From NCBI GenBank assembly GCA_030386875.1, contig CM059566.1:37980068-38044067 (forward strand): a stretch of 64,000 nucleotides of DNA. Direction: 5' to 3'. Below are positions 1-64,000 of this stretch, one piece after another. The notes beneath the pieces were generated by a model, which saw only the letters and a program-made list of their open reading frames with translations, ran no database searches and was not told where the DNA came from. The stretch's first letter is position 1; every line of letters starts with the position of its first letter. This stretch comes from Morinoia aosen. Lineage: Eukaryota > Arthropoda > Malacostraca > Amphipoda > Talitridae. Position numbers and translations under genes: made by a program.

Positions 1-627
1 TGCTGTGGTTGGTGTGTGGGGCAAAAAGAATGCTTTGTGTGTTAAACAATTTTTGTGAAGTTTCTGGCAGTGATAACTAGGAAACCGTGCGTACAACTTG
101 ATGAAAATCCCATTGGTATCGCCCAGAAACGTCTAACACGTAAGAAGTAAGGAATCTCATTCAACAGCATGGTTAACAAGAACTATTTATATGAATGTTT
201 GCTATTTTAATACGTAAAATTAAATTAATTTAGCACTACTGACATACCTAAACAGAATACTTGTGTGGGAAATTTCGTTTGTAATCAAAATCTATTTCCT
301 GAGGAGTTAAATTTTTATTTACGTTACTTCATTTGTGGTTTAAATGGATGAAACAATACCAACAATACCACTGGTTGTTCTCAGGTTTATCCCCATCTGC
401 TGACTGGAGGTAAAAATGTTTATCCAACATGAAAAACATAGTACAATCAGCGATGAGAGAAGTTGAAGTATCGGATTAAAGTTTATGAATTTTTCTTCAT
501 GGCGTCTAATATAATTGAAAAGAAATACATTTATTTACCCTAATTATAATATTAAATAAACTCAAGCTCTATTACACTTGTTTCGCGCTCTGATTCTTGA
601 ACAGACTTAGTGTTGAAATTTGGCATT
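1..627. other. AT-rich DNA, nothing recognised
   Basis: I see no open frame of note, no splice-flanked exon and no clear repeat here. Base composition is AT-rich, like the other unannotated stretches of the window. Confidence 0.5.
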
Positions 628-808
628 TACTGAAATCAAGTGCTGGCTTTGCTAATATCTGGTGCTTACTTGTCAACAATTTGGCACAGGACTTACTAAT
701 ATCAGGTGCTGGCTTTATTAATATCAAGTGCTGTATACACAAATATCAGGTGCTGGTTTAACTAGTATGAGGCACTGGATTTACTATAGTATCAGGAGCT
801 GGCTTTCA
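628..808. repeat. Degenerate ~30-bp tandem repeat
   Basis: About six imperfect units share the core ATATCAGGTGCTGGCTTTA. Spacing drifts and units carry substitutions, so this is an old array. It has no coding potential. Confidence 0.65.
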
Positions 809-1280
809 TGTAATCCAACGCTAAATTGTGTCATCTACTATAACAAAAAAAATAAAATAAATGCAGACGAAAATAAGCAACAGCCATGGTTTTTGTGAAA
901 TTGCATCTTCATGATTAAACGATACGTGCACAATGATTCTTTGATTATTACCATCAAACTGCAGGTCACACTGATTGTTTCGTCATGACTATTTAACGGT
1001 ATACGTTAGATGTGTTTAATGAGTGTTATTGAAGTGGGTTATTAGATGTTGTTTGTGAACGTAGCATTGATATATTTTGCTAGGTTTTTATATGCTCAAG
1101 CTCAGCGTTAAAGTTTTTTAAACGTAAAGATTATCAAATTTTTCCAATTTCATTAAGTGATTATATAGGTTATAAGCACAGCTAATTTTTTTTCTATCCA
1201 GAGCAGCACTTTAACTTTTCGGTAAATTCTATTTCGCCGCATATTTTCGTTATCAGAAAATTGAAAATTCGCTCAATGTT
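809..1280. other. AT-rich DNA, nothing recognised
   Basis: No gene, RNA gene or repeat could be supported in this stretch. Confidence 0.45.
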
Positions 1281-1287
1281 CACTTAA

Positions 1288-1340
1288 AAGGAAGCTCAGC
1301 TCGTTCTCTCAAGACGGGCCCCTTCGAATCCAGTGGCACT
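1288..1340 (+). other. Possible tRNA-like fragment (weak)
   Basis: AGCTCAGCTCG near 1294 resembles a pol III A box, and CCCTTCGAATCCAG near 1318 resembles a B box. The spacing is too short for an intact tRNA and no acceptor stem is evident. It could be a decayed tRNA-derived SINE head or chance. Confidence 0.2.
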
Positions 1341-1449
1341 ATTGTATGAATGACAAGCCTGGCATTTTGCCCTGGTGGTCTGTGAACCAATCAACGACTT
1401 CTGAGTAGTCAGTACTTTATAAATCAACTACTTCTGAGTAGTTGATTGT

Positions 1450-2085
1450 AGTAATAGCAAACAAAACAACACACTAACAATTCTGCATGCATGTCTAACG
1501 CAGGCTTTGGTACCTAGAAAACTGAACAAAATCTCTGTGAAGATCCCTTCTGCATGCATTTCCAGCACGAGCAGTGAAGAACCGAGAGTTATCGAGACAT
1601 TATAGCTCCATTCGGTATAGCGAACAGAACAACACACTAACTTCTGCATGCATGTCTAGCACATGCGGTGCAGAACTGAGAGTTACCGAGACATTATAGC
1701 TCCATTCGGTACCTATAGCAAACAGAACAACACACTAACTACTGCATGCATGTCTAGCTCATGCAGTGCATGCAGAACTGAGAGTTACCGAGACATTATA
1801 GCTCCATTCGGTACCTAGCAAACAGAACAACACACTAACTTCTGCATGCATGTCTAGCACATGCGGTGCAGAACTGAGAGTTACCGAGACATTATAGCTC
1901 CATTCGGTACCTATAGCAAACAGAACAACACACTAACTACTGCATGCATGTCTAGCTCATGCAGAACTGAGAGTTACCGAGACATTATAGCTCCATTCGG
2001 TACCTAGCAAACAGAACAACACACTAACTTCTGCATGCATGTCTAGCTCATGCAGTGCAGAACTGAGAGTTACCGAGACATTATA
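1450..2085. repeat. ~98-bp tandem repeat, five good copies
   Basis: Units begin with AACAGAACAACACACTAAC at 1623, 1721, 1821, 1919 and 2009, preceded by a diverged unit near 1457. Each carries a GCATGCATG palindrome and a conserved end ACATTATAGCTCCATTCGG. Period varies between 90 and 100 bp because of small indels, including a duplicated GCAGTGCAT in one unit. The segment just before it (1400-1450) has short inverted copies of CTACTTCTGAGTAG. Confidence 0.85.
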
Positions 2086-2305
2086 AGTCGCTGCGGAGGT
2101 TCACAAGACTTGTATCCGCCCTCACGGCGCTTGGACGGAAGTGAGATCATTCGGCAGCTGCGTACATCGCTGAGGCTGCCGGCAGGTGTTTCGTACTTGT
2201 ACGGAGCGTGGGAAACGAACGGGCCCGTGAACGTATACAGCTCTCTGCGGTACGTGCGTGCCCTGGTGTATGAGAGCAGCTACCCTGATGGTTCTATACG
2301 TAGGT
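2086..2305 (+). other. GC-richer single-copy segment, unrecognised
   Basis: This stretch is more GC-rich than its surroundings and stays open on both strands (about 70-100 codons). I recognise no protein family in either translation. It lies between a tandem array and a TTAA MITE, so it may be a fragment of another mobile element or a degraded exon. No convincing splice sites flank it. Confidence 0.2.
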
Positions 2306-2524
2306 GCCACGTTGATTGCGGCAGTAAAACTGAAGTTCAATATTCAACGAAAATTTAAAGCTGTAGCAAGTCATTTTGAGTAACAAACATTAACTGGATC
2401 ATTTCTTCACTTCGTTTTGATTAAGAATTTATGTTAATTGAGTTTGTGACTACTGGTCGGGCAGAAGCACAATGGAAATTGCCTCTGTGTACCACCGGTG
2501 GATCACATCGCGCTAAAGTGTTAA
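2306..2524 (+). mobile_element. TTAA-type MITE, copy 1
   Basis: The copy starts near CCACGTTGATTGCGGC and includes the family core CTGAAGTTCAATATTCAA. It carries the TAACTGG block near 2391 and the palindromic CACCGGTGG at 2489. It ends in AAAGTG followed by TTAA at 2521. Length and order match the other copies (10944, 26073, 45297, 55229, 55502). No transposase is present, so it is non-autonomous. Assignment to piggyBac-like elements rests only on the TTAA target. Confidence 0.6.
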
Positions 2525-3050
2525 GGATGAAGGAACCAAATATGATACATGTTCGCTTTTGTGCAACGATGGCCACACTTTTTAATTTTACTATTTTCTT
2601 TTGGAGTTGCTTCGATTCTGGTTTTCTTTCTATGGGTTTTAAAAACGAGCAACCTTTCAGTGCTAACATTGCGGTGGATCTTGGTTTTAAATTTCTTATT
2701 TTCGTACATTTACCAACAATCACATTTACGTTAATTATTGCGTCATCGCCAACCAATTTTCAAGTCACAAGCACCACACTTAATTTGTAATCTATCTCCA
2801 TCCAGCAGTAGCTAAAAATTGCGTTTCTTCAATTCAATTTCGTCGTTGCATTCAGCCCCGTTTTAAGAAAAGAAAGAAAGAAAACCCGTTTATTCCCAAA
2901 AAGGTTGGCACATGAGATAGATAACGAAGCATTGGCTTTAAAAAAAATTTCAATATAAGAAGTCCTTAGACAAATGTACCATGCGAGAAGTACTAATAGG
3001 CAAGCCTGCGCAACTGGCCAGATTCTCTGTGAGCTGATCCGCGTTTGTTG
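2525..3050. other. AT-rich DNA, nothing recognised
   Basis: Short frames are open on both strands between 2431 and 2790, but the peptides are low in information and partly overlap the MITE. There are no splice-flanked exons. 2870-2890 is a short A/G-rich run. Confidence 0.4.
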
Positions 3051-3067
3051 AACTACAGATTTAACTG

Positions 3068-3253
3068 ATATTCTTCTTTCTCCTCATGTGTCCCACTGTT
3101 CCTAAACAGCAGGAGCGTCACTGACTCGAAAACTTCACAGCGAGGAGGGTAGGCGGCGTGATCTTCTTTCTCCAAATGTCTCCCACAGTTCCTAACCAGC
3201 AAGAGCGTCACTGACTCGAAAACATCACTGAGAGGAGGGTAGGCTGCGTACTC
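3068..3253. repeat. Two-copy tandem duplication, ~93 bp
   Basis: TCTTCTTTCTCC begins each copy (about 3072 and 3164). Both contain AGCGTCACTGACTCGAAAAC and end in GAGGAGGGTAGGC. The copies differ by several substitutions. Confidence 0.75.
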
Positions 3254-3449
3254 ACGACCTTTGGTCCTCATTCATAAGGCTGTGTGCGCAGGAGGAGCGT
3301 TATACGAGAGGAACAAAGCTCTCTTCACACGCTCTGCTCCTTCAGCAGGTTAACTTCGGAGCCTCATTTGCCTGCATCTGAGAACAGGATGCTGGGCCAC
3401 GTCCCAAGAGGCGCAGAGTTCAATAAATATTAACACGTTTCTTGCAATA

Positions 3450-3600
3450 AGACCCACCGATGGGCCGTCCTTAAGTTTTTCCTGCTGCAAAATGGCCTAT
3501 CGCTGGGTCATGCTTACTTTTTTCCTGCTGCAAAATGGTTCATTAATGGGTCATGCTTAAGTTTTTCCTGCTGCGAAATGACTCATCGAAGGGTCGTTTG
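3450..3600. repeat. Triplicated end of a TTAA MITE
   Basis: Three ~50-55-bp units each contain TTTTTCCTGCTGC followed by AAATG and a variant of the CATCGATGGGTC palindrome. The last unit runs directly into the MITE copy ending at 3744, so the array is a tandem multiplication of the element's own terminal segment. Confidence 0.65.
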
Positions 3601-3744
3601 AATTTTTTTTACAATCTGTTAAAGTTAGCGGATTTTAATTGACCCAGTTAACGTTTGGTACTTATAAAATTGCAAACGACTTTTAACTTTATATTAAAGT
3701 TGATTATTGAACTTCAGTTTAAACATCACTGTCAAACGTGTTAA
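3557..3744 (-). mobile_element. TTAA-type MITE, copy 2 (reverse)
   Basis: TTAA at 3557 opens the copy. Inside are CATCGAAGGGTCG, the block TTGACCCAGTTAACG and TTGAACTTCAGTTTAA, the reverse complement of the family core. It closes with AACGTG and TTAA at 3741. The order is the inverse of the 2306 copy. Confidence 0.6.
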
Positions 3745-4320
3745 GGTTGAGGTTTCTCGCACATTTCCTCGGCACGTTGAGCTTGTTTACTGCAGGCCGG
3801 CCTTGCGACCTCCCTGCCTCAAAAGTGGCATCTTCAGCGGCCTATCCGACTCAGGACTGCCGCTAAAAATTACAATCCACTATAGCTGTACGAGGCACAA
3901 ACACTTGTTTAAAGAGTAACTGTTGTAAAAACTGATGTTTAAAATAGGCAGGCGGCATCGTTAGCTATATCCTTAAGACGCAACTGCGGTTAAGGCAGGA
4001 ATGAAATAACCGTTACATGAATAAAAAAAATTTTTGTAACACGTAAAAAATTGAATGAAACTTGAATAATTTAATGAACAAATATGGTTGCCATCCTTTC
4101 AAGTTGAATAAATTCTATCATATTTGGCACAGCTTGGTGCGTATTATATTTTTTACTCAACATCGTTATGGGTTCTCTTCTGAGAAATCTTAACCGATGC
4201 ATTTAAAGATTTACACGTCTGAAAAATTTGGGTCGCATCATCCTCGTCTCTGAATGCAGCAGTGTCACGCATTCGCTTCTTTCAAAATGCGACCAAAGTT
4301 ATTCCGTTAAATGTACAAGC
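3745..4320. other. Unique AT-rich DNA
   Basis: A short frame crosses 3707-3919 but begins inside the MITE and is not recognised. Nothing else is supported. Confidence 0.4.
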
Positions 4321-4329
4321 CAGGAGAAC

Positions 4330-4605
4330 GGTCTCGGTATATTTCAGGAGAAATATACAGCAAACGGTGTAATGGTAAATAACGGAGGTAACGGTATATA
4401 GCGGAGAAACATAAATATTCGGTATAACGGTATATTTTAGGAGAAATATACAATATACGGTGTAACGGTATATAGCGGAGAAACATACATATACGGTATA
4501 ACGGTATATGTCAGGAGAAATATACAATATACGGTGCAACGGTATATAACGGAGATACATAAACATACGGTAGAACGGTATATGTCAGGAGAAATATACA
4601 AACCA
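4330..4605. repeat. Tandem repeat of ACGGTATAT/GGAGAAA(T/C)ATA modules
   Basis: About eight ~30-38-bp modules alternate two versions: ACGGTATATxxCAGGAGAAATATACA and ACGGTATATAGCGGAGAAACATA. A dimeric higher-order unit of about 65-70 bp is visible. Overlapping minus-strand frames of 69-94 codons come from the repeat and are not proteins. Confidence 0.75.
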
Positions 4606-5040
4606 GGAAAACTTTCGACAGGCAAAAAAATAGGCCGCTTGAACAAAGATTAGGAATGATTTGACTGTTTAAACTCTTTAAATAATCATAGAGACATAAA
4701 TTTTCCTTTGTCATTGTAACAGAAAATTGCACAGGAAAAGCAGGGAAAAATGGGTAGAACAGAGCATGTAAATAGAAGTATCTTTAGGTTCAACAAAATT
4801 CTACACTGCGCTGCTTAATTCCTCAAAGCAATATACTCAGTAGCACGAAATGCTTCAGCAAAAATTTTTTACATTTAAGAATCATCATAATCGAATCACT
4901 GATTCACAGCTGATGTCTTGCAACAAGGATAACTGCAAAATGAAACAAAATACTCATTGGGAAGAGATATGGGAAGCGTAACATGTCCCTCGAATGAAAG
5001 GAACGACCAGACAGAGATCGTATTATTACTCGTATAAACG
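4606..5040. other. Unique AT-rich DNA
   Basis: No supported gene or repeat. Confidence 0.4.
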
Positions 5041-5515
5041 TCCGTACGTAGAAAATAGTGTGAACTATGATGCTAAATAACATTGCCAAGACAGAGATAT
5101 TATCATCAACGACCGAACGTAGAAAATAGTGTGACCTCTGAAGTTAAATAACATTGGCACGATAGAAGTTACATTATCATCAATGTCCATAGGTAGAAAA
5201 TAATGTGACCTCTGAATCTAAATATCATTGGGACGACAGAAGTCACATCATTGTCAATATCCGTGCGTAAAAAATAATGTCACCTCTAGTAGCTTAAAAC
5301 AACATTGGCACGACGGTAATTTCTTGGACACGACATGAAGGATGATTTCTTCAGTGAGCAGAGTTATTTTTAAACAGAATATAAAATTTAGGTGAATTTA
5401 TTTTAACCAGCAGCAGTCATGCAAATGAAAATTTCCCCATGCAGGATCAAGGTCATATTCTATGGATATTGACAATGTGACTTCTGTAGCTAAATAACAT
5501 TGGCACGACAGTTAT
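5040..5515. repeat. ~73-bp degenerate tandem repeat with a displaced unit
   Basis: About four units from 5040 to 5310 contain GTAGAAAATAATGTGACCTCT followed by TAAATAACATTGGCACGAC. A further partial unit, CTAAATAACATTGGCACGAC, lies at 5491 after about 180 bp of unrelated sequence. That implies local rearrangement or insertion. Confidence 0.65.
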
Positions 5516-6530
5516 TTCCTGAACACTACAAAAAAGTTTATTTCGTCACTGAGTAGAGATCGAGCGAGTCCCAGGTGCGGCGCTGTGGTTAGTCGCGTCG
5601 TCGTGCTGGCCGCAGGTGTCAGGTTGTTCCTTGGTTACCTTCATTACCCCTCCAGGGCCATCGTGAGCTAATTTTATATCTTCGACTGCGGACATAAAAG
5701 AAGGATCATGACTCGGTAATCAGGTGTTGAAGGTGCGTGAAAACAGCTCAAGTGAACCGATGATGTTTTTATAAGACAGTAAAGAGAGAGCATGAATAAT
5801 CGGGCATGCACGTGAATTTCAATGGTTTTTGCCCATATTGACGTGGAAGAAAAGCTCACTGATTGCAGAGGTTTTTCAGTTTTCTCGTCATCGTGGTACT
5901 GCTCAGGATCACGTTAACGTATGAGTTCCCAGTGTTTCTTAAAGGTGCACTTAAGTTGCATTCTGTACACTGCAGCTTGATCATTAATAAAAGCAAGAAA
6001 GATAAAACATTCTAAAATGTATTTCAATTCATATATATTTATTTGAAAATCATTAATGTAAATGAAATTTTTAGGAGTAAATTGTAATTCTGCTACAGAG
6101 AAATACAATAATTTCGAGTACTTAAGGCCCCTTCGCCTATAATTAAAAACATAACTTCATATCAACTTCAGATTATGGCATCGCAGTTAGAGATAACAAA
6201 ATAGTCGGTCTTGAAATTTTCAAGAAATTTGAATATGGTCACGTGGAAAAGTAAAAATTTGCATTCGTCCACGCGTTTTTCGTGTTCATACGAGATATGT
6301 GCGCCTCTTGATGCTACTATGTGTCTGCTGCATGTCACACACTCGTCATGACATTTAAAATGTATTTGCTATCATAAGAAATACTGTATTACAGATTAGA
6401 ATAGATGTTAAGTTCAGATGCTTCAATTTCACTTTTCATCGCTTTTGGTTCTATGCAAAAATTCAACGCAAAATTAAAGCATTGAGTCAGTATAAGTGTT
6501 GTGTTCAGTTTCTCCGTCATCCTCTATGTG
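5516..6530. other. Unique AT-rich DNA
   Basis: About 1 kb with no supported gene. A GC-richer patch at 5570-5660 has no recognisable coding content. Confidence 0.4.
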
Positions 6531-6534
6531 TCAG

Positions 6535-7022
6535 TGTCGTCATCAGTGTCGTTTACCATGTCGTCATCAGTGTCGTTTACCATGTCGTCATCAGTGTCGT
6601 TTACCATGTCGTCATCAGTATCGTTTACCATGTCGTCATCAGTGTCGTTTACCAGGTCGTCATCAGTGTCGTTTACCATTTCGTCATCAGTGTCGTTTAC
6701 CATGTCGTCATCAGTGTCGTTTACCATGTCGTCATCAGTGTCGTTTACCATGTCGTCATCAGTGTCGTTTACCATGTCGTCATCAGTATCGTTTACCATG
6801 TCGTCATCAGTGTCGTTTACCATGTCGTCATCAGTGTCGTTTACCATGTCGTCATCAGTATCGTTTACCATGTCGTCATCAGTGTCGCTTACCATGTCAT
6901 CAGTATCGTTTACCATGTCGTCATCAGTGTCGTTTACCATGTCGTCATCAGTGTCGTTTACCATGTCGTCATCAGTATCGTTTACCATGTCGTCATCAGT
7001 GTCGTTTACCATGTCGTCATCA
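6535..7022. repeat. 24-bp minisatellite, ~20 copies
   Basis: The unit is CGTCATCAGTGTCGTTTACC plus ATGT. Variants are single changes (GTATCG for GTGTCG; AGGT or TTTCG for ATGT). One unit near 6895 is shortened by 3 bp. Because 24 is a multiple of three, three forward frames and one reverse frame stay open, giving repetitive pseudo-proteins (an Asp-rich repeat on the minus strand). Nothing suggests these are translated. Confidence 0.93.
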
Positions 7023-8428
7023 ATGCGGTGAAGGTGCCTTTCGCGCTTCATATTGTTGTGTACACAGGATAAGTAATGCCGTTTCCAAGAGATGATATTT
7101 TGATTGCTTTTCTCAATAACATAATTAGCTCCCGACACGGCTATAGTACTCCACGTATGGATTATCTATAAATTGAAGACCTTTATATAAAAATCATTAA
7201 AATCCAATGAGTAGCAATACAACTCATGTATCAACTTTATTTGAAAATAAACGTTGTTTTGCCTTTTTTTAAGTAAATGATGAGTAACTCATTGTGGTCG
7301 TTGACAAAGTGCTCGGAATTTGTTTTTTCCTTCGCAGAATGGCCGAGAACTTCAAAAATTCTCACTACTTTTCAAGTTAAACGTGGCGGATGTGGAGACG
7401 AGAAGCCTATAATTTGTGGAGTGGAGTGGTCATGGTGTCCTTCCACACGGTTTACGGGAGCTCCAACACTATAGTCACGTTGAGGCTTCAGCCACAGATT
7501 ATTTAGTCGTGCGTTTCTCAGATTAACTCAAAACTCGGCGTTGCGTGTTTTTGTGATTTCTTATTCTCAATCACTCAACAGCGAAGAAATACACTTTATG
7601 GTGTTTGCGAGCAGAACACTCCTCCTCAATGACTAGCAATATTACTAATGTCATATTTTTTCAAAACGTGATTCCCATAAACATAACTCCGACTTTTTAG
7701 ATAACTGGAATCCGATTTCGTATCTGGCTGCGAAAAACAGACAGACCGGTGTACAAGTTACCGTGCATTTTAAATTATAAAAATTAAAAAAAAAACATTT
7801 TTGATGGCGTGGGTGCACGATGGTAACTCATTATGCGACTCAAAATTCAGACTTGATCTGTTTCAAGACTCCGACCTCCGACATTTCCGCCTCGAACAAA
7901 CAAGCTAACTGGAAAACTTGGACACGGACTTCACAAGAGCAGTCGTGCCCTGTCTAACTCCAGCTTCGAAACAACGTTGAATTTCGGCTCATGCGGTGCG
8001 CTACGAAGTTGAAGTGAATGAAAATCGTTGAATATCTTAGTGAGGGTATTAAAGCTGCTGCCTTGTCTGATTTCCAACCACAATGAATGGAATTGTAGTA
8101 GGAACACCTGTATTTTAATGGAATTGTAGCTGGCACACCAGCATTATCGTGCTGAAAAAATAGTCCTTTTAAAAATTTAGAGCACTTTTTCGTTTTCTTT
8201 TCTAAATCAGTAAAATAATTTTTCACGAGCTTTTCAATTGAAACGGATTTTCCTACCGTATCCCCTTAGTAAATAGACATTACATTTCTTTTACCAACTA
8301 GAAAAAAAAACAGTTCATTTCCAAATTTCCAATAAAGTCGGACCATGAAATGCTGGACATTGTTTCTTAAAATACCTTAATTTCTAGACGCCATCGTGGA
8401 GGTAGGAGCCACGAGAGGATTCCCCAAA
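7023..8428. other. Unique AT-rich DNA
   Basis: Small frames at 7277-7474 and 7954-8226 (minus) have no recognisable domain. 8095-8140 holds two copies of TGGAATTGTAG. No gene can be supported. Confidence 0.4.
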
Positions 8429-8535
8429 CCCCGTCAAACTTTTTCACCGGAGCATGCATGTTTTTCGCCGCCTGAGCGATTTAATAACTGTGGCGGCGAA
8501 AAACACGCATGCAGGCTGCGAAAAGTTAGACTGGG
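8429..8535. mobile_element. Short palindromic MITE, copy 1
   Basis: The arms GCATGCATGTTTTTCGCCGCC (8452) and its imperfect reverse complement (from 8492) flank an ~18-bp centre. Pairing extends outwards through CTTTTTC/GAAAAG to terminal GTC/GAC and CCC/GGG. At about 107 bp it is almost entirely hairpin. The same arms bound the larger copy at 44502-44759. I could not see a target-site duplication. Confidence 0.7.
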
Positions 8536-8972
8536 TAGTAAATGGACAATACATTTCTTTTACGTTCTAGAAGTGACTTTACCTTGGAGAGGAAGTGACA
8601 CACTTGCGCCGCACTGAGAAGAGAAAGGGCCTCACTTACTCGCCACCTCAAAGCTTAATGGTTATTTTGGCAAGATCCTGAGATGCTGGAAAGGTTACCG
8701 CGCTGCTGTGAGGCATACTGTTAAAGATTACCGTTTCAGCGCATATTGTTTTACATTTTAACAATGGGACTCTCATAAGAGAAGTATTTGGGGAACATAA
8801 TTTTAGTGAAAATATTGCCAAATTTCGAAGTGAGTGTTTTTGGGTTTTTGGGCTTAGCGTAAAACACTGGGGAATAGAAAGCTATGTACCGTAAAACAGA
8901 AACATGAAAGAAGCGGCTGTAGGAAAATAATGAGGATTTTCCCAATGAACGGCCAGCGTTACGACGAGATAG
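8536..8972. other. Unique DNA
   Basis: No supported feature. The minus-strand frame at 8751-8990 is unrecognised and runs into the MITE. Confidence 0.4.
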
Positions 8973-9223
8973 GAAACAAGGTAGAGTCATTTCTATGGGG
9001 AAAATACGCCTCCTCTTTTTCGGCTAGCGAATAAAACTTCTTTATTTCAAACAAACTTTATGACGTCACCATTGCGACATGTCGCTAGGCCAATAGCGGA
9101 GCAAGATTTGGGGCAAGCAGTGTTGCTAGATACAATTTGAGTGCTGCTATTGGTTCGTTGTCATGACGTCAGTATTGCCACTCGGTCGACGTTAAAAACA
9201 CTGGTTTGACCCTACCTTGTTTC
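8973..9223. mobile_element. 251-bp MITE carrying two TGACGTCA sites, copy 1
   Basis: Terminal inverted repeats GAAACAAGGTAGAGTCA (left) and the reverse complement of GAAACAAGGTAGGGTCA (right) bound the element. A second copy of the same length but opposite orientation lies at 14072-14322. Perfect TGACGTCA palindromes sit at 9061-9068 and 9164-9171, with CCAAT-type motifs between (GCCAATAGC, ATTGGTTCG). There is no coding capacity. The superfamily is unassigned because no target-site duplication is clear. Confidence 0.8.
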
Positions 9224-9429
9224 TCCTCCTGTGGCGTTGCTCAGGAAGTGTGTCGCCACCTGACACTAACGCTACCCTGCCAAACCGCCAGCTCGATCAG
9301 CCACCTGACACCAACGTCACCGAACCAAACCACCTCCTCAAGTTGCTGCTGGTGATTAGGTGTCACCCGCGTAAAAAAATAATGTGGGGCATGGCGTTCC
9401 GCTGTGTGGAGGCAGGTATTCAGGATACG

Positions 9430-10827
9430 GAGTTGCAAGAGAGTAGATCTACCTCTAGCTGGTACTATAGCATCAGGTCTACCCCACTATAGCGTGGATC
9501 TACCTCTAGCTGGTACTATAGCATCAGGTCTACCACACTATAGCGTGAATCTACCTCTAGCTGGTACTATAGCATCAGGTCTACCACACTATAGCGTGGA
9601 TCTACCTCTAGCTGGTACTATAGCATCAGGTCTACCACACTATAGCGTGGATCTACCTCTAGCTGGTACTATAGCATCAGGTCTACCACACTATAGCGTG
9701 AATCTACCTCTAGCTGGTACTATAGCATCAGGTCTACCACACTATAGCGTGGATCTACCTTTAGCTGGTACTATAGAATCAGGTCTACCACACTATAGCG
9801 TGGATCTACCTCTAGCTGGTACTAGAGCATCAGGTCTACCACACCATAGCGTGGATCTACCTCTAGCTGGTACTATAGCATCAGGTCTACCACACTATAG
9901 CGTGGATCTACTTTTAGCTGGTACTATAGCATCAGGTCTACCACACTATAGCGTGGATCTACCTCTAGCTGGTACTATAGCATCAGGTCTACCACACTAT
10001 AGCGTGAATCTACCTCTAGCTGGTACTATAGCATCAGGTCTACCACACTATAGCGTGAATTTACCTCTAGCTGGTACTATAGCATCAGGTCTACCACACT
10101 ATAGCGTGGATCTACCTTTAGCTGGTACTATAGAATCAGGTCTACCACACTATAGCGTGGATCTACCTCTAGCTGGTACTATAGCATCAGGTCTACCACA
10201 CTATAGCGTGGATCTACCTCTAGCTGGTACTATAGCATCAGGTCTACCACACTATAGCGTGGATCTACTTTTAGCTGGTACTATAGCATCAGGTCTACCA
10301 CACTATAGCGTGGATCTACCTCTAGCTGGTACTATAGCATCAGGTCTACCACACTATAGCGTGGATCTACCTCTAGCTGGTACTATGGCATCAGGTCTAC
10401 CACACTATAGCGTGGATCTACTTTTAGCTGGTACTATAGCATCAGGTCTACCACACTATAGCGTGGATCTACTTTTAGCTGGTACTATAGCATCAGGTCT
10501 ACCACACTATAGCGTGGATCTACCTCTAGCTGGTACTATAGCATCAGGTCTACCACACTATAGCGTGGATCTACTTTTAGCTGGTACTATAGCATCAGGT
10601 CTACCACACTATAGCGTGGATCTACTTTTAGCTGGTACTATAGCATCAGGTCTACCACACTATAGCGTGGATCTACTTTTAGCTAGTATTACACATTGAG
10701 GTTAGGTCACTGATGGATATTACTTGTTTCCATACATGTAATTTAGCGATAAACACTTAATTTGTATACCATAAACTGCACCTGGGTAGGCGATATATAA
10801 CGGTAGACCTCACGCTATGGTTGCACC
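9430..10827 (-). mobile_element. 9-bp-TSD MITE with expanded interior (copy A)
   Basis: The right end (10730-10827) is the reverse complement of the unique left half of the MITE copies at 15387, 45720 and 51790: GCACCTGGGTAGGCGATATA, then GGTAGACCTCACGCTATGG and a terminal GCACC. CAGGATACG (9421-9429) and CAGGATATA (10828-10836) flank it and match at 7 of 9 positions, fitting the 9-bp duplications of the other copies. The interior is the 51-bp minisatellite, so this ~1.4-kb element is a MITE of about 0.19 kb swollen by module amplification. Confidence 0.72.
9447..10690. repeat. 51-bp minisatellite, ~24 copies
   Basis: The unit is GTGGATCTACCTCTAGCTGG, TACTATAGCATCAGGTCTAC, CACACTATAGC. Recurrent variants are CTTTTAGC for CCTCTAGC, GTGAATC for GTGGATC and AGAATC for AGCATC. 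The TTTTAGC variant clusters towards the right end, suggesting directional spread. The 17-codon period leaves a 431-codon frame open, which I do not regard as a gene. The reverse complement matches the subterminal segment of a dispersed MITE. Confidence 0.95.
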
Positions 10828-10943
10828 CAGGATATATCATCATGATACCTGCCTACAATTATTCAAGAGGGACGGATGCTTCTAGGAAAAGAAAAGTCTG
10901 TCTCACTGTTTGTTCACAAGTCTTTCTTGAGAAGAAGAGTTGA

Positions 10944-11171
10944 TTAACGCTTTAAGTGCTACGTGACCCACCGGTGGTCTCTAGGGGGATTTTCATAATG
11001 CTGCTGACCGACCAGCAGTCACTCAATTTCCATAAGTGCTTCAATGAAAACTATGTAAATGAAGGCAAGATCTATTTAACGACATTTTTTTCCAAAATTG
11101 ACCTCTAAAATGAACTATAATTTGAGTTGAATATTTAACTTCAGTTCAACCAGCCTCACGTAACGTGTTAA
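10944..11171 (-). mobile_element. TTAA-type MITE, copy 3 (reverse)
   Basis: TTAA at 10944 and at 11168 bound it. Inside are the palindromic core GACCCACCGGTGGTC, CTGCTGACCGACCAGCAGTCAC, TTGAATATTTAACTTCAGTT and the end ACGTAACGTG. It is the best-preserved copy with both TTAA ends. Confidence 0.75.
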
Positions 11172-11409
11172 TAATTTCTCGCTCAATTTGTTAACAAGTA
11201 TTTAGCTAGAATCGGATTCACCTATGTATACCTACCTTGTTTACTAGTGAATTTTAATTACTGTTACTGTTTAATTACTGTTTAATTAATCATCAACTCA
11301 ACAACATCCCCTTGACTGTTCAATAGACATGACTGCTAATATTCGAACAGAATTAGCAGCGACTGAAGCTACGCGACCAAGATGATGACATCTATGTAAA
11401 GATTTAGTA

Positions 11410-11601
11410 CAGTATGTGCCACAAAAACCGGAACCGAGTATTTATTTTCCCATATCAGTGATACCATCATAAGAATACCGTACGAATTTAATTTCTAGCA
11501 AAATTATCTTTCAAAATTGACCCATAGAAAAGGTATTTTCATGATGGTATTACTGTTACGGGAAAATAAATACTCGGTTTGGGTTTTTCTGGCACATACT
11601 G
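11410..11601. mobile_element. Tc1/mariner-type MITE, 192 bp
   Basis: Inverted ends of about 60 bp begin CAGTATGTGCCA and end TGGCACATACTG, each flanked by TA (11408-11409 and 11602-11603). The arms include GAGTATTTATTTTCCC and GGGAAAATAAATACTC and continue to ATACCATCAT/ATGATGGTAT. TA target plus CAGT-type terminus is characteristic of Tc1/mariner elements. There is no transposase. Only one copy is seen in this window. Confidence 0.82.
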
Positions 11602-11796
11602 TACCTTGTTTGCGCCCAATTGCTATCACGCCCAGCAGATTTGACTTTGTATAGAAAAGAAATGTTTTAATATCTCGGTGTAAATACATTGCTCTCATCC
11701 TATGTTAGACATGAATGAGACGCGAGTAAATTGGGGGAAAAAATAGTTTGTAGTTCGAATGATTGGTTAAAACAGAGCAAAAACATGAGTTTAATT
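11602..11796. other. Unique spacer
   Basis: Nothing recognised between the MITE and the purine-rich array. Confidence 0.4.
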
Positions 11797-12597
11797 AGCA
11801 CCAGTGGGAGCAGAGTGGGAGGGAAGATCACCACCAGTGGGAGCAGAGTGGGAGGGAGGATCACCACCTGTGGGAGAAGGTGAGAGGGAAGATCACCACC
11901 AGTGGGAGCAGAGTGGGAGGGAGGATCACCACCTGTGGGAGCAGGTGGGAGGGAAGATCACCACCAGTGGGAGCAGAGTGGGATGGAGGATCACCACCTG
12001 TGGGAGCAGGTGGGAGGGAAGATCACCACCAGTGGGAGCAGAGTGGGAGGGAGGATCACCACCTGTGGGAGAAGGTGAGAGGGAAGATCACCACCAGTGG
12101 GAGCAGAGTGGGAGGGAGGATCACCACCTGTGGGAGAAGGTGAGAGGGAAGATCACCACCAGTGGGAGCAGAGTGGGATGGAGGATCACCACCTGTGGGA
12201 GCAGGTGGGAGGGAAGATCACCACCAGTGGGAGCAGAGTGGGAGGGAGGATCACCACCTGTGGGAGCAGGTGGGAGGGAAGATCACCACCAGTGGGAGCA
12301 GAGTGGGAGGGAGGATCACCACCTGTGGGAGCAGGTGGGAGGGAAGATCACCACCAGTGGGAGCAGAGTGGGAGTGAGGATCACCACCTGTGGGAGCAGG
12401 TGGGAGGGAGGATCACCACCAGTGGGAGCAGAGTGGGAGGGAGGATCACCACCAGTGGGAGCAGGTGGGAGGGAGGATCACCACCTGTGGGAGCAGGTGG
12501 GAGGGAGGATCACCACCAGTGGGAGCAGGTGGGAGGGAGGATCACCACCTGTGGGAGCAGGTGGGAGGGTGGATCACCACCAGTGGGAGCAGAGCGT
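11797..12597. repeat. 32/33-bp purine-rich minisatellite with dimeric units
   Basis: Two monomer types alternate: AGTGGGAGCAGAGTGGGAGG... (33 bp) and TGTGGGAGCAGGTGGGAGGG... (32 bp), both ending GATCACCACC. Together they form a ~65-bp dimer. A GAAGGTGAGAG variant recurs at 11876, 12070 and 12136. Towards the 3' end (after 12380) the alternation breaks down. G-runs are regularly spaced, so G-quadruplex formation is possible. Forward frames of up to 403 codons arise from the repeat. Confidence 0.92.
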
Positions 12598-12639
12598 GGA
12601 AGGTTCCCACGCCAGGGATCGTTTGGTTGAAATGTCCTT

Positions 12640-12850
12640 CCGCTGCTGCATCCTCCGGCACCGGGCTGTTCCTCCGCCTCCTGCGCCTCCTTCTCCGCCT
12701 CCTCTGCCTCCTTCTCTGCCTCCGCCTCCTTCTTCTTTGCCTCCTCCGCCTCCTTCTTGTTCTCCTCCGTCTTATTCTTCTTCCTCCGCCTCCTTCTTTT
12801 TCTCCTCCGTTTTATTCTCCTCCTTCTTCTTTGCCTCTTCCACCATCTCC
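12640..12850. repeat. Polypyrimidine tract (CCTCCTTCT / GCCTCC)n
   Basis: A C/T-dominated tract is built from CCGCCTCCTTCTT-like words; its complement encodes a Lys/Glu/Ala repeat by chance. It follows the G-rich array directly, so purine strand bias switches from top to bottom strand at about 12.6 kb. Confidence 0.85.
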
Positions 12851-13064
12851 GACTCAAAAACATACTCATTTTTTAGTAAAATTTCACATAGTCCTCCTCC
12901 TACCCAGCACCACTCAGCACCGCCTCTCGAGGCGCAGCTCAAGTGCTGTCATTTCTTCTCTAACTCACTCGTGCGAGCATGCGCAGTGCTATCCTCACAA
13001 TGTCACTGTCACTAAGTTTCTTCTTTGTACTCGTACAGCCTGTGTTTTTTTACCCCATGCGAGA

Positions 13065-13325
13065 TTTTGATACTTGCGTCGTTGATATTTGCGTCTTTGA
13101 TATTGGGCCATTGATACCTGGGTTTTTGAGATTTATGTAAAGGTGTTGGCGTATTTGATATTTGCACCATTGATATTTATGTCTCTGACATTTACGTCGA
13201 TATATTTGCGTTTTTAATAGTTTTGCCATTGGTATTTGCGTTTATGAAATTGATATCAATATATTTGCGCCTTCGATATTTGTGTTTTTGACATATATAT
13301 CAAAGTATTTGCAGCGTTGATTTGT
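13065..13325. repeat. Degenerate TTTGATATTTGCGT repeat, 17-22 bp
   Basis: About 13 imperfect units share GATATTTGCG with linkers such as TCGTT, TCTTT and TTTTT. Spacing is irregular, so the array is old. Confidence 0.75.
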
Positions 13326-14071
13326 GTAATATTAATTTGAGGTTGCCCTTTTGGAGCCTTACTTCATATCGGGTGGTTCCCACATAAATAATTAAGTCAG
13401 TGATGCAGTCAGACCTGCGACACTGGCCGCTCTTGGTCATTCAGTGGTGACACCTACAGTGATTCCAGAGGCAATCATTCGTCTTTGGTAGAAAACTAAT
13501 GCACGAGTACCATCCTGTTGATCCTTGAAAGAATTTGCGTTTTTTAAATATGAAAACCATACCTTACATTTTCTGTCCTACCCTTAACTTATCTTATGAA
13601 TCTAACTCAACTTAACCAAACGAACCCATTCCTAACGTAACCTAACGTATCCTGCCTGAACAATCAATTTTCTGAGTGTCTAATTTTTTTAGTTTGCCAG
13701 ATAGCAGCCTTGAAATATTCGTCACACAATGAATATTTTCAATGGATCGGATTCATAGAGCAGCTCATTTGAATTTTAAATTTTGCTCTACGTTATTGCA
13801 GAATGCAAAAAGTGGACGGTGACTAGCGAAGGAGTATAAAAGTGAGCGACCAAGATGATCAGAGTTTTTGAAAAGTAAGCAGATTTAAACCTTGGCGCTG
13901 CCATCGTATTAAGTCTTATCGTGTAACACTACCGACCTGATAACGTAAGCACACGTATGACTCGCCTATCCTCGTAGGAATAATCGTACCTCATCCCCAA
14001 TCGAACGCAGACATTTTTTTTTTGAATGATTCTTAAAGAACATTGCTTCATGAACGTAACGCACTGTAGAT
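13326..14071. other. Unique DNA with a CCTAACC-like patch
   Basis: 13570-13650 contains repeated AACCTAAC/AACTTAAC words. They are not a telomeric array. No gene is supported. Confidence 0.4.
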
Positions 14072-14322
14072 GAAACAAGGTAGGGTTAAACCAGTTTTTT
14101 TTTGGTCGACCGAGGGGCAATGCTGACGTCATGGCAACGACCAATAGCAGCGCTCATAGTGCATCTGACAACACTACCAGCCCCAAATCTGACACCACTA
14201 TTGGCCCAATGTCATGTCGCGATGGTGACGTCATGAAGTTTGTTTGAGATGAAGCCGTTCTATTGGCTACCCGGACAAAAGGAGGGGTATATTTCCCATG
14301 GAAAGGACTCTACCTCTTTTCC
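14072..14322. mobile_element. 251-bp MITE carrying two TGACGTCA sites, copy 2
   Basis: It is inverted relative to 8973-9223 and also 251 bp long. Ends are GAAACAAGGTAGGGTTAAAC and GGACTCTACCTCTTTTCC. Perfect TGACGTCA palindromes are kept at 14124-14131 and 14226-14233, although flanking bases have diverged. CCAATAG and ATTGGCCCAAT motifs lie between them. Confidence 0.8.
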
Positions 14323-14815
14323 TCTACATACATATACATTTAAATGCAGGTTAACCTTTTAAACATTCTAGTCTCGTGCGCGCGGCAACACACAGTGTCT
14401 GCCAACAAGTGGGCCGGTATCTTATCTGCGATAAGTTTGGGAACAATGATGGTGCATTCAGGGCGACTGCATTCAGGGCGACTGCTTGTCAAGAATGCAC
14501 TGATATTCAGCAAAGCACGACGAATTGCCGTGCACGAGATTTCACGTACAGACACAATTTTTTTAATCTCAACGATTAATTTTCTTCTACAGCCCCATAT
14601 ATCGCTAAGAGAAGTAAAATTGGTTGTGCGGAAGTTTCATTTAAATACTATTATATGTATTAAAGAATGTAAGGTTTTCTACATACTTTGGTAACAATGA
14701 ACATTGCCACTGGATTATAATACAGGGGGGCTCAAATCTAACTGACAATTTAATTCGTTGATAAAGCCTAAAATCTGAACGCTAGTAAGTTGGAACGTAT
14801 TTTATTAGAAAAAAC
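14323..14815. other. Unique DNA, overlapping small frames
   Basis: Frames at 14340-14694 on both strands are unrecognised. A 15-bp direct repeat GCATTCAGGGCGACT occurs twice near 14455. No splice-flanked exon is apparent. Confidence 0.35.
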
Positions 14816-14819
14816 ACTT

Positions 14820-14945
14820 CTTACGATTCACGAACACTATTTTACAGTTCTCTAAAACATTTTATGGTTCACTGAAATTATTTTATGGTTCACTGATACT
14901 ATTTCACGCTCACGAAACATTTTTGACGGTTCTTTAATGATAAAC
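14820..14945. repeat. ~30-bp degenerate tandem repeat, four units
   Basis: Units resemble TTCACTGAAATTATTTTATGG with substitutions. It is a weak, old array. Confidence 0.55.
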
Positions 14946-15377
14946 ACGGTCATGTTCCCATCTAGGGACTCCTTTCTTTGTTGTTTCCAAAGCGCTCTTT
15001 AGCGAACCAGACGAGAATTAAGCTGTTTCATAAAGAATGTTGTTTATGAATTCATGTAAATTTGTCGATTTTGTTTCATAAACTCGTGGATTAAGACATA
15101 TCCGGGAGAAAAAATCGCAGAGGAAGAAATCGGAAGAACGAGCAGGCTAAGAGATGTTGCCAACATTTTACGCTTTCCCGATTTGGTAACATCTCTTTGC
15201 GTTTTCCAGGTTCTGTTAAAACGGTCAGTTACTTCTGGGCCTCTGTGTACTTAAATAAATGTTGTTTTTTAAGGTACTCAGTGTTCACAACCCAAACACG
15301 TTCCCCCATTGCGACGTCATTAACGTTTCGAAAATTCGGCAGACCATCACCGTGAAACACTACCCATTCTATACCAT
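14946..15377. other. Unique DNA
   Basis: There are repeated GCGTTTTCC/ATCTCTT words near 15160-15210 but nothing classifiable. Confidence 0.35.
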
Positions 15378-15763
15378 CAAACTTTGGGTGCTACTATAGC
15401 GTGAGGTCTACCGCCTTATATCACCAACCCAGGTGCAGTTTGAGTTGTTCAAATAGTTTATCGCTACATTAAATGTATGGAAATAACAAATATCCATTAT
15501 TAACCTAACATAACCTCATACTATAGTACTAACTAGAAGTAAATCTCATGTTATAGTGTGGTAGATCACACGCTATGGTACTAGCATGAGGTAGGTATCA
15601 TGCTATAGTGTGGTAGATCTCACGGTATAGTACTAACTAGAGGCAAATCTCATGTTACAGTGTGGTTTCTCTCTATTTCTTAAATTTTACTATAAGCAGG
15701 AATGTCTTTAGTTTTAACTTGACCCTGTAGTCTGTATCATCTTCTTTATTTTTTACGTCACAT

Positions 15764-16796
15764 TTGACTTACTGTTTCTTAATCTTTATGACTGACCATG
15801 TTGATATATTCGATGATATTGATCCAGATCTCAATCATTTGAATAGATTGCATCCAAACCTAAATGAAACTGGGAATTGTAAGTACCTAAATATTAAAGA
15901 ATTCAATGAATCGATGAGAAAAACCTGTAACGATCTCTCAGTATTATGTTGGAACTGTAGGTCCATTTATCCGAAAATAGATGAAATATCTTGTACTATC
16001 ACTGAGCTAAACAGCAATTTTGATGTTCTCAGTTTCACCGAAAGTTGGCTAGATGACTCAACTAAAGACCTAATTCAAATTCAGAACTATAATAGCCATC
16101 ATTCACTCCGTAGCAACAAACGTGGTGGTGGCATCAGTACGTACATATCTAAGCACATATCATCGAAAATCATTATAAGTGCAACTATGAATCGTGAACA
16201 TATTGAGACTCTATTTATAAAACTAACGAAAAATGGTGAACGGATTGTACTTGGGACTGTATATAGGCCCCCAACGGCTTGCAACATTTCTTTCCTGAAC
16301 GAGCTTCAAAGCATAATATCTCAGTTTAACAAATCTCTATACAATGACATAATAATTTGCGGGGATTTCAACTTCGATCTTCTTCAATATGAAAGCTGTG
16401 AACAAATCTCAAACTTCATAAATGTTTTTCAGTCTAACTCCTTCCTTCCAATCATCACGAAACCTACGCGTATTACATCTGAATCTGCCACGCTGCTCGA
16501 TAATATTTTTATGTTAGATCCGACTGATTTTCTTACAGGAATAATAATTTCCGACTTATCTGACCATTTTCCTGTGTTTCTCATCAAGAAAAATGTCTAT
16601 AGTCCCTGCAACAGCCCACATGCTGAGACTTTTTCATACGGTTGTATAAACGAATATAACTTGGGAACAATGCGAACTGTTCTAGAAGAATTAATGCCAT
16701 CATTGGACATCTATGAACTAGACAATAATGCGATTAACATTGACCAAGCAATACTAAATCTAACTGAAACTATAACGACCGCATATAACCAGTGTT
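15764..16796 (+). pseudogene. LINE ORF, APE-type endonuclease part
   Basis: The N-terminal part of the LINE polyprotein nicks target DNA to prime reverse transcription. AP-endonuclease landmarks appear in order: VLCWNCRSI near residue 60, the catalytic glutamate in FTESWLDD near 90, GTVYRPP near 165, CGDFNFD near 199, a LLDNIFM block near 245 and SDLSDHFPVF near 263. An alternative start is the ATG at 15788. Reading is lost at 16797, where a tRNA-like element with a 12-bp duplication is inserted; past it the same protein resumes at about 17033 with a TSPKNRQKPW-like linker. Confidence 0.88.
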
Positions 16797-17020
16797 CGAG
16801 GAGCTCACGAGATTCGAACTCAGGACTTAAATTCACCGCGCCAAAACGCTTTCGATCGCGCTACCGTTCTGCTTTCTGGCGCGGTGAATTTAAGTCCTGA
16901 GTTCGAATCTCGTGAGCTCCTCGTACATTTATTTGTTTGAAAAACCTTGTGGAAGCAGTAGCTTTCCGTACTAGATTTGTAACTGTTTCTGGGGGTGACT
17001 TGACTTTGAACTCTCGATAC
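16797..17020 (-). mobile_element. tRNA-like foldback retroposon (224 bp) inside the LINE
   Basis: ATAACCAGTGTT is duplicated exactly at 16785-16796 and 17021-17032, defining the insert. 16797-16843 and 16877-16923 are perfect 47-bp inverted repeats around a 33-bp loop. On the minus strand GGTAGCGCGATCG resembles a pol III A box and GAGTTCGAATCTC a B box/T-arm. The opposite arm carries the same B-like box, so the tRNA-like 3' half is present twice, head to head. The remaining ~97 bp (16924-17020) is an unrelated body. The 12-bp duplication indicates LINE-driven retroposition. Confidence 0.8.
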
Positions 17021-17032
17021 ATAACCAGTGTT

Positions 17033-19025
17033 GTCCAATAATCACCCGCACAATTTCGCCGAAAAATAGACAAAAGCCTTGGATTACTGAAGATATCGTG
17101 ATCAATATAAAGAAACGTCAAGCATACTTAGCCTTACTATACGAAGGACGAATCTCTAGATTACCGTATAACAGATTCAGGAATCATGTGACAAATCAAA
17201 TACGAACATCGGAACAAAACTACTTTACGCACAAATTTACTGAATACAAAACTGATGTTAAAAAAACTTGGCACCTGCTTAATTCATGCTATAGACCGAA
17301 TAATAACGCCAAAAAACAATTGAGTCCATCGTTCACGAAAATGTAAAATATCATGATAAACAAGATATTGCAACAGTGTTTAACAACTTTTTTATAAATA
17401 TAGGGAAAAATATAGCCGATAGTGTCGTTAGTGAACCTACAGACCACTTGCAATACATGGACCATGTCCGTGAACACAACTCTTTCTTTTTCACGCCAAC
17501 TAATCCCTCCGATGTAATTACGTGCATAAACAACTTGAAAAATAAATCAAATGGATTAAATACATTTTCAGCTAAAAATGTTAAGTCTATTGCTGATATA
17601 ATAGCACCGTGCATATCTAATATTATCAACCATTCACTTTCTCAAGGTATCTTTCCCAACTCTCTCAAAACTGCCATAGTCACGCCTATTTTTAAAAATG
17701 GTGATAAAAGCTTCGTTAATAATTATAGACCTATCTCTGTTTTACCAATTATGAGCAAAATATTTGAAAAAATTGTGTATAAAAAAGTGCATTCGTATTT
17801 TGAACAAAAATCTTTTCTTTATGACAGACAATACGGTTTTCGTTCTTAGAAATCAACGACACAAGCTCTATTAAATCATTTACAGTACCTTTACTCTAAT
17901 ATAGATGAAGGAAAGGTTGTTTTCTCCGTTTTTCTTGACTTTCGAAAAGCATTCGACTGTGTGGACCATAAGATATTACTCTCGAAACTACACTGTTATG
18001 GCATTCGTGGAATTGCCCATGATTGGTTCAAATCATACCTAACAAATCGGAAGCAATACGTTGTCGTTGACGACGCAAAATCGGACCCACAGACAATTAG
18101 CCATGGAGTTCCACAAGGATCTGTCCTTGGGCCTCTCCTATTTCTGATATTTATAAATGATATTATCCAATCAACATCAATTTTCAAATTCATACTTTTT
18201 GCCGATGACAGCACGCTTTCTACGGTCCTTCCGAGCCAAAATCCCGCTATGATTGCGGAAAGTATAAATAATGAACTCCATAATGTTTCATTATGGCTTA
18301 AAGCTAATAAAATAAGCCTCAACATCGATAAAACAAAATATATTACATTCTCATACAAGAAAAGCATATCTCTCCAGCACATAAAAATTGGCGAAGGTGA
18401 AATTGAAGAAACCAACTCATGCAAGTTTCTGGGCATCATAATAGATAAACATCTGACCTTTAAAGAGCAAATCGCTCATATTAGTTCTAAATTATCGAAA
18501 TCCATCGGAATCCTGAATAAAGTTAAAAATTACCTGCCTGAAACAGCTTTACGAATGCTCTACCGAACGCTCATTTCACCATACTTGCAGTACGGAATAG
18601 AGGCATGGCACGGAACTGATAAAAATAAAACCAATGAAATTTTTACTCTGCAAAAAAGAGCAATCAGAGCGGTAAAGAATCTAGAATATAATGCTCACAC
18701 AAATGATTCATTCAAAAATTTACAAATACTTAAACTTTCAGATCTCTACAAAATCTCCATTTGTAATTTCATTTACAAAACATTAAGAAATGATGGCGAC
18801 AATAGCCTGAAACTCTTATTAAGTGCTCAGACTGGTCATCACGACCATTTAACCCGAAATAGAAGTAAATTCATGCTTCCTTATTATTCAAAGGCCCGGT
18901 CGCAACACAGTATCCTCTTCGTTGGAACTAAAACTTGGAACTCAATACCTGCGGAGATCCGTGATAGTAATTCTTACAAGGTATTCAAAAGAAATCTCGA
19001 GACTCACTTCCTATCGGAATATTAG
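17033..19025 (+). pseudogene. LINE ORF, reverse transcriptase part (broken)
   Basis: The C-terminal part copies the element's RNA into DNA. The linker runs to 17340, where a frameshift moves reading to the frame of 17376. YRPISVLPIMSKIFEKI and RQYGFRS precede a TAG at 17847-17849; the same frame continues through 17850-19025. Further RT motifs are FLDFRKAFDCVDH (motif A aspartate), GVPQGSVLGPLLFLIFINDI, FADDSTL (catalytic Asp pair, Phe for the usual Tyr) and CKFLGIIID. The thumb/C-terminal region ends at LETHFLSEY. Two lesions plus the inserted element make it a pseudogene, though sequence decay is otherwise light. Confidence 0.9.
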
Positions 19026-19594
19026 TCGTGTAAGATCACCAAGTCAAATCCTGTCTCCTACATGACTGTTTCCAATAATGATATTTGCCATGGGTAATAT
19101 GTAATATGTAATTTGCCTTCAGTCTGCTGTTAAATCTTTTATCGAATATACTGTTAAATATAGTCCATATAACCTATATTGTAAAATGAAATATCTGATA
19201 TCGAGTAAATTATCTCACTGATCAGTCAAATGCGAAACTAGGTTAAGTGATTTAGGTTAAACATTATTGTACACCTTAGAATAATGTTGATGGTAGGATG
19301 CCCCAGAAGTCGCTGAACTTATTCGGGCCCACAGGTAGCTATATTCAAACTTGTCCATTGTACTAGACTTAAGAAACATTCTACCTCTGTATCTCCTGTG
19401 GTAAATAAATTGTTTAAAATTGTTTAAATTGTTTGGTACACCTCACGCTATATAGTACTAGCTAGAAGTAGATATCATGCTATTGTGCGGTAGGCATCAC
19501 GCTATAGCAGCACCCCTCACGCTACAGTACTAGCTAGAGGTAGATCTCATGCCACGGTGTGGTAGGCCTCACGCTACAGCAGAACCAAACATTG

Positions 19595-20745
19595 AGCCAT
19601 CCCAACTTTTTCCACCGACCAACTCTCCGGTCCCACGCCCGAACTCCCACCGTCTCACCGCCTCGAGGCGTCAGCAGGTCTGTCTTCCCGACCACGGAAA
19701 AAAACGATGCCGATTCTGCAAATTATGTACCATGGCCAACACCTCAGTTCCCTGGAGAGAAGGGAAGATATTTTGACTAATTTGTTGAGAACTAACTAAG
19801 GGAATCAAGAAATGGGATTTAAGTGCTAATTGTTCGAGTCTTTTACAAACAATTAAGGCACAGACGGGTCATTATCGGAGTGTAGAAAGACGAGCTAAAG
19901 ACAAGAAAACGTCTGATCTAATCGCCCACTGTGTGCAATTGATTAATTATTGAACTTTCTACGACCACTGTTCTCAACTAATTGCCCTACGACCACTGTA
20001 AAATGACAACCACTGTAAAATGACTGAAAATTCCCACCATCTCTTCTTTCAGAAGAACAATTGAGAGCGTTTATTATTGCTCGTTGACTTGGGAGCTGGC
20101 CGAGAGTTACTGGCCTCATCGACGCCAGTGAGAGCCGTTACAGGTCGTCACACTCTGAACAGATCCTCATGAGAGGCCACAGGTCAAAAACAAGTCCCAG
20201 CATTTGACTTCGGGTTACGTTAACTTCCCTCCTCCCCAATCCCCTACCAGGGTTTTTAAAGAGGTCTTCCTTTCGGAGTTGATCCTTTGTCAGTCTGTTT
20301 ACGAAGTCTACCTCAGGATGATGCTTGCATGAGATACTATAAACAGGAGACACATCTGTGTATCTGTGTACATCTTTGAAAATAGCGCAACTTGTTTCCC
20401 CGGACCCAAGTTCTAAATTCATTTCTCACGCCTATAAGCACATAATTTCGTCGCATTACGAGCGGTAATTACCATTAGTCCATTTCCAAAAAACCACTAC
20501 AAGTAACGACTTTTTCAGAGTGACGGTTTTTCCTAAATCTTTTTATCGAAAACACTACGTCGGTGTGGGTTATGATGGCACTCATGTCCTGACATTGCAG
20601 AAATCGCGCCCTTGAGTCATGCGAAGACTACTCCGGAAACTCCTAAACCTCGTTCACTTCTTTTTTATGTGAATCCCAAGAAATTGAGAAGCGCATTAGT
20701 TTAGTAAAGTTCGACCGTGGGAGTCTCGGCCCTGTTCAAGTGCGT
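19595..20745. other. Unique DNA
   Basis: About 1.1 kb in which I support no gene. Frames at 19549-19780 overlap the MITE end, and a minus-strand frame at 20138-20422 is unrecognised. Confidence 0.35.
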
Positions 20746-20754
20746 ACTTCCTGA

Positions 20755-21830
20755 GCCATGTTCTCAGGAAATGGTGAGCCCAGTTCTTCTCAGGAAATGG
20801 TGAGTCCAGTTCTTTTCTGGAAATGGTGAGCCCAGTTCTTCTCAGGAAATGGTGAGCCCAGTTCCTCTCAGGAAATGGTGAGCCCAGTTCTTCTCAGGAA
20901 ATGGTGAGCCCAGTTCCTCTCAGGAAATGGTGAGCCCAGTTCCTCTCAGGAAATGGTGAGCCCAGTTCTTCTCAGGAAATGGTGAGCCCAGTTCTTCTCA
21001 GGAAATGGTGAGCCCAGTTCTTATCAGGAAATGGTGAGCCCAGTTCCTCTCAGGAAATGGTGAGCCCAGTTCTTCTCAGGAAATGGTGAGCCCAGTTCTT
21101 TTCAGGAAATGGTGAGCAAAGTTCATCTCAGAAAATGGTGGGCCAGTTCTTCTCAAGAAATGGTGAGCCCAGTTCTTCTCAGGAAATGGTGAGCCCAGTT
21201 CCTCTCAGGAAATTGTGAGCCCAGTTCCTCTCAGGAAATGGTGAGCCCAGTTCTTATCAGGAAATGGTGAGCCCAGTTCCTCTCAGGAAATGGTGAGCCC
21301 AGTTCCTCTCAGGAAATGGTGAGCCCAGTTCCTCTCAGGAAATAGTGAGCACAGTTCCTCTCAGGAAATGGTGAGCCCAGTTCCTCTCAGGAAATCGTGA
21401 GCACAGTTCTTATCAGGAAATGGTGAGCCCAGTTCCTCTCAGGAAATGGTGAGCTCAGTTCCTCTCAGGAAATGGTGAGCCCAGTTCCTCTCAGGAAATG
21501 GTGAGCCCAGTTCTTTTCAGGAAATGGTGAGCACAGTTCATCTCAGAAAATGATGGGCCCAGTTCTTCTCAGGAAATGGTGAGCCCAGTTCTTCTCAGGA
21601 AATGTTGAGCCCAGTTCATCTCAGAAAATGGTGAGCCCAGTTCTTCTCAGGAAATGGTGAGCCCAGTTCTTCTCAAGAAATGGTGAGCCCAGTTCTTCTC
21701 AGGAAATGGTGAGCCCAGTTCCTCTCAGGAAATGGTGAGCCCAGTTCCTCTCAGGAAATGGTGAGCCCAGTTCTTCTCAGGAAATGATGAGCAAGTTCGT
21801 TTCAGGAAATGATGAGCCCAGTTGACCCGT
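20755..21830. repeat. 26-bp minisatellite, ~41 copies
   Basis: The unit is CTCAGGAAATGGTGAGCCCA plus GTTCTT or GTTCCT. A distinctive variant block (TTTTCAGG..GAGCAAAGTTCATCTCAGAAAATGG) near 21095-21150 recurs near 21510-21560. This indicates an internal higher-order duplication of about 415 bp. Confidence 0.93.
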
Positions 21831-22720
21831 AGATTTTGGTGAACCAATCTCCGTGCGCTGAGAAGTTATAGGCGTCAGTCAGTCGTACTGGTATAGTTGA
21901 TTTGACTTTAATTAAGTGCATCAAATGTAAAAATAATTCCACTAGTTATCAACTAAGCCAATATTTCGCCCAGTAAAAAATCATAAACAGTCCCGTCATT
22001 CATCTTCTTACATTAGGAACGATTTTTTTACATTACTTGATTTTTTCACGCAGTCATTAGTATTTGCTAATTTATGTAAACTACCGCTAAAGACGCGCTC
22101 GATGCAATTTGAAGACGCAAGTAAAATTTCTGGTGAGATGACCAATTGAAACACTAACGTTCCTGAGATAATAAACCAAGGATATCAACATTCCAGACCT
22201 GTACGAGCTCGAATATCGGCATTCCAAACGAGAGCAGTTCTCAAGATCAACGTTTTGGAGATGACTCGTCAAGGATATCAACATTCCACAACTTAATGAC
22301 CAAAAAAATTACATTCCAGTGTTGTATTACGTTCTTGAAGATCGACATTTCGGAAAAGTACGGTCGTCATGATCACCGTTCAGAAAATAAACGGTGAAGA
22401 AGGCTCCAATTCTGATTGATCTGAAGATCTACATTCCAGAGCAAAGCTTCCTAGAATTTACCATCGCAGATCACCTGGCTGCTCTACGACTCAAAATCCC
22501 AACAACAAGAACGAACTCAAGTGTGGAAAACAGCCCCATAATAACAGGGGGAACACAGAAAACGAGTGTAGTGAACGTAAAGCTCCGACACCAACACGTC
22601 CAATTCCGATTTACCACTAGTTAAATGGCTCATTTGCGTATCCGTGTGAATGAACAGCAATAAAATTATCTCAACATCTTTTTTAGAAGAGATTTAAGCA
22701 TATGGGGTGAAATATCAGCA
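21831..22720. other. Unique AT-rich DNA with GAT(C/A)AACATTCC words
   Basis: 22180-22400 contains loosely repeated GATATCAACATTCCA/GATCAACGTT words, possibly an ancient array. A 76-codon frame at 22394-22624 is unrecognised. Confidence 0.35.
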
Positions 22721-22857
22721 TTCTGATGATATTTTACTCAAGCCCTCTCAAGCCCTCGCGCCCTCATGACTCAAGGGCGCGATAATATCATCATTAGGAT
22801 GATATTTTACATCATTATGATTATAGTAATATCATCATTACGATGATATTTTACATA
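22721..22857. repeat. Inverted/direct GATGATATTTTAC repeats
   Basis: GATGATATTTTAC occurs three times (about 22725, 22799 and 22842), and AATATCATCATTA occurs as its partial complement between them. The sequence can form stacked hairpins. CTCAAGCCCTC is also doubled, with GAGGGCGCG-type complements nearby. Confidence 0.6.
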
Positions 22858-23073
22858 ACGTTTTCACACTTCTTATGAGAGATACATTTTTTTCAAAGCA
22901 GCATAGTCGTTTTCCAAACTCTGCTACTTACATTATAACTTAACTAAGCCCCACACATGTGCGTCCAGCAGCAACAAGCGCATCAAGTCACCCCGCCGTC
23001 AGAGCGTGCATGTCAGAAGCATCAAGAGCTCAGCCCTTCATTCCCATGATCCGCACTTCCGGAAACAGCTTAA

Positions 23074-24312
23074 TTAGAGCGAGCGGTGGCGGGGTGGCGG
23101 GCGGAGTTATAATTAGAGCGAGCGGTGGCGGAGTGGCAAGCGGAGTTATAATTTGAGCGACCGGTGGCCGATCGAGTGGCGGGCGGAGTTATAATTAGAG
23201 CGAGCGGTGGCGGGGTGCCGGGCGGAGTTATAATTAGAGCGAGCGGTGGTGGAGTGGCGGGCGGAGTTATAATTAGAGCGAGCGGTGGCGGAGTGGCGGG
23301 CGGAGTTATAATTAGAGCGAGCGGTGGCGGAGTGGCGGGCGGAGTTATAATTAGAGCGAGCGGTGGCGGAGTGGCGGGCGGAGTTATAATTAGAGCGAGC
23401 GGTGGCGGGGTGCCGGGCGGAGTTATAATTAGAGCGAGCGGTGGCGGAGTGGCGGGCGGAGTTATAATTAGAGCGAGCGGTGGCCGATCGAGTGGCGGGC
23501 GGAGTAATAATTAGAGCGAGCGGTGGCGGAGTGGCGGGCGGAGTTATAATTAGAGCGAGCGGTGGCGGAGTGGCTGGCGGAGTTATAATTAGAGCGAGCG
23601 GTGGCGGAGTGGCTGGCGGAGTTATAATTAGAGCGAGCGGTGGCGGAGTGGCGGGCGGAGTTATAATTAGAGCGAGCGGTGGCGGAGTGGCTGGCGGAGT
23701 TATAATTAGAGCGAGCGGTGGCGGAGTGGCTGGCGGAGTTATAATTAGAGCGAGCGGTGGCGGAGTGGCGGGCGGAGTTATAATTAGAGCGAGCGGTGGC
23801 GGAGTGGCTGGCGGAGTTATAATTAGAGCGAGCGGTGGCGGAGTGGCTGGCGGAGTTATAATTAGAGCGAGCGGTGGCGGAGTGGCGGGCGGAGTTATAA
23901 TTAGAGCGAGCGGTGGCGGAGTGGCTGGCAGAGTTATAATTAGAGCGAGCGGTGGCGGAGTGGCGGGCGGAGTTATAATTAGAGCGAGCGGTGGCGGAGT
24001 GGCTGGCGGAGTTATAATTAGAGCGAGCGGTGGCGGAGTGGCGGGCGGAGTTATAATTAGAGCGAGCGGTGGCGGAGTGGCTGGCGGAGTTATAATTAGA
24101 GCGAGCGGTGGCGGAGTGGCGGGCGGAGTTATAATTAGAGCGAGCGGTGGTGGAGTGGCTGGCGGAGTTATAATTAGAGCGAGCGGTGGCGGAGTGGCTG
24201 GCGGAGTTATAATTAGAGCGAGCGGTGGCGGAGTGGCTGGCGGAGTTATAATTAGAGCGAGCGGTGGCGGAGTGGCGGGCGGAGTTATAATTAGAGCGAG
24301 CGCTGCGGAGTT
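23074..24312. repeat. 39-bp minisatellite, ~31 copies
   Basis: The unit is GGCGGAGTTATAATTAGAGC, GAGCGGTGGCGGAGTGGCG. Variants GTGGCTGG, GGGGTGCCGGG and GGCCGATCGAGTGGCG divide the array into blocks; the CCGATCGAG variant marks 23166 and 23484, suggesting a ~318-bp higher-order unit. The period is divisible by three, leaving forward (GGVIIRASGGGVA) and reverse (LALIITPPATPPP) repeat frames open. Neither is supported as a gene. Confidence 0.95.
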
Positions 24313-24315
24313 ATA

Positions 24316-25365
24316 AAATGAATGGTTTGCAGAAGTTAACATTATAGTGATCTCTGCGAGAGTTGTAGTGCCACGCTGTGATATAAGTTGCTTGATTATA
24401 ATAAGTCTAGCCTACGAACCTCTTTTTACGGTTGGGAAGCTTACTTCGTACAAGACGAAATGAAAATGTTGTAGAAAAGCAATCACATTATATAAAAAGT
24501 GATCAGCATTTGAGGATGTATGTTTTTGTTCATACCATGAATCAATCTAATCTTTGGAATAATCAAGTGTGAAGATCATCTCTATTTGTCAGAAATAAAT
24601 ACCGCAGAATGAATTTGCTTCCTTTACAGTTCTTTGAATAATGTATGTTTCAATCCATAGCGCTGATCGACAGTAGAACTGATCGACAGTAGAACTGAAA
24701 ATTATGCCTTCAATACATTCTTTTATGTTAATACATTATTTTATTTTTATTACATTCGTATATTTTATTAGATTCTTTTTTTCTTGAATAGTAAGTTATG
24801 CCCTTCATAAGTATAGAGAAATGCATGAAAAGTATAGAAGGGAGGTAACTTGCTCGAGTTATTCCCCTTTTATTAAAGAAATTGAAGGGGAATCTCTAAT
24901 TCTAATAACACTTCTTTGGGTGAACTTCCTATTTGAAGGTAACGTAGTATGTGATAGATTAAATGTACAGCAACAATAGAAAAAAAGAAAGAAGAAAAAC
25001 AGTATATTTCCAATATAGATGGTACAAAAGTACCATCATTGGTTTTTAAAATCTCTTAAAATTAATACACTTAGATGATACACACACACGAGTATTGTAA
25101 AACTCGTGTCACTAGTCGAAAAGAAATGATTGAGGGCAATGTACTCCTAATCTTGCTTAATCTACATTTGATAATACATGTAATGATAACTATAAGAGAC
25201 AACACAATTTCATGGACGATGCATTTTCATTGTGAGGTGAAAACACTTTTGAGAGTTTACATGTACATGACATAAAACTTCGCAATTCTTTACGCCAGGA
25301 AATAATACATGAATCGCTTGTTTCGGCCAATGTTCAAAAATGTCATTTTAAGGAAGCATGAAAAA
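24316..25365. other. Unique AT-rich DNA
   Basis: There is a short two-copy repeat AGAACTGATCGACAGT near 24665. No gene is supported. Confidence 0.4.
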
Positions 25366-25485
25366 AAACATATATATAAATATACATCCGTATATATATA
25401 CATATATATATATATATATTCATACATATATATACATGTACACATACACACATACATATACATGTATACACGTACACACAAGCAT
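25366..25485. repeat. (TA)n / TACATA microsatellite
   Basis: A continuous AT/ACAT alternating tract with an interrupted (TA)10-like core at about 25400-25420. It grades into TACACATACACA. Confidence 0.9.
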
Positions 25486-25817
25486 GAGGACCAAGAAGAT
25501 TATAAGTTTTGTATTTCTAATCCGACAATTTTAACATAGCGGTCATTAGTTAACAAGCATTTTGTTTAAACAAAAAGTGGATGATCGCACAACAAATGTA
25601 TAGTTTTTACATGGATGCTTTACAATAATAAAGAGATGACGAGTTAGGTAATGTTACAAGTTGAGAGTGCGCAGAAAAAAGACCATTATCTCTAGTAAAA
25701 TGCTAATTGTCAGTCTAGTACACACATATGTGCACGTTTACATGTGAATATTTACACATACACATGCACACATATACCCACGCACATATTTACACCTAAC
25801 TCGTTAGCATACACAAA

Positions 25818-25849
25818 TGCATTTCTATGCATTTGTGCATAGAAATGCA
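25818..25849. repeat. Perfect 14-bp hairpin, 4-nt loop
   Basis: TGCATTTCTATGCA, loop TTTG, TGCATAGAAATGCA. It is a compact cruciform-capable inverted repeat of unknown function. Confidence 0.85.
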
Positions 25850-25989
25850 ATAGCTTTAGAGTCAATGACTTATGGGTATTAATTAATTCCCTGTTATTTT
25901 TACGCCACCCCAAATCGACATAAAACAAATAAATCAACTAATGAGATAAGTTTAACTTTTTCCTGAAATGATTTTTTCTTTCTTTGCAG

Positions 25990-26050
25990 GGCGTCAGCGA
26001 TGCACACGAAGAACGTCAATGTCACACAAGCGGTGACGGGGAGTGCTGAG
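25990..26050 (+). CDS. Candidate internal exon A, unrecognised protein
   Basis: A pyrimidine tract and acceptor (TTTTTTCTTTCTTTGCAG) precede a 61-bp open segment, and GAG followed by GTGAGA is a good donor. Skipping the first base gives twenty codons, ASAMHTKNVNVTQAVTGSAE, ending in phase 0. The next candidate exon at 30395 also begins in phase 0, so the pair can be spliced in frame. No domain is recognisable. The exon is short, so it could be a chance pairing of splice-like sites. Confidence 0.4.
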
Positions 26051-26072
26051 GTGAGACGTAAGGATATTTCCA

Positions 26073-26263
26073 TTGACACGTTGACTGCGATGGGTTAAGC
26101 TGAAGTTCAATATTCAACTAAAATTCAAAGTCATGAGTGATTTCCAATTTTATAAATACCAAATATTAACTGGGTCCATTAAATAGCATTATCAATTTAA
26201 AAATGATTTTTAGAATTTTTCAAACGACCCATTGATGGGTCACATCACAAGTAGGGTGCTAAA
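26073..26263 (+). mobile_element. TTAA-type MITE, copy 4, just after exon A
   Basis: It begins TTGACACGTTGACTGCG, continues GGGTTAAGCTGAAGTTCAAT and ends after the palindromic ACCCATTGATGGGTCAC. It starts 22 bp past the end of candidate exon A. The terminal TTAA is mutated at both ends. Confidence 0.65.
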
Positions 26264-26327
26264 GAATAGGAGTGTTCACTGGCGGTACCTTACACTGATG
26301 GGAAACTTGTTCCAATCGAGGTCTAAT

Positions 26328-26681
26328 TTCCCTCAGGGGGATACAATTATTGTATCTATGGGAACTAGCGATCCCAGGGGACAATGTGAGGGCCCGAGCT
26401 GAAAGTTAGGTAGGCGTTCTTTTTTGTTGAAATAAAATGTTTTTGTTATGTTAAGGATCACCTTTTTTCGGTCCACTGCTGTCCTGTTCTTCAGCACCTA
26501 CTACTTTCTTCTTCAACTTTTTCTTGTTTTATGATCTTCTTTCACAACCTACTGTTTCTATGCCTTTCTGCGTAGATTCCGCATTTCCTTAACTCCATAT
26601 TAAATGGTGCCTTCCTCCTTCCTCTCTTTGGATCGCATTTGTTGCTGGGTAGGGAGGCTAAAACTAACGACTAATCTAACT
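26328..26681 (+). mobile_element. ~350-bp retroposon family, copy 1 (14-bp TSD)
   Basis: AATCGAGGTCTAAT (26314-26327) and AATCGAGATCTAAT (26682-26695) flank a 354-bp unit that starts near CCCTCAGGGGGATACAATT. It contains GAGGGCCCGAGCTG, GTTGAAATAAAATG and CTCCATATTAAATGGTGCC and ends GGGAGGCTAAAACTAACGAC. The 14-bp duplication with one mismatch indicates retroposition. No clear pol III boxes are seen, and a poly-A tail is absent. It may be a SINE or the short derivative of a longer element. Confidence 0.78.
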
Positions 26682-26695
26682 AATCGAGATCTAAT

Positions 26696-27876
26696 GCATC
26701 AGTTGAGGCAAACTTTGGCTCTTTTACCCATTTATACCATTAATCAAAGTCATTAAAGTTCAGAGAATTCTATTGAAATTTCAAATTCGCTTGTGTTTTT
26801 GTGAAAGGTTTTGTCATTCAACGCATGAGAAGTGTGTGTAATTATGCCAACATTATTCTAACAAAATGTATCATAATTTTTTCACGTTAACCTACTAATG
26901 ATTTGTTTATTACGGACTGTCAGGATATCTAAATGATGTCATTTAATGATAATCAGTTTGGAGCTTAACATTACCTAGAGGTCTGAAATATTTGAGTTGT
27001 TCAAATAAAAAATGAATCGAATTTTTAGAAGTGCTCCAGCATCTTCCAGGTAATGACCTAGCGCTGGATAATGCAATAATTATTGAAAATGAAAATTAGT
27101 TTGTATAAAATGCTCAGTAAACCATGAAAGCTGTCGTCTACATTGACACTGAGTTACTTTAAGCAAATAATTTGAATAAAAAACTGTGCATGAAGCATTG
27201 AAATTGATGACATTTTTGATGTAGGAAATGAATCGCAAAAATTTAAAGAAATACTTCGCTGATTATTTAAAAAAAATAAATATTTCATGTTTGAAAATAA
27301 ATATTTTTAATTTTTATGCTCAGCTCATATTTTTGAGTCTGTATGTAACACAAATGACTTGAAATGAGAAACAATAAATAGAACATAGTAATTTCGTCAG
27401 AGCCAAAATAAGTTCGCTCTCAATATGTGCAAAATTGGAAAATATCTCCAATCAACTCTTAACTTGGCTTTAGGTAAATTTTCAAGCTGCAAAAAGTATT
27501 CAGCTATTCACTAAATTATGTCCATAAAAATCGAGCCCGGCATATGTATTGAACATGAATGAAACATGTACAACTGCCGGGAGCTGAGGAAAATGACATT
27601 GTCTACGCTTCAAATTTTTCGTTTTCTACCAAGATAGGTTTTCTCTTGTGAAATGAAGAAGCATAACTATCTGAAAGTTTGAGTTTCGTCTACGAATTTT
27701 CAAACTTTGGTTTAAAGTGGCAAGGAGAGTTATTTACCTAGAGAATAATTATTGCAATTATTTTTATCTTTAAAATTTCCATGAATTTGATTGTCCTTTG
27801 ACAGATCTTACACTGAACGCTTGCACGACAGCCTTGACCAAACGACGAGAAATCGTTTACTCAGTGACGAAAACAA
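26696..27876. other. Unique AT-rich DNA (intron of candidate gene)
   Basis: There is about 1.2 kb without recognisable features. If exons A and B are real, this is intronic. Confidence 0.4.
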
Positions 27877-28030
27877 TACAATTTTTAAACAATTTAAACA
27901 ATTTATTTACCACAGGTGATACAGAGGTAGAATTTTTCTTAAGTCTAGTACAATGGTCAAATTTGAGTATAGCTACCTGTGGGCCCGAACAAGTTCAGCG
28001 ACTTCTAGGGCATCCTACCATCACGTTATT

Positions 28031-28721
28031 AAATTATATTACATTCTCATACAAGAAAGATGTATCTCTCCCATGCATTAAAATTGGCGAAGGTGAAATC
28101 GAAGAAACCAACTCATGTAAGTTTCTGGGCATCATAATAGATAAAAATCTGACCTTCAAAGAGCACATCACTCATATTTGTTCTAAATTATCAAAATCCA
28201 TCGGAATCCTAAATAAAGTTAAAAATTTTCTGCCTGAAACAGCTTTACAAATGCTCTACCGAACGCTCATTTCTCCATACTTGCAATACGGAATAGAAGC
28301 ATGGCACGGAACTGATAAAAATAAAACCAACAAAATTTTTACTCTGCAGAAAAGGGCTGTCAGAGCGGTAAAGAACCTAGAATATAATGCTCACACAAAT
28401 GATTCTTTCAAAAATTTACAAATACTTAAACTTTCGGATCTCTACAAAATCTCCATCTGTAATTTCATTTACAAAACATTAAGAAATGATGGAGACAATA
28501 GCCTAAGACAATTATTGACTGCGCAAACTGGTCATCACGACCATTTAACCCGAAATAGAAGTAAATTCATGCTTCCTTATTATTCAAAGGCCAGGTCGCA
28601 ACACAGTATTCTCTTCGTTGGAACCAAAACTTGGAACTCTATACCTGCAGAGATCCGTGAATGTAATTCGTACAAAGTATTCAAAAGACATCTTGAGTCT
28701 CACTTCCTATCAGAATACTAG
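28031..28721 (+). pseudogene. LINE RT C-terminal fragment
   Basis: An open frame covers the region after the RT catalytic core: CKFLGIIIDKNLTFKEHI, SPYLQYGIEAWHGTDKNKTN and the terminal HLESHFLSEY. It lacks endonuclease and RT motifs A-C, so it is non-functional. No stop interrupts this stretch, which suggests recent insertion. The frame runs upstream into the reversed 3' UTR by chance. Confidence 0.88.
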
Positions 28722-29135
28722 TCGTGTAAGATCACCGTGGCGAAATCTTGCCTCCTACATGTAACTAATGATAATGTCATAATGTAACTTGCCTGTGTAC
28801 CATAACCAATCTTCTCTCTGCTCTTGAATCGTATTATCGAACATACTGTTAAATATAGCCGATTTGACCTATATTGTAAAATACAGCATAAAATATCGAG
28901 CTAATTATCTCAATGATCAGTCTAATGCGAAACTAGGTTAAGTGAACTAGGTTAAACATTTTTGTACACCCTAGAATAACGTGATGTTAGGATGCCCTAG
29001 AAGTCGCTGAACTTATTCGGGCCCACAAGTAGCTATACTCAAATTTGACCATTGTACTAGACTTAAGAAAAATTCTACCTCTGTATCACCTGTGGTAAAT
29101 AAATTGTTTAATTGTTTAAATTGTTTAAATTTTAA
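28031..29135 (+). mobile_element. 5'-truncated LINE copy inserted in a LINE
   Basis: It is the same family as 15666-19436, starting at the position equivalent to about 18338 (ATATTACATTCTCATACAAG) and continuing to the AAATTGTTTAA-type tail. It is ~1.1 kb and close to the first copy over its whole length. This is the usual product of incomplete target-primed reverse transcription. Confidence 0.9.
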
Positions 29136-29313
29136 ATTCTAGGGTGTACAAAATGTTTAACCTAGTTCACTTAACCTAGTTTCGCATTAGACTGATCATT
29201 GAGATAATTAACTCGATATTTTACGCTGTATTTTACATTATAGGTCAAATCGGCTGTATTTAATAGTATGTTTGATAAAACGATTCAAGAGCAGACAGAA
29301 TATTGGTTATGGT

Positions 29314-30394
29314 TTATAATAATTATTTAGCTCCAATAATTATTTTAGCTCCAATAGTGGAAGTAAGCAACGTCACTAATTGCGTTTCCCCGCATTTTAA
29401 GCTTTTTTTCGGGGAAACGACATAATAAACGTACCTAATGACTGAGCAGGTACGTATTTCAGTATCCACGAATATGAAGATATATTTTGATAACTTTAAT
29501 GCTCAAGAAAAAACATAATATCCGTTTCTCGAGTGTGAAAAAATGGTATAAAACAATTTTTAGTGGTTTATTAATTATTCATGGAAATTCATGATGAACA
29601 ATATCAGTATTTTTGGTTACTCACACTACCAAAACAACGATTAGCGCAAGATGGGAAGAAATCTATCTCAGGTAACCTAAAAATCATTCAAAATGAGCAT
29701 GAATCGGGGTTCGACTGAAATGATATTCTAATTCAGTCCTCAAAATTTAATAAACGTAGGTATATTTAAGGTTGGAAATTTCAAAGTTTTGTCGTTGGCT
29801 TGAATTAAAAAACTTGATCTCCTCTGTCAGGTGTCGAAATTCGGATATATATATCGAAGTTTATCTGACTTATTACATACTCAGAATTAATTGGCCTTAA
29901 TCCTTAGTTTTTTTTATATCCCTATGTTTATGTCTTGTTGAAGAATAGGAAGATGTTTCAGGATGAACAATGTTCAGGAACGGTAACGTTCTTTACTAGT
30001 GGAATTAAAACATGGAAATGGTCTAGGGTGAGACTTTAATGAATGGAAATATTCAGGAATAGATTGTTAGAGTGTCTTCAGTTCAGGCGGATGCTTTGTA
30101 ACACAAATGTTTTTATGTAATTTTATGTAGACCGATTTCAGAGTATGGCGAGTCCTTACTTAATAAAAAACTACCGTTGAAAAGGAAGCACATGTGAGTA
30201 AACATTGCCGTCCATGCAATATTTTTCAAACGTTTTTAAAGTAAAAAATAAAACCTTATTCTTTCTAACTCAAGATGGTTACAGTTAACTGCATTGCTTC
30301 TAACGACCATGAAAACCCATTAATTTTTATAGCAGAATTTAAACGACTTTTTCTCGGACTTCTAATTGAAGACCGTTAATGTATTCCTTCCCAG
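29314..30394. other. Unique AT-rich DNA (intron of candidate gene)
   Basis: TAATAATTATTTAGCTCC is duplicated as TAATTATTTTAGCTCC at 29317-29356. No other feature is supported. Confidence 0.4.
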
Positions 30395-30785
30395 ACCGGC
30401 AGCGCGATGCAGGTGCATCAGCAGCAGATGCCTGATCCGCAATCATCGCCACTCAAAAAACAAGCATTCGAGACCATCCCTGAGAACTCCTTCCTTCACC
30501 GTCTGCTCCAACAAGCCAAACAACAACAGCAACAGCAACAGCAACATCTGCAACAGCAACATCTGCAACAGCAGCAATCTAACCAGCCAAATGAGACTCA
30601 AAATGCACATTTCGACCACCATGTCCATCAACAGAGTTTCGGTATCCAACAAAATCCAGCACAGCAGATGCCGTCCAGCACCACCTCCCCCTACCAACCT
30701 CCTCCTCTGCCCCCACGATGTCATCCCCGGTCCCCTCAGAGAGGGGAAGCAATTTCCCCGCCCGCACCCCAACATCATCTCGATG
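30395..30785 (+). CDS. Candidate internal exon B, Gln/Pro-rich protein
   Basis: The acceptor TTCCTTCCCAG and donor CGATG followed by GTGAGT bound a 391-bp open segment. Read in phase 0 it gives about 130 codons: TGSAMQVHQQQ, a well-formed SPLKKQAFETIPENSFLHRL segment, a poly-Gln tract (CAACAG/CAA mixed codons), a His-rich stretch, then PPPLPPR (a possible SH3 ligand) and a Pro-rich end. Mixed Gln codons argue for a maintained protein tract rather than a pure CAG expansion. Glutamine-rich, low-complexity sequence suits a regulatory or scaffold protein, but I recognise no family. It ends in phase 1; no following exon was identified. Confidence 0.55.
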
Positions 30786-32160
30786 GTGAGTTTCAAGTCG
30801 TTGAATCTGATTTTGAATTTCTGGTGCTTTGTGTGGGTTTCTTCTGCAGTTGTTTTCTTTGTGTTGTTGATTACTGAAAGGGCGCAATAACCAGGTTGCT
30901 TTAATCTACTTTTTTTCATTTTCGGTTATAGTGGAGTCGACCCACGTAGCGATGTAACTCCTGTAACTTATGATTTGATTCAAAGGAATAGACAAATCAA
31001 GTGCTCGTATAATTTACAAAAGTGTTCCGCAATCCCGAAAGTAAAACGACCACCGTCATCTGAGAACGAAAGAGTGCAAGTGCTTGAATTACTTAAATGA
31101 ATACAAGTGAAATTTCAACATCTTCATCAACCTCCCCACCACATGAACCGTAAAATCAAAGTAAACCATAAAATACATGCTCTGAGACTCATGTCATTCA
31201 GTAGAACGCATTATCGAAAACGGTGAGTAAAAGTAAAATGGGTTTAATGCCTCACGGCCATTGCTCCCACGGTCACGTCTGAATATTCTGCCTACGGTCA
31301 CGTCTGCCTTCAATGAAACAATGGTGAGAGTGTTGCCTCTGAGTAAGTGTTGTCTTTATTTGACCTCTTACAGAAAAGAAGATCAGGGGTTCATGTGAGG
31401 CATGTAGAGTGCCCTCTTCCCTGCAGTTGATGCTGCCTAAACTTATGTTTTCTTCGTAAATGCTGACTGGTGTGAACTGTTAACTGTTGTCCTGATAAAA
31501 ATAATAAGAACGTAGCTGAAATTATCAAGGATTGACGGAGAAGCGTAAATTTTTCATAATCATTTATTGAGGAGCACACGCAATAGCCTGGCGAATACTT
31601 GAAGTCATAAAATTAGTATTTAACTACCGTTGGCTATCCTTTATAGTTTGTAATACTTGAAAGTCGTTTAAAAAACGATATTATGCGAATGAATTTTTTA
31701 AATATTTAAGCTAGTACCGTAATGACTTTCGAGTAACCCACAGTTAAGTCACTCTACAATTAAGCCCATCACCCACTCCCTTCGCTCTATCCAAACATAC
31801 CGGTGTTCTTGGGCCGCTCCCATGCCAGAAAACAATACCTTGAATCAGACCACTCAGACCAAACTCTTCTATTCACAAAAACAATAACAATGTGACGTTT
31901 TTGACAGTGCGATTGGAGATCTGGAACACCGCGGCGGACGAATGCTCGTGAGATCATTCCTTTAAAATTTTTATGAGCACTCGAAGTTCGCTGTCGCGAT
32001 TCAGGACTCATATCAGGGCTGAGAAGGAAGCGGAAAGTTCGGTTCTCGTGAGACCGAGCTACGTCCGGTGGAGTCGGAGGTTCCTCTTCGAAATGTCAGT
32101 TCGTGCAACCACTTCCTGGTTACTGGAGCATACAGTCCTATATCATATAGGAATGATGGC
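30786..32160. other. Unique DNA downstream of exon B
   Basis: Short frames at 31391-31579, 31787-32011 (both minus) and 31973-32203 are unrecognised. TACGGTCACGTCTG is doubled near 31270-31300. No splice-flanked exon stood out. Confidence 0.35.
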
Positions 32161-32164
32161 TGCA

Positions 32165-32400
32165 GCAAAGCTAGTGATGATAGTTCTGCACGAGGACAAC
32201 TAGTATAATGCTAGTGATGATAGTTCAGCACGAGGACGACTAGTATAATGTTAGTGATGATAGTTCTGCACGAGGACGACTATTATAATGCTAGTGATGA
32301 TAGTTCTGCACGAGGATGACTATTAAAATGCTAGTGATGGTAGTTCTGCACGAGGATGACTATTAAAATGCTAGTGATGACAGTTTTGCATGATGGTAAC
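32165..32400. repeat. 40-bp minisatellite, ~6 copies (locus 1)
   Basis: The unit is GCTAGTGATGATAGTTCTGC, ACGAGGACGACTAGTATAAT. Copies diverge from left to right (GATGACTATTAAAATG variants). The same unit recurs 2.2 kb away at 34575-34690. Confidence 0.85.
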
Positions 32401-34105
32401 CATGATAATGATGACTGTTCGACAGAAACAATTGAGCAGACAGTATTTATGCTATGTTCTGACGTTGGCGACGGTTATGGAGGTCCTGCAGGACTGCTTA
32501 AGACAGCGCAGCAACTGTGCAAGGCTCTTCACCCCGGCATGCAGCGGCGCTGGTCCTTTGCGTCACGAGCAGTCACTACTATTATTGTGATAGGAAATTC
32601 AAGATTCTAGCCAGTTGTGCCTCACCGAAATTTCCCATATTTTGCAAACTCCTGTCTCCAATTCGAATTTTGGATGTTTTGAGTATGTTAGTTCCATTTT
32701 TATTCGAGGTTTTGTTTTTATATTTTCATATCAGTATATGTGAATGACTATGAAATTGATAGTGTGTACTAGATAATTGAATAAGTAGCGTTTCCAAGTG
32801 CTTTATGACAAGATTTTCCGAAAATGACATAATTTATTTTTTTTTTCGTTTTCTGTTTTACAATTCTACTTGAAACTTTTTCCTCCTTCTTAAATCAAAA
32901 AAGACTATAGAGTTTTCTTAAATTGTACAGGAATGAAAAAAATTTAATACCCCAAATCATTGCATCAAAATTTGGCTCAGCATTTCAGCCTAAGACGTTG
33001 GTCATCAACAGGAACAAAAGATCTGAAAGAACAAATATAATAAGTTTCACATTTCAATGCGAAATGAAATTCTAACGAAAGTTCTGTAGCACAAAATGAA
33101 AATAGATAACTCAACATTCAGGGACGTTGATGAATATTTCTTAATAATCACAATTGCTTGAGGAACAAGTGCGCTGCCCTCTGCTACCGCGGTCGCGCTG
33201 AACAGAAATGAAATACAGGGTTTTCTGACATTATAAAGCTTTATTCCCATTTAGTTTCAAGAAAATTAACTCGAGAAAGCTCATTAAAATTTATGGATGC
33301 GGAAAAATTTACTAAACAGAATTGTAAATTGTACGCTGATGCTCAATTTTCATTACCATTGTTTTTGAAGCAAACACTTCCTTATGATCCGTGATTATTT
33401 TTAGCTTAAGTGAGAATCAATTCTCCTAAGGCAAATATTAGCTACATGAATAGGGCACAACTAGAATGTTCTTCTGATCAATGTTGGGACATTGTTCAAT
33501 TGGCGAAATACTCTTTTTAAATTAAAATAATTTTCTCAGAGACGTAGGTGGTGGTCTGAATTGCCATCCCTTAACTGATCAATATGAGAGAAGAAAAATT
33601 CTGAGTTGAATATGGGCTTCCATTAGTGGCGATTCAACGTCAGATCTTGCTGTTTGAGTTTGAGTTTTAATCTTTCTCACACCGTAGCATTGGAATCGTT
33701 CCTTTGATCAGCTGGTGCTCTACCTTGTATAAACCAAATGTACGTCAATTAATTAATATTTCAACACAAATAATGTTAAAATGCAGTGATGATCTATCGA
33801 AATTATGCACCCAATTTTTCAAGCCCTTGCTACAAAGCTTTTCTTGAAAAATTTGTATAAAACCCGTCATAATTTAGCGCTTATTCATGATTGCGTCGAT
33901 TTAAAAATTACCATGCATAAAATGTACTCAAAATATGCCAGCCTCTGCTAGAAATATGGAAAATGAAAAACATTTTGTTAGATACACGATACATATTGTA
34001 GAAGATCTTGAGGTATACCACGATACAATCTTATGCGAACGGCAACTTGTTCTCAGAATTTATTCCCAGTTATGCAGCTTGTGATTGTTTCAAGCCATGA
34101 TTATC
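32401..34105. other. Unique AT-rich DNA
   Basis: A 32356-32610 frame starts inside the array and is not recognised. The remainder has no supported feature. Confidence 0.4.
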
Positions 34106-34106
34106 T

Positions 34107-34203
34107 AGGACTAAATTTGTCTGTGTCAATATTTTTAGCGACTAAACTTGTCTGTGGCAATATTTTTAGCGACTAAACTTGTCTGTGCCAATATTTTTAG
34201 CGA
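34107..34203. repeat. 32-bp tandem triplication
   Basis: GACTAAACTTGTCTGTGNCA followed by ATATTTTTAGC occurs three times in a row with one or two changes. Confidence 0.8.
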
Positions 34204-34440
34204 ACCTCAACTTTTATTTAGGAATTAGTACCAGTAATGCAAATTTTGATTGTTGATTAACTGGAACTAGTTGGACAAGTTGTTTCAGTTGAGATGATGT
34301 CGCATTGCTCAATAATCGTCTGCACATGCGACAGCCGTCTTTTGCTCTTCGCTCGTTCGAGTGAAGTCCTGACTGAAAAGTTCCCGATAGTTCAGGGTCA
34401 GAATCCAAGAAAGTAATTTTTCTTCAATCGAATGATCTTT
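34204..34440. other. Unique DNA
   Basis: No supported feature. Confidence 0.35.
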
Positions 34441-34526
34441 AGAAACTTAAAAACGAAAAAATCATTTAATATTGAAAACACATTTGGGATTTCAATATTA
34501 ACTGTTGACTTCGTTTTTAAGTTTCT
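34441..34526. repeat. Nested hairpin with two perfect stems
   Basis: The outer stem is AGAAACTTAAAAACGAA with 34510-34526. The inner stem is TAATATTGAAA (34467-34477) with TTTCAATATTA (34490-34500). The two are separated by 9-nt unpaired segments on each side, and the apical loop is 12 nt. It could be a small palindromic MITE or a structured RNA source. Confidence 0.75.
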
Positions 34527-34574
34527 GAGGGTGAGACTTGTGTTGTACTTCATGATGGGATATGAGGGACGACA

Positions 34575-34690
34575 TTTGATGTGATGGTATAATGCTAATG
34601 ATGATAGTTCTGCACGAGGACGATTGTTATAATGCTAATGACGATAGTTCTGCACGAGGACGATTGTTATAATGCTAGTGATGAGCGTTC
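34575..34690. repeat. 40-bp minisatellite, ~3 copies (locus 2)
   Basis: GCTAATGATGATAGTTCTGC, ACGAGGACGATTGTTATAAT belongs to the same family as 32165-32400, with ATTGTTAT replacing ACTAGTAT. Confidence 0.85.
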
Positions 34691-35985
34691 CGAGTGTTTC
34701 CCCATATTTAGAACACTAACAGTATATTTTGTCATCGCCTTAAATTTAAGTTTATTCTGAACAAAATATTCTATGAAACAATATTAAGGAATAGTTTTGT
34801 CTCAAAAAATATTCTTATTTCTATTCTCTTTTTTAAGTAAATTATTCAAATAATAAACGCGTCTTTCTGAGCGGGAAGAGTCTCTTGCTCGGACTATATT
34901 GAAATGCAATTTGCGAGTCTACTCGGATCCACACTTGTTTTTATATCTCGATAAAGATATTTTCACATTACGGAACGATATTTGGGGTAAAAATTTCGTA
35001 CTACACTCACATTCAGTTGTAAAATTGGCAGTAGTAACTTTGGCTAGCTAAATACCTTGAATCATTCTTTTAACAATGTAAGCACGGAATCATTCTGTGT
35101 TTCAGGAGTTCAAACTCGGTGCATCCGAATCCACTTTTCAATACGTTTACTGCTTCCGCAAACTTGAGAATTAGTTTCATTCAATTCCATCACGCCATCG
35201 CTCATTCTCTCGCGAACAAAACAACCGCCTAGATCTGACGTTTTTATTCGCGATTTTTTTCCATGTCACACTTTTTTCCGAGTTGTTTTTGTTGTGAAGT
35301 ATGCCGACTCACCTCACCTACACACAACAGCGTCTCTCTGTATTTACCTGGACCCTAATTACTCGGCACAATACCTGGCTGGCGGTTCACTCAGTCAGTC
35401 AGCCGGCAGGGCTTGTCAGGTGTGGTCTGTGCCGCAATCGCTGGTGTGACCTGCGTTATTGTATCACGTGTTGCCTCAAAAATGCGAGTTACCTTACCAG
35501 TGTATATTGTTTTTGAGTGAATGTTTGCCCTTGTAAAGCAACTGCGGCTATTTGTGAGACGTATTTCATCACAACTGATGAATAGTTGAATGATCAGGTG
35601 GGTTTTGACATCGTAAAGTTTACTTGGTTATGATTTGTCTCGTTTCCTTCTTTAAATTTTACCTTCGTATTTGAAAAGAGAATGTAGTGATGAACAATAT
35701 ACTGAAACCACAAGGGGGAGATGCGACTTACAGTCGGGTTTTGTGAGCGATATTAATGAGTACTCGAATATTAGCAAAACCATACAGTTTTAAACTTTCA
35801 TACCGCTCTACTTTATGAGCATTTTTGGATTGAGCGTCCTTTTAAAAAACTGAATTATGTTCGAATTTATAGACTATTCTTTGAAGTGCATTTCAATTTA
35901 ATTTATGATCAACTTTAACTCGTATTCAATGATATGTTGTGTTCATGTTGCTTCAATTAAAATGGAAGGGAATATGAAATTATTC
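34691..35985. other. Unique AT-rich DNA
   Basis: The frame at 35301-35516 is unrecognised. No exon or repeat is supported. Confidence 0.35.
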
Positions 35986-35989
35986 CTTT

Positions 35990-36176
35990 CCATCACAACG
36001 TCCCTGATGAGATGGTCATATTGCTGCCTACCGACCAGCCGTCACAAACTCAATTCTCATAAATACTTTTACGATATATTTACCGTTCGTTAATTTCAAA
36101 ATTCATCTCAAAAAGTAACTCTAATTTGACTTGAATTCTGAACTTCAACCTAAATCACCACAGTTAACGTGTCAAG
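35990..36176 (-). mobile_element. TTAA-type MITE, copy 5 (reverse, decayed)
   Basis: CTGCCTACCGACCAGCCGTCAC, CATAAATACTTTTA, TGAACTTCAACC and CAGTTAACGTGTCAAG follow the family order. The left end and its palindromic core are eroded. Confidence 0.55.
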
Positions 36177-36372
36177 TCCCGTGCAATGAGACGCCAAATC
36201 TACAGAAGCACCAGAGATACACGTTTGCAGCCATCAATTTTCACGCACAATAACTAGGGGATCCTTGTTTACACCACGCCTCTAAATACTGCCAGTGCGT
36301 AAAGTGCGGTTCTATGGTATGACTGGTGTCATCGCTCTACAAGTATTGTTTTCAACATGTTTAAATGCTCTT

Positions 36373-36416
<44 letters not shown>

Positions 36417-37200
36417 TATCATAATAATAATAATAATATTAATAATAATAACAATAATAATTGCAAATTCAATTTAGCAGTTCTTCTTTTCGCGAGTAGT
36501 TTATGATTCATTTATTTTTCTAAGTTTCGAACATCGCCTTTAGTCATGGGATAGAGCAGATTATTTTAGTGATTGAAAATAGTCTAACATTTCTGACAGT
36601 TATCAGCAGTTTGATTTCGATTAGAAGTATCGGTGCTGTCTCTTTATCTTGATTAATTATAATCGTAGGTTATTGTATATTCAATCTTTTTCTTCTTTTA
36701 TTCTCGGATGGAGTCACTTCTAATTAATTGATTGAAGAAATAATCGTTAAAGAAGCGTTACTCTGTGCATAAAATTACCGAAAAAGCTCAACCAAAACTT
36801 GAAGCGCGCATCAAAAACTATTCTACTTCCATTGGGTATTTATCACATGTCTTCTAATTTAAAGTTTTGAACGATTTGTTGATTTTTCACAGGCATAACA
36901 TGATGAACCATGCGTCCCATTTAGTACCGTACTATTACTGTAAAAATTACACAACACCAACACCGTAAATTACAGTTTACCCAGATTAGTCCTCAATGCA
37001 AAATACACACATGGAAACTAGTCCAGACTAGCGATAGACCTCAAAGACAAATGTGGCCTTTACTCGTCTGTCGAAGACGCGTCAGAAATTTGGTGTCACT
37101 GCCATCATTATTGCCAATTTTTCTCACAAAGTCGCACGCTGGTCACGTGTGTCGCGGAGAAAGTTTCCACGCCCGCACCGGCCACGTGAGTCTCCCCCAC
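36177..37200. other. Unique AT-rich DNA
   Basis: It contains the AAT microsatellite listed separately; otherwise no supported feature. Confidence 0.4.
36376..36462. repeat. (AAT)n microsatellite
   Basis: TAATAATAA repeats with a few interruptions (TTATCAT, ATTAAT, AACAAT). Confidence 0.95.
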
Positions 37201-37204
37201 CGCA

Positions 37205-38865
37205 CCTTGTGGCAGTTGTGGCAGGCAGGCTGTGGCAGGCAGGCATGCTGTGGCAGGTAGGCATGCTGTGGCAGGCAGGCGGGCTGTGGCAGGCATGCGG
37301 GCTGTGGCAGGCATGCAGGCTGTGGCAGGTAGGCATGCTGTGGCAGGCAGGCGGGCTGTGGTAGGCCGGCGGGCTGTGGCAGGCGGGCGGGCTGTGGCAG
37401 GCGGGCTGTGGCAGGCAGGCGGGCTGTGGCAGGCCGGCGGGCTGTGGCAGGCGGGCGGGCTGTGGCAGGCGGGCTGTGGCAGGCAGGCGGGCTGTGGCAG
37501 GCAGGCGGGCTGTGGCAGGCATGCGGGCTGTGGCAGGCAGGCGGGCTGTGGCAGGCATGCGGGCTGTGGCAGGCCGGCGGGCTGTGGCAGGCGGGCTGCG
37601 GCAGGCAGGCGGGCTGTGGCAGGCAGGCGGGCTGTGGCAGGCATGCGGGCTGTGGCAGGCCGGCGGGCTGTGGCAGGCCAGCGGGCTGTGGCAGGCCGGC
37701 GGGCTGTGGCAGGCCGGCGGGCTGTGTCAGGCGGGCGAGCTGTGGCAGGCGGGCGGGCTATGGCAGGCATGCGGGCTGTGGCAGGCAGGCGAGCTGTGGC
37801 AGGCAGGTGAGCTGTGGCAGGCAGGCGGGCTGTGGCAGGCAAGCGGGCTGCGGCAGGCAGGCGGGCTGTGGCAGGCAGGTGAGCTGTGGCAGGCAGGCGG
37901 GGTTGTGGCAGGCAGGCGGGCTGCGGCAGGCAGGCGGGCTGTGGCAGGCATGCAGGCTGTGGCAGGTAGGCATGCTGTGGCAGGCAGGCGGGCTGTGGCA
38001 GGCATGCGGGCTGTGGCAGGCATGCAGGCTGTGGCAGGTAGGCATGCTGTGGCAGGCAGGCGGGCTGTGGTAGGCCGGCGGGCTGTGGCAGGCGGGCGGG
38101 CTGTGGCAGGCGGGCTGTGGCAGGCAGGCGGGCTGTGGCAGGCCGGCGGGCTGTGGCAGGCGGGCGGGCTGTGGCAGGCGGGCTGTGGCAGGCAGGCGGG
38201 CTGTGGCAGGCAGGCGGGCTGTGGCAGGCATGCGGGCTGTGGCAGGCCGGCGGGCTGTGGCAGGCCGGCGGGCTGTGGCAGGCCGGCGGGTTGTGGCAGG
38301 CCGGCGGGCTGTGTCAGGCGGGCGAGCTGTGGCAGGCGGGCGGGCTATGGCAGGCATGCGGGCTGTGGCAGGCAGGCGAGCTGTGGCAGGCAGGTGAGCT
38401 GTGGCAGGCAGGCGGGCTGTGGCAGGCAAGCAAGCTGCGGCAGGCAGGCGGGCTGTGGCAGGCAGGTGAGCTGTGGCAGGCAGGCGGGGTTGTGGCAGGC
38501 AGGCGGGCTGCGGCAGGCAGGCGGGCTGTGGCAGGCAGGCGGGCTGTGTCAGGCAGGCGGGCTGTGGCAGGCAGGCGGGCTGTGGCAGGCAGGCGGGCTG
38601 TGGCAGGCAGGCGGGCTGTGGCAGGCAGGCGGGCTGTGGCAGGCAGGCGGGCTGTGGCAGGCAGGCGGGCTGTGGCAGGCAGGCGGGCTGTGGCAGGCAG
38701 GCGGGCTGTGGCAGGCAGGCGGGCTGTGGCAGGCAGGCGGGCTGCGGCAGGCAGGCGGGCTGTGGCAGGCAGGCGGGCTGTGGTAGGCAGGCGGGCTGTG
38801 GCAGGCAGGCGGGCTGTGGCAGGCAGGCGGGCTGTGGCAGGCAGGTGGGCTGTGGCAGGCCAGTT
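37205..38865. repeat. 18-bp (and 14-bp) GC-rich minisatellite with ~709-bp higher-order unit
   Basis: The basic unit is GGCTGTGGCAGGCAGGCG. Shorter GGCTGTGGCAGGCG units and variants with CATGC, CCGGCG, TAGGC or GTGAGCT are interspersed. The marker GTAGGCCGGC occurs at 37361 and 38070, and the order of variants after each is nearly the same, giving a 709-bp higher-order repeat. The last ~350 bp is nearly homogeneous 18-mers. Frames of up to 436 codons on both strands are by-products. Confidence 0.95.
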
Positions 38866-39087
38866 GAACATTTCATCTGAGTACAATATGAAATTCTCGG
38901 AAGTAGCGTTCGACCTGTCAGTTTTCCGGTGGCAAAAGTTTCAGAGTATTTACATATGCAGTTGATGACCCAACTTTAAAATTTGTGTAAAGTATAAGAA
39001 ACTGTTGTTATTTCATTTTTTAAAATTAGATCAATAAGCAAAATTTTTTAATATCCTTAGCAATCATAGAAGTGATACTGTAGTAAT

Positions 39088-40390
39088 AGCAACGCTTTCG
39101 TTCGTTGGTCACAACAACGCTTTCGTTCGTTGGTCACAACAACGCTTTCGTTCGTTGGTCACAACAACGCTTTCGTTCGTTGGTCACAACAACGCTTTCG
39201 TTCGTTGGTCACAACAACGCTTTCGTTCGTTGGTCACAACAACGCTTTCGTTCGTTGGTCACAACAACGCTTTCATTCGTTGGTCACAACAACGCTTTCG
39301 TTCGTTGGTCACAACAACGCTTTCGTTCGTTGGTCACAACAACGCTTTCGTTCGTTGGTCACAACAACGCTTTCGTTCGTTGGTCACAACAACGCTTTCA
39401 TTCGTTGGTCACAACAACGCTTTCGTTCGTTGGTCACAACAACGCTTTCGTTCGTTGGTCACAACAACGCTTTCGTTCATTGGTCACAACAACGCTTTCG
39501 TTCGTTGGTCACAACAACGCTTTCGTTCGTTGGTCACAACAACGCTTTCGTTCGTTGGTCACAACAACGCTTTCGTTCGTTGGTCACAACAACGCTTTCG
39601 TTCATTGGTCACAACAACGCTTTCGTTCGTTGGTCACAATGTTTTCGTTCGTCGGTTACAGCAATGCCATGGACGGTCATAGCAACGCTTTCGTTCGTTG
39701 GTCACAACAACGCTTTCGTTCGTTGGTCACAACAACGCTTTCGTTCGTTGGTCACAACAACGCTTTCGTTCGTTGGTCACAACAACGCTTTCGTTCGTTG
39801 GTCACAACAACGCTTTCATTCGTTGGTCACAACAACGCTTTCGTTCGTTGGTCACAACAACGCTTTCGTTCGTTGGTCACAACAACGCTTTCGTTCGTTG
39901 GTCACAACAACGCTTTCGTTCGTTGGTCACAACAACGCTTTCGTTCGTTGGTCACAACAACGCTTTCGTTCGTTGGTCACAACAACGCTTTCGTTCGTTG
40001 GTCACAACAACGCTTTCGTTCATTGGTCACAACAACGCTTTCGTTCGTTGGTCACAATGTTTTCGTTCGTCGGTTACAGCAATGCCATGGACGGTCATAG
40101 CAACGCTTTCGTTCGTTGGTCACAACAACGCTTTCGTTCGTTGGTCACAACAACGCTTTCGTTCGTTGGTCACAACAACGCTTTCGTTCGTTGGTCACAA
40201 CAACGCTTTCGTTCGTTGGTCACAATGTTTTCGTCGTCGGTTACAGCAATGCCATGGACGGTCATAGCAACGCTTTCGTTGGTCACAGCTGCACTTTCGT
40301 TGGTCACAGCTGCACTTTCGTTGGTCACAGCTGCACTTTCGTTGGTCACAGCAGCACTCTCGTTCGTTTGTCACAGCAGCACTCACGATG
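39088..40390. repeat. 25-bp minisatellite with ~418-bp higher-order unit
   Basis: The unit is ACAACAACGCTTTCGTTCGT plus TGGTC. Interrupting marker segments (ACAATGTTTTCG..., then CAATGCCATGGACGGTCATA) occur at 39641, 40059 and 40227. The first two are 418 bp apart and the third 168 bp further on. The array ends in shortened ACAGCTGCACTTTCGTTGGTC units. Since the unit has no stop in any forward frame, long frames appear in all three; none is credible as a gene. Confidence 0.95.
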
Positions 40391-40560
40391 ACCGTAGCTA
40401 CACCTGCAATGGCCATAAAGAAGAGTTAATTTCTACGGCCACATCCTGGCTGGTGTGCGCCACGGACCGATCACCGGACGTTTGCGCAGCGGCGAAGACA
40501 CTCGAGGCGCGCGAGACAGCGCCTCTCGTGACGCCAGCACTTGTTTCCTGATGTTGCGCG
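40391..40560. other. GC-rich unique segment
   Basis: GAGGCGCGC and GCGCCTC form a short inverted repeat near 40505. Otherwise there is no supported feature. Confidence 0.4.
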
Positions 40561-40930
40561 GTGCGTGAGTCCGGTGTGTGCGTGTTGGTGTCGTGTGTGC
40601 CTTAAGTTTATTATATGTTTGTGTGTGTGTGTCCGGTGTGTGCGTGTTGGTGTCATGTGCACCTTGATGTACTGTATGAGTGTGTGTGTGTGTTTGAGTG
40701 AGCTGTTCATGCGTATTGCATGTGTATATAATGTGCGTGAGTTTTGATTATGCGTGCTGCATATGTATTGTGAATGAGTACTGCGTGTGTATGTTGTGTA
40801 TGCATACTGCGCGTATGTATTGTGTATTTGTGTATGAAGACTGTTTTTTTTGTGTGTACTGCATGTGTATTCATTGTCGGTGCATACTGTGTACGTATAT
40901 GTACTGCGTATGCATTATGCGGCTCTTGTT
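40561..40930. repeat. TG-rich microsatellite with a duplicated block
   Basis: GTCCGGTGTGTGCGTGTTGG occurs at about 40569 and 40631 within GTGTGT runs. The tract then becomes a looser TGTGTATNNTG pattern to 40930. Confidence 0.85.
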
Positions 40931-41107
40931 GCTGACTGAGATAAAGCTTGTGTACACCTCGACATTGTAGTGTGCAATTATTTTATCGCTGTATTATTAT
41001 TATTATTATTCTTATTATTCTTACAGACTATTTACAGGAAATGTTCTCGTCGGTCAAGGCCGGTTTTCTATTGTAGCTCAAGAGTTCCATTCAGTAGCTC
41101 ATTCCGG
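40931..41107. other. Unique DNA with a short (TTA)n run
   Basis: TATTATTATTATTATT lies at about 40993-41010. Nothing else is recognised. Confidence 0.5.
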
Positions 41108-41136
41108 AGTATCGAAGTCACCAAGTGACTTCGATA
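41108..41136. repeat. Perfect 13-bp hairpin, 3-nt loop
   Basis: GTATCGAAGTCAC, CAA, GTGACTTCGATAC. It is a terminator-like or cruciform structure with no evident role. Confidence 0.85.
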
Positions 41137-44100
41137 CGATAGTCTTGGTTCAAGGACTTAGATTTATTGTCTTATTCTTTACCTTCATCTTGCATTAGGA
41201 TTTCAAATACAATTGTAAGTTTGACATCTGTCAAAGCTGAAATACGAGTATAACCCACAGAAGCTTTTCTTAAATGAAAACAAATATTTAATACATATTT
41301 ATGTACATATTGTTCCAGTTCCAGCAAGGTCGAAAAATTGAAACATTTATGTACATATTTACCGCAAATCAACACTTGGTGGCATTTCAGTCCGTGTATT
41401 GCAGTACTATTGGAGCTCCTCAAAATCAGGAGCAAATTTTTTCGCCTTCATCTGCGTTAGCTTATAATACAGAAAGTATCTCAGCTATTTGCCTCTATTT
41501 CCAGCATTTTATTAAAAAAACATCTTTGATACATTATTTCATTTTTTTAAAAACGGACAAAAATTACAGAAAAGGTGAACAAAACAGCCAGCTCATGTTG
41601 CGATGATGTCACACGTGACATCATTCATATTCATAATCACATGTACATGTTCATCATCAGCACTGCTGTAACGCCAGCTTGACTAAAAATGCGCTATAAA
41701 ACTTTTTCATCAATCAATTTAGGTCGGGTTGGGAGTTTTTGACTCATGTCGAGTAAATAAATAAAAATTGCAGTTTAATTTAGGTCCCCCCATTTATAAC
41801 GCTGGGCTCCCATTTTCTGAAATCCCAAATGTGCAATTTCCGTAATTGCACATAAAAAGGACTTGAAGGACTTCTTTCGGAAATTGCTCATTCGCTCATG
41901 GACACAGACTGGAGGAAATGAGAGCCCTGCTTTAGATAGAAATCGGAAACCTGAACTTGAACGGCGTTTTTCTATACTGAGTCATCCTGAGACAGATGGA
42001 CTTAACTTATAGCGCTATAAAACGTTTCAATCAATTTTGGACGCTATACGTTCAAAATTTCATAGGCTACCCATCATTTAATTTCCGTACTTCAATACTT
42101 CTTTAATTCCAAGATCATTTTTTGACCTACATTCTACGTCACGAAAATGAAAAACACAGTATGATAGGTATTAAATTATTAGCTAGTAAACTGTGTCGTG
42201 TACTTAAATTATCAGGCTGTCAAAATGTGGTCAAACCCTCTCGTACACTGGAATAAGATTTCGATGCGTTCAGATACGTGAGATGCAAACAGAATTACTT
42301 CGCAATGATCAAGAGCATAGTATTCTCATAATTTGTCCAGCTGAAGGAACGCAGCAACTTGTAGCTTTTCTCTCGTACGCTCTAGAGTGAGAGCCTAAAT
42401 CCTTGCTCGATCTCGCCCCTTCTACTCTGCAAACAATTGGCGTGTAGACGCGATTCCTTTGTACCTGTGCGTCGTTGAGACGCCGAATTAGATGCGTTAC
42501 GCTTGGTGGGACCTTGGAGACACCTCCTCTGATCCTCTAATGCGCATTTACGCGCTTGACGAGCGCGTAACTCTCCAGATCATCGCGGTCGATCGATGTC
42601 CGATGGGATCATTCTGGCAGCAAAATTGTTGCGCGATCCATTCGCCCTTTTCTGACCTGTTGAACTTCCTTTAACCCTTCGACGAAAATGCTGGGTTATT
42701 ATCCGTGGCACTTTAGTGTAAAATTGCGCGTAAACTGGTTCCCAAATTTATTTACGTTGTGTAGTATTAGTGTTAATCTTGTAACCCATTAGTCTTCTTC
42801 CGACGTTTACATCTTCTCATTGTGGTTAAACGTGGGATTTCAGGAAGCATACTTCAGTCTCTCACTTTTCTTGGAAGTGCATGCCCTTTCATAAGCAATT
42901 TCACAGTTTGAAGGATCGCTTACAAACTCTACGTTCGTTCGCTACATCTTAGGCAAGGATTCCATCATGTCTCTGCGAAGCTCCACACCGGAATGGAGTA
43001 GTGTATAATTTAGAACAGGGTAACCCTGGGGGTATGGGCGCCCTGGGCACTTGTGTGGCATACCCTGCCTCCCACGACCGGCGTGTCTCCCACATTCGTC
43101 TGCTCAACAGGCTCTCACTTGTGGTCGACGCATCTTCGTTTAAACAACTTCAGCACCTGTTCAGAGAGCGAGGTTACAAGATGCAGCGACGCCGCGGCCG
43201 TGGTGAAAATTTTACTTCGCACCAACAGACAAGTTTTGAACAACAAAAAAGTTAAGGAGCTGCATGTTTTTGTACAAAGAATTCCCGTTTGTTTGAATTT
43301 GTTTGTTGTTAGTTACTCCTTGCCTTTGAAGTCATCACTGAATGGTTCGATTGTGTATGGCGTGTGGTTCGGTCACTTTCTATTCTTCAAGCAAGAGGAA
43401 GACTCGTCGTTTTCACGTGATGGAACAGCCGCGCTGGCAGCTGTTCATTCCCCACTGTTCCTTCTACTTGATCCGGCCGCCTTTGAAGTTAAGGGCCTTC
43501 TCTAAATAACTCCAGTGGGTGGAACGAGCGTTGGGACGGTCATTAGACGTCACTGGCTCACCATTAGTGGCTCTTATCGGAAATTTGTTACTCTTTTGCA
43601 TAATTGTTCTCATGCCTTGGGCTCTGGTTAATGGAACCGATCCTCATTCGAGCAATATACGATTTTGCTCGATAATTAAATAGCTCGGAAGCAAGATTAG
43701 GCCGCTGGTCAATGAGCCTTTCAAAGCAATCCTGTATAAATATTATCTAACAGAACTTCACGCTTTTGAGCAATGGTGAAGTTTTAAATGGTGTAAAGGG
43801 AGTAGTGTCTACGTTATGAAAACCCCCTACTGCTAGATTAGACGCAGTGCCTATATGACTCTATGGCTTGACAGTGGTACGAACTGTCTAAAAACTGGCG
43901 AATAAACACTTGCAGTGAGGGGAATGGGATTTAAAGAATAAGAATGCTTAAAATTAGTGAATTTTTCGTTTCTGGCTGGTGTATGTGGAAGAGTTTCCAG
44001 GAGGGCCCTCGACAAAATTTCAAGAGATAATATTACTTCATTTAAATGATTTATACATTGCTCGTGTTAAGTTCTAATATAGCTAGTTCTTAATGTAAAA

Positions 44101-44500
44101 AGACAATGTGTTCTTTCAATTTATTTCTCATGGGCGTTTTAGCTTAATTAGGAGAGGAGCATAATTTTTTTAGTACTTTAATGTCAGCATTTTGTACTCA
44201 TATTACCGTTGTCACAACCACTATCATTTAACTGGCACCGGCATAATGTAGTCACCGACATCACAACGAGGAAGTGACTGCCGCTCGACAATGAACATCG
44301 AAGAACACATTAGGTCACAAATTTTACAAGGAATAAAATATCTTAGAATGGTTTTTGAAAGTGGATTTTGAAATCCACTTTGACGGTACAGGGTTGAGAA
44401 ATGGATTGTCAATCCTCCCACAGCTGATGTCGAGCTAAAGGGGCGCTCGTAGGTCGAGCTCATCACGCCTTGCGCGTTCTCGAGTAGAAATTTCGACGCA
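41137..44500. other. Unique DNA, no supported gene
   Basis: There is about 3.4 kb without clear repeats. Frames at 42492-42674, 43001-43255 and 43053-43505 are open and the DNA at 42.4-43.5 kb is somewhat GC-richer, but I recognise no domain and see no convincing exon boundaries. 44360-44380 contains a small inverted TGGATTTTGAAATCCA. Confidence 0.35.
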
Positions 44501-44501
44501 T

Positions 44502-44759
44502 CTCAGTCTAAATTTTTCGCCACCTGCATGCATGTTTTCGCCGCCTACATGCATGTTTTTCGCCGCCTGCTTGCATGTTTTTCGCCACCTACATGCATGT
44601 TTTTCGCCACCTGCATGCATGTTTTTCGCCACTTGCATGCACTTTTTCGCCGCCTGCATGCACTTTTTCGCCACCTGCATGCATTTTTTTGCCGCCCAAG
44701 CAGTTAAATTACTTAGGCGGCGAAAAACATGCATGCTCCAGCGTAAAAGTTTCACTGGG
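44502..44759. mobile_element. Palindromic MITE with expanded arm, copy 2
   Basis: The left CAGTCTAAATTTTTCGCC and the right complement of CCCAGTGAAACTTTTACGC match the ends of the 8429 element, as do the inner GCATGCATGTTTTTCGCC/GGCGGCGAAAAACATGCATG arms. Between them the left arm's 22-bp segment is multiplied about eight times (44520-44695), raising the length from about 107 to 258 bp. No target duplication was identified. Confidence 0.75.
44520..44695. repeat. 22-bp minisatellite, ~8 copies, within the MITE
   Basis: The unit is CGCC(A/G)CCTGCATGCATGTTTT. Changes to TTGCATGCAC and CTACATGCATG distinguish individual units. Confidence 0.88.
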
Positions 44760-45067
44760 ACGTTGGGCGTTTGGAGCCGAGCGCAATACTCGCGCTCATG
44801 AACACCAGACCAGAAAAAGCGAAATAAAAAAAAAAAAAATACCCCAGGTCAATAAACAGATCAGGCAGTTCAGAGAATAGCGAGCCTTCGTTACAAATAC
44901 AAAAAGTCTCGAGTAAAAAGCGAGGCGAATCGGTTCTGCAAGGGCCTTACCCCGCCTGCCTCATGAGTAAAGGAGCCTGAAGAAAATGCTCTGTGTAGTC
45001 AGAAAAAGTTGATAAATTTCTAGCCATGGAAAATTTTCAGGAAGATTATACAGGATAAATTATCTCG
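44760..45067. other. Unique DNA with an A13 run
   Basis: Poly-A lies at about 44826-44839. No gene is supported. Confidence 0.4.
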
Positions 45068-45146
45068 ATACTAAATGGCTCCTTCCTCCTTCCTTTTTTT
45101 GGAACGCTTTTTGAGATTTGGGAGGCTTAAACTAACGTCTAATCTC
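45068..45146 (+). mobile_element. ~350-bp retroposon family, 3' fragment (copy 2)
   Basis: ATACTAAATGGCTCCTTCCT through GGGAGGCTTAAACTAACGTC matches the last ~80 bp of the family. Confidence 0.75.
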
Positions 45147-45182
45147 ACCTGAAACGGGATAATTTGATGGAAACAGTATTGA

Positions 45183-45510
45183 TTACCTTACCGTTTCTAT
45201 GCACCGTGTGCATGGATTCCGCGTTTCCTTAACTCCATACTAAATGGTACGCTCCTCTTTCTTCTCTTTGGAACGCCTTAGTTGCGGTTGGGATGCTCAA
45301 CGCGTTGCTTGGGAAACGACCCATCGATGGGTCGTTTGAAAATTTTGGAACATCCTTTTTAAATTAATAGTACGAGATTTAGTATACCCAGTTAATTAAT
45401 ATTTGCTATTTATTAAATTTGTAACAACTTTTGACATCAAATTTGACTTGGACATTGAACCTCAGTTAAACCTATTTCAGTTAACGTGTTAAACTAACAT
45501 CAAATCTAGA
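45183..45510 (+). mobile_element. ~350-bp retroposon family, 3' fragment split by a TTAA MITE (copy 3)
   Basis: 45183-45296 matches TTACCGTTTCTATGC through GGTTGGGATGC, and 45493-45510 supplies the missing ACTAACATCAAATCTAG. The interruption falls exactly at the TTAA of the family's GGCTTAAACTAACG segment. Confidence 0.78.
45297..45492 (-). mobile_element. TTAA-type MITE, copy 6, inside a retroposon (reverse)
   Basis: TCAA (mutated TTAA) at 45297 and TTAA at 45489 flank CGCGTTGCTTGGG, the palindrome ACGACCCATCGATGGGTCGT and the closing CAGTTAACGTG. The uninterrupted retroposon sequence has a single TTAA here. Comparison with that empty site directly shows duplication of the tetranucleotide. 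Confidence 0.82.
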
Positions 45511-45718
45511 CATGTGAAAGTTCGCGCGTGCGTCCCCCGTGGTACACATGGTGGTCAGCGTCGTAGCCAAGTGTATCCGGTGCGCCGGTGAGGAACATCT
45601 GCTGTGAACATCTCGATCCAAGCGCGCTACATCCAAGCTGCCAGTCCGCGCTTCCGTCTCCTGCAGCTGTCCAGGAAGCTCAAAACCTTCTTTTCTGTTG
45701 ATCTTGGTTGTAATTCTG
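45511..45718. other. Unique GC-richer DNA
   Basis: An 88-codon minus-strand frame crosses this region without recognisable content. Confidence 0.3.
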
Positions 45719-45719
45719 T

Positions 45720-45909
45720 AGTACCATAGCGTGAGGTCTGCCGCCATATATCGCCTACCCAGGTGCGGTCTCAGATCCAGAAACAGTGTTTGTCGCTAAA
45801 TTAATTGTGTGGAAATGAGTGATATCCACTGGTAATCTAACCTCATGCTAAGGTATGATACTAGCTAGAGGTAGATCTCATGCTATTGTGTGGTAGACCT
45901 CACGCTATC
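45720..45909 (+). mobile_element. 9-bp-TSD MITE, single module (copy C)
   Basis: It begins GTAGTACCATAGCGTGAGG, includes ATATATCGCCTACCCAGGTG and one 51-bp-type module with ACTAGCTAGAGGTAGATCTC, and ends ACCTCACGCTATCAGCATC. Flanks TGTAATTCT and TATAATTCT match at 8 of 9 positions. Confidence 0.78.
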
Positions 45910-45918
45910 AGCATCTAT

Positions 45919-46455
45919 AATTCTTCATCGCTTCCCGCACTATTTGTAATTCTTGATCGTTCTTTCATTTTAAAGCTTCCAATTTTCACTTACTTACTCG
46001 CTTCTTAAATAACCTGTTTCTCCTGGATTCTCATGGTCCACTCATATACATTTTTGTATTTTAAACATTAATTTTATTTTCCTAATATTAGATTTTTCTT
46101 CACCAATTTCTCGTCTTCAATATTCGACTTTTAGAGTTTATCGCCCCTTCAAATACTTCTGTTTTCTCCAGTCTCCTCTCTCTCATTTTTTTCCGTAATT
46201 GAATCTCATTAGGTTTTGAAGTTCATCTCACTGTCTTACTTTTCTTAGTTTCTCTTCACCAGTTTTTGTTCGCCTAAATTTCTCTCCCGTATATTTTCTA
46301 GAGTTATGCTCTCTAAAGTAATATCTCCTCTCGAATATTTTCTCTCCTCAGCCTGTTTCCATTCACCTGGCCGACTTCAAACCAGGTGTATGATTCAAAA
46401 CTGATTAACACAAAGTACGGTCGCTTTGTATGGCCTTGGTGCACCTATAAACCGC
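45919..46455. other. Pyrimidine-biased unique DNA
   Basis: The top strand is rich in TTCTC/TCTTC words from 45940 to 46370, but I see no regular repeat or gene. Confidence 0.4.
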
Positions 46456-46459
46456 AAGC

Positions 46460-46625
46460 GCAACCCTTGCAACGGGTGGTTGTTAACAACAACCCTAACA
46501 ACTGGCGATTGTCAACAACAATCCTAACAACTGGCGGTTGTTAACAACAACCCTAACAACTGGTGGTTGCCAACAACAACCCTAACAACAGGTGGTTGCC
46601 AACAACAACCTTAACAACCGGCCAC
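46460..46625. repeat. ~32-bp tandem repeat, five units
   Basis: AACAACAACCCTAACAACTG followed by GYGGTTGYC/T recurs five times. CAACCAC and GTGGTTG within it are mutually complementary. Confidence 0.82.
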
Positions 46626-47605
46626 AACACTTACAATTACCACCAATGTAACAAAACCGCGAGAAGTCATGCCGCTAAGCCCATTGCCAATTGGCCTTTG
46701 TATACGTACTTGTGAACAAGATGTCAGAACCCAGCTGATGTCACCAGAGCATCAAGAATCTTCAGCCCGAGCTTCTCTCCCTGAAGCAGCAAGGTGCTTT
46801 TCATGAAGTTCAGATGGTCTCTTGACGGTCATTTTGAGCCGCTGCGTCTCTGCTATTTGGACGAGCTCTTACCTGGAGACGTGGCTGCTTCGCGTTGCCA
46901 AAACTCGACCGTGATCATTCCAGCGAATTGTGTTTTATATTTACTGACGTCCAACGCTTTGAACACAGTGTCGTCTAAAGCTCCGATATTTGCGATCTTT
47001 GTGAATGAGACATTTGCAATTATCTGGACACATTTTGTTGGTAATCACAGAGCTTGTAACCACAGAGTAGAAGAGTTCATCCCAGAGCTCTGGTAGTTTT
47101 TGCTACTTTTCGTCCTTAGGCTCAGCGTCATTCAAGCGGCGCAATAAGGTCTGGTCATGATGTAGCATCATATTTTAGGCAATAGGGCAAGATCTGTTGC
47201 GGAGCTTCTCTGTTTACGATCAGTGGGAGAACTTTAAAAGCAAACAAGCCTGTTACGCAATAACCAGTGGCTAAAAGGTTCGATCCATCGTTAATAGGTT
47301 ACATCTCATATTACCAAAAACTTTGTTTTAAAGTTTGAGAACAGCGTGTACAATCCTTGAAGTTTTATTCTGTGTTATATATAAAGGAATTTTGTATTTA
47401 ATGATAATAAGATGAACGATTGTCTTAGACGTAATCTAGTCGGGTACTTTAGATCACTGACTTCAAAGGGGCGAGACCGCGTACTACCATCAGATCGAAA
47501 TTTCAGGAACAAGTTTTTACGAGCTGGTGGTGATTGGCCAATACTTGTTGGTTATGTCTTCTCCGGAGACTCGGCGAGGCATGTTCAAGTTAACAACATA
47601 GAACT
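46626..47605. other. Unique DNA; unrecognised frames
   Basis: The frame 46797-47096 has a DELLPGD...ANCVLYLLTSN pattern that loosely recalls the Walker B and TSN motifs of superfamily-3 helicases, but no P-loop lies upstream in frame (a TGA is at 46782). The frame 47412-47621 runs into the retroposon copy. I do not assign either. Confidence 0.3.
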
Positions 47606-47932
47606 AATTAGCGCTCCTTGAGGAAATTGTGAGGTCCCGAGCTAAAGGCTAGGTATGCCTTTTTTGTTGACATAGAAGTTTTTGTTACGGACTATCTTTG
47701 TCGGTTCACTTTTATTCTGTTTTTCAGTACCAAGAACGTTCTTTCATTTTTATCTTGTCATAAATGTTCTAACATAAACTGGTTTCGTAAACTTCTTTCT
47801 CGACTGTTTTTATGCCCCTTGTGCATAGATTGCGCATTCCCTTTAAGTCCATACTGAATGGTGTCTTCCTCCTTCCTCTCTTTGGAGAAACTTTGTTACG
47901 GTGAGGGAGGCTCAAATTAACCAATATAATAT
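47606..47932 (+). mobile_element. ~350-bp retroposon family, copy 4 (5' end missing)
   Basis: The match starts at ATTAGCGCTCCTTGAGG, lacking the first ~40 bp of the family. It continues through TGTGAGGTCCCGAGCTAAAG, CTCCATACTGAATGGTG and GAGGGAGGCTCAAATTAAC. Confidence 0.8.
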
Positions 47933-48890
47933 ACACAAATAATGGGCGATTAAAATATTTCACGAGACTCATTCCTGAAGCGTATAATTTAATCTCATAA
48001 ATGATTCACTGATATTGGGCTCACCCTCAGACTTAAATTTAAACTCAGTTTACGATTCAATTCTCATTAGGCGCTAACAAAATTAAATATCATCGCTTAA
48101 TGATAATGAAGTAATAATTACGCGTAAGCCTGGCAGCGTACGATCTAACTACAATGAAGTTTGTTCAAATTTAGCAGTAATATTCACATGCATCCTAATT
48201 TGCCTGGAATTGATTTCTGGCAGCGAAAAAATTTCATGCGACGCATTACAATAGAATTCTTAGTCGCGAGAAGGGAATTTAAATATACTTTTTATTCAAT
48301 ATCAGGTGTACAAATCCTCGGGAAAACAGATGTAACAGTTATTTAAAATATGACCGTGTAGTGGTATCTCTTGATTCAGTATTGCCACTGTTGCAGTTTT
48401 AGATATTTTTAAATCGCGCGTTGCGTGCCATTGTTTTCAGCACATTGAGTCACTCTCTGGTAGATTTAATCATTACACTTTCCGTGGCATCGTCACCACA
48501 ACATCAATTAATCTGTACTTGATTTCCCTAATTTGTCATGTGATAAGGTTAAAAATACAGTTAAATTTACACTGAACTTCCAACATAACTATCTTCCATG
48601 AACACACGAATGAACTAGACGTACCCTATTTCTGTACACTTTCGAATGCAAGTGTACCATTTAGTAGTTTCAACACTTATTCTCAAAAATAAATCATGAG
48701 TGACGTGCAGACAGATAAAACAGCAATGGTTGGATCACCACCGAGAGTTCCCACCAGCCGCAGGAATGCGTTTAGGAAACGAGCGTGCCATCCCGGCCTC
48801 CACCGCGCCTTCTTTAGGCACAGTTTTTGTGCTGGTCAGTTCTCTATCTCATCGGCGTCCCGGGGGTGGAGATGTAGGGAAGGGAGCGTG
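47933..48890. other. Unique AT-rich DNA
   Basis: Frames at 48696-48923 are unrecognised and end in the array. No other feature is supported. Confidence 0.35.
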
Positions 48891-48894
48891 GATG

Positions 48895-49475
48895 TCGGGA
48901 GTATGAGTAGAAGTAGGGAGTGAGCGTGAAGTGGAAGTAGGGAGTGTGCGAGTAGAAGTAGGGAGTGTGCGTGTAGAAGTAGGGAGTGTGCGTGAAGTGG
49001 ACGTAGGGAGTGTGCGTGAAATAAGGGAGTGGAGGAGCGTGGTGGAAGTAGGGAGTGTGCGTGAAATTAGGGAGTGAGCGTGGTGGAAGTAGAGAGTGCG
49101 CGTTAAATTAGGGAGAGTGCGTGAAATTAGGGAGTGAGCGCGGTGGAAGTAGAGAGTGTGCGTGAAATTAGGGAGTGAGCGTGGTGGAAGTAGAGAGTGC
49201 GCGTTAAATTAGGGAGAGTGCGTGAAATTAGGGAGTGAGCGTGGTGGAAGTAGAGAGTGTGCGTCAAATTAGGGAGTGAGCGTGGTGGAAGTAGAGAGTG
49301 CGCGTTAAATTAGGGAGTGAGCGTGGTGGAAGTAGAGAGTGTGCGTCAAATTAGGGAGTGAGCGTGGTGGAAGTAGAGAGTGCGCGTTAAATTAGGGAGT
49401 GTGCGTCAAATTAGGGAGTGAGCGTGGTGGAAGCAGAGAGTGTGCGTCAAATTAGGGAGTGTGCGTAGGAGGAAG
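48895..49475. repeat. Compound GGGAGTG(A/T)GCGT repeat
   Basis: Modules such as GTAGGGAGTGTGCGTGAAG, GTGGAAGTAGAGAGTGCGCG and TTAAATTAGGGAGTGAGCG combine into a ~53-bp unit that becomes regular after 49060. The left third is built from shorter modules. Confidence 0.85.
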
Positions 49476-51780
49476 CATGGTTTGTGTGAAGTAAGATATT
49501 TGTCAGCAAGCCTATGAGAGCATACCTAGAATAAAAAAGAGCACAGAGAAGCCTAAGAAGTAAAGTGCGCAAGAATCGTGAGAACATCTGAGCGTTGCTG
49601 TTGAGGGAAGAGAAGGGAATTCTGAAAGAGTACGCTGAGAGGGTGAAAGCTGAAGCAGCTGTAAGGGATTGATTCACCAGAGCACAAGTTCCGCTGATGC
49701 CTTTTATGCTTCTCGGCAACATGGCGGTAATGTCACACGAGTGGTCAGAATATAATGGCAATTTTGAACAGAATCTAAAAGTGACAAGAGTTTTTCTCAA
49801 TGTAATTTTTATCAGCACTTTCGCGATTTTGCGTACAAATTATGAAAAATTCCATCTATGGTATGTAAAGACTTGTAGATTCGTAATATAAAGTTTTTAG
49901 ATTGCTAGATTGTGTGTTTTATTATTTATTCAGGATTAAATGACTGATTTGCTCTCGTCATCTGGAGCTATGCTGCGTTTGGAAGAAAGAAATAGCGAAA
50001 AAGCGAAAAAATTATAGAAAACTGATTCTGTATACGTTCATCTGACCGTTTCAAAGTTGGCGAAACACTAGTGGGACGTTATGATTTTATGAGCAAGCCT
50101 GGAGATAGAGGAGGCTCTTCTATTTCGCTTTGTTACAGCATGAATTATCCTGGGCAATTTAGTAGAACACTCACTTCTCCGATTATTCTAACCTTGTCAT
50201 AGGTTTAAAATTGGTCATCCATCTGAAAATGGCTTCTTCTAAAATTGGCCGGCCACCCGTCTAGAATTGGGCGTCTGCTTGCCCGTTTGAAATTGCCACA
50301 ACCCGTAAGACGTTTCAAGAATAACTGCTTGCACCCTTCCTGCGACACAGTTGGACCAGAGAGAGATCCAATACTCTGCTACATAATCCAGTAAATAATA
50401 ATTTTCCTAAAAATTAGCATGATCTTTGGTCGGACCTAACGAAAATTATACGTTCCACTCACCCTCCCAACGTAGCAAAAAATTGCGAAAGAAAAACATT
50501 ATAACCGCCTTACTACGATGTCTCAAACGTGAAGTAACACTTTTTTCTTCCGATTTTCCTGGAACGAACGCCTTTTCTCGGAATGAAAAATACCACCTTA
50601 ACTCGAATAAAGTTAAGAATATTGAATCTCGACACTGGATTACAAAGATCTCATATTCAACCTCCTGTTTCTAACTTTTTCATTCATAGATAAACATAGT
50701 AAAATTCAAACACACACTTTTATAATACTTCAACCCTTGGGTGTCCATCGTTGACTGTGTAATTTCAACCAACCCAGCCTTCACGGTGGTCCTGAATGAA
50801 GGTCACTCTGGTTCGTCTTGGATCACTGCTTGCGACTTTTCGTTCAGAAACTGTCCTCGACTCCATACCGAGTAACAAAAGCACTCACCGTGAACTCGGT
50901 GTTCAAATGCGATCGGTTATACGTAAACGAGCAGTGGTGATATATTCTGATCTTGGATTTCTGGCACTCGCGTCAGGAAACCCAGGTAAAGAGCATCTAC
51001 GAGTCGGCTCTTCTTCGTTTGAGAGGGAGATTAAAATGCCTTAACTGCCCACTTAGTCACCTCCAGCCCTAAGTCTCGACTTGAGGAACAAGCCTCGAGC
51101 TGATTAGCTGTTAAGTCTCGTAATTGGTTAGGCTTATAGCCAGTGTCTTAACTGCTTGAGTGTATTGCGCCTTTGTATTAAAGCTTGGCTTTTGTTTGAT
51201 GTTGAAGCTAAGATCACTTTCTGAAGCCATTGTTTACTACCGGAACTGCGCCAGTGAAAGGTGGTGGACGAGTGAAGATCTCTGGTATGCAACAATCCAC
51301 TTCTGAGAGCGTATACTGGAGATGAACTTTTCTTCAGTAATGTTGTATTTCTTGTATTATGTATGGTAAGCTTGAGCTTATGTGTGAGATAATGGACTCA
51401 CTAGTACCTTGTATCTAAATGGTTTTAATTTAAAAATTAAAAGTCGAGTTCACTTTATGATGCCTGAAAATATCCTTCGACTATAAAAGACTACAATATC
51501 AGAATAGAGCTTAAATAGATTTTCATCATTGACCAAATCACACAATGTATCAGAGTGTCATTATTCACAAATAAAGCGGCAAAAAAATGATCAGTGCATA
51601 GAATTTAAAAAAAAAGGACATGAGCAGTTTGCTCAGATAAAATTTGTGTCAAATTAATTTAAGGGATGAATAACTTATGAGTAGCCCAGAGTAACTTATA
51701 TTATTCCACACACCTTAGAAACGGTAAATATTTAGAAGATATTTCAACACTTTGTCCTGAAGAGGTTCGATATGCATTTA
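49476..51780. other. Unique DNA, no supported gene
   Basis: Frames at 49447-49818 (minus), 50426-50674 and 50796-51044 have no recognisable domain. 50220-50300 holds a loose AAATTGGCCG/AAATTGGGCG repetition. Confidence 0.35.
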
Positions 51781-51789
51781 AATATTTGT

Positions 51790-51971
51790 GCTACTATAGC
51801 ATGACGTCTACCGCCATATATCGCCTACCCTGGTGCAGTTGGAGATGTACAAATGTTTATCGCTAAATTAAATATATGGAAATAAGTAATATCCGTTAGT
51901 AACCGTTAGTAGTATTAGCTATAGGTAGTTCTCATGCTATAGTGTGGTAGACCTCACGCTATAGCAGCACC
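51790..51971 (+). mobile_element. 9-bp-TSD MITE, single module (copy D)
   Basis: Terminal inverted repeats GTGCTACTATAGCATGACG and ACCTCACGCTATAGCAGCAC bound a ~182-bp element. TAAATATTT precedes the left end (51781-51789) and follows the right end after one extra C: a perfect 9-bp duplication. It holds one ~51-bp module (GTATTAGCTATAGGTAG... ATGCTATAGTGTGGTAGACC). It is the reference compact form of this family. Confidence 0.85.
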
Positions 51972-52261
51972 TAAATATTTACAATTATTTTTTAATGCAC
52001 CACTTCAGCAAAAACACACTCAACAAACTTCTCGTGGGCACTCGTTAACTATCCTCCTCATCCATCAAGGGCGAGATCGAAACGCGATTGGTCATGATGG
52101 CAGTCTCGTCGGAGGCAGAACTGATCTGAGGCATGGTAAACTTGAATGCAAACCTCATTTGGCGGCCTAGTAAACCGTCCTTCATTACCCGTCCTGGCGA
52201 AGATCCTGCGTGGAACAGCCTCGGGTTTTGTTATGATCTTCGGCTTCAATCTGCTTCAGAA
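51972..52261. other. Unique DNA
   Basis: No supported feature. Confidence 0.35.
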
Positions 52262-52545
52262 GATGCCGAAAAGCCTCAGGAGGAGCCGAATAGCCTCAGG
52301 AGGAGCCGAATAGCCTCAGGAGGAACCGAATAGCCTCAGTAGGAGCCGAATAGCCTCAGGGGGAACCGAATAGCCTCAGGAGGAGCCGAATAGCCTCAGG
52401 AGGAGCCGAATAGCCTCAGGAGGAGCCGAATAGCCTCAGGAGGAGCCGAATAGCCTCAGGAGGAGCCGAATAGCCTCAGGAGGAGCCGAATAGCCTCAGG
52501 AGGAGCCGAATAGCCTCAGGAGGAGCCGAATGGCCTCGGAGACCG
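52262..52545. repeat. 20-bp minisatellite, ~14 copies
   Basis: CTCAGGAGGAGCCGAATAGC repeats with few changes (AGTAGG, GGGGAACC). Right-hand units are nearly identical, which suggests recent amplification there. Confidence 0.94.
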
Positions 52546-52815
52546 AAACTGCCATTAATACGAGAACAAGTCGCCATGCTCGATTTGATCTGGCGCGCTG
52601 GTTAGGCAACAGGTTCTGGGAAACTTTTCGTGGTTATTGAGCTGCATGAAAGCCATAGAAACTAATTCTGGAACAAATTTGAAATTGCCTCCATCCTTCA
52701 TACTATTCATATTTTGGCGCAAGTCTTTTCCAGGTATTAGGAAACTTAGTTTTTCATCCTGTGTGCGTCTGAACTTGATTCTTCAATTTGACAATGATAA
52801 ACATATTGAAAATGT
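52546..52815. other. Unique DNA
   Basis: No supported feature. Confidence 0.35.
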
Positions 52816-52819
52816 TCAA

Positions 52820-53310
52820 GGTGACAATGATTTGCAGATATACCTAAATTAAGTATCAAATTACTGGGAAATTCAAAAATTCTGTTTTGGTTCGTTTAAA
52901 AGAACGTTAATACCGCCTTGTCTCTAGTCTTGCTCATCACCTAAGAACCAAAAGCAGTACATCTGAAGAGATAGAGCGCTGCCATAGTGAAAATGGTTTG
53001 AAGATATACATACGCAAATTGAATATCAAATAACTGGGAAAATCCTAAAGTTTTGTTTTGGTGCACTAAAAAGGACGTAAATAATTCCTTTTCTTGAGTG
53101 TTGATTATCAACGCAGGACCAAATTCAGGACACCTCAAGAGATATTGCGTGGCCATAGTGATAATGATTTTAAGATATACGTAAAAATATCAAATAACTG
53201 GAAAATCAAAAAATTGAACAGAGAAAATTAAAACGTACGTAAATACCTCCTTGTCTTCAATGTTGTTCATCACCGCAGGACCAAAATCAGGACACCTGAA
53301 GAGATAGGGC
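52820..53310. repeat. ~170-bp tandem repeat, three copies
   Basis: TTTGNAGATATACNTA occurs at 52831, 52996 and 53170, each followed by TATCAAATNACTGG and then AGGACACCTNAAGAGATA. Divergence is moderate. The third copy is truncated by the retroposon cluster at 53.38 kb. Confidence 0.8.
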
Positions 53311-53385
53311 TTTGGAAGGCCAGGCCTGAGGTGCCGTGTGACGCCCCATGAATAACGCAGCAAGACGCGGTCTCCCCTGCCGAGT

Positions 53386-54070
53386 GCGCTCCCAGGGGGG
53401 AAATGTGAGGTCCTGAGCTGAGAATTAGGTTGCCTTCTTTTTGTCGTAATAAAATGGTTTATATTTTATGGACCATTTTCCCCTCAGGGAGATACAATTG
53501 TATCTATGGGAATTAGCGCTCCCAGGAGGACAGTGTGACGGCCCAAGCTGAGAGTTAGGTAGGCTTTCTTTTTGTTGAAATAAAATGTTTTTGTTATGTT
53601 AAGGACCTCCTTTTTTCGGTTCGCTGCTGTCCTGTTTTTCAGCAACTACTATTTTCTTCTTCAAATTTGGTCTTGTTACATAATTTTCTTTCACAACTTA
53701 CTGTTTCTATGCCTTTTCCGCGTAGATTCCGCGTTTTCTTGACTCAATGCTAAATAGTGCCTTTCTCTTTCCTCTCTTTGGATCGCACTTGTTGCTGCGG
53801 GTAGGGAGGCTAAAACTAAAGACGTATCTAATCTTATTGCCCATATTTTTCGGTTCACTGTTGCCTCGTTTTTTAGCACATCTGACTTTCTTCTCCAACT
53901 TTATTCTTGTTTCATAACCTTCCTCTTAAACTTACCGTCTCTACGCGCACGGGATCCTGTGTGGAAACTCACCTTGTGCATAGATTATGCTTTCTCCTAA
54001 CTCCATACTAAATGGTGCTTTCATCTTTCCTCTATTTGGACATCTTCGTTGTCGTAAGGGAGGCCAAAAC
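53386..54070 (+). mobile_element. ~350-bp retroposon family, outer copy split by an inner copy (copy 5)
   Basis: 53386-53479 (CGCTCCCAGGGGGG to TTATGGACCATTTT) and 53841-54070 (CCATATTTTTCGGTTC to GGGAGGCCAAAACT) are consecutive parts of one copy. The gap holds a complete second copy. The shared CCAT and T-run at the junction may be a short duplication. Confidence 0.78.
53480..53838 (+). mobile_element. ~350-bp retroposon family, inner copy (copy 6)
   Basis: A full-length copy begins CCCCTCAGGGAGATACAATT and ends AGGGAGGCTAAAACTAAAGACG. It is inserted in the outer copy after GGACCATTTT. Confidence 0.8.
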
Positions 54071-54514
54071 TTATTTATAATCACTCTTTAATTATTTTTT
54101 TACCTAAGGAACTAAATTGGAATTTCTCGCTGGCATTGAGTGTCTGTAAACACTTTTCACATATTTCAAGTGTTCTTAATAAATAAATCGAATATAACCA
54201 ATTTCGTTCCGTATGACCATTCGAAGTATTGTGAATTATAGCCGTAATAATTAAATATTGCCTGGGCTTCGGCACCTGATCAATATTTCCGCTGGCTTTA
54301 CGACATTGCAGAACACCGTGAAACGATCTTTGCGCCGGTCTGTAAAACAAAAAATTTAAGACTTTCCGGGACCCTGGCGGGCCAGTTCTACTTTGTGGTC
54401 AATTTAAGGTATGTCCTATTTAAGTTTTTGGTCCCCATGAAGAAATTTACACGGGCGTGACAGCAACTTCAACCGAAGTATTAATAGATCGGTGGTGGTT
54501 CTGCTAAATTGATT
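54071..54514. other. Unique DNA
   Basis: A minus-strand frame at 54081-54350 is unrecognised. Otherwise nothing. Confidence 0.35.
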
Positions 54515-54524
54515 GAGCTGGAAT

Positions 54525-54879
54525 GCCCCTCAGGGGAATACAACTATTGTGTCTATGGGAATTAGCGCTCCCAGGGGAAAACGTGAGGGCCCGAGCTCAG
54601 AGTAAGGTAGCCCTTCTTTTTGTTGAAATGAAATGCTTTTGTGATGTTAAGTACTACCTTTTTCAGCTCCTTGCTGTCCTGTTTTTCAGCACCTACTACT
54701 TTCTACTTCGACTTAGATCTTGTTTCTTAATCTTCTTTCTCAACTTACACTGCTTCTATGCCCTTTCTTCATAGATTCCGCGTTCCCTTGACTCCATACT
54801 TAATGGTGCCTTCCTCCTTCCTCTCTTTGGATTGCCATTGTAGCGGATAGGGAGGCTTAAACTAACTAATAATCTAATC
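54525..54879 (+). mobile_element. ~350-bp retroposon family, copy 7 (10-bp TSD)
   Basis: GAGCTGGAAT (54515-54524) and GAGTTGGAAT (54880-54889) flank a 355-bp copy running from CCCCTCAGGGGAATACAACT to CTTAAACTAACTAATAATC. Length agrees with copy 1 (354 bp). Confidence 0.8.
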
Positions 54880-54889
54880 GAGTTGGAAT

Positions 54890-55228
54890 ATTCCAACAAA
54901 AGAAGGTTCCTTGGTCGCGTTCCATGATCGAATACAATATAGTTACACTAAATTCAGCTAATGATTCTTCTAGTTATTCAATTCCTTCTTGAGTCTTGTC
55001 TTTTATCGTAGAATATAGCAAACGAGCGCGGCATCAATCTGTCCTTCTTCTCAAGGCTGGCGAACTAAAGCTGTTTTCACGGTGCTCAGGTAACAATACA
55101 TTGCGGCTGGCCACGAGCAACCACGGCCTGATTCATCATGCACACTGACTGCTCTCGGTGTCATGCTCTCGTACAGCGCTCGGGGTCTTCCTTGGAAGGG
55201 TACCGGAGTCGTGTTGCGGCGTACCTTT
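54890..55228. other. Unique DNA
   Basis: No supported feature. Confidence 0.35.
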
Positions 55229-55458
55229 TTTAACTCATTTCTTGAAAAGTGACCCACCGGTGGTCACTTACGTGATTTTCACAGTGCTGCTGACTGACCT
55301 GCAGTCACTAACTCATTTTTTTATAAATACTTCATGAAAGCTGAATAAAAGCCCGGTCCAGTTAATGTTTGCAATTTTCAAAGTTTATTACCAAAATCGA
55401 CTTTAAATATGAATTGAATATTGAACTTTAGTTTAACCCATTGCAGTTAACGTGATAA
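55229..55458 (-). mobile_element. TTAA-type MITE, copy 7 (reverse)
   Basis: TTAA at 55229, then AAGTGACCCACCGGTGGTCAC, CTGCTGACTGACCTGCAGTCAC, TGAATATTGAACTTTAG and CAGTTAACGTGATAAG. It is closely similar to 10944-11171. Confidence 0.75.
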
Positions 55459-55501
55459 GTGGCGGTGCGCTGTTTTAAGCCGCGAGCCTCTGTGTCCTGA
55501 T

Positions 55502-55690
55502 TTAACACGTTGAGTGAGATGGGTTAATCTGAAGCTCAATATGCTGTTTAAATTCAAAGTCAGTGTTTTTAGAAATTTTATTAACACATCGGTGGGTCAA
55601 TTGAAAGATTGCTAAAATTGATGGGTTGTTCTGTAGCGGGAAGAACTTAAGCACGACCCACCGATGGGTCGTATCAGGAGGAACGTGTTC
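55502..55690 (+). mobile_element. TTAA-type MITE, copy 8 (forward)
   Basis: TTAACACGTTGAGTGAGATGG opens it, followed by TGAAGCTCAATATGC and the palindrome ACGACCCACCGATGGGTCGT near 55655. It faces copy 7, only 43 bp away. Confidence 0.68.
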
Positions 55691-56865
55691 AGATAGAGGC
55701 TTTCAAGTGAGCTTAACGGTCTAAGTAAGCATGCAGGCACAATTTATTCACTTAATTGTTGAATACTTCAGTAGGTAATGCGTGAGATAAAATTATTTTC
55801 ACTTTTATTTATATTTTTTTAATAAGCCAATTGTATGAGAGAAAGATTGTAGAAGAGTCATACCTACGTCGAATCTGATTACTTGAATCAATACATTTCA
55901 GTCAACCTTCAAACGAAGGATCTAATTCTTATACTCGTCGCCGAAACTTATCTCAAGTATGGCATTATTCCTTCAAGTCGTTTACCCCTGAGGGTCTCCC
56001 CAGTCCATTTCAATGACTCAACTTTTCTAAACTGTAATTATCGTTTTGAGTTCAGCAATCAAGTTTAAATTGAATGTTAGCTGGAAATAGAATGTCAATA
56101 TATTTCCCGTTGTGAAAATTTGAATTTATCCTTAACGTTTCTACTAATCAAGTATGTACTAACATTCTAACTTATATGCTAACTTATGTTCTGTCCCAGC
56201 CATTGGTGAGAAAAACTGTCAAAATCACTTTGAAAACTGGGTGAATCAATTTATGCCTTTTGCAGTTTTTCATTGAACGAAACCTTTACTCGAGTTGGGC
56301 GTTGGGTTTATCATTTTTTTATCACTTCATAAATACATGAAAATTTACCGCCGATTTTTTCTTCCTGAACTTATCTCTACTTAGAGAAAGGCTGCATCCA
56401 CCATGCTAGCTTTCCAATCTCTTTTGGAAATCTACAACGGAAACAACGCTACTGTTTCACACTTCTTGCTCGTCATTCCCATATTTCTTGGGCTCTTGAC
56501 GCATTGTTGAGCTTGAGGGAACGCGCGTGAAGAATTGGTCTGCCTTGCGTCAGTCCAGCGGCCTCTGGCTCATTTGTAGCTCACTTGGAGCGCTGCAAGA
56601 CATCAGTTATTGCAGCGCAACTGTGAGCCGCTGCTCGTATGAACACAAACAGAAATCCTGCGTTTATTTTTGTAAGCAGCTCCGTGCTCGCGTGTCCGCC
56701 ATAAACACTCACGTTCCATGAAAGTTTCCGTTGTCTTTCCAGGCTCCGGCCTGCGCTGCGTCGAGCTAGGTGGACAGTGAGAAGTTGTGAGGCCTCGTGA
56801 CTTGGGCTTGAGGAATGTGGTGTTTCTCATTCTTTAACCCTTTACCGCCCCAAAGGTCTTCTTGA
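55691..56865. other. Unique DNA
   Basis: Short frames at 55883-56068 and 56527-56830 are unrecognised. No gene is supported. Confidence 0.35.
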
Positions 56866-56867
56866 TT

Positions 56868-57112
56868 TAATTTTGAAAATAGCCTAAACATATTGGATTT
56901 CTTGTTGAATTTGTTCTCGGGACTTCTCGGTCCACTTTTGAAATGGCCTCAACTTATTGTATATCTTGTTGAATTTGTTCCCAGTAGGTTTCAGTCCATT
57001 TTTGAAAATAGTCTCAACATATTGCATTTCTTATTGAATTTCTTTCCTTGACTTTTCAATTCAATTTTGTAAATGGCTTCAATATATTGTTTTTCTTGTT
57101 AAATTTGTTCCC
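56868..57112. repeat. ~65-bp degenerate tandem repeat, four units
   Basis: Each unit contains TTTTGAAAATRGCCTCAACA, TATTG and TTCTTGTTGAATTTGTTCCC with frequent substitutions. Confidence 0.8.
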
Positions 57113-57640
57113 TTGCGTGTTCACTGCCGAGTGGCAGCTTCTTCCTTGTTCTAATGTCGATTATTACCTGATGACGGAGTAAGTCTAATGATGGTGGTTA
57201 TAAAAACGACAATATGAGTAGGAAAATGCTGACGTTAAAGGGCTTAAGCTACTTTTATTTTCAACCTAAGACTGAAATCTGCTGAAAACGATTTAGCATT
57301 GCAGGAATTCCATTTGTTCACTAAACCTCGTCGACCATTTCATGATCATAATTTCTAATTCTACACTTGGCATGACCACAACATTGCGTTCGTATTTGAG
57401 GCATTCATGGAATGGCGGCCACTGTACCAAGTACGCGCAAAGAAACATTTAATAACATTCAGTTTTTTGGCACTAGTTTTTAATTAGCACTAGTCCTCAC
57501 CATCGCAAATCCCCCTAGTGGAGGATTGCTGAGACAATCCTCTACTAATGTCACCCATGCACATGATCCATTTTTTAGCATAATCAAGCCTATTCTGCAC
57601 TAGTGCCCTTCTTCACCTCCAGAAGTCTCCAGCCACACAA
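57113..57640. other. Unique DNA
   Basis: GGATTGCTGAGACAATCC near 57523 is a short inverted repeat. Otherwise nothing. Confidence 0.4.
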
Positions 57641-57644
57641 ATGC

Positions 57645-57745
57645 AGCACCTGCAGGAAAGCCTAAGTCGCGTGCAGCATCACCTGCAGGACAACCTAAGT
57701 GGCGTGCTGCAGCAACTGCAGGAAAGCCTAAGTCGCGTGCGGCAG
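57645..57745. repeat. 39-bp repeat, ~2.5 copies
   Basis: GCAGGAAAGCCTAAGTCGCG, TGCAGCA... recurs with GGACAACCTAAGTGGCG in the middle unit. Confidence 0.75.
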
Positions 57746-57928
57746 TCCCGTCACGCTCGTGGGAGTCCAGAACAGACTTCGTCTCTTCAAGCGTTGCTGG
57801 ACTTGCATCTATTTTAAAAGGAAACAATATCGTGCTGTAAAATTCCGTTCTTGGATTGGAGAGATAACTGGAGTCTTAATTTGTAAGTCGTGCATCAAAT
57901 TCAGCGAAAACATTCGTTCATTACCGGC

Positions 57929-58242
57929 CACCTCTCAAGGGGAAACAACTATTGTATTTATGGGAATTAGCGCTCCCAAGGGGATTATGGGAGGGTCCGA
58001 GCGAAAGGTTAGGTAGGCTTTTTTTATTAAAATATAATAGGTTTTTGTTTTGTCACGGACCATCTTTTTTAGGTTCACTGCTGTCCTTTTTTTTCAGCAC
58101 CTACAACTGTCTCATGATCTTCTTTCTTAGCTTTCTGTTTCCATGCATCGAGATTCCGCTTTCCCTGAACTCCATACTAAATGGTGCCTTCTTCCTTCCT
58201 CTCTTGGAACATCTTTGTTATGGTAAAGGGAGGCTAAAACTT
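57929..58242 (+). mobile_element. ~350-bp retroposon family, copy 8
   Basis: CACCTCTCAAGGGGAAACAA to GGGAGGCTAAAACTTTC, with several small internal deletions (about 314 bp). It is followed by ATAATAATAATAA, which may be a repetitive tail. Confidence 0.78.
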
Positions 58243-58261
58243 TCTTGAATAATAATAATAA

Positions 58262-58403
58262 TTCAAATTTAAAGTTAGTTGTGGTCATCAACTTTGAAAA
58301 TAGCAAACATTAATAGAATCGGGTTTTTATTTAGCTTCAATTAGGTATTAATGAAAAATGAGTTAGTGACCACCGGTGGGTCACTTCGCACGAGATGTGT
58401 TAA
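58262..58403 (+). mobile_element. TTAA-type MITE, copy 9 (5'-truncated)
   Basis: The match runs from the TTTAAAGTTAGTTG region to GTTAGTGACCACCGGTGGGTCAC and GATGTG with TTAA at 58400. The left end is missing next to the preceding retroposon. Confidence 0.6.
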
Positions 58404-58464
58404 AATAACTTAAAATCTAATCTTGGTAATTCTTGATGCTCTGAAGTTTTGACACTTAATAGTA

Positions 58465-58755
58465 TTGATGCTCTCGTCTTGATGGTCTCGTCTTGATGGT
58501 CTCGTCTTGATGGTCTCGTCTTGATGGTCTCGTCTTGATGGTCTCGTCTTGATGGTCTCGTCTTGATGGTCTCGTCTTGATGCTCTCGTCTTGATGCTCT
58601 CGTCTTGATGCTCTCGTCTTGATGCTCTCGTCTTGATGCTCTCGTCTTGATGCTCTCGTCTTGATGCTCTCGTCTTGATGCTCTCGTCTTGATGCTCTCG
58701 TCTTGATGCTCTCGTCTTGATGCTCTCGTCTTGATGCTCTCGTCTTGATGCTCAA
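58465..58755. repeat. 14-bp minisatellite, ~20 copies in two variant blocks
   Basis: The first ~7 units read GGTCTCGTCTTGAT, the next ~13 read GCTCTCGTCTTGAT, with an almost clean switch near 58578. The minus-strand His/Gln/Asp/Glu repeat frame arises because three units make 42 bp. Confidence 0.94.
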
Positions 58756-61012
58756 GTGTTGCTCTATTTTCTTTCTTTTCAGCATTCCCTTGCGATTGAT
58801 TTGCATGCTTCATCTATCGTGTCTGGCAGCTAACGCTACTCTGCCGCTTCTGCTCACGACGGCGACGTCGCAGACGCCCAACGGCCTAACACCCCTCGTG
58901 AACGTCTAATAAGAAAAGGCTTTCAATACTTTATGAATGCGTAATAAGCAAGCTCCTAGTGCACATACCTGGCTTTCATACGATCATCAGTTTCCACTGC
59001 ACTTTGTCATCGTGCACTGCACTCTCGCCTCGAGGTGATCACTAGCTCTTTGTCTTTGCTCTGTTATTGTTGGTGGCGATCGCCGAGAATTGCAGCATTG
59101 CTTGTGCAATTCTGCAAATGCAAGATTAATCGGCCTGTCTTCCTAATGGCCACGTTGACCTTATCTCTAAGTTCTTTTTATGTTTTCAATTTTTGCGCCT
59201 TGAAACTAAATAGAAGTTGTCGCAGCCTTCAGAAATATTTCTTCAAAACTACTGTTGGAGTTTTTTCTTTGACCACATTGCAGGAAAGAACATAATACAA
59301 AGCTGGTGAACTGCTTCTTTCTGATCTTTTTTTCCCCAAGAAAGTCACAATGAATTGGTAAGCGTCAGCCACGCTGTAAATCTTTGTTTTCTCAAAAAGT
59401 TGATATCGTTTTACAAATAGAATTTGAGTGTGAACGTAAGAAATCTTTTTTTATTCGTTTTGTCATTAATATCTTCTACCGCCTATTACCTTCTCCCTCG
59501 CTCCTTCCAATTTAAACATCCAAAGACATATTTAATACAATACTATTCAGTCCATTTCACTGATTTTCTTCACATAGAACTTTGAATGCAAACGAGCGAA
59601 TACTGCGGACCAAGGCAACACAAATGCTATCTTGATTGACTAGGCGCATTAATGACTGTGTTTTCCTCTCTAATCGGAGCACGTTCTTCATTTTTCCTTC
59701 CTACTTCTGGTGCTTAAGTTTCACTCCCTGCTCTAATCGTTCACGAAATGATGGCAGAAGGCTTTACAATTTGCGCCTGGAGTGACATTCGTCCTTTTTG
59801 AGGCTTCGTTGAGCGCAAGCTGCTTTCTAAATCGTGGACGGCCATCATGCAACCGCGTCTGCATCGTTGAGCTCTGAAATTTTACGTTGCTCTTTGAAAT
59901 TCGAGCTCTTCATAGCCGAGCGAATAGGAGTCGAGAATAGGCATTTCGCTGCAATGCGGCAGTAATTTGCGCTCGGTCGAGCTTCCTGGGTTTCCTCGTG
60001 AAGTGCTGTGGTCCGATATGAGGTTTTGATGGATCTTGTCCAAGAACAGTTTTTAAGCCCCGAGGAGTAGGCAATTTTCTGGATTTTCATCGGACAAATA
60101 CACCTTTTTCAAAATTTCTACAGCTTTAAAATCGGGAATTGGGCGGGTTTCCTCGACAAGTTCCTCAAGAGGTACAAAAAGAAATATGTTTATGTCACAA
60201 TTACTGAAATGTTTATCTTAAAAGTTTCGACTGAAAAACGTAGCGTGCGGGTTTAGTTTAATTGTCTTCTTTTAAAACATAGTTGTATGGAGGTATAGAT
60301 ATTCAAACGTTGCAGCATTTATACCACATGATGGTCAAAGCCTTTACATGAGCTTTAAAGAAAATAACGCTCTAGACTTAGAATATTGCATTCGTTTCGC
60401 CTTAGTTATTAAAACAGTTATTAAAAGTTCATCCTCAGACTCAACGCAACACAAAGATGAAAATTTTCCCTATTTCCTTATGGCTAGGGCTAAGGAGGCA
60501 TTCTTGATAGAAACGAATGCAAACTTTATTCGGAAAATGCAGCACAACGTCACATTAGTTCCGCTAAAGACGCTCAATTCTCGTCACGGACAAAATCACA
60601 AAATCTAGCACTTGGACTGCACCACTGCATGAACTAAGATAATTTCCGGATGTCCCGGCGGATTTTAAGATGTAAGACTGACGGTAAATGCGCGAGAAAA
60701 GTGTTGTACTTCTGCTGTATAATTTTATAGCGATAGGAGGTACATTTCCGGTGAATAAGAAGCTTACTGCAATTCCTTTTACGCGAACATAAGGACGAGG
60801 GATAATTGAACTTAATTAAAGTAATCACATTGATTAGGGAAACCATGGTTGATGTAATATTTCTAGACTAAACTGATAAACTTGGCGAAACTTGCGTCGC
60901 TATGAGTAAAAAATATTAATATATGACGAAATTTTTTAGTAAAGGAAGACAAAGAGATACAGCTGGTGAGGCTGGAGGTCTAGCTCGGGGGTACAGAAAG
61001 TGTCTGGGCCGA
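58756..61012. other. Unique DNA, no supported gene
   Basis: Frames at 59035-59295, 59845-60090 (minus), 60348-60608 and 60634-60846 (minus) are unrecognised. No splice-flanked exon was convincing. Confidence 0.35.
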
Positions 61013-61370
61013 CCCCTCAGAGGGATACAACTGTTGTATCTATGGGAATTAGCGCTCCCAGGGGGAAACGTGAGATACCGAGCTAAAGATTAGGTAGGCG
61101 TTCATTCAATTGAAATGAAGTAGTTTTTTAATTTTGTTACGGACCAGTTTTCTAGTTTTTTATTGTAATGGTGTTTTTCAGCTCGTACTACTCTCTTCAT
61201 CAAAATTAATCTTGTTTCATAAGCTGCTGTCTCAACTTACTGTTTTTACGCACCTTGTGCATAGATTCTGCGTTCCCTCAACTCATTAATAAATGGTTGT
61301 TTCCTCTTTCCTCTCTTTGGAACGTCTTTGTTGCCGTAGGCAAATCTTAAATTAACATCTAATTTAATCT
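61013..61370 (+). mobile_element. ~350-bp retroposon family, copy 9
   Basis: A full-length copy runs from CCCCTCAGAGGGATACAACT to GTAGGCAAATCTTAAATTAACATC. No flanking duplication is obvious. Confidence 0.8.
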
Positions 61371-61419
61371 ACTCTGGAGGAAGACGAAGGAGTAGGGTTT
61401 ATTTATTCTAGTTGTAGAC

Positions 61420-62140
61420 CAATGGTCTAGTTAGCCTAGTCACAGACAAGGGTCTATTAAGCGTTGTTGGGAACCAAGGGTCATTTTAGCCTTCTTGGGA
61501 GTCAACTCCCAATTTAGCATAGTTTGAGACCAAGGGTCTACTTAGTCTGCTTGGAGACCAAGGGTCTACTTAGTCTGCTTGGAGACCAAGGGTCTACTTA
61601 GTCTGCTTGGAGACCAAGGGTCTACTAAGTCTGCTTGGAGACCAAGATTCTACTTAGTCTGCTTGGAGACGAAGAGTCTACTTAGTCTACTTGGAGACCA
61701 AGGGTCTTCTTAGTCTACTTGGAGACCACGGGTCTTCTTAGTCTGCTTGGAGACCACGGGTCTTCTTAGTCTGCTTGGAGACCACGGGTCTTCTTGGTCT
61801 GCTTGGAGACCAAGGGTCTACTTAGTCTGCTTGGAGACCAAGGGTCTACTTAGTCTGCTTGGAGACCAAGGGTCTACTTAGTCTGCTTGGAGACCAAGAG
61901 TCTACTTAGTCTGCTTGGAGACCAAGAGTCTACTTAGTCTGCTTGGAGACCAAGGGTCTTCTTAGTCTGCTTGGAGACCACGGGTCTTCTTAGTCTGCTT
62001 GGAGACCACGGGTCTTCTTAGTCTGCTTGGAGACCACGGGTCTTCTTAGTCTGCTTGGAGACCACGGGTCTTCTTAGTCTGCTTGGAGACCACGGGTCTT
62101 CTTAGTCTGCTTGGAGACCAAAAGTCTACTCAAGCCAGTT
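61420..62140. repeat. 30-bp minisatellite, ~23 copies, alternating variant blocks
   Basis: The unit is CTTAGTCTGCTTGGAGACCA followed by AGGGTCTACT (type A) or CGGGTCTTCT (type B). Blocks run A (61540-61690), B (61715-61800), A (61805-61960), B (61975-62115). This implies duplication of a ~270-bp multi-unit block. The first ~100 bp is more diverged. Confidence 0.93.
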
Positions 62141-62309
62141 GCTGACCAAGAGTTTATTTCGTCTAGTTGGTTAGCAAGGATTTACTAAGATGCAGCGCAG
62201 GAATCCACTAAGGAGGCAGGAAGATGGTGAGTGCCATGCCTCGCATGCAGTGCAATTACCGCCGCTGTGGCGCAATCTGGTCACCCTCGTGTTCACTGCG
62301 GTGTTGTGG

Positions 62310-62735
62310 CTGGTGTAGATGCTTATGTGGGAGCTGTGGTAGGTGTGTGTGTTGCTGCAAATGTTATTGTTGATATGGCTGGTGTAGGGGCTTATGTGGG
62401 AGTTGTGGTAGGTGTGTGTGTTGCTGCAAATGTTATTGTTGATATGGCTGGTGTAGGGGCTTATGTGGGAGTTGTGGTAGGTGTGTGTGTTGCTGCAAAT
62501 GTTATTGCTGTTGTGGCTGGTGTAGGTGCTCATGTGGGAGCTGTGGTAGGTGTGGCTGGTGTAGATGCTTATGTGGGAGCTGTGGTAGGTGTGTGTGTTG
62601 CTGTAAATGTTATTGTTGTTGTGGCTGGTGTAGGTGCTTCTGTCGGAGCTGTGGTAGGTGTGTGTGTTGCTGCAAATGTTATTGTTGATATGGCTGGTGT
62701 AGGGGCTTATGTGGGAGTTGTGGTAGGTGTGTGCT
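62310..62735. repeat. 69-bp minisatellite, ~6 copies
   Basis: The unit is GGTGTGTGTGTTGCTGCAAA, TGTTATTGTTGATATGGCTG, GTGTAGGGGCTTATGTGGGA, GTTGTGGTA. One unit (62545-62590) is shortened. Open frames on both strands are a result of the 23-codon period. Confidence 0.92.
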
Positions 62736-62740
62736 GCTGA

Positions 62741-64000
62741 AAATGTTCTTGGTGTTGTGGTTTTGTTCAAGTTCTTGAGTTCGTTTCAAGTTTTTAAGTT
62801 CATTTCAAGTTCTGAGTTCGTTTTTAAGTCAAGATCTTCGGTTGCGCATTTCCTCCAATAAGATAAGTAATTACTGTATCAAATGCTTCTAAGCTCAGTT
62901 CATCGTCGCAATTAACGCCTGGAGGAGCAGGACTGGGGGAAAGTTTTGGCAGGCCGTTAGCGGGTGTTGGATCAGAGCAGATTGTGCCCCATGGGCAGGA
63001 AACTCGGAATCTAACCTTCTCTTCAATTTTGTTAACGTGTTAATTTGAGTTTAGAGCAACAAATAACTGACATCCTTACGAGGAAGAGGAAAAATATACT
63101 TGCTCTCATCATTCACTTGATTTTGTTCATTGGGTTCAGTAGCAAGTCTAGGAAAATTATGCAATATGATTTTTATTTCTTCGGCGTCAATTCATGTAGT
63201 AGAATTAGGTAAATCATATCAATGTGGCTTTAAAAGTTCAGATGTTTAGAATATCTTAACTTTTCAATCAGAGTTTTATAGCTGGCTCTACTCACAGTTC
63301 AATGAGAACTAAATTTTTATCGAGATTGTTCGAATTAAATTGAATTAAAATTTCTTTGGAACCGCCGCATGTTCTATATTTTATACTCTTTATATATTTT
63401 ACATCACAAACTAAACTACTTGCAATTAACATTTTAAGTGTTCACTGATTAAGATTAGGAATTTTACGTCCCACAAATCGAGAGTATATTGCAGTTTTTG
63501 TTTAAGGAACATTTTATTAAATCGTTTCTACCAAGTATACCGAAAGAAAAATAGCAAAGATATTGTTCAATGCACACCTTCTCTCACTAGCGCACATATT
63601 TCTTCAATGACATGCCAGCCGTACAGCGCTACCCTAACTCTTATGTTTATGCTAATGAATCATTGAAGCCATTAATAATTTGCCAAAACGCAGTTCCTCC
63701 TCCGTTCAGTCTACTCCATTTTACATGCGCCGTAAACTTATGGACGAAAATTGGCGATTCCGTTTCGTTAATGGGTCGTTTGAAGCTCGGAATGCTGCCT
63801 TTTCTATGCCGTCTTGCCATCCATCGTCTTGACGTCTTAATTTCGCTGATCCCGCAGTAGCAGCGGGCGTTTAAATGCACGCAAACTTCTTCCCTGAAAA
63901 AATTGCTAGCTCATTCCAGGCACGTACGCTTCTTGGTGTTGCTCGTATCATTTGTATCTTGTGCAGTGTAGTGGGTACGGTAGCTGCTCTTGCATATAGT
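62741..64000. other. Unique AT-rich DNA; fragment of a TTAA MITE end
   Basis: GTTCAAGTTCTTGAGTTCGTTTCAAGTT-like words repeat at 62765-62825. TTTTGTTAACGTGTTAATTT at 63026 resembles only the terminus of the TTAA MITE. The overlapping frames at 63612-63880 are unrecognised. Confidence 0.4.

Follow-up and report, generated by a model that had tools for sequence, protein, structure and literature searches.

A dispersed MITE with a direct-repeat end as a probable source of minisatellites in Morinoia aosen

Four copies of one MITE in the window

The window, by which we mean the whole 64,000-nucleotide stretch analysed here, contains four copies of one MITE, starting at 9429, 15387, 45717 and 51787, which have common ends and a unique half, just as the original prediction had it. 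The first lies on the reverse strand at 9429-10827 and combines a unique left half that includes the left terminus GGTGCAACCATAGCGTGAGG (10689-10827, reverse strand) with a minisatellite array on the same strand, in which a unit of 51 bp is repeated 24.4 times with 96% matches (9446-10688); the approximately 24 modules that had been read at 9430-10827 are thus borne out. Its target-site duplications (TSDs), at 9421-9428 and 10828-10835, agree at 7/8 positions by eye (CAGGATAC/CAGGATAT). The second copy, on the forward strand, had been described as about five modules at 15387-19585, a reading that has to be replaced: the 5' part (15387-15666) is the left half followed by ~2.8 units of 52 bp, the 3' part (19440-19586) is two 72-bp units of another register that is flush with the terminus (element positions 127-198), and between them, also on the forward strand, sits an inserted LINE with endonuclease and reverse transcriptase domains (15667-19437, boundaries approximate). 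The TSDs of this copy occupy 15379-15386 and 19587-19594 (AAACTTTG/AAACATTG, 7/8 by eye). The remaining two copies, both on the forward strand, are compact and have one module each, as had been claimed for copies placed at 45720 and 51790. One spans 45717-45915, with TSDs at 45709-45716 and 45916-45923 (TGTAATTC/TATAATTC, 7/8 by eye), and the other 51787-51971, with TSDs at 51779-51786 and 51972-51979 that match by eye at 8/8 positions (TAAATATT/TAAATATT). The automatic TSD call agrees with the reading by eye for the copy at 51787, took the wrong end for that at 15387 (5/8), and did not return both termini for those at 9429 and 45717.

The LINE within the second copy itself carries an insert of 224 bp (16797-17020) that contains inverted repeats and is flanked by a 12-bp duplication, ATAACCAGTGTT (16785-16796 and 17021-17032). 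This insert looks SINE-like, which would make three mobile elements nested at 15387-19586. A second LINE fragment, partly inverted, is found at 27884-29300 and is 83-93% like the LINE at 15667-19430. Across the 51-bp array there is an uninterrupted frame of 438 codons (9383-10699), because the array unit is 51 bp; we do not claim a coding use, as most variants change a residue and the open frame is probably due to chance. Nor do we claim a higher-order structure for this array, lag 7 giving 0.977 and the other lags 0.959-0.976.

Anatomy of the element

An alignment of compact copies gives a compact form of ~198 bp with termini GGTGCT...AGCACC and with GGTGCTRCTATAGCGTGAGGTCTACC as the terminal inverted repeat (TIR) at both ends. 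One form of the TIR has 1034 exact matches in the genome, some of them within arrays, and its reversed control has 0; a first look at the family yielded 2558 candidates genome-wide, 40 of which were scored. For the 103 of 151 loci at which both termini were located, mean flank identity is 0.672 at a length of 8 bp, compared with 0.301 for mismatched controls, and falls to 0.26-0.33 at lengths of 5, 6, 7, 9, 10 and 11 bp (controls, 0.27-0.29). The TSD is therefore 8 bp long and not 9 bp as first proposed, a length at which identity is near that of the control. Twenty of the 103 TSDs are perfect and 42 match at 7/8 or better (mismatched control, 0.25%). With its TIRs, a TSD of fixed length, many similar copies and a short body that is non-coding as judged by length alone, the element is a MITE. 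It is not of the foldback (Tetris) type, its TIRs being short and its arrays mostly one-sided, with one locus (L036) that has arrays at both ends.

The right end of the element is built of direct repeats. The final 71 bp of the consensus contain three copies of CTCAYGCTATAG, with spacings of 30 and 22 bp, so that mispairing among the three would give periods of 22, 30 and 52 bp; for the 52-bp unit, the seed is 14 bp of exact homology. The outer CTCAYGCTATAG copy lies inside the TIR, in keeping with the earlier observation that the module overlaps the inverted-repeat end.

Arrays of the family across the genome

The assembly comprises 1.99 Gb in 29 contigs. One of its arginine kinase genes, compared with PDB chains, marks the source as crustacean-like: the highest score goes to 4rf6, a two-domain chain (709 bits over two stretches, about 358 and 350 each), followed by 5zhq (648 bits), a two-domain taurocyamine kinase (643) and Pro c 2.0101 (642), with the 1m15/1bg0 group at about 567; 5zhq and Pro c 2.0101 are decapod proteins, and 1m15/1bg0 come from horseshoe crab. 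In this assembly, the usual unit of the MITE family is 52 bp. A regular 51-bp period was seen only in the window array among the arrays read, with isolated 51-bp steps in three others (L043, L048, L066), so the 51-bp module that had been put forward stands for the window array and falls for the family. We fetched 29 arrays of the 52-bp unit, which were drawn from the array matches listed and hence have no bearing on frequency, and two of which (L055 and L063) represent one insertion. In 23 of them the array is preceded by sequence from the left half of the MITE, which in a few is incomplete or broken up; in four more the MITE right end follows the array, and in the other two (L050, L060) the array runs to the end of the stretch read. 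For the 52-bp module, then, we encountered neither flanks unrelated to the MITE nor a MITE-free satellite, the two outcomes that had been named as speaking against the prediction, since 27 of the 29 arrays come with some part of the MITE beyond the module. The smallest of these arrays has 6 modules and the largest, L040, which extends up to the end of its stretch, has at least 162; the span of 1 to ~24 modules that had been anticipated is thereby widened to 1 to at least 162 units. The window array and the arrays of the family are minisatellites, consisting of head-to-tail units of 10-100 bp whose number varies between copies of the same insertion within the one assembly.

Internal duplications and their seeds

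The frequency of internal duplications was taken from a sample chosen to avoid array-selection bias, based on a 33-mer of the unique, module-free left half that has 84 exact places genome-wide (reversed control, 0). Two of the places share one stretch (L155), so the sample consists of 83 stretches, each 613 bp long. Seven of them repeat an insertion that another stretch already represents and were left out (L013, L126, L136, L138, L152, L144 and L147; L151 and L152 were judged one insertion by eye from common sequence, the flank test not listing that pair), which leaves 76 insertions. When these are mapped to the consensus by dynamic programming with jumps allowed, 30 of the 76 have an internal tandem unit of at least 18 bp, three of the 30 (L029, L079, L106) being doubtful since their aligned pieces are weak or partly outside the element. 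The number of right-hand units, counted in the 71 copies with an alignable left half, is one in 48, two in 10 and four to thirteen in 13, the longest of which ends at the stretch limit.

The duplications are unevenly placed, with 23 in the seed-bearing right part and seven in the seed-free left part (p 1e-4 in a binomial test against the length share, 80/198; L079 and L106 among the left seven are doubtful). A seed of at least 11 bp with at most one mismatch is used by 15 of the 30 duplicated insertions and is available to 0.39% of the 16,471 possible units of at least 18 bp, an excess that supports the suggestion that direct repeats within the element act as seeds; the other 15 lack a strong seed.

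We consider it likely that minisatellites grow here from a dispersed MITE with a direct-repeat end, by seed mispairing after insertion. The three CTCAYGCTATAG copies, the outermost of them inside the TIR, would supply the short direct repeats at the element's end; after insertion, their mispairing, whether through replication slippage or unequal exchange, would duplicate a segment of 22, 30 or 52 bp. That first duplication would create a long direct repeat; additional rounds of unequal exchange could then enlarge it to a minisatellite whose units are partly homogenised within the locus. Slippage or exchange is the molecular step that the pattern of units suggests, and the genome's general tendency to form minisatellites would presumably supply the rate.

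That general tendency is strong enough for one to ask whether the MITE is special at all. In the sampled flanks, 86,228 bp hold 40 merged arrays (0.46 per kb, 14% of bases), tandem arrays make up ~23% of the window (period of at least 10 in both cases), and of randomly placed 195-bp segments 20% overlap an array in the flanks and 33% in the window, figures that would fit an element struck by chance in a genome that makes minisatellites everywhere. We nevertheless regard chance as an unlikely explanation: the choice of unit follows the seeds, the right part exceeds the left, and it is the left half alone that resembles the background. TRF reports an array inside the element in 23 of the 83 stretches and outside it in 13; counted from the TRF rows, arrays fall in the left half in 4/83 and in the right part in 20/83. 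Measured against ~0.5 births per kb, which is our own estimate, the left half hardly departs from background, and the right part stands several-fold above it. The MITE seems to focus a general minisatellite process rather than to create one, and the birth of a minisatellite from a transposon, as originally predicted, is supported in this form, against a minisatellite-rich background and with half of the duplicated insertions owing nothing to a strong seed. Other arrays of the window include one of 18 bp x 92 at 37220-38860 and one of 39 bp x 32 at 23071-24311. TIR-like flanks were sought on the other 21 window arrays tested and none was significant, by a test that also missed the known MITE array.

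Unit types and terminus-flush units

About ten different units of this one family have been amplified in separate insertions, with lengths besides 52 bp of 22, 30, 39, 43, 47, 72, 79 and ~129 bp. Those of the right part are 30 bp (L085, L156), 22 bp (L095, L112), 47 bp (L121), 52 and 30 bp combined (L098), 72 bp (L107, L019 and window 19440-19586) and 20 bp (L107); those of the left part are 39 bp (L073, L036), 43 bp (L068), 79 bp (L151, L152) and ~129 bp (L146, L155, L093, L069), where L036, L068, L069 and L073 come from outside the 83-stretch sample.

Five of the unit types are flush with a terminus and have no homology at the junction (element positions 1-39, 2-44, 1-129, 127-198 and 179-198), and a flush unit is present in 7 of the 30 duplicated insertions as against 3.3% of possible units. 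One source of such units would be the nested insertion of one copy into another with later loss of the duplicated part, which would account for blunt junctions within a single outer TSD. We hold this to be very improbable and reject it for the 39- and 43-bp units, as the intermediate expected for them has 0 matches genome-wide, in a search with an exact 21-base pattern that is of limited sensitivity to decayed copies and that covers these two units. A second source could be linked to transposition itself, if the transposase-cut terminus of one sister were joined blunt to an internally broken other and the resulting flush unit then expanded; the product might be expected to start or end flush at the element end, with a single outer TSD. 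The flush types and their excess over possible units fit such blunt joining, as do the lack of a nested intermediate for the 39/43-bp region and an outer TSD kept at 7/8 in L073, L155 and L069. Against it, the carriers have junctions in common, with ~129|1 at four places and 198|127 at six, so the separate flush events may number only about five, spread by transposition or exchange; moreover, non-flush units with little or no homology exist as well (51-116/50-127 in L151 and L152, 7-28 and 6-149 in L057, and others), and the 52-bp arrays have no need of such a route. Blunt joining seems to us possible but doubtful. Slightly more doubtful again is a scheme of two routes, in which seed mispairing at the right end would operate alongside blunt joining of cut termini to broken sisters, with the flush units (39, 43, 72 and 129 bp) expanding and perhaps leaving the element as free arrays.

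Some 39-bp arrays do appear to stand free of the element. Arrays of this unit, which corresponds to MITE positions 1-39, occur at L157, L158 (C6:20365000-20369300), L160 (C18:64114200-64115700), L036, L159 and L161, and are ~3-4 kb long at C18 and C6; at the ends that were read on C6 (L157, L158) and C3 (L161), no clear further part of the MITE was seen. The 72-bp terminus-flush register is likewise found at length in L162 (C2:6535700-6536700), where ~13 units run to both stretch ends.

Recurrent expansion and copies of the same insertion

Expansion is observed at many separate insertions. When nearest relatives are taken by left half, expanded copies have 5.0 same-label neighbours where 6.0 are expected (21/71 expanded), and in a wider set 8.0 where 14.7 are expected (42/121 expanded). 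Such scattering speaks for recurrent births, although the power of the test is modest because the copies are star-like. A single spreading lineage of expanded copies was accordingly rejected, although the test has little power where classes are rare (dimers, 4; flush-72, 5; end arrays, 3). Modules also tend to resemble their own array: of 394 sampled modules, 221 have their best match in their own locus alone, 61 match another locus better and 112 are tied. Median left-half divergence is 0.100 for expanded and 0.101 for compact copies (Spearman -0.06), and within this narrow age range we discard age as the driver of expansion; the equal age of expanded and compact copies also counts against the seed-mispairing reading, since simple growth over time would not predict it, narrow as the range is.

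These data also bear on whether arrays might multiply through transposition instead of lengthening where they sit, multi-module elements being favoured because each module adds transposase-binding motifs. The subterminal TIR motif is repeated in each module, and tandem binding sites have been proposed for Galileo in the available text of PMC3573991. We find this quite unlikely, a little more so than a mere chance hit on the element, since expanded copies are unclustered and no more or less diverged than compact ones, modules more often resemble their own locus, and 48/71 insertions have one unit. A point against the seed-mispairing reading, on the other hand, is that TSDs match less well in expanded copies (at least 7/8 in 12/36 and at least 6/8 in 14/36) than in compact ones (30/67 and 42/67), with p 0.008 within the 33-mer set, a weakness that arises partly because ends were misplaced.

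Differences in unit number can be seen between loci with common flanks, which represent a single insertion that was duplicated together with the DNA around it. All four pairs with an expanded member differ. L143 and L144 have 2 and 1 modules, the direction being either gain or loss, and a local variant is present in both L143 units and also in L144; L055 and L063 have 18 and 23 modules; the left half is present twice in L146 and once in L147; and L151 and L152, one insertion as judged by eye, differ in their 79-bp units. In seven other same-insertion groups, all compact, unit numbers agree. Two further listed pairs, L028/L068 and L038/L069, are one place each, fetched twice.

Relation to known systems

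Tandem repeats born from MITEs and TIRs, and the seeding of arrays by short repeats, are established according to the portions available of six sources (PMC4079207, PMC6947457, PMC2872659, PMC3573991, PMC9659126, PMC4596501); what is new is the many registers in one family. A close parallel is the Xmix MITE and Xstir of Xenopus (Hikosaka and Kawahara 2004, as cited in the excerpts of PMC9659126 and PMC6947457), where tandem repeats likewise derive from a MITE terminal region, whereas the present family has about ten units that have undergone amplification in separate insertions, many of them predicted by internal direct repeats. Tetris and TIR-220 of Drosophila virilis also have tandem repeats of variable number inside the TIR and larger arrays beyond the element, with an allelic difference of three versus four repeats (PMC4079207, in the text accessible). 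Tetris has long TIRs, 220-bp units and, as far as that text goes, three structurally complete copies (PMC4079207), in contrast to the 198-bp MITE described here, with units of ~20-129 bp in dozens of insertions. In Galileo of Drosophila mojavensis, an element of the P superfamily, direct tandem repeats in the TIR similarly expand and contract, but there a ~210-bp repeat is present two or three times, in a single subfamily, according to the same partial text (PMC3573991), compared with up to 162 or more short units here. The BrickBuilt MITE of Porphyromonas gingivalis has a minisatellite of 23-bp units between leader and tail, with inverted-repeat ends; it is bacterial and has one unit type, with 19 copies in a named strain, and the sections available of PMC4596501 contain no compact-to-expanded series for it. 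Finally, the short-flanking-repeat model (Haber and Louis 1998, via the extract of PMC6947457) likewise has a duplication at short direct repeats followed by expansion; what sets the MITE apart is that identical seeds are at work in numerous copies in parallel, and that the half without seeds offers an internal comparison. In the open-licence literature searched, insofar as its text was available, we found no single family yielding so many unit types in parallel.

Systems of this kind are thus known, and the present one is unusual in its scale and in the clean tests that it allows. The start of a minisatellite is usually observed once per locus and after the fact; here there are many parallel cases, in which one sequence of known structure is present at many loci with 1 to 160 or more units, so that the effects of seed length, spacing, position and chromatin become measurable in replicate, with the half of the MITE that lacks seeds as an internal comparison. 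The MITE also provides an identifiable origin for some of the abundant tandem repeats in the sampled parts of the genome.

Superfamily and candidate partners

The TSDs of hAT elements are 8 bp long and often read nTnnnnAn. The 37 good TSDs of the MITE fit hAT in their length but not in their motif, which is approximately GAWWWWTC. Among the 100 of the 1034 TIR matches that were listed, there is no inverted pair of exact TIRs 1-10 kb apart, and the TIR was not found at the one Merlin-type transposase copy examined. The genome contains 101 matches to PF12762 (Merlin-type, IS1595-type transposase), for example at C27:58937547-58938017; some of these lie in open frames of more than 300 codons, and the two strongest are on C27.
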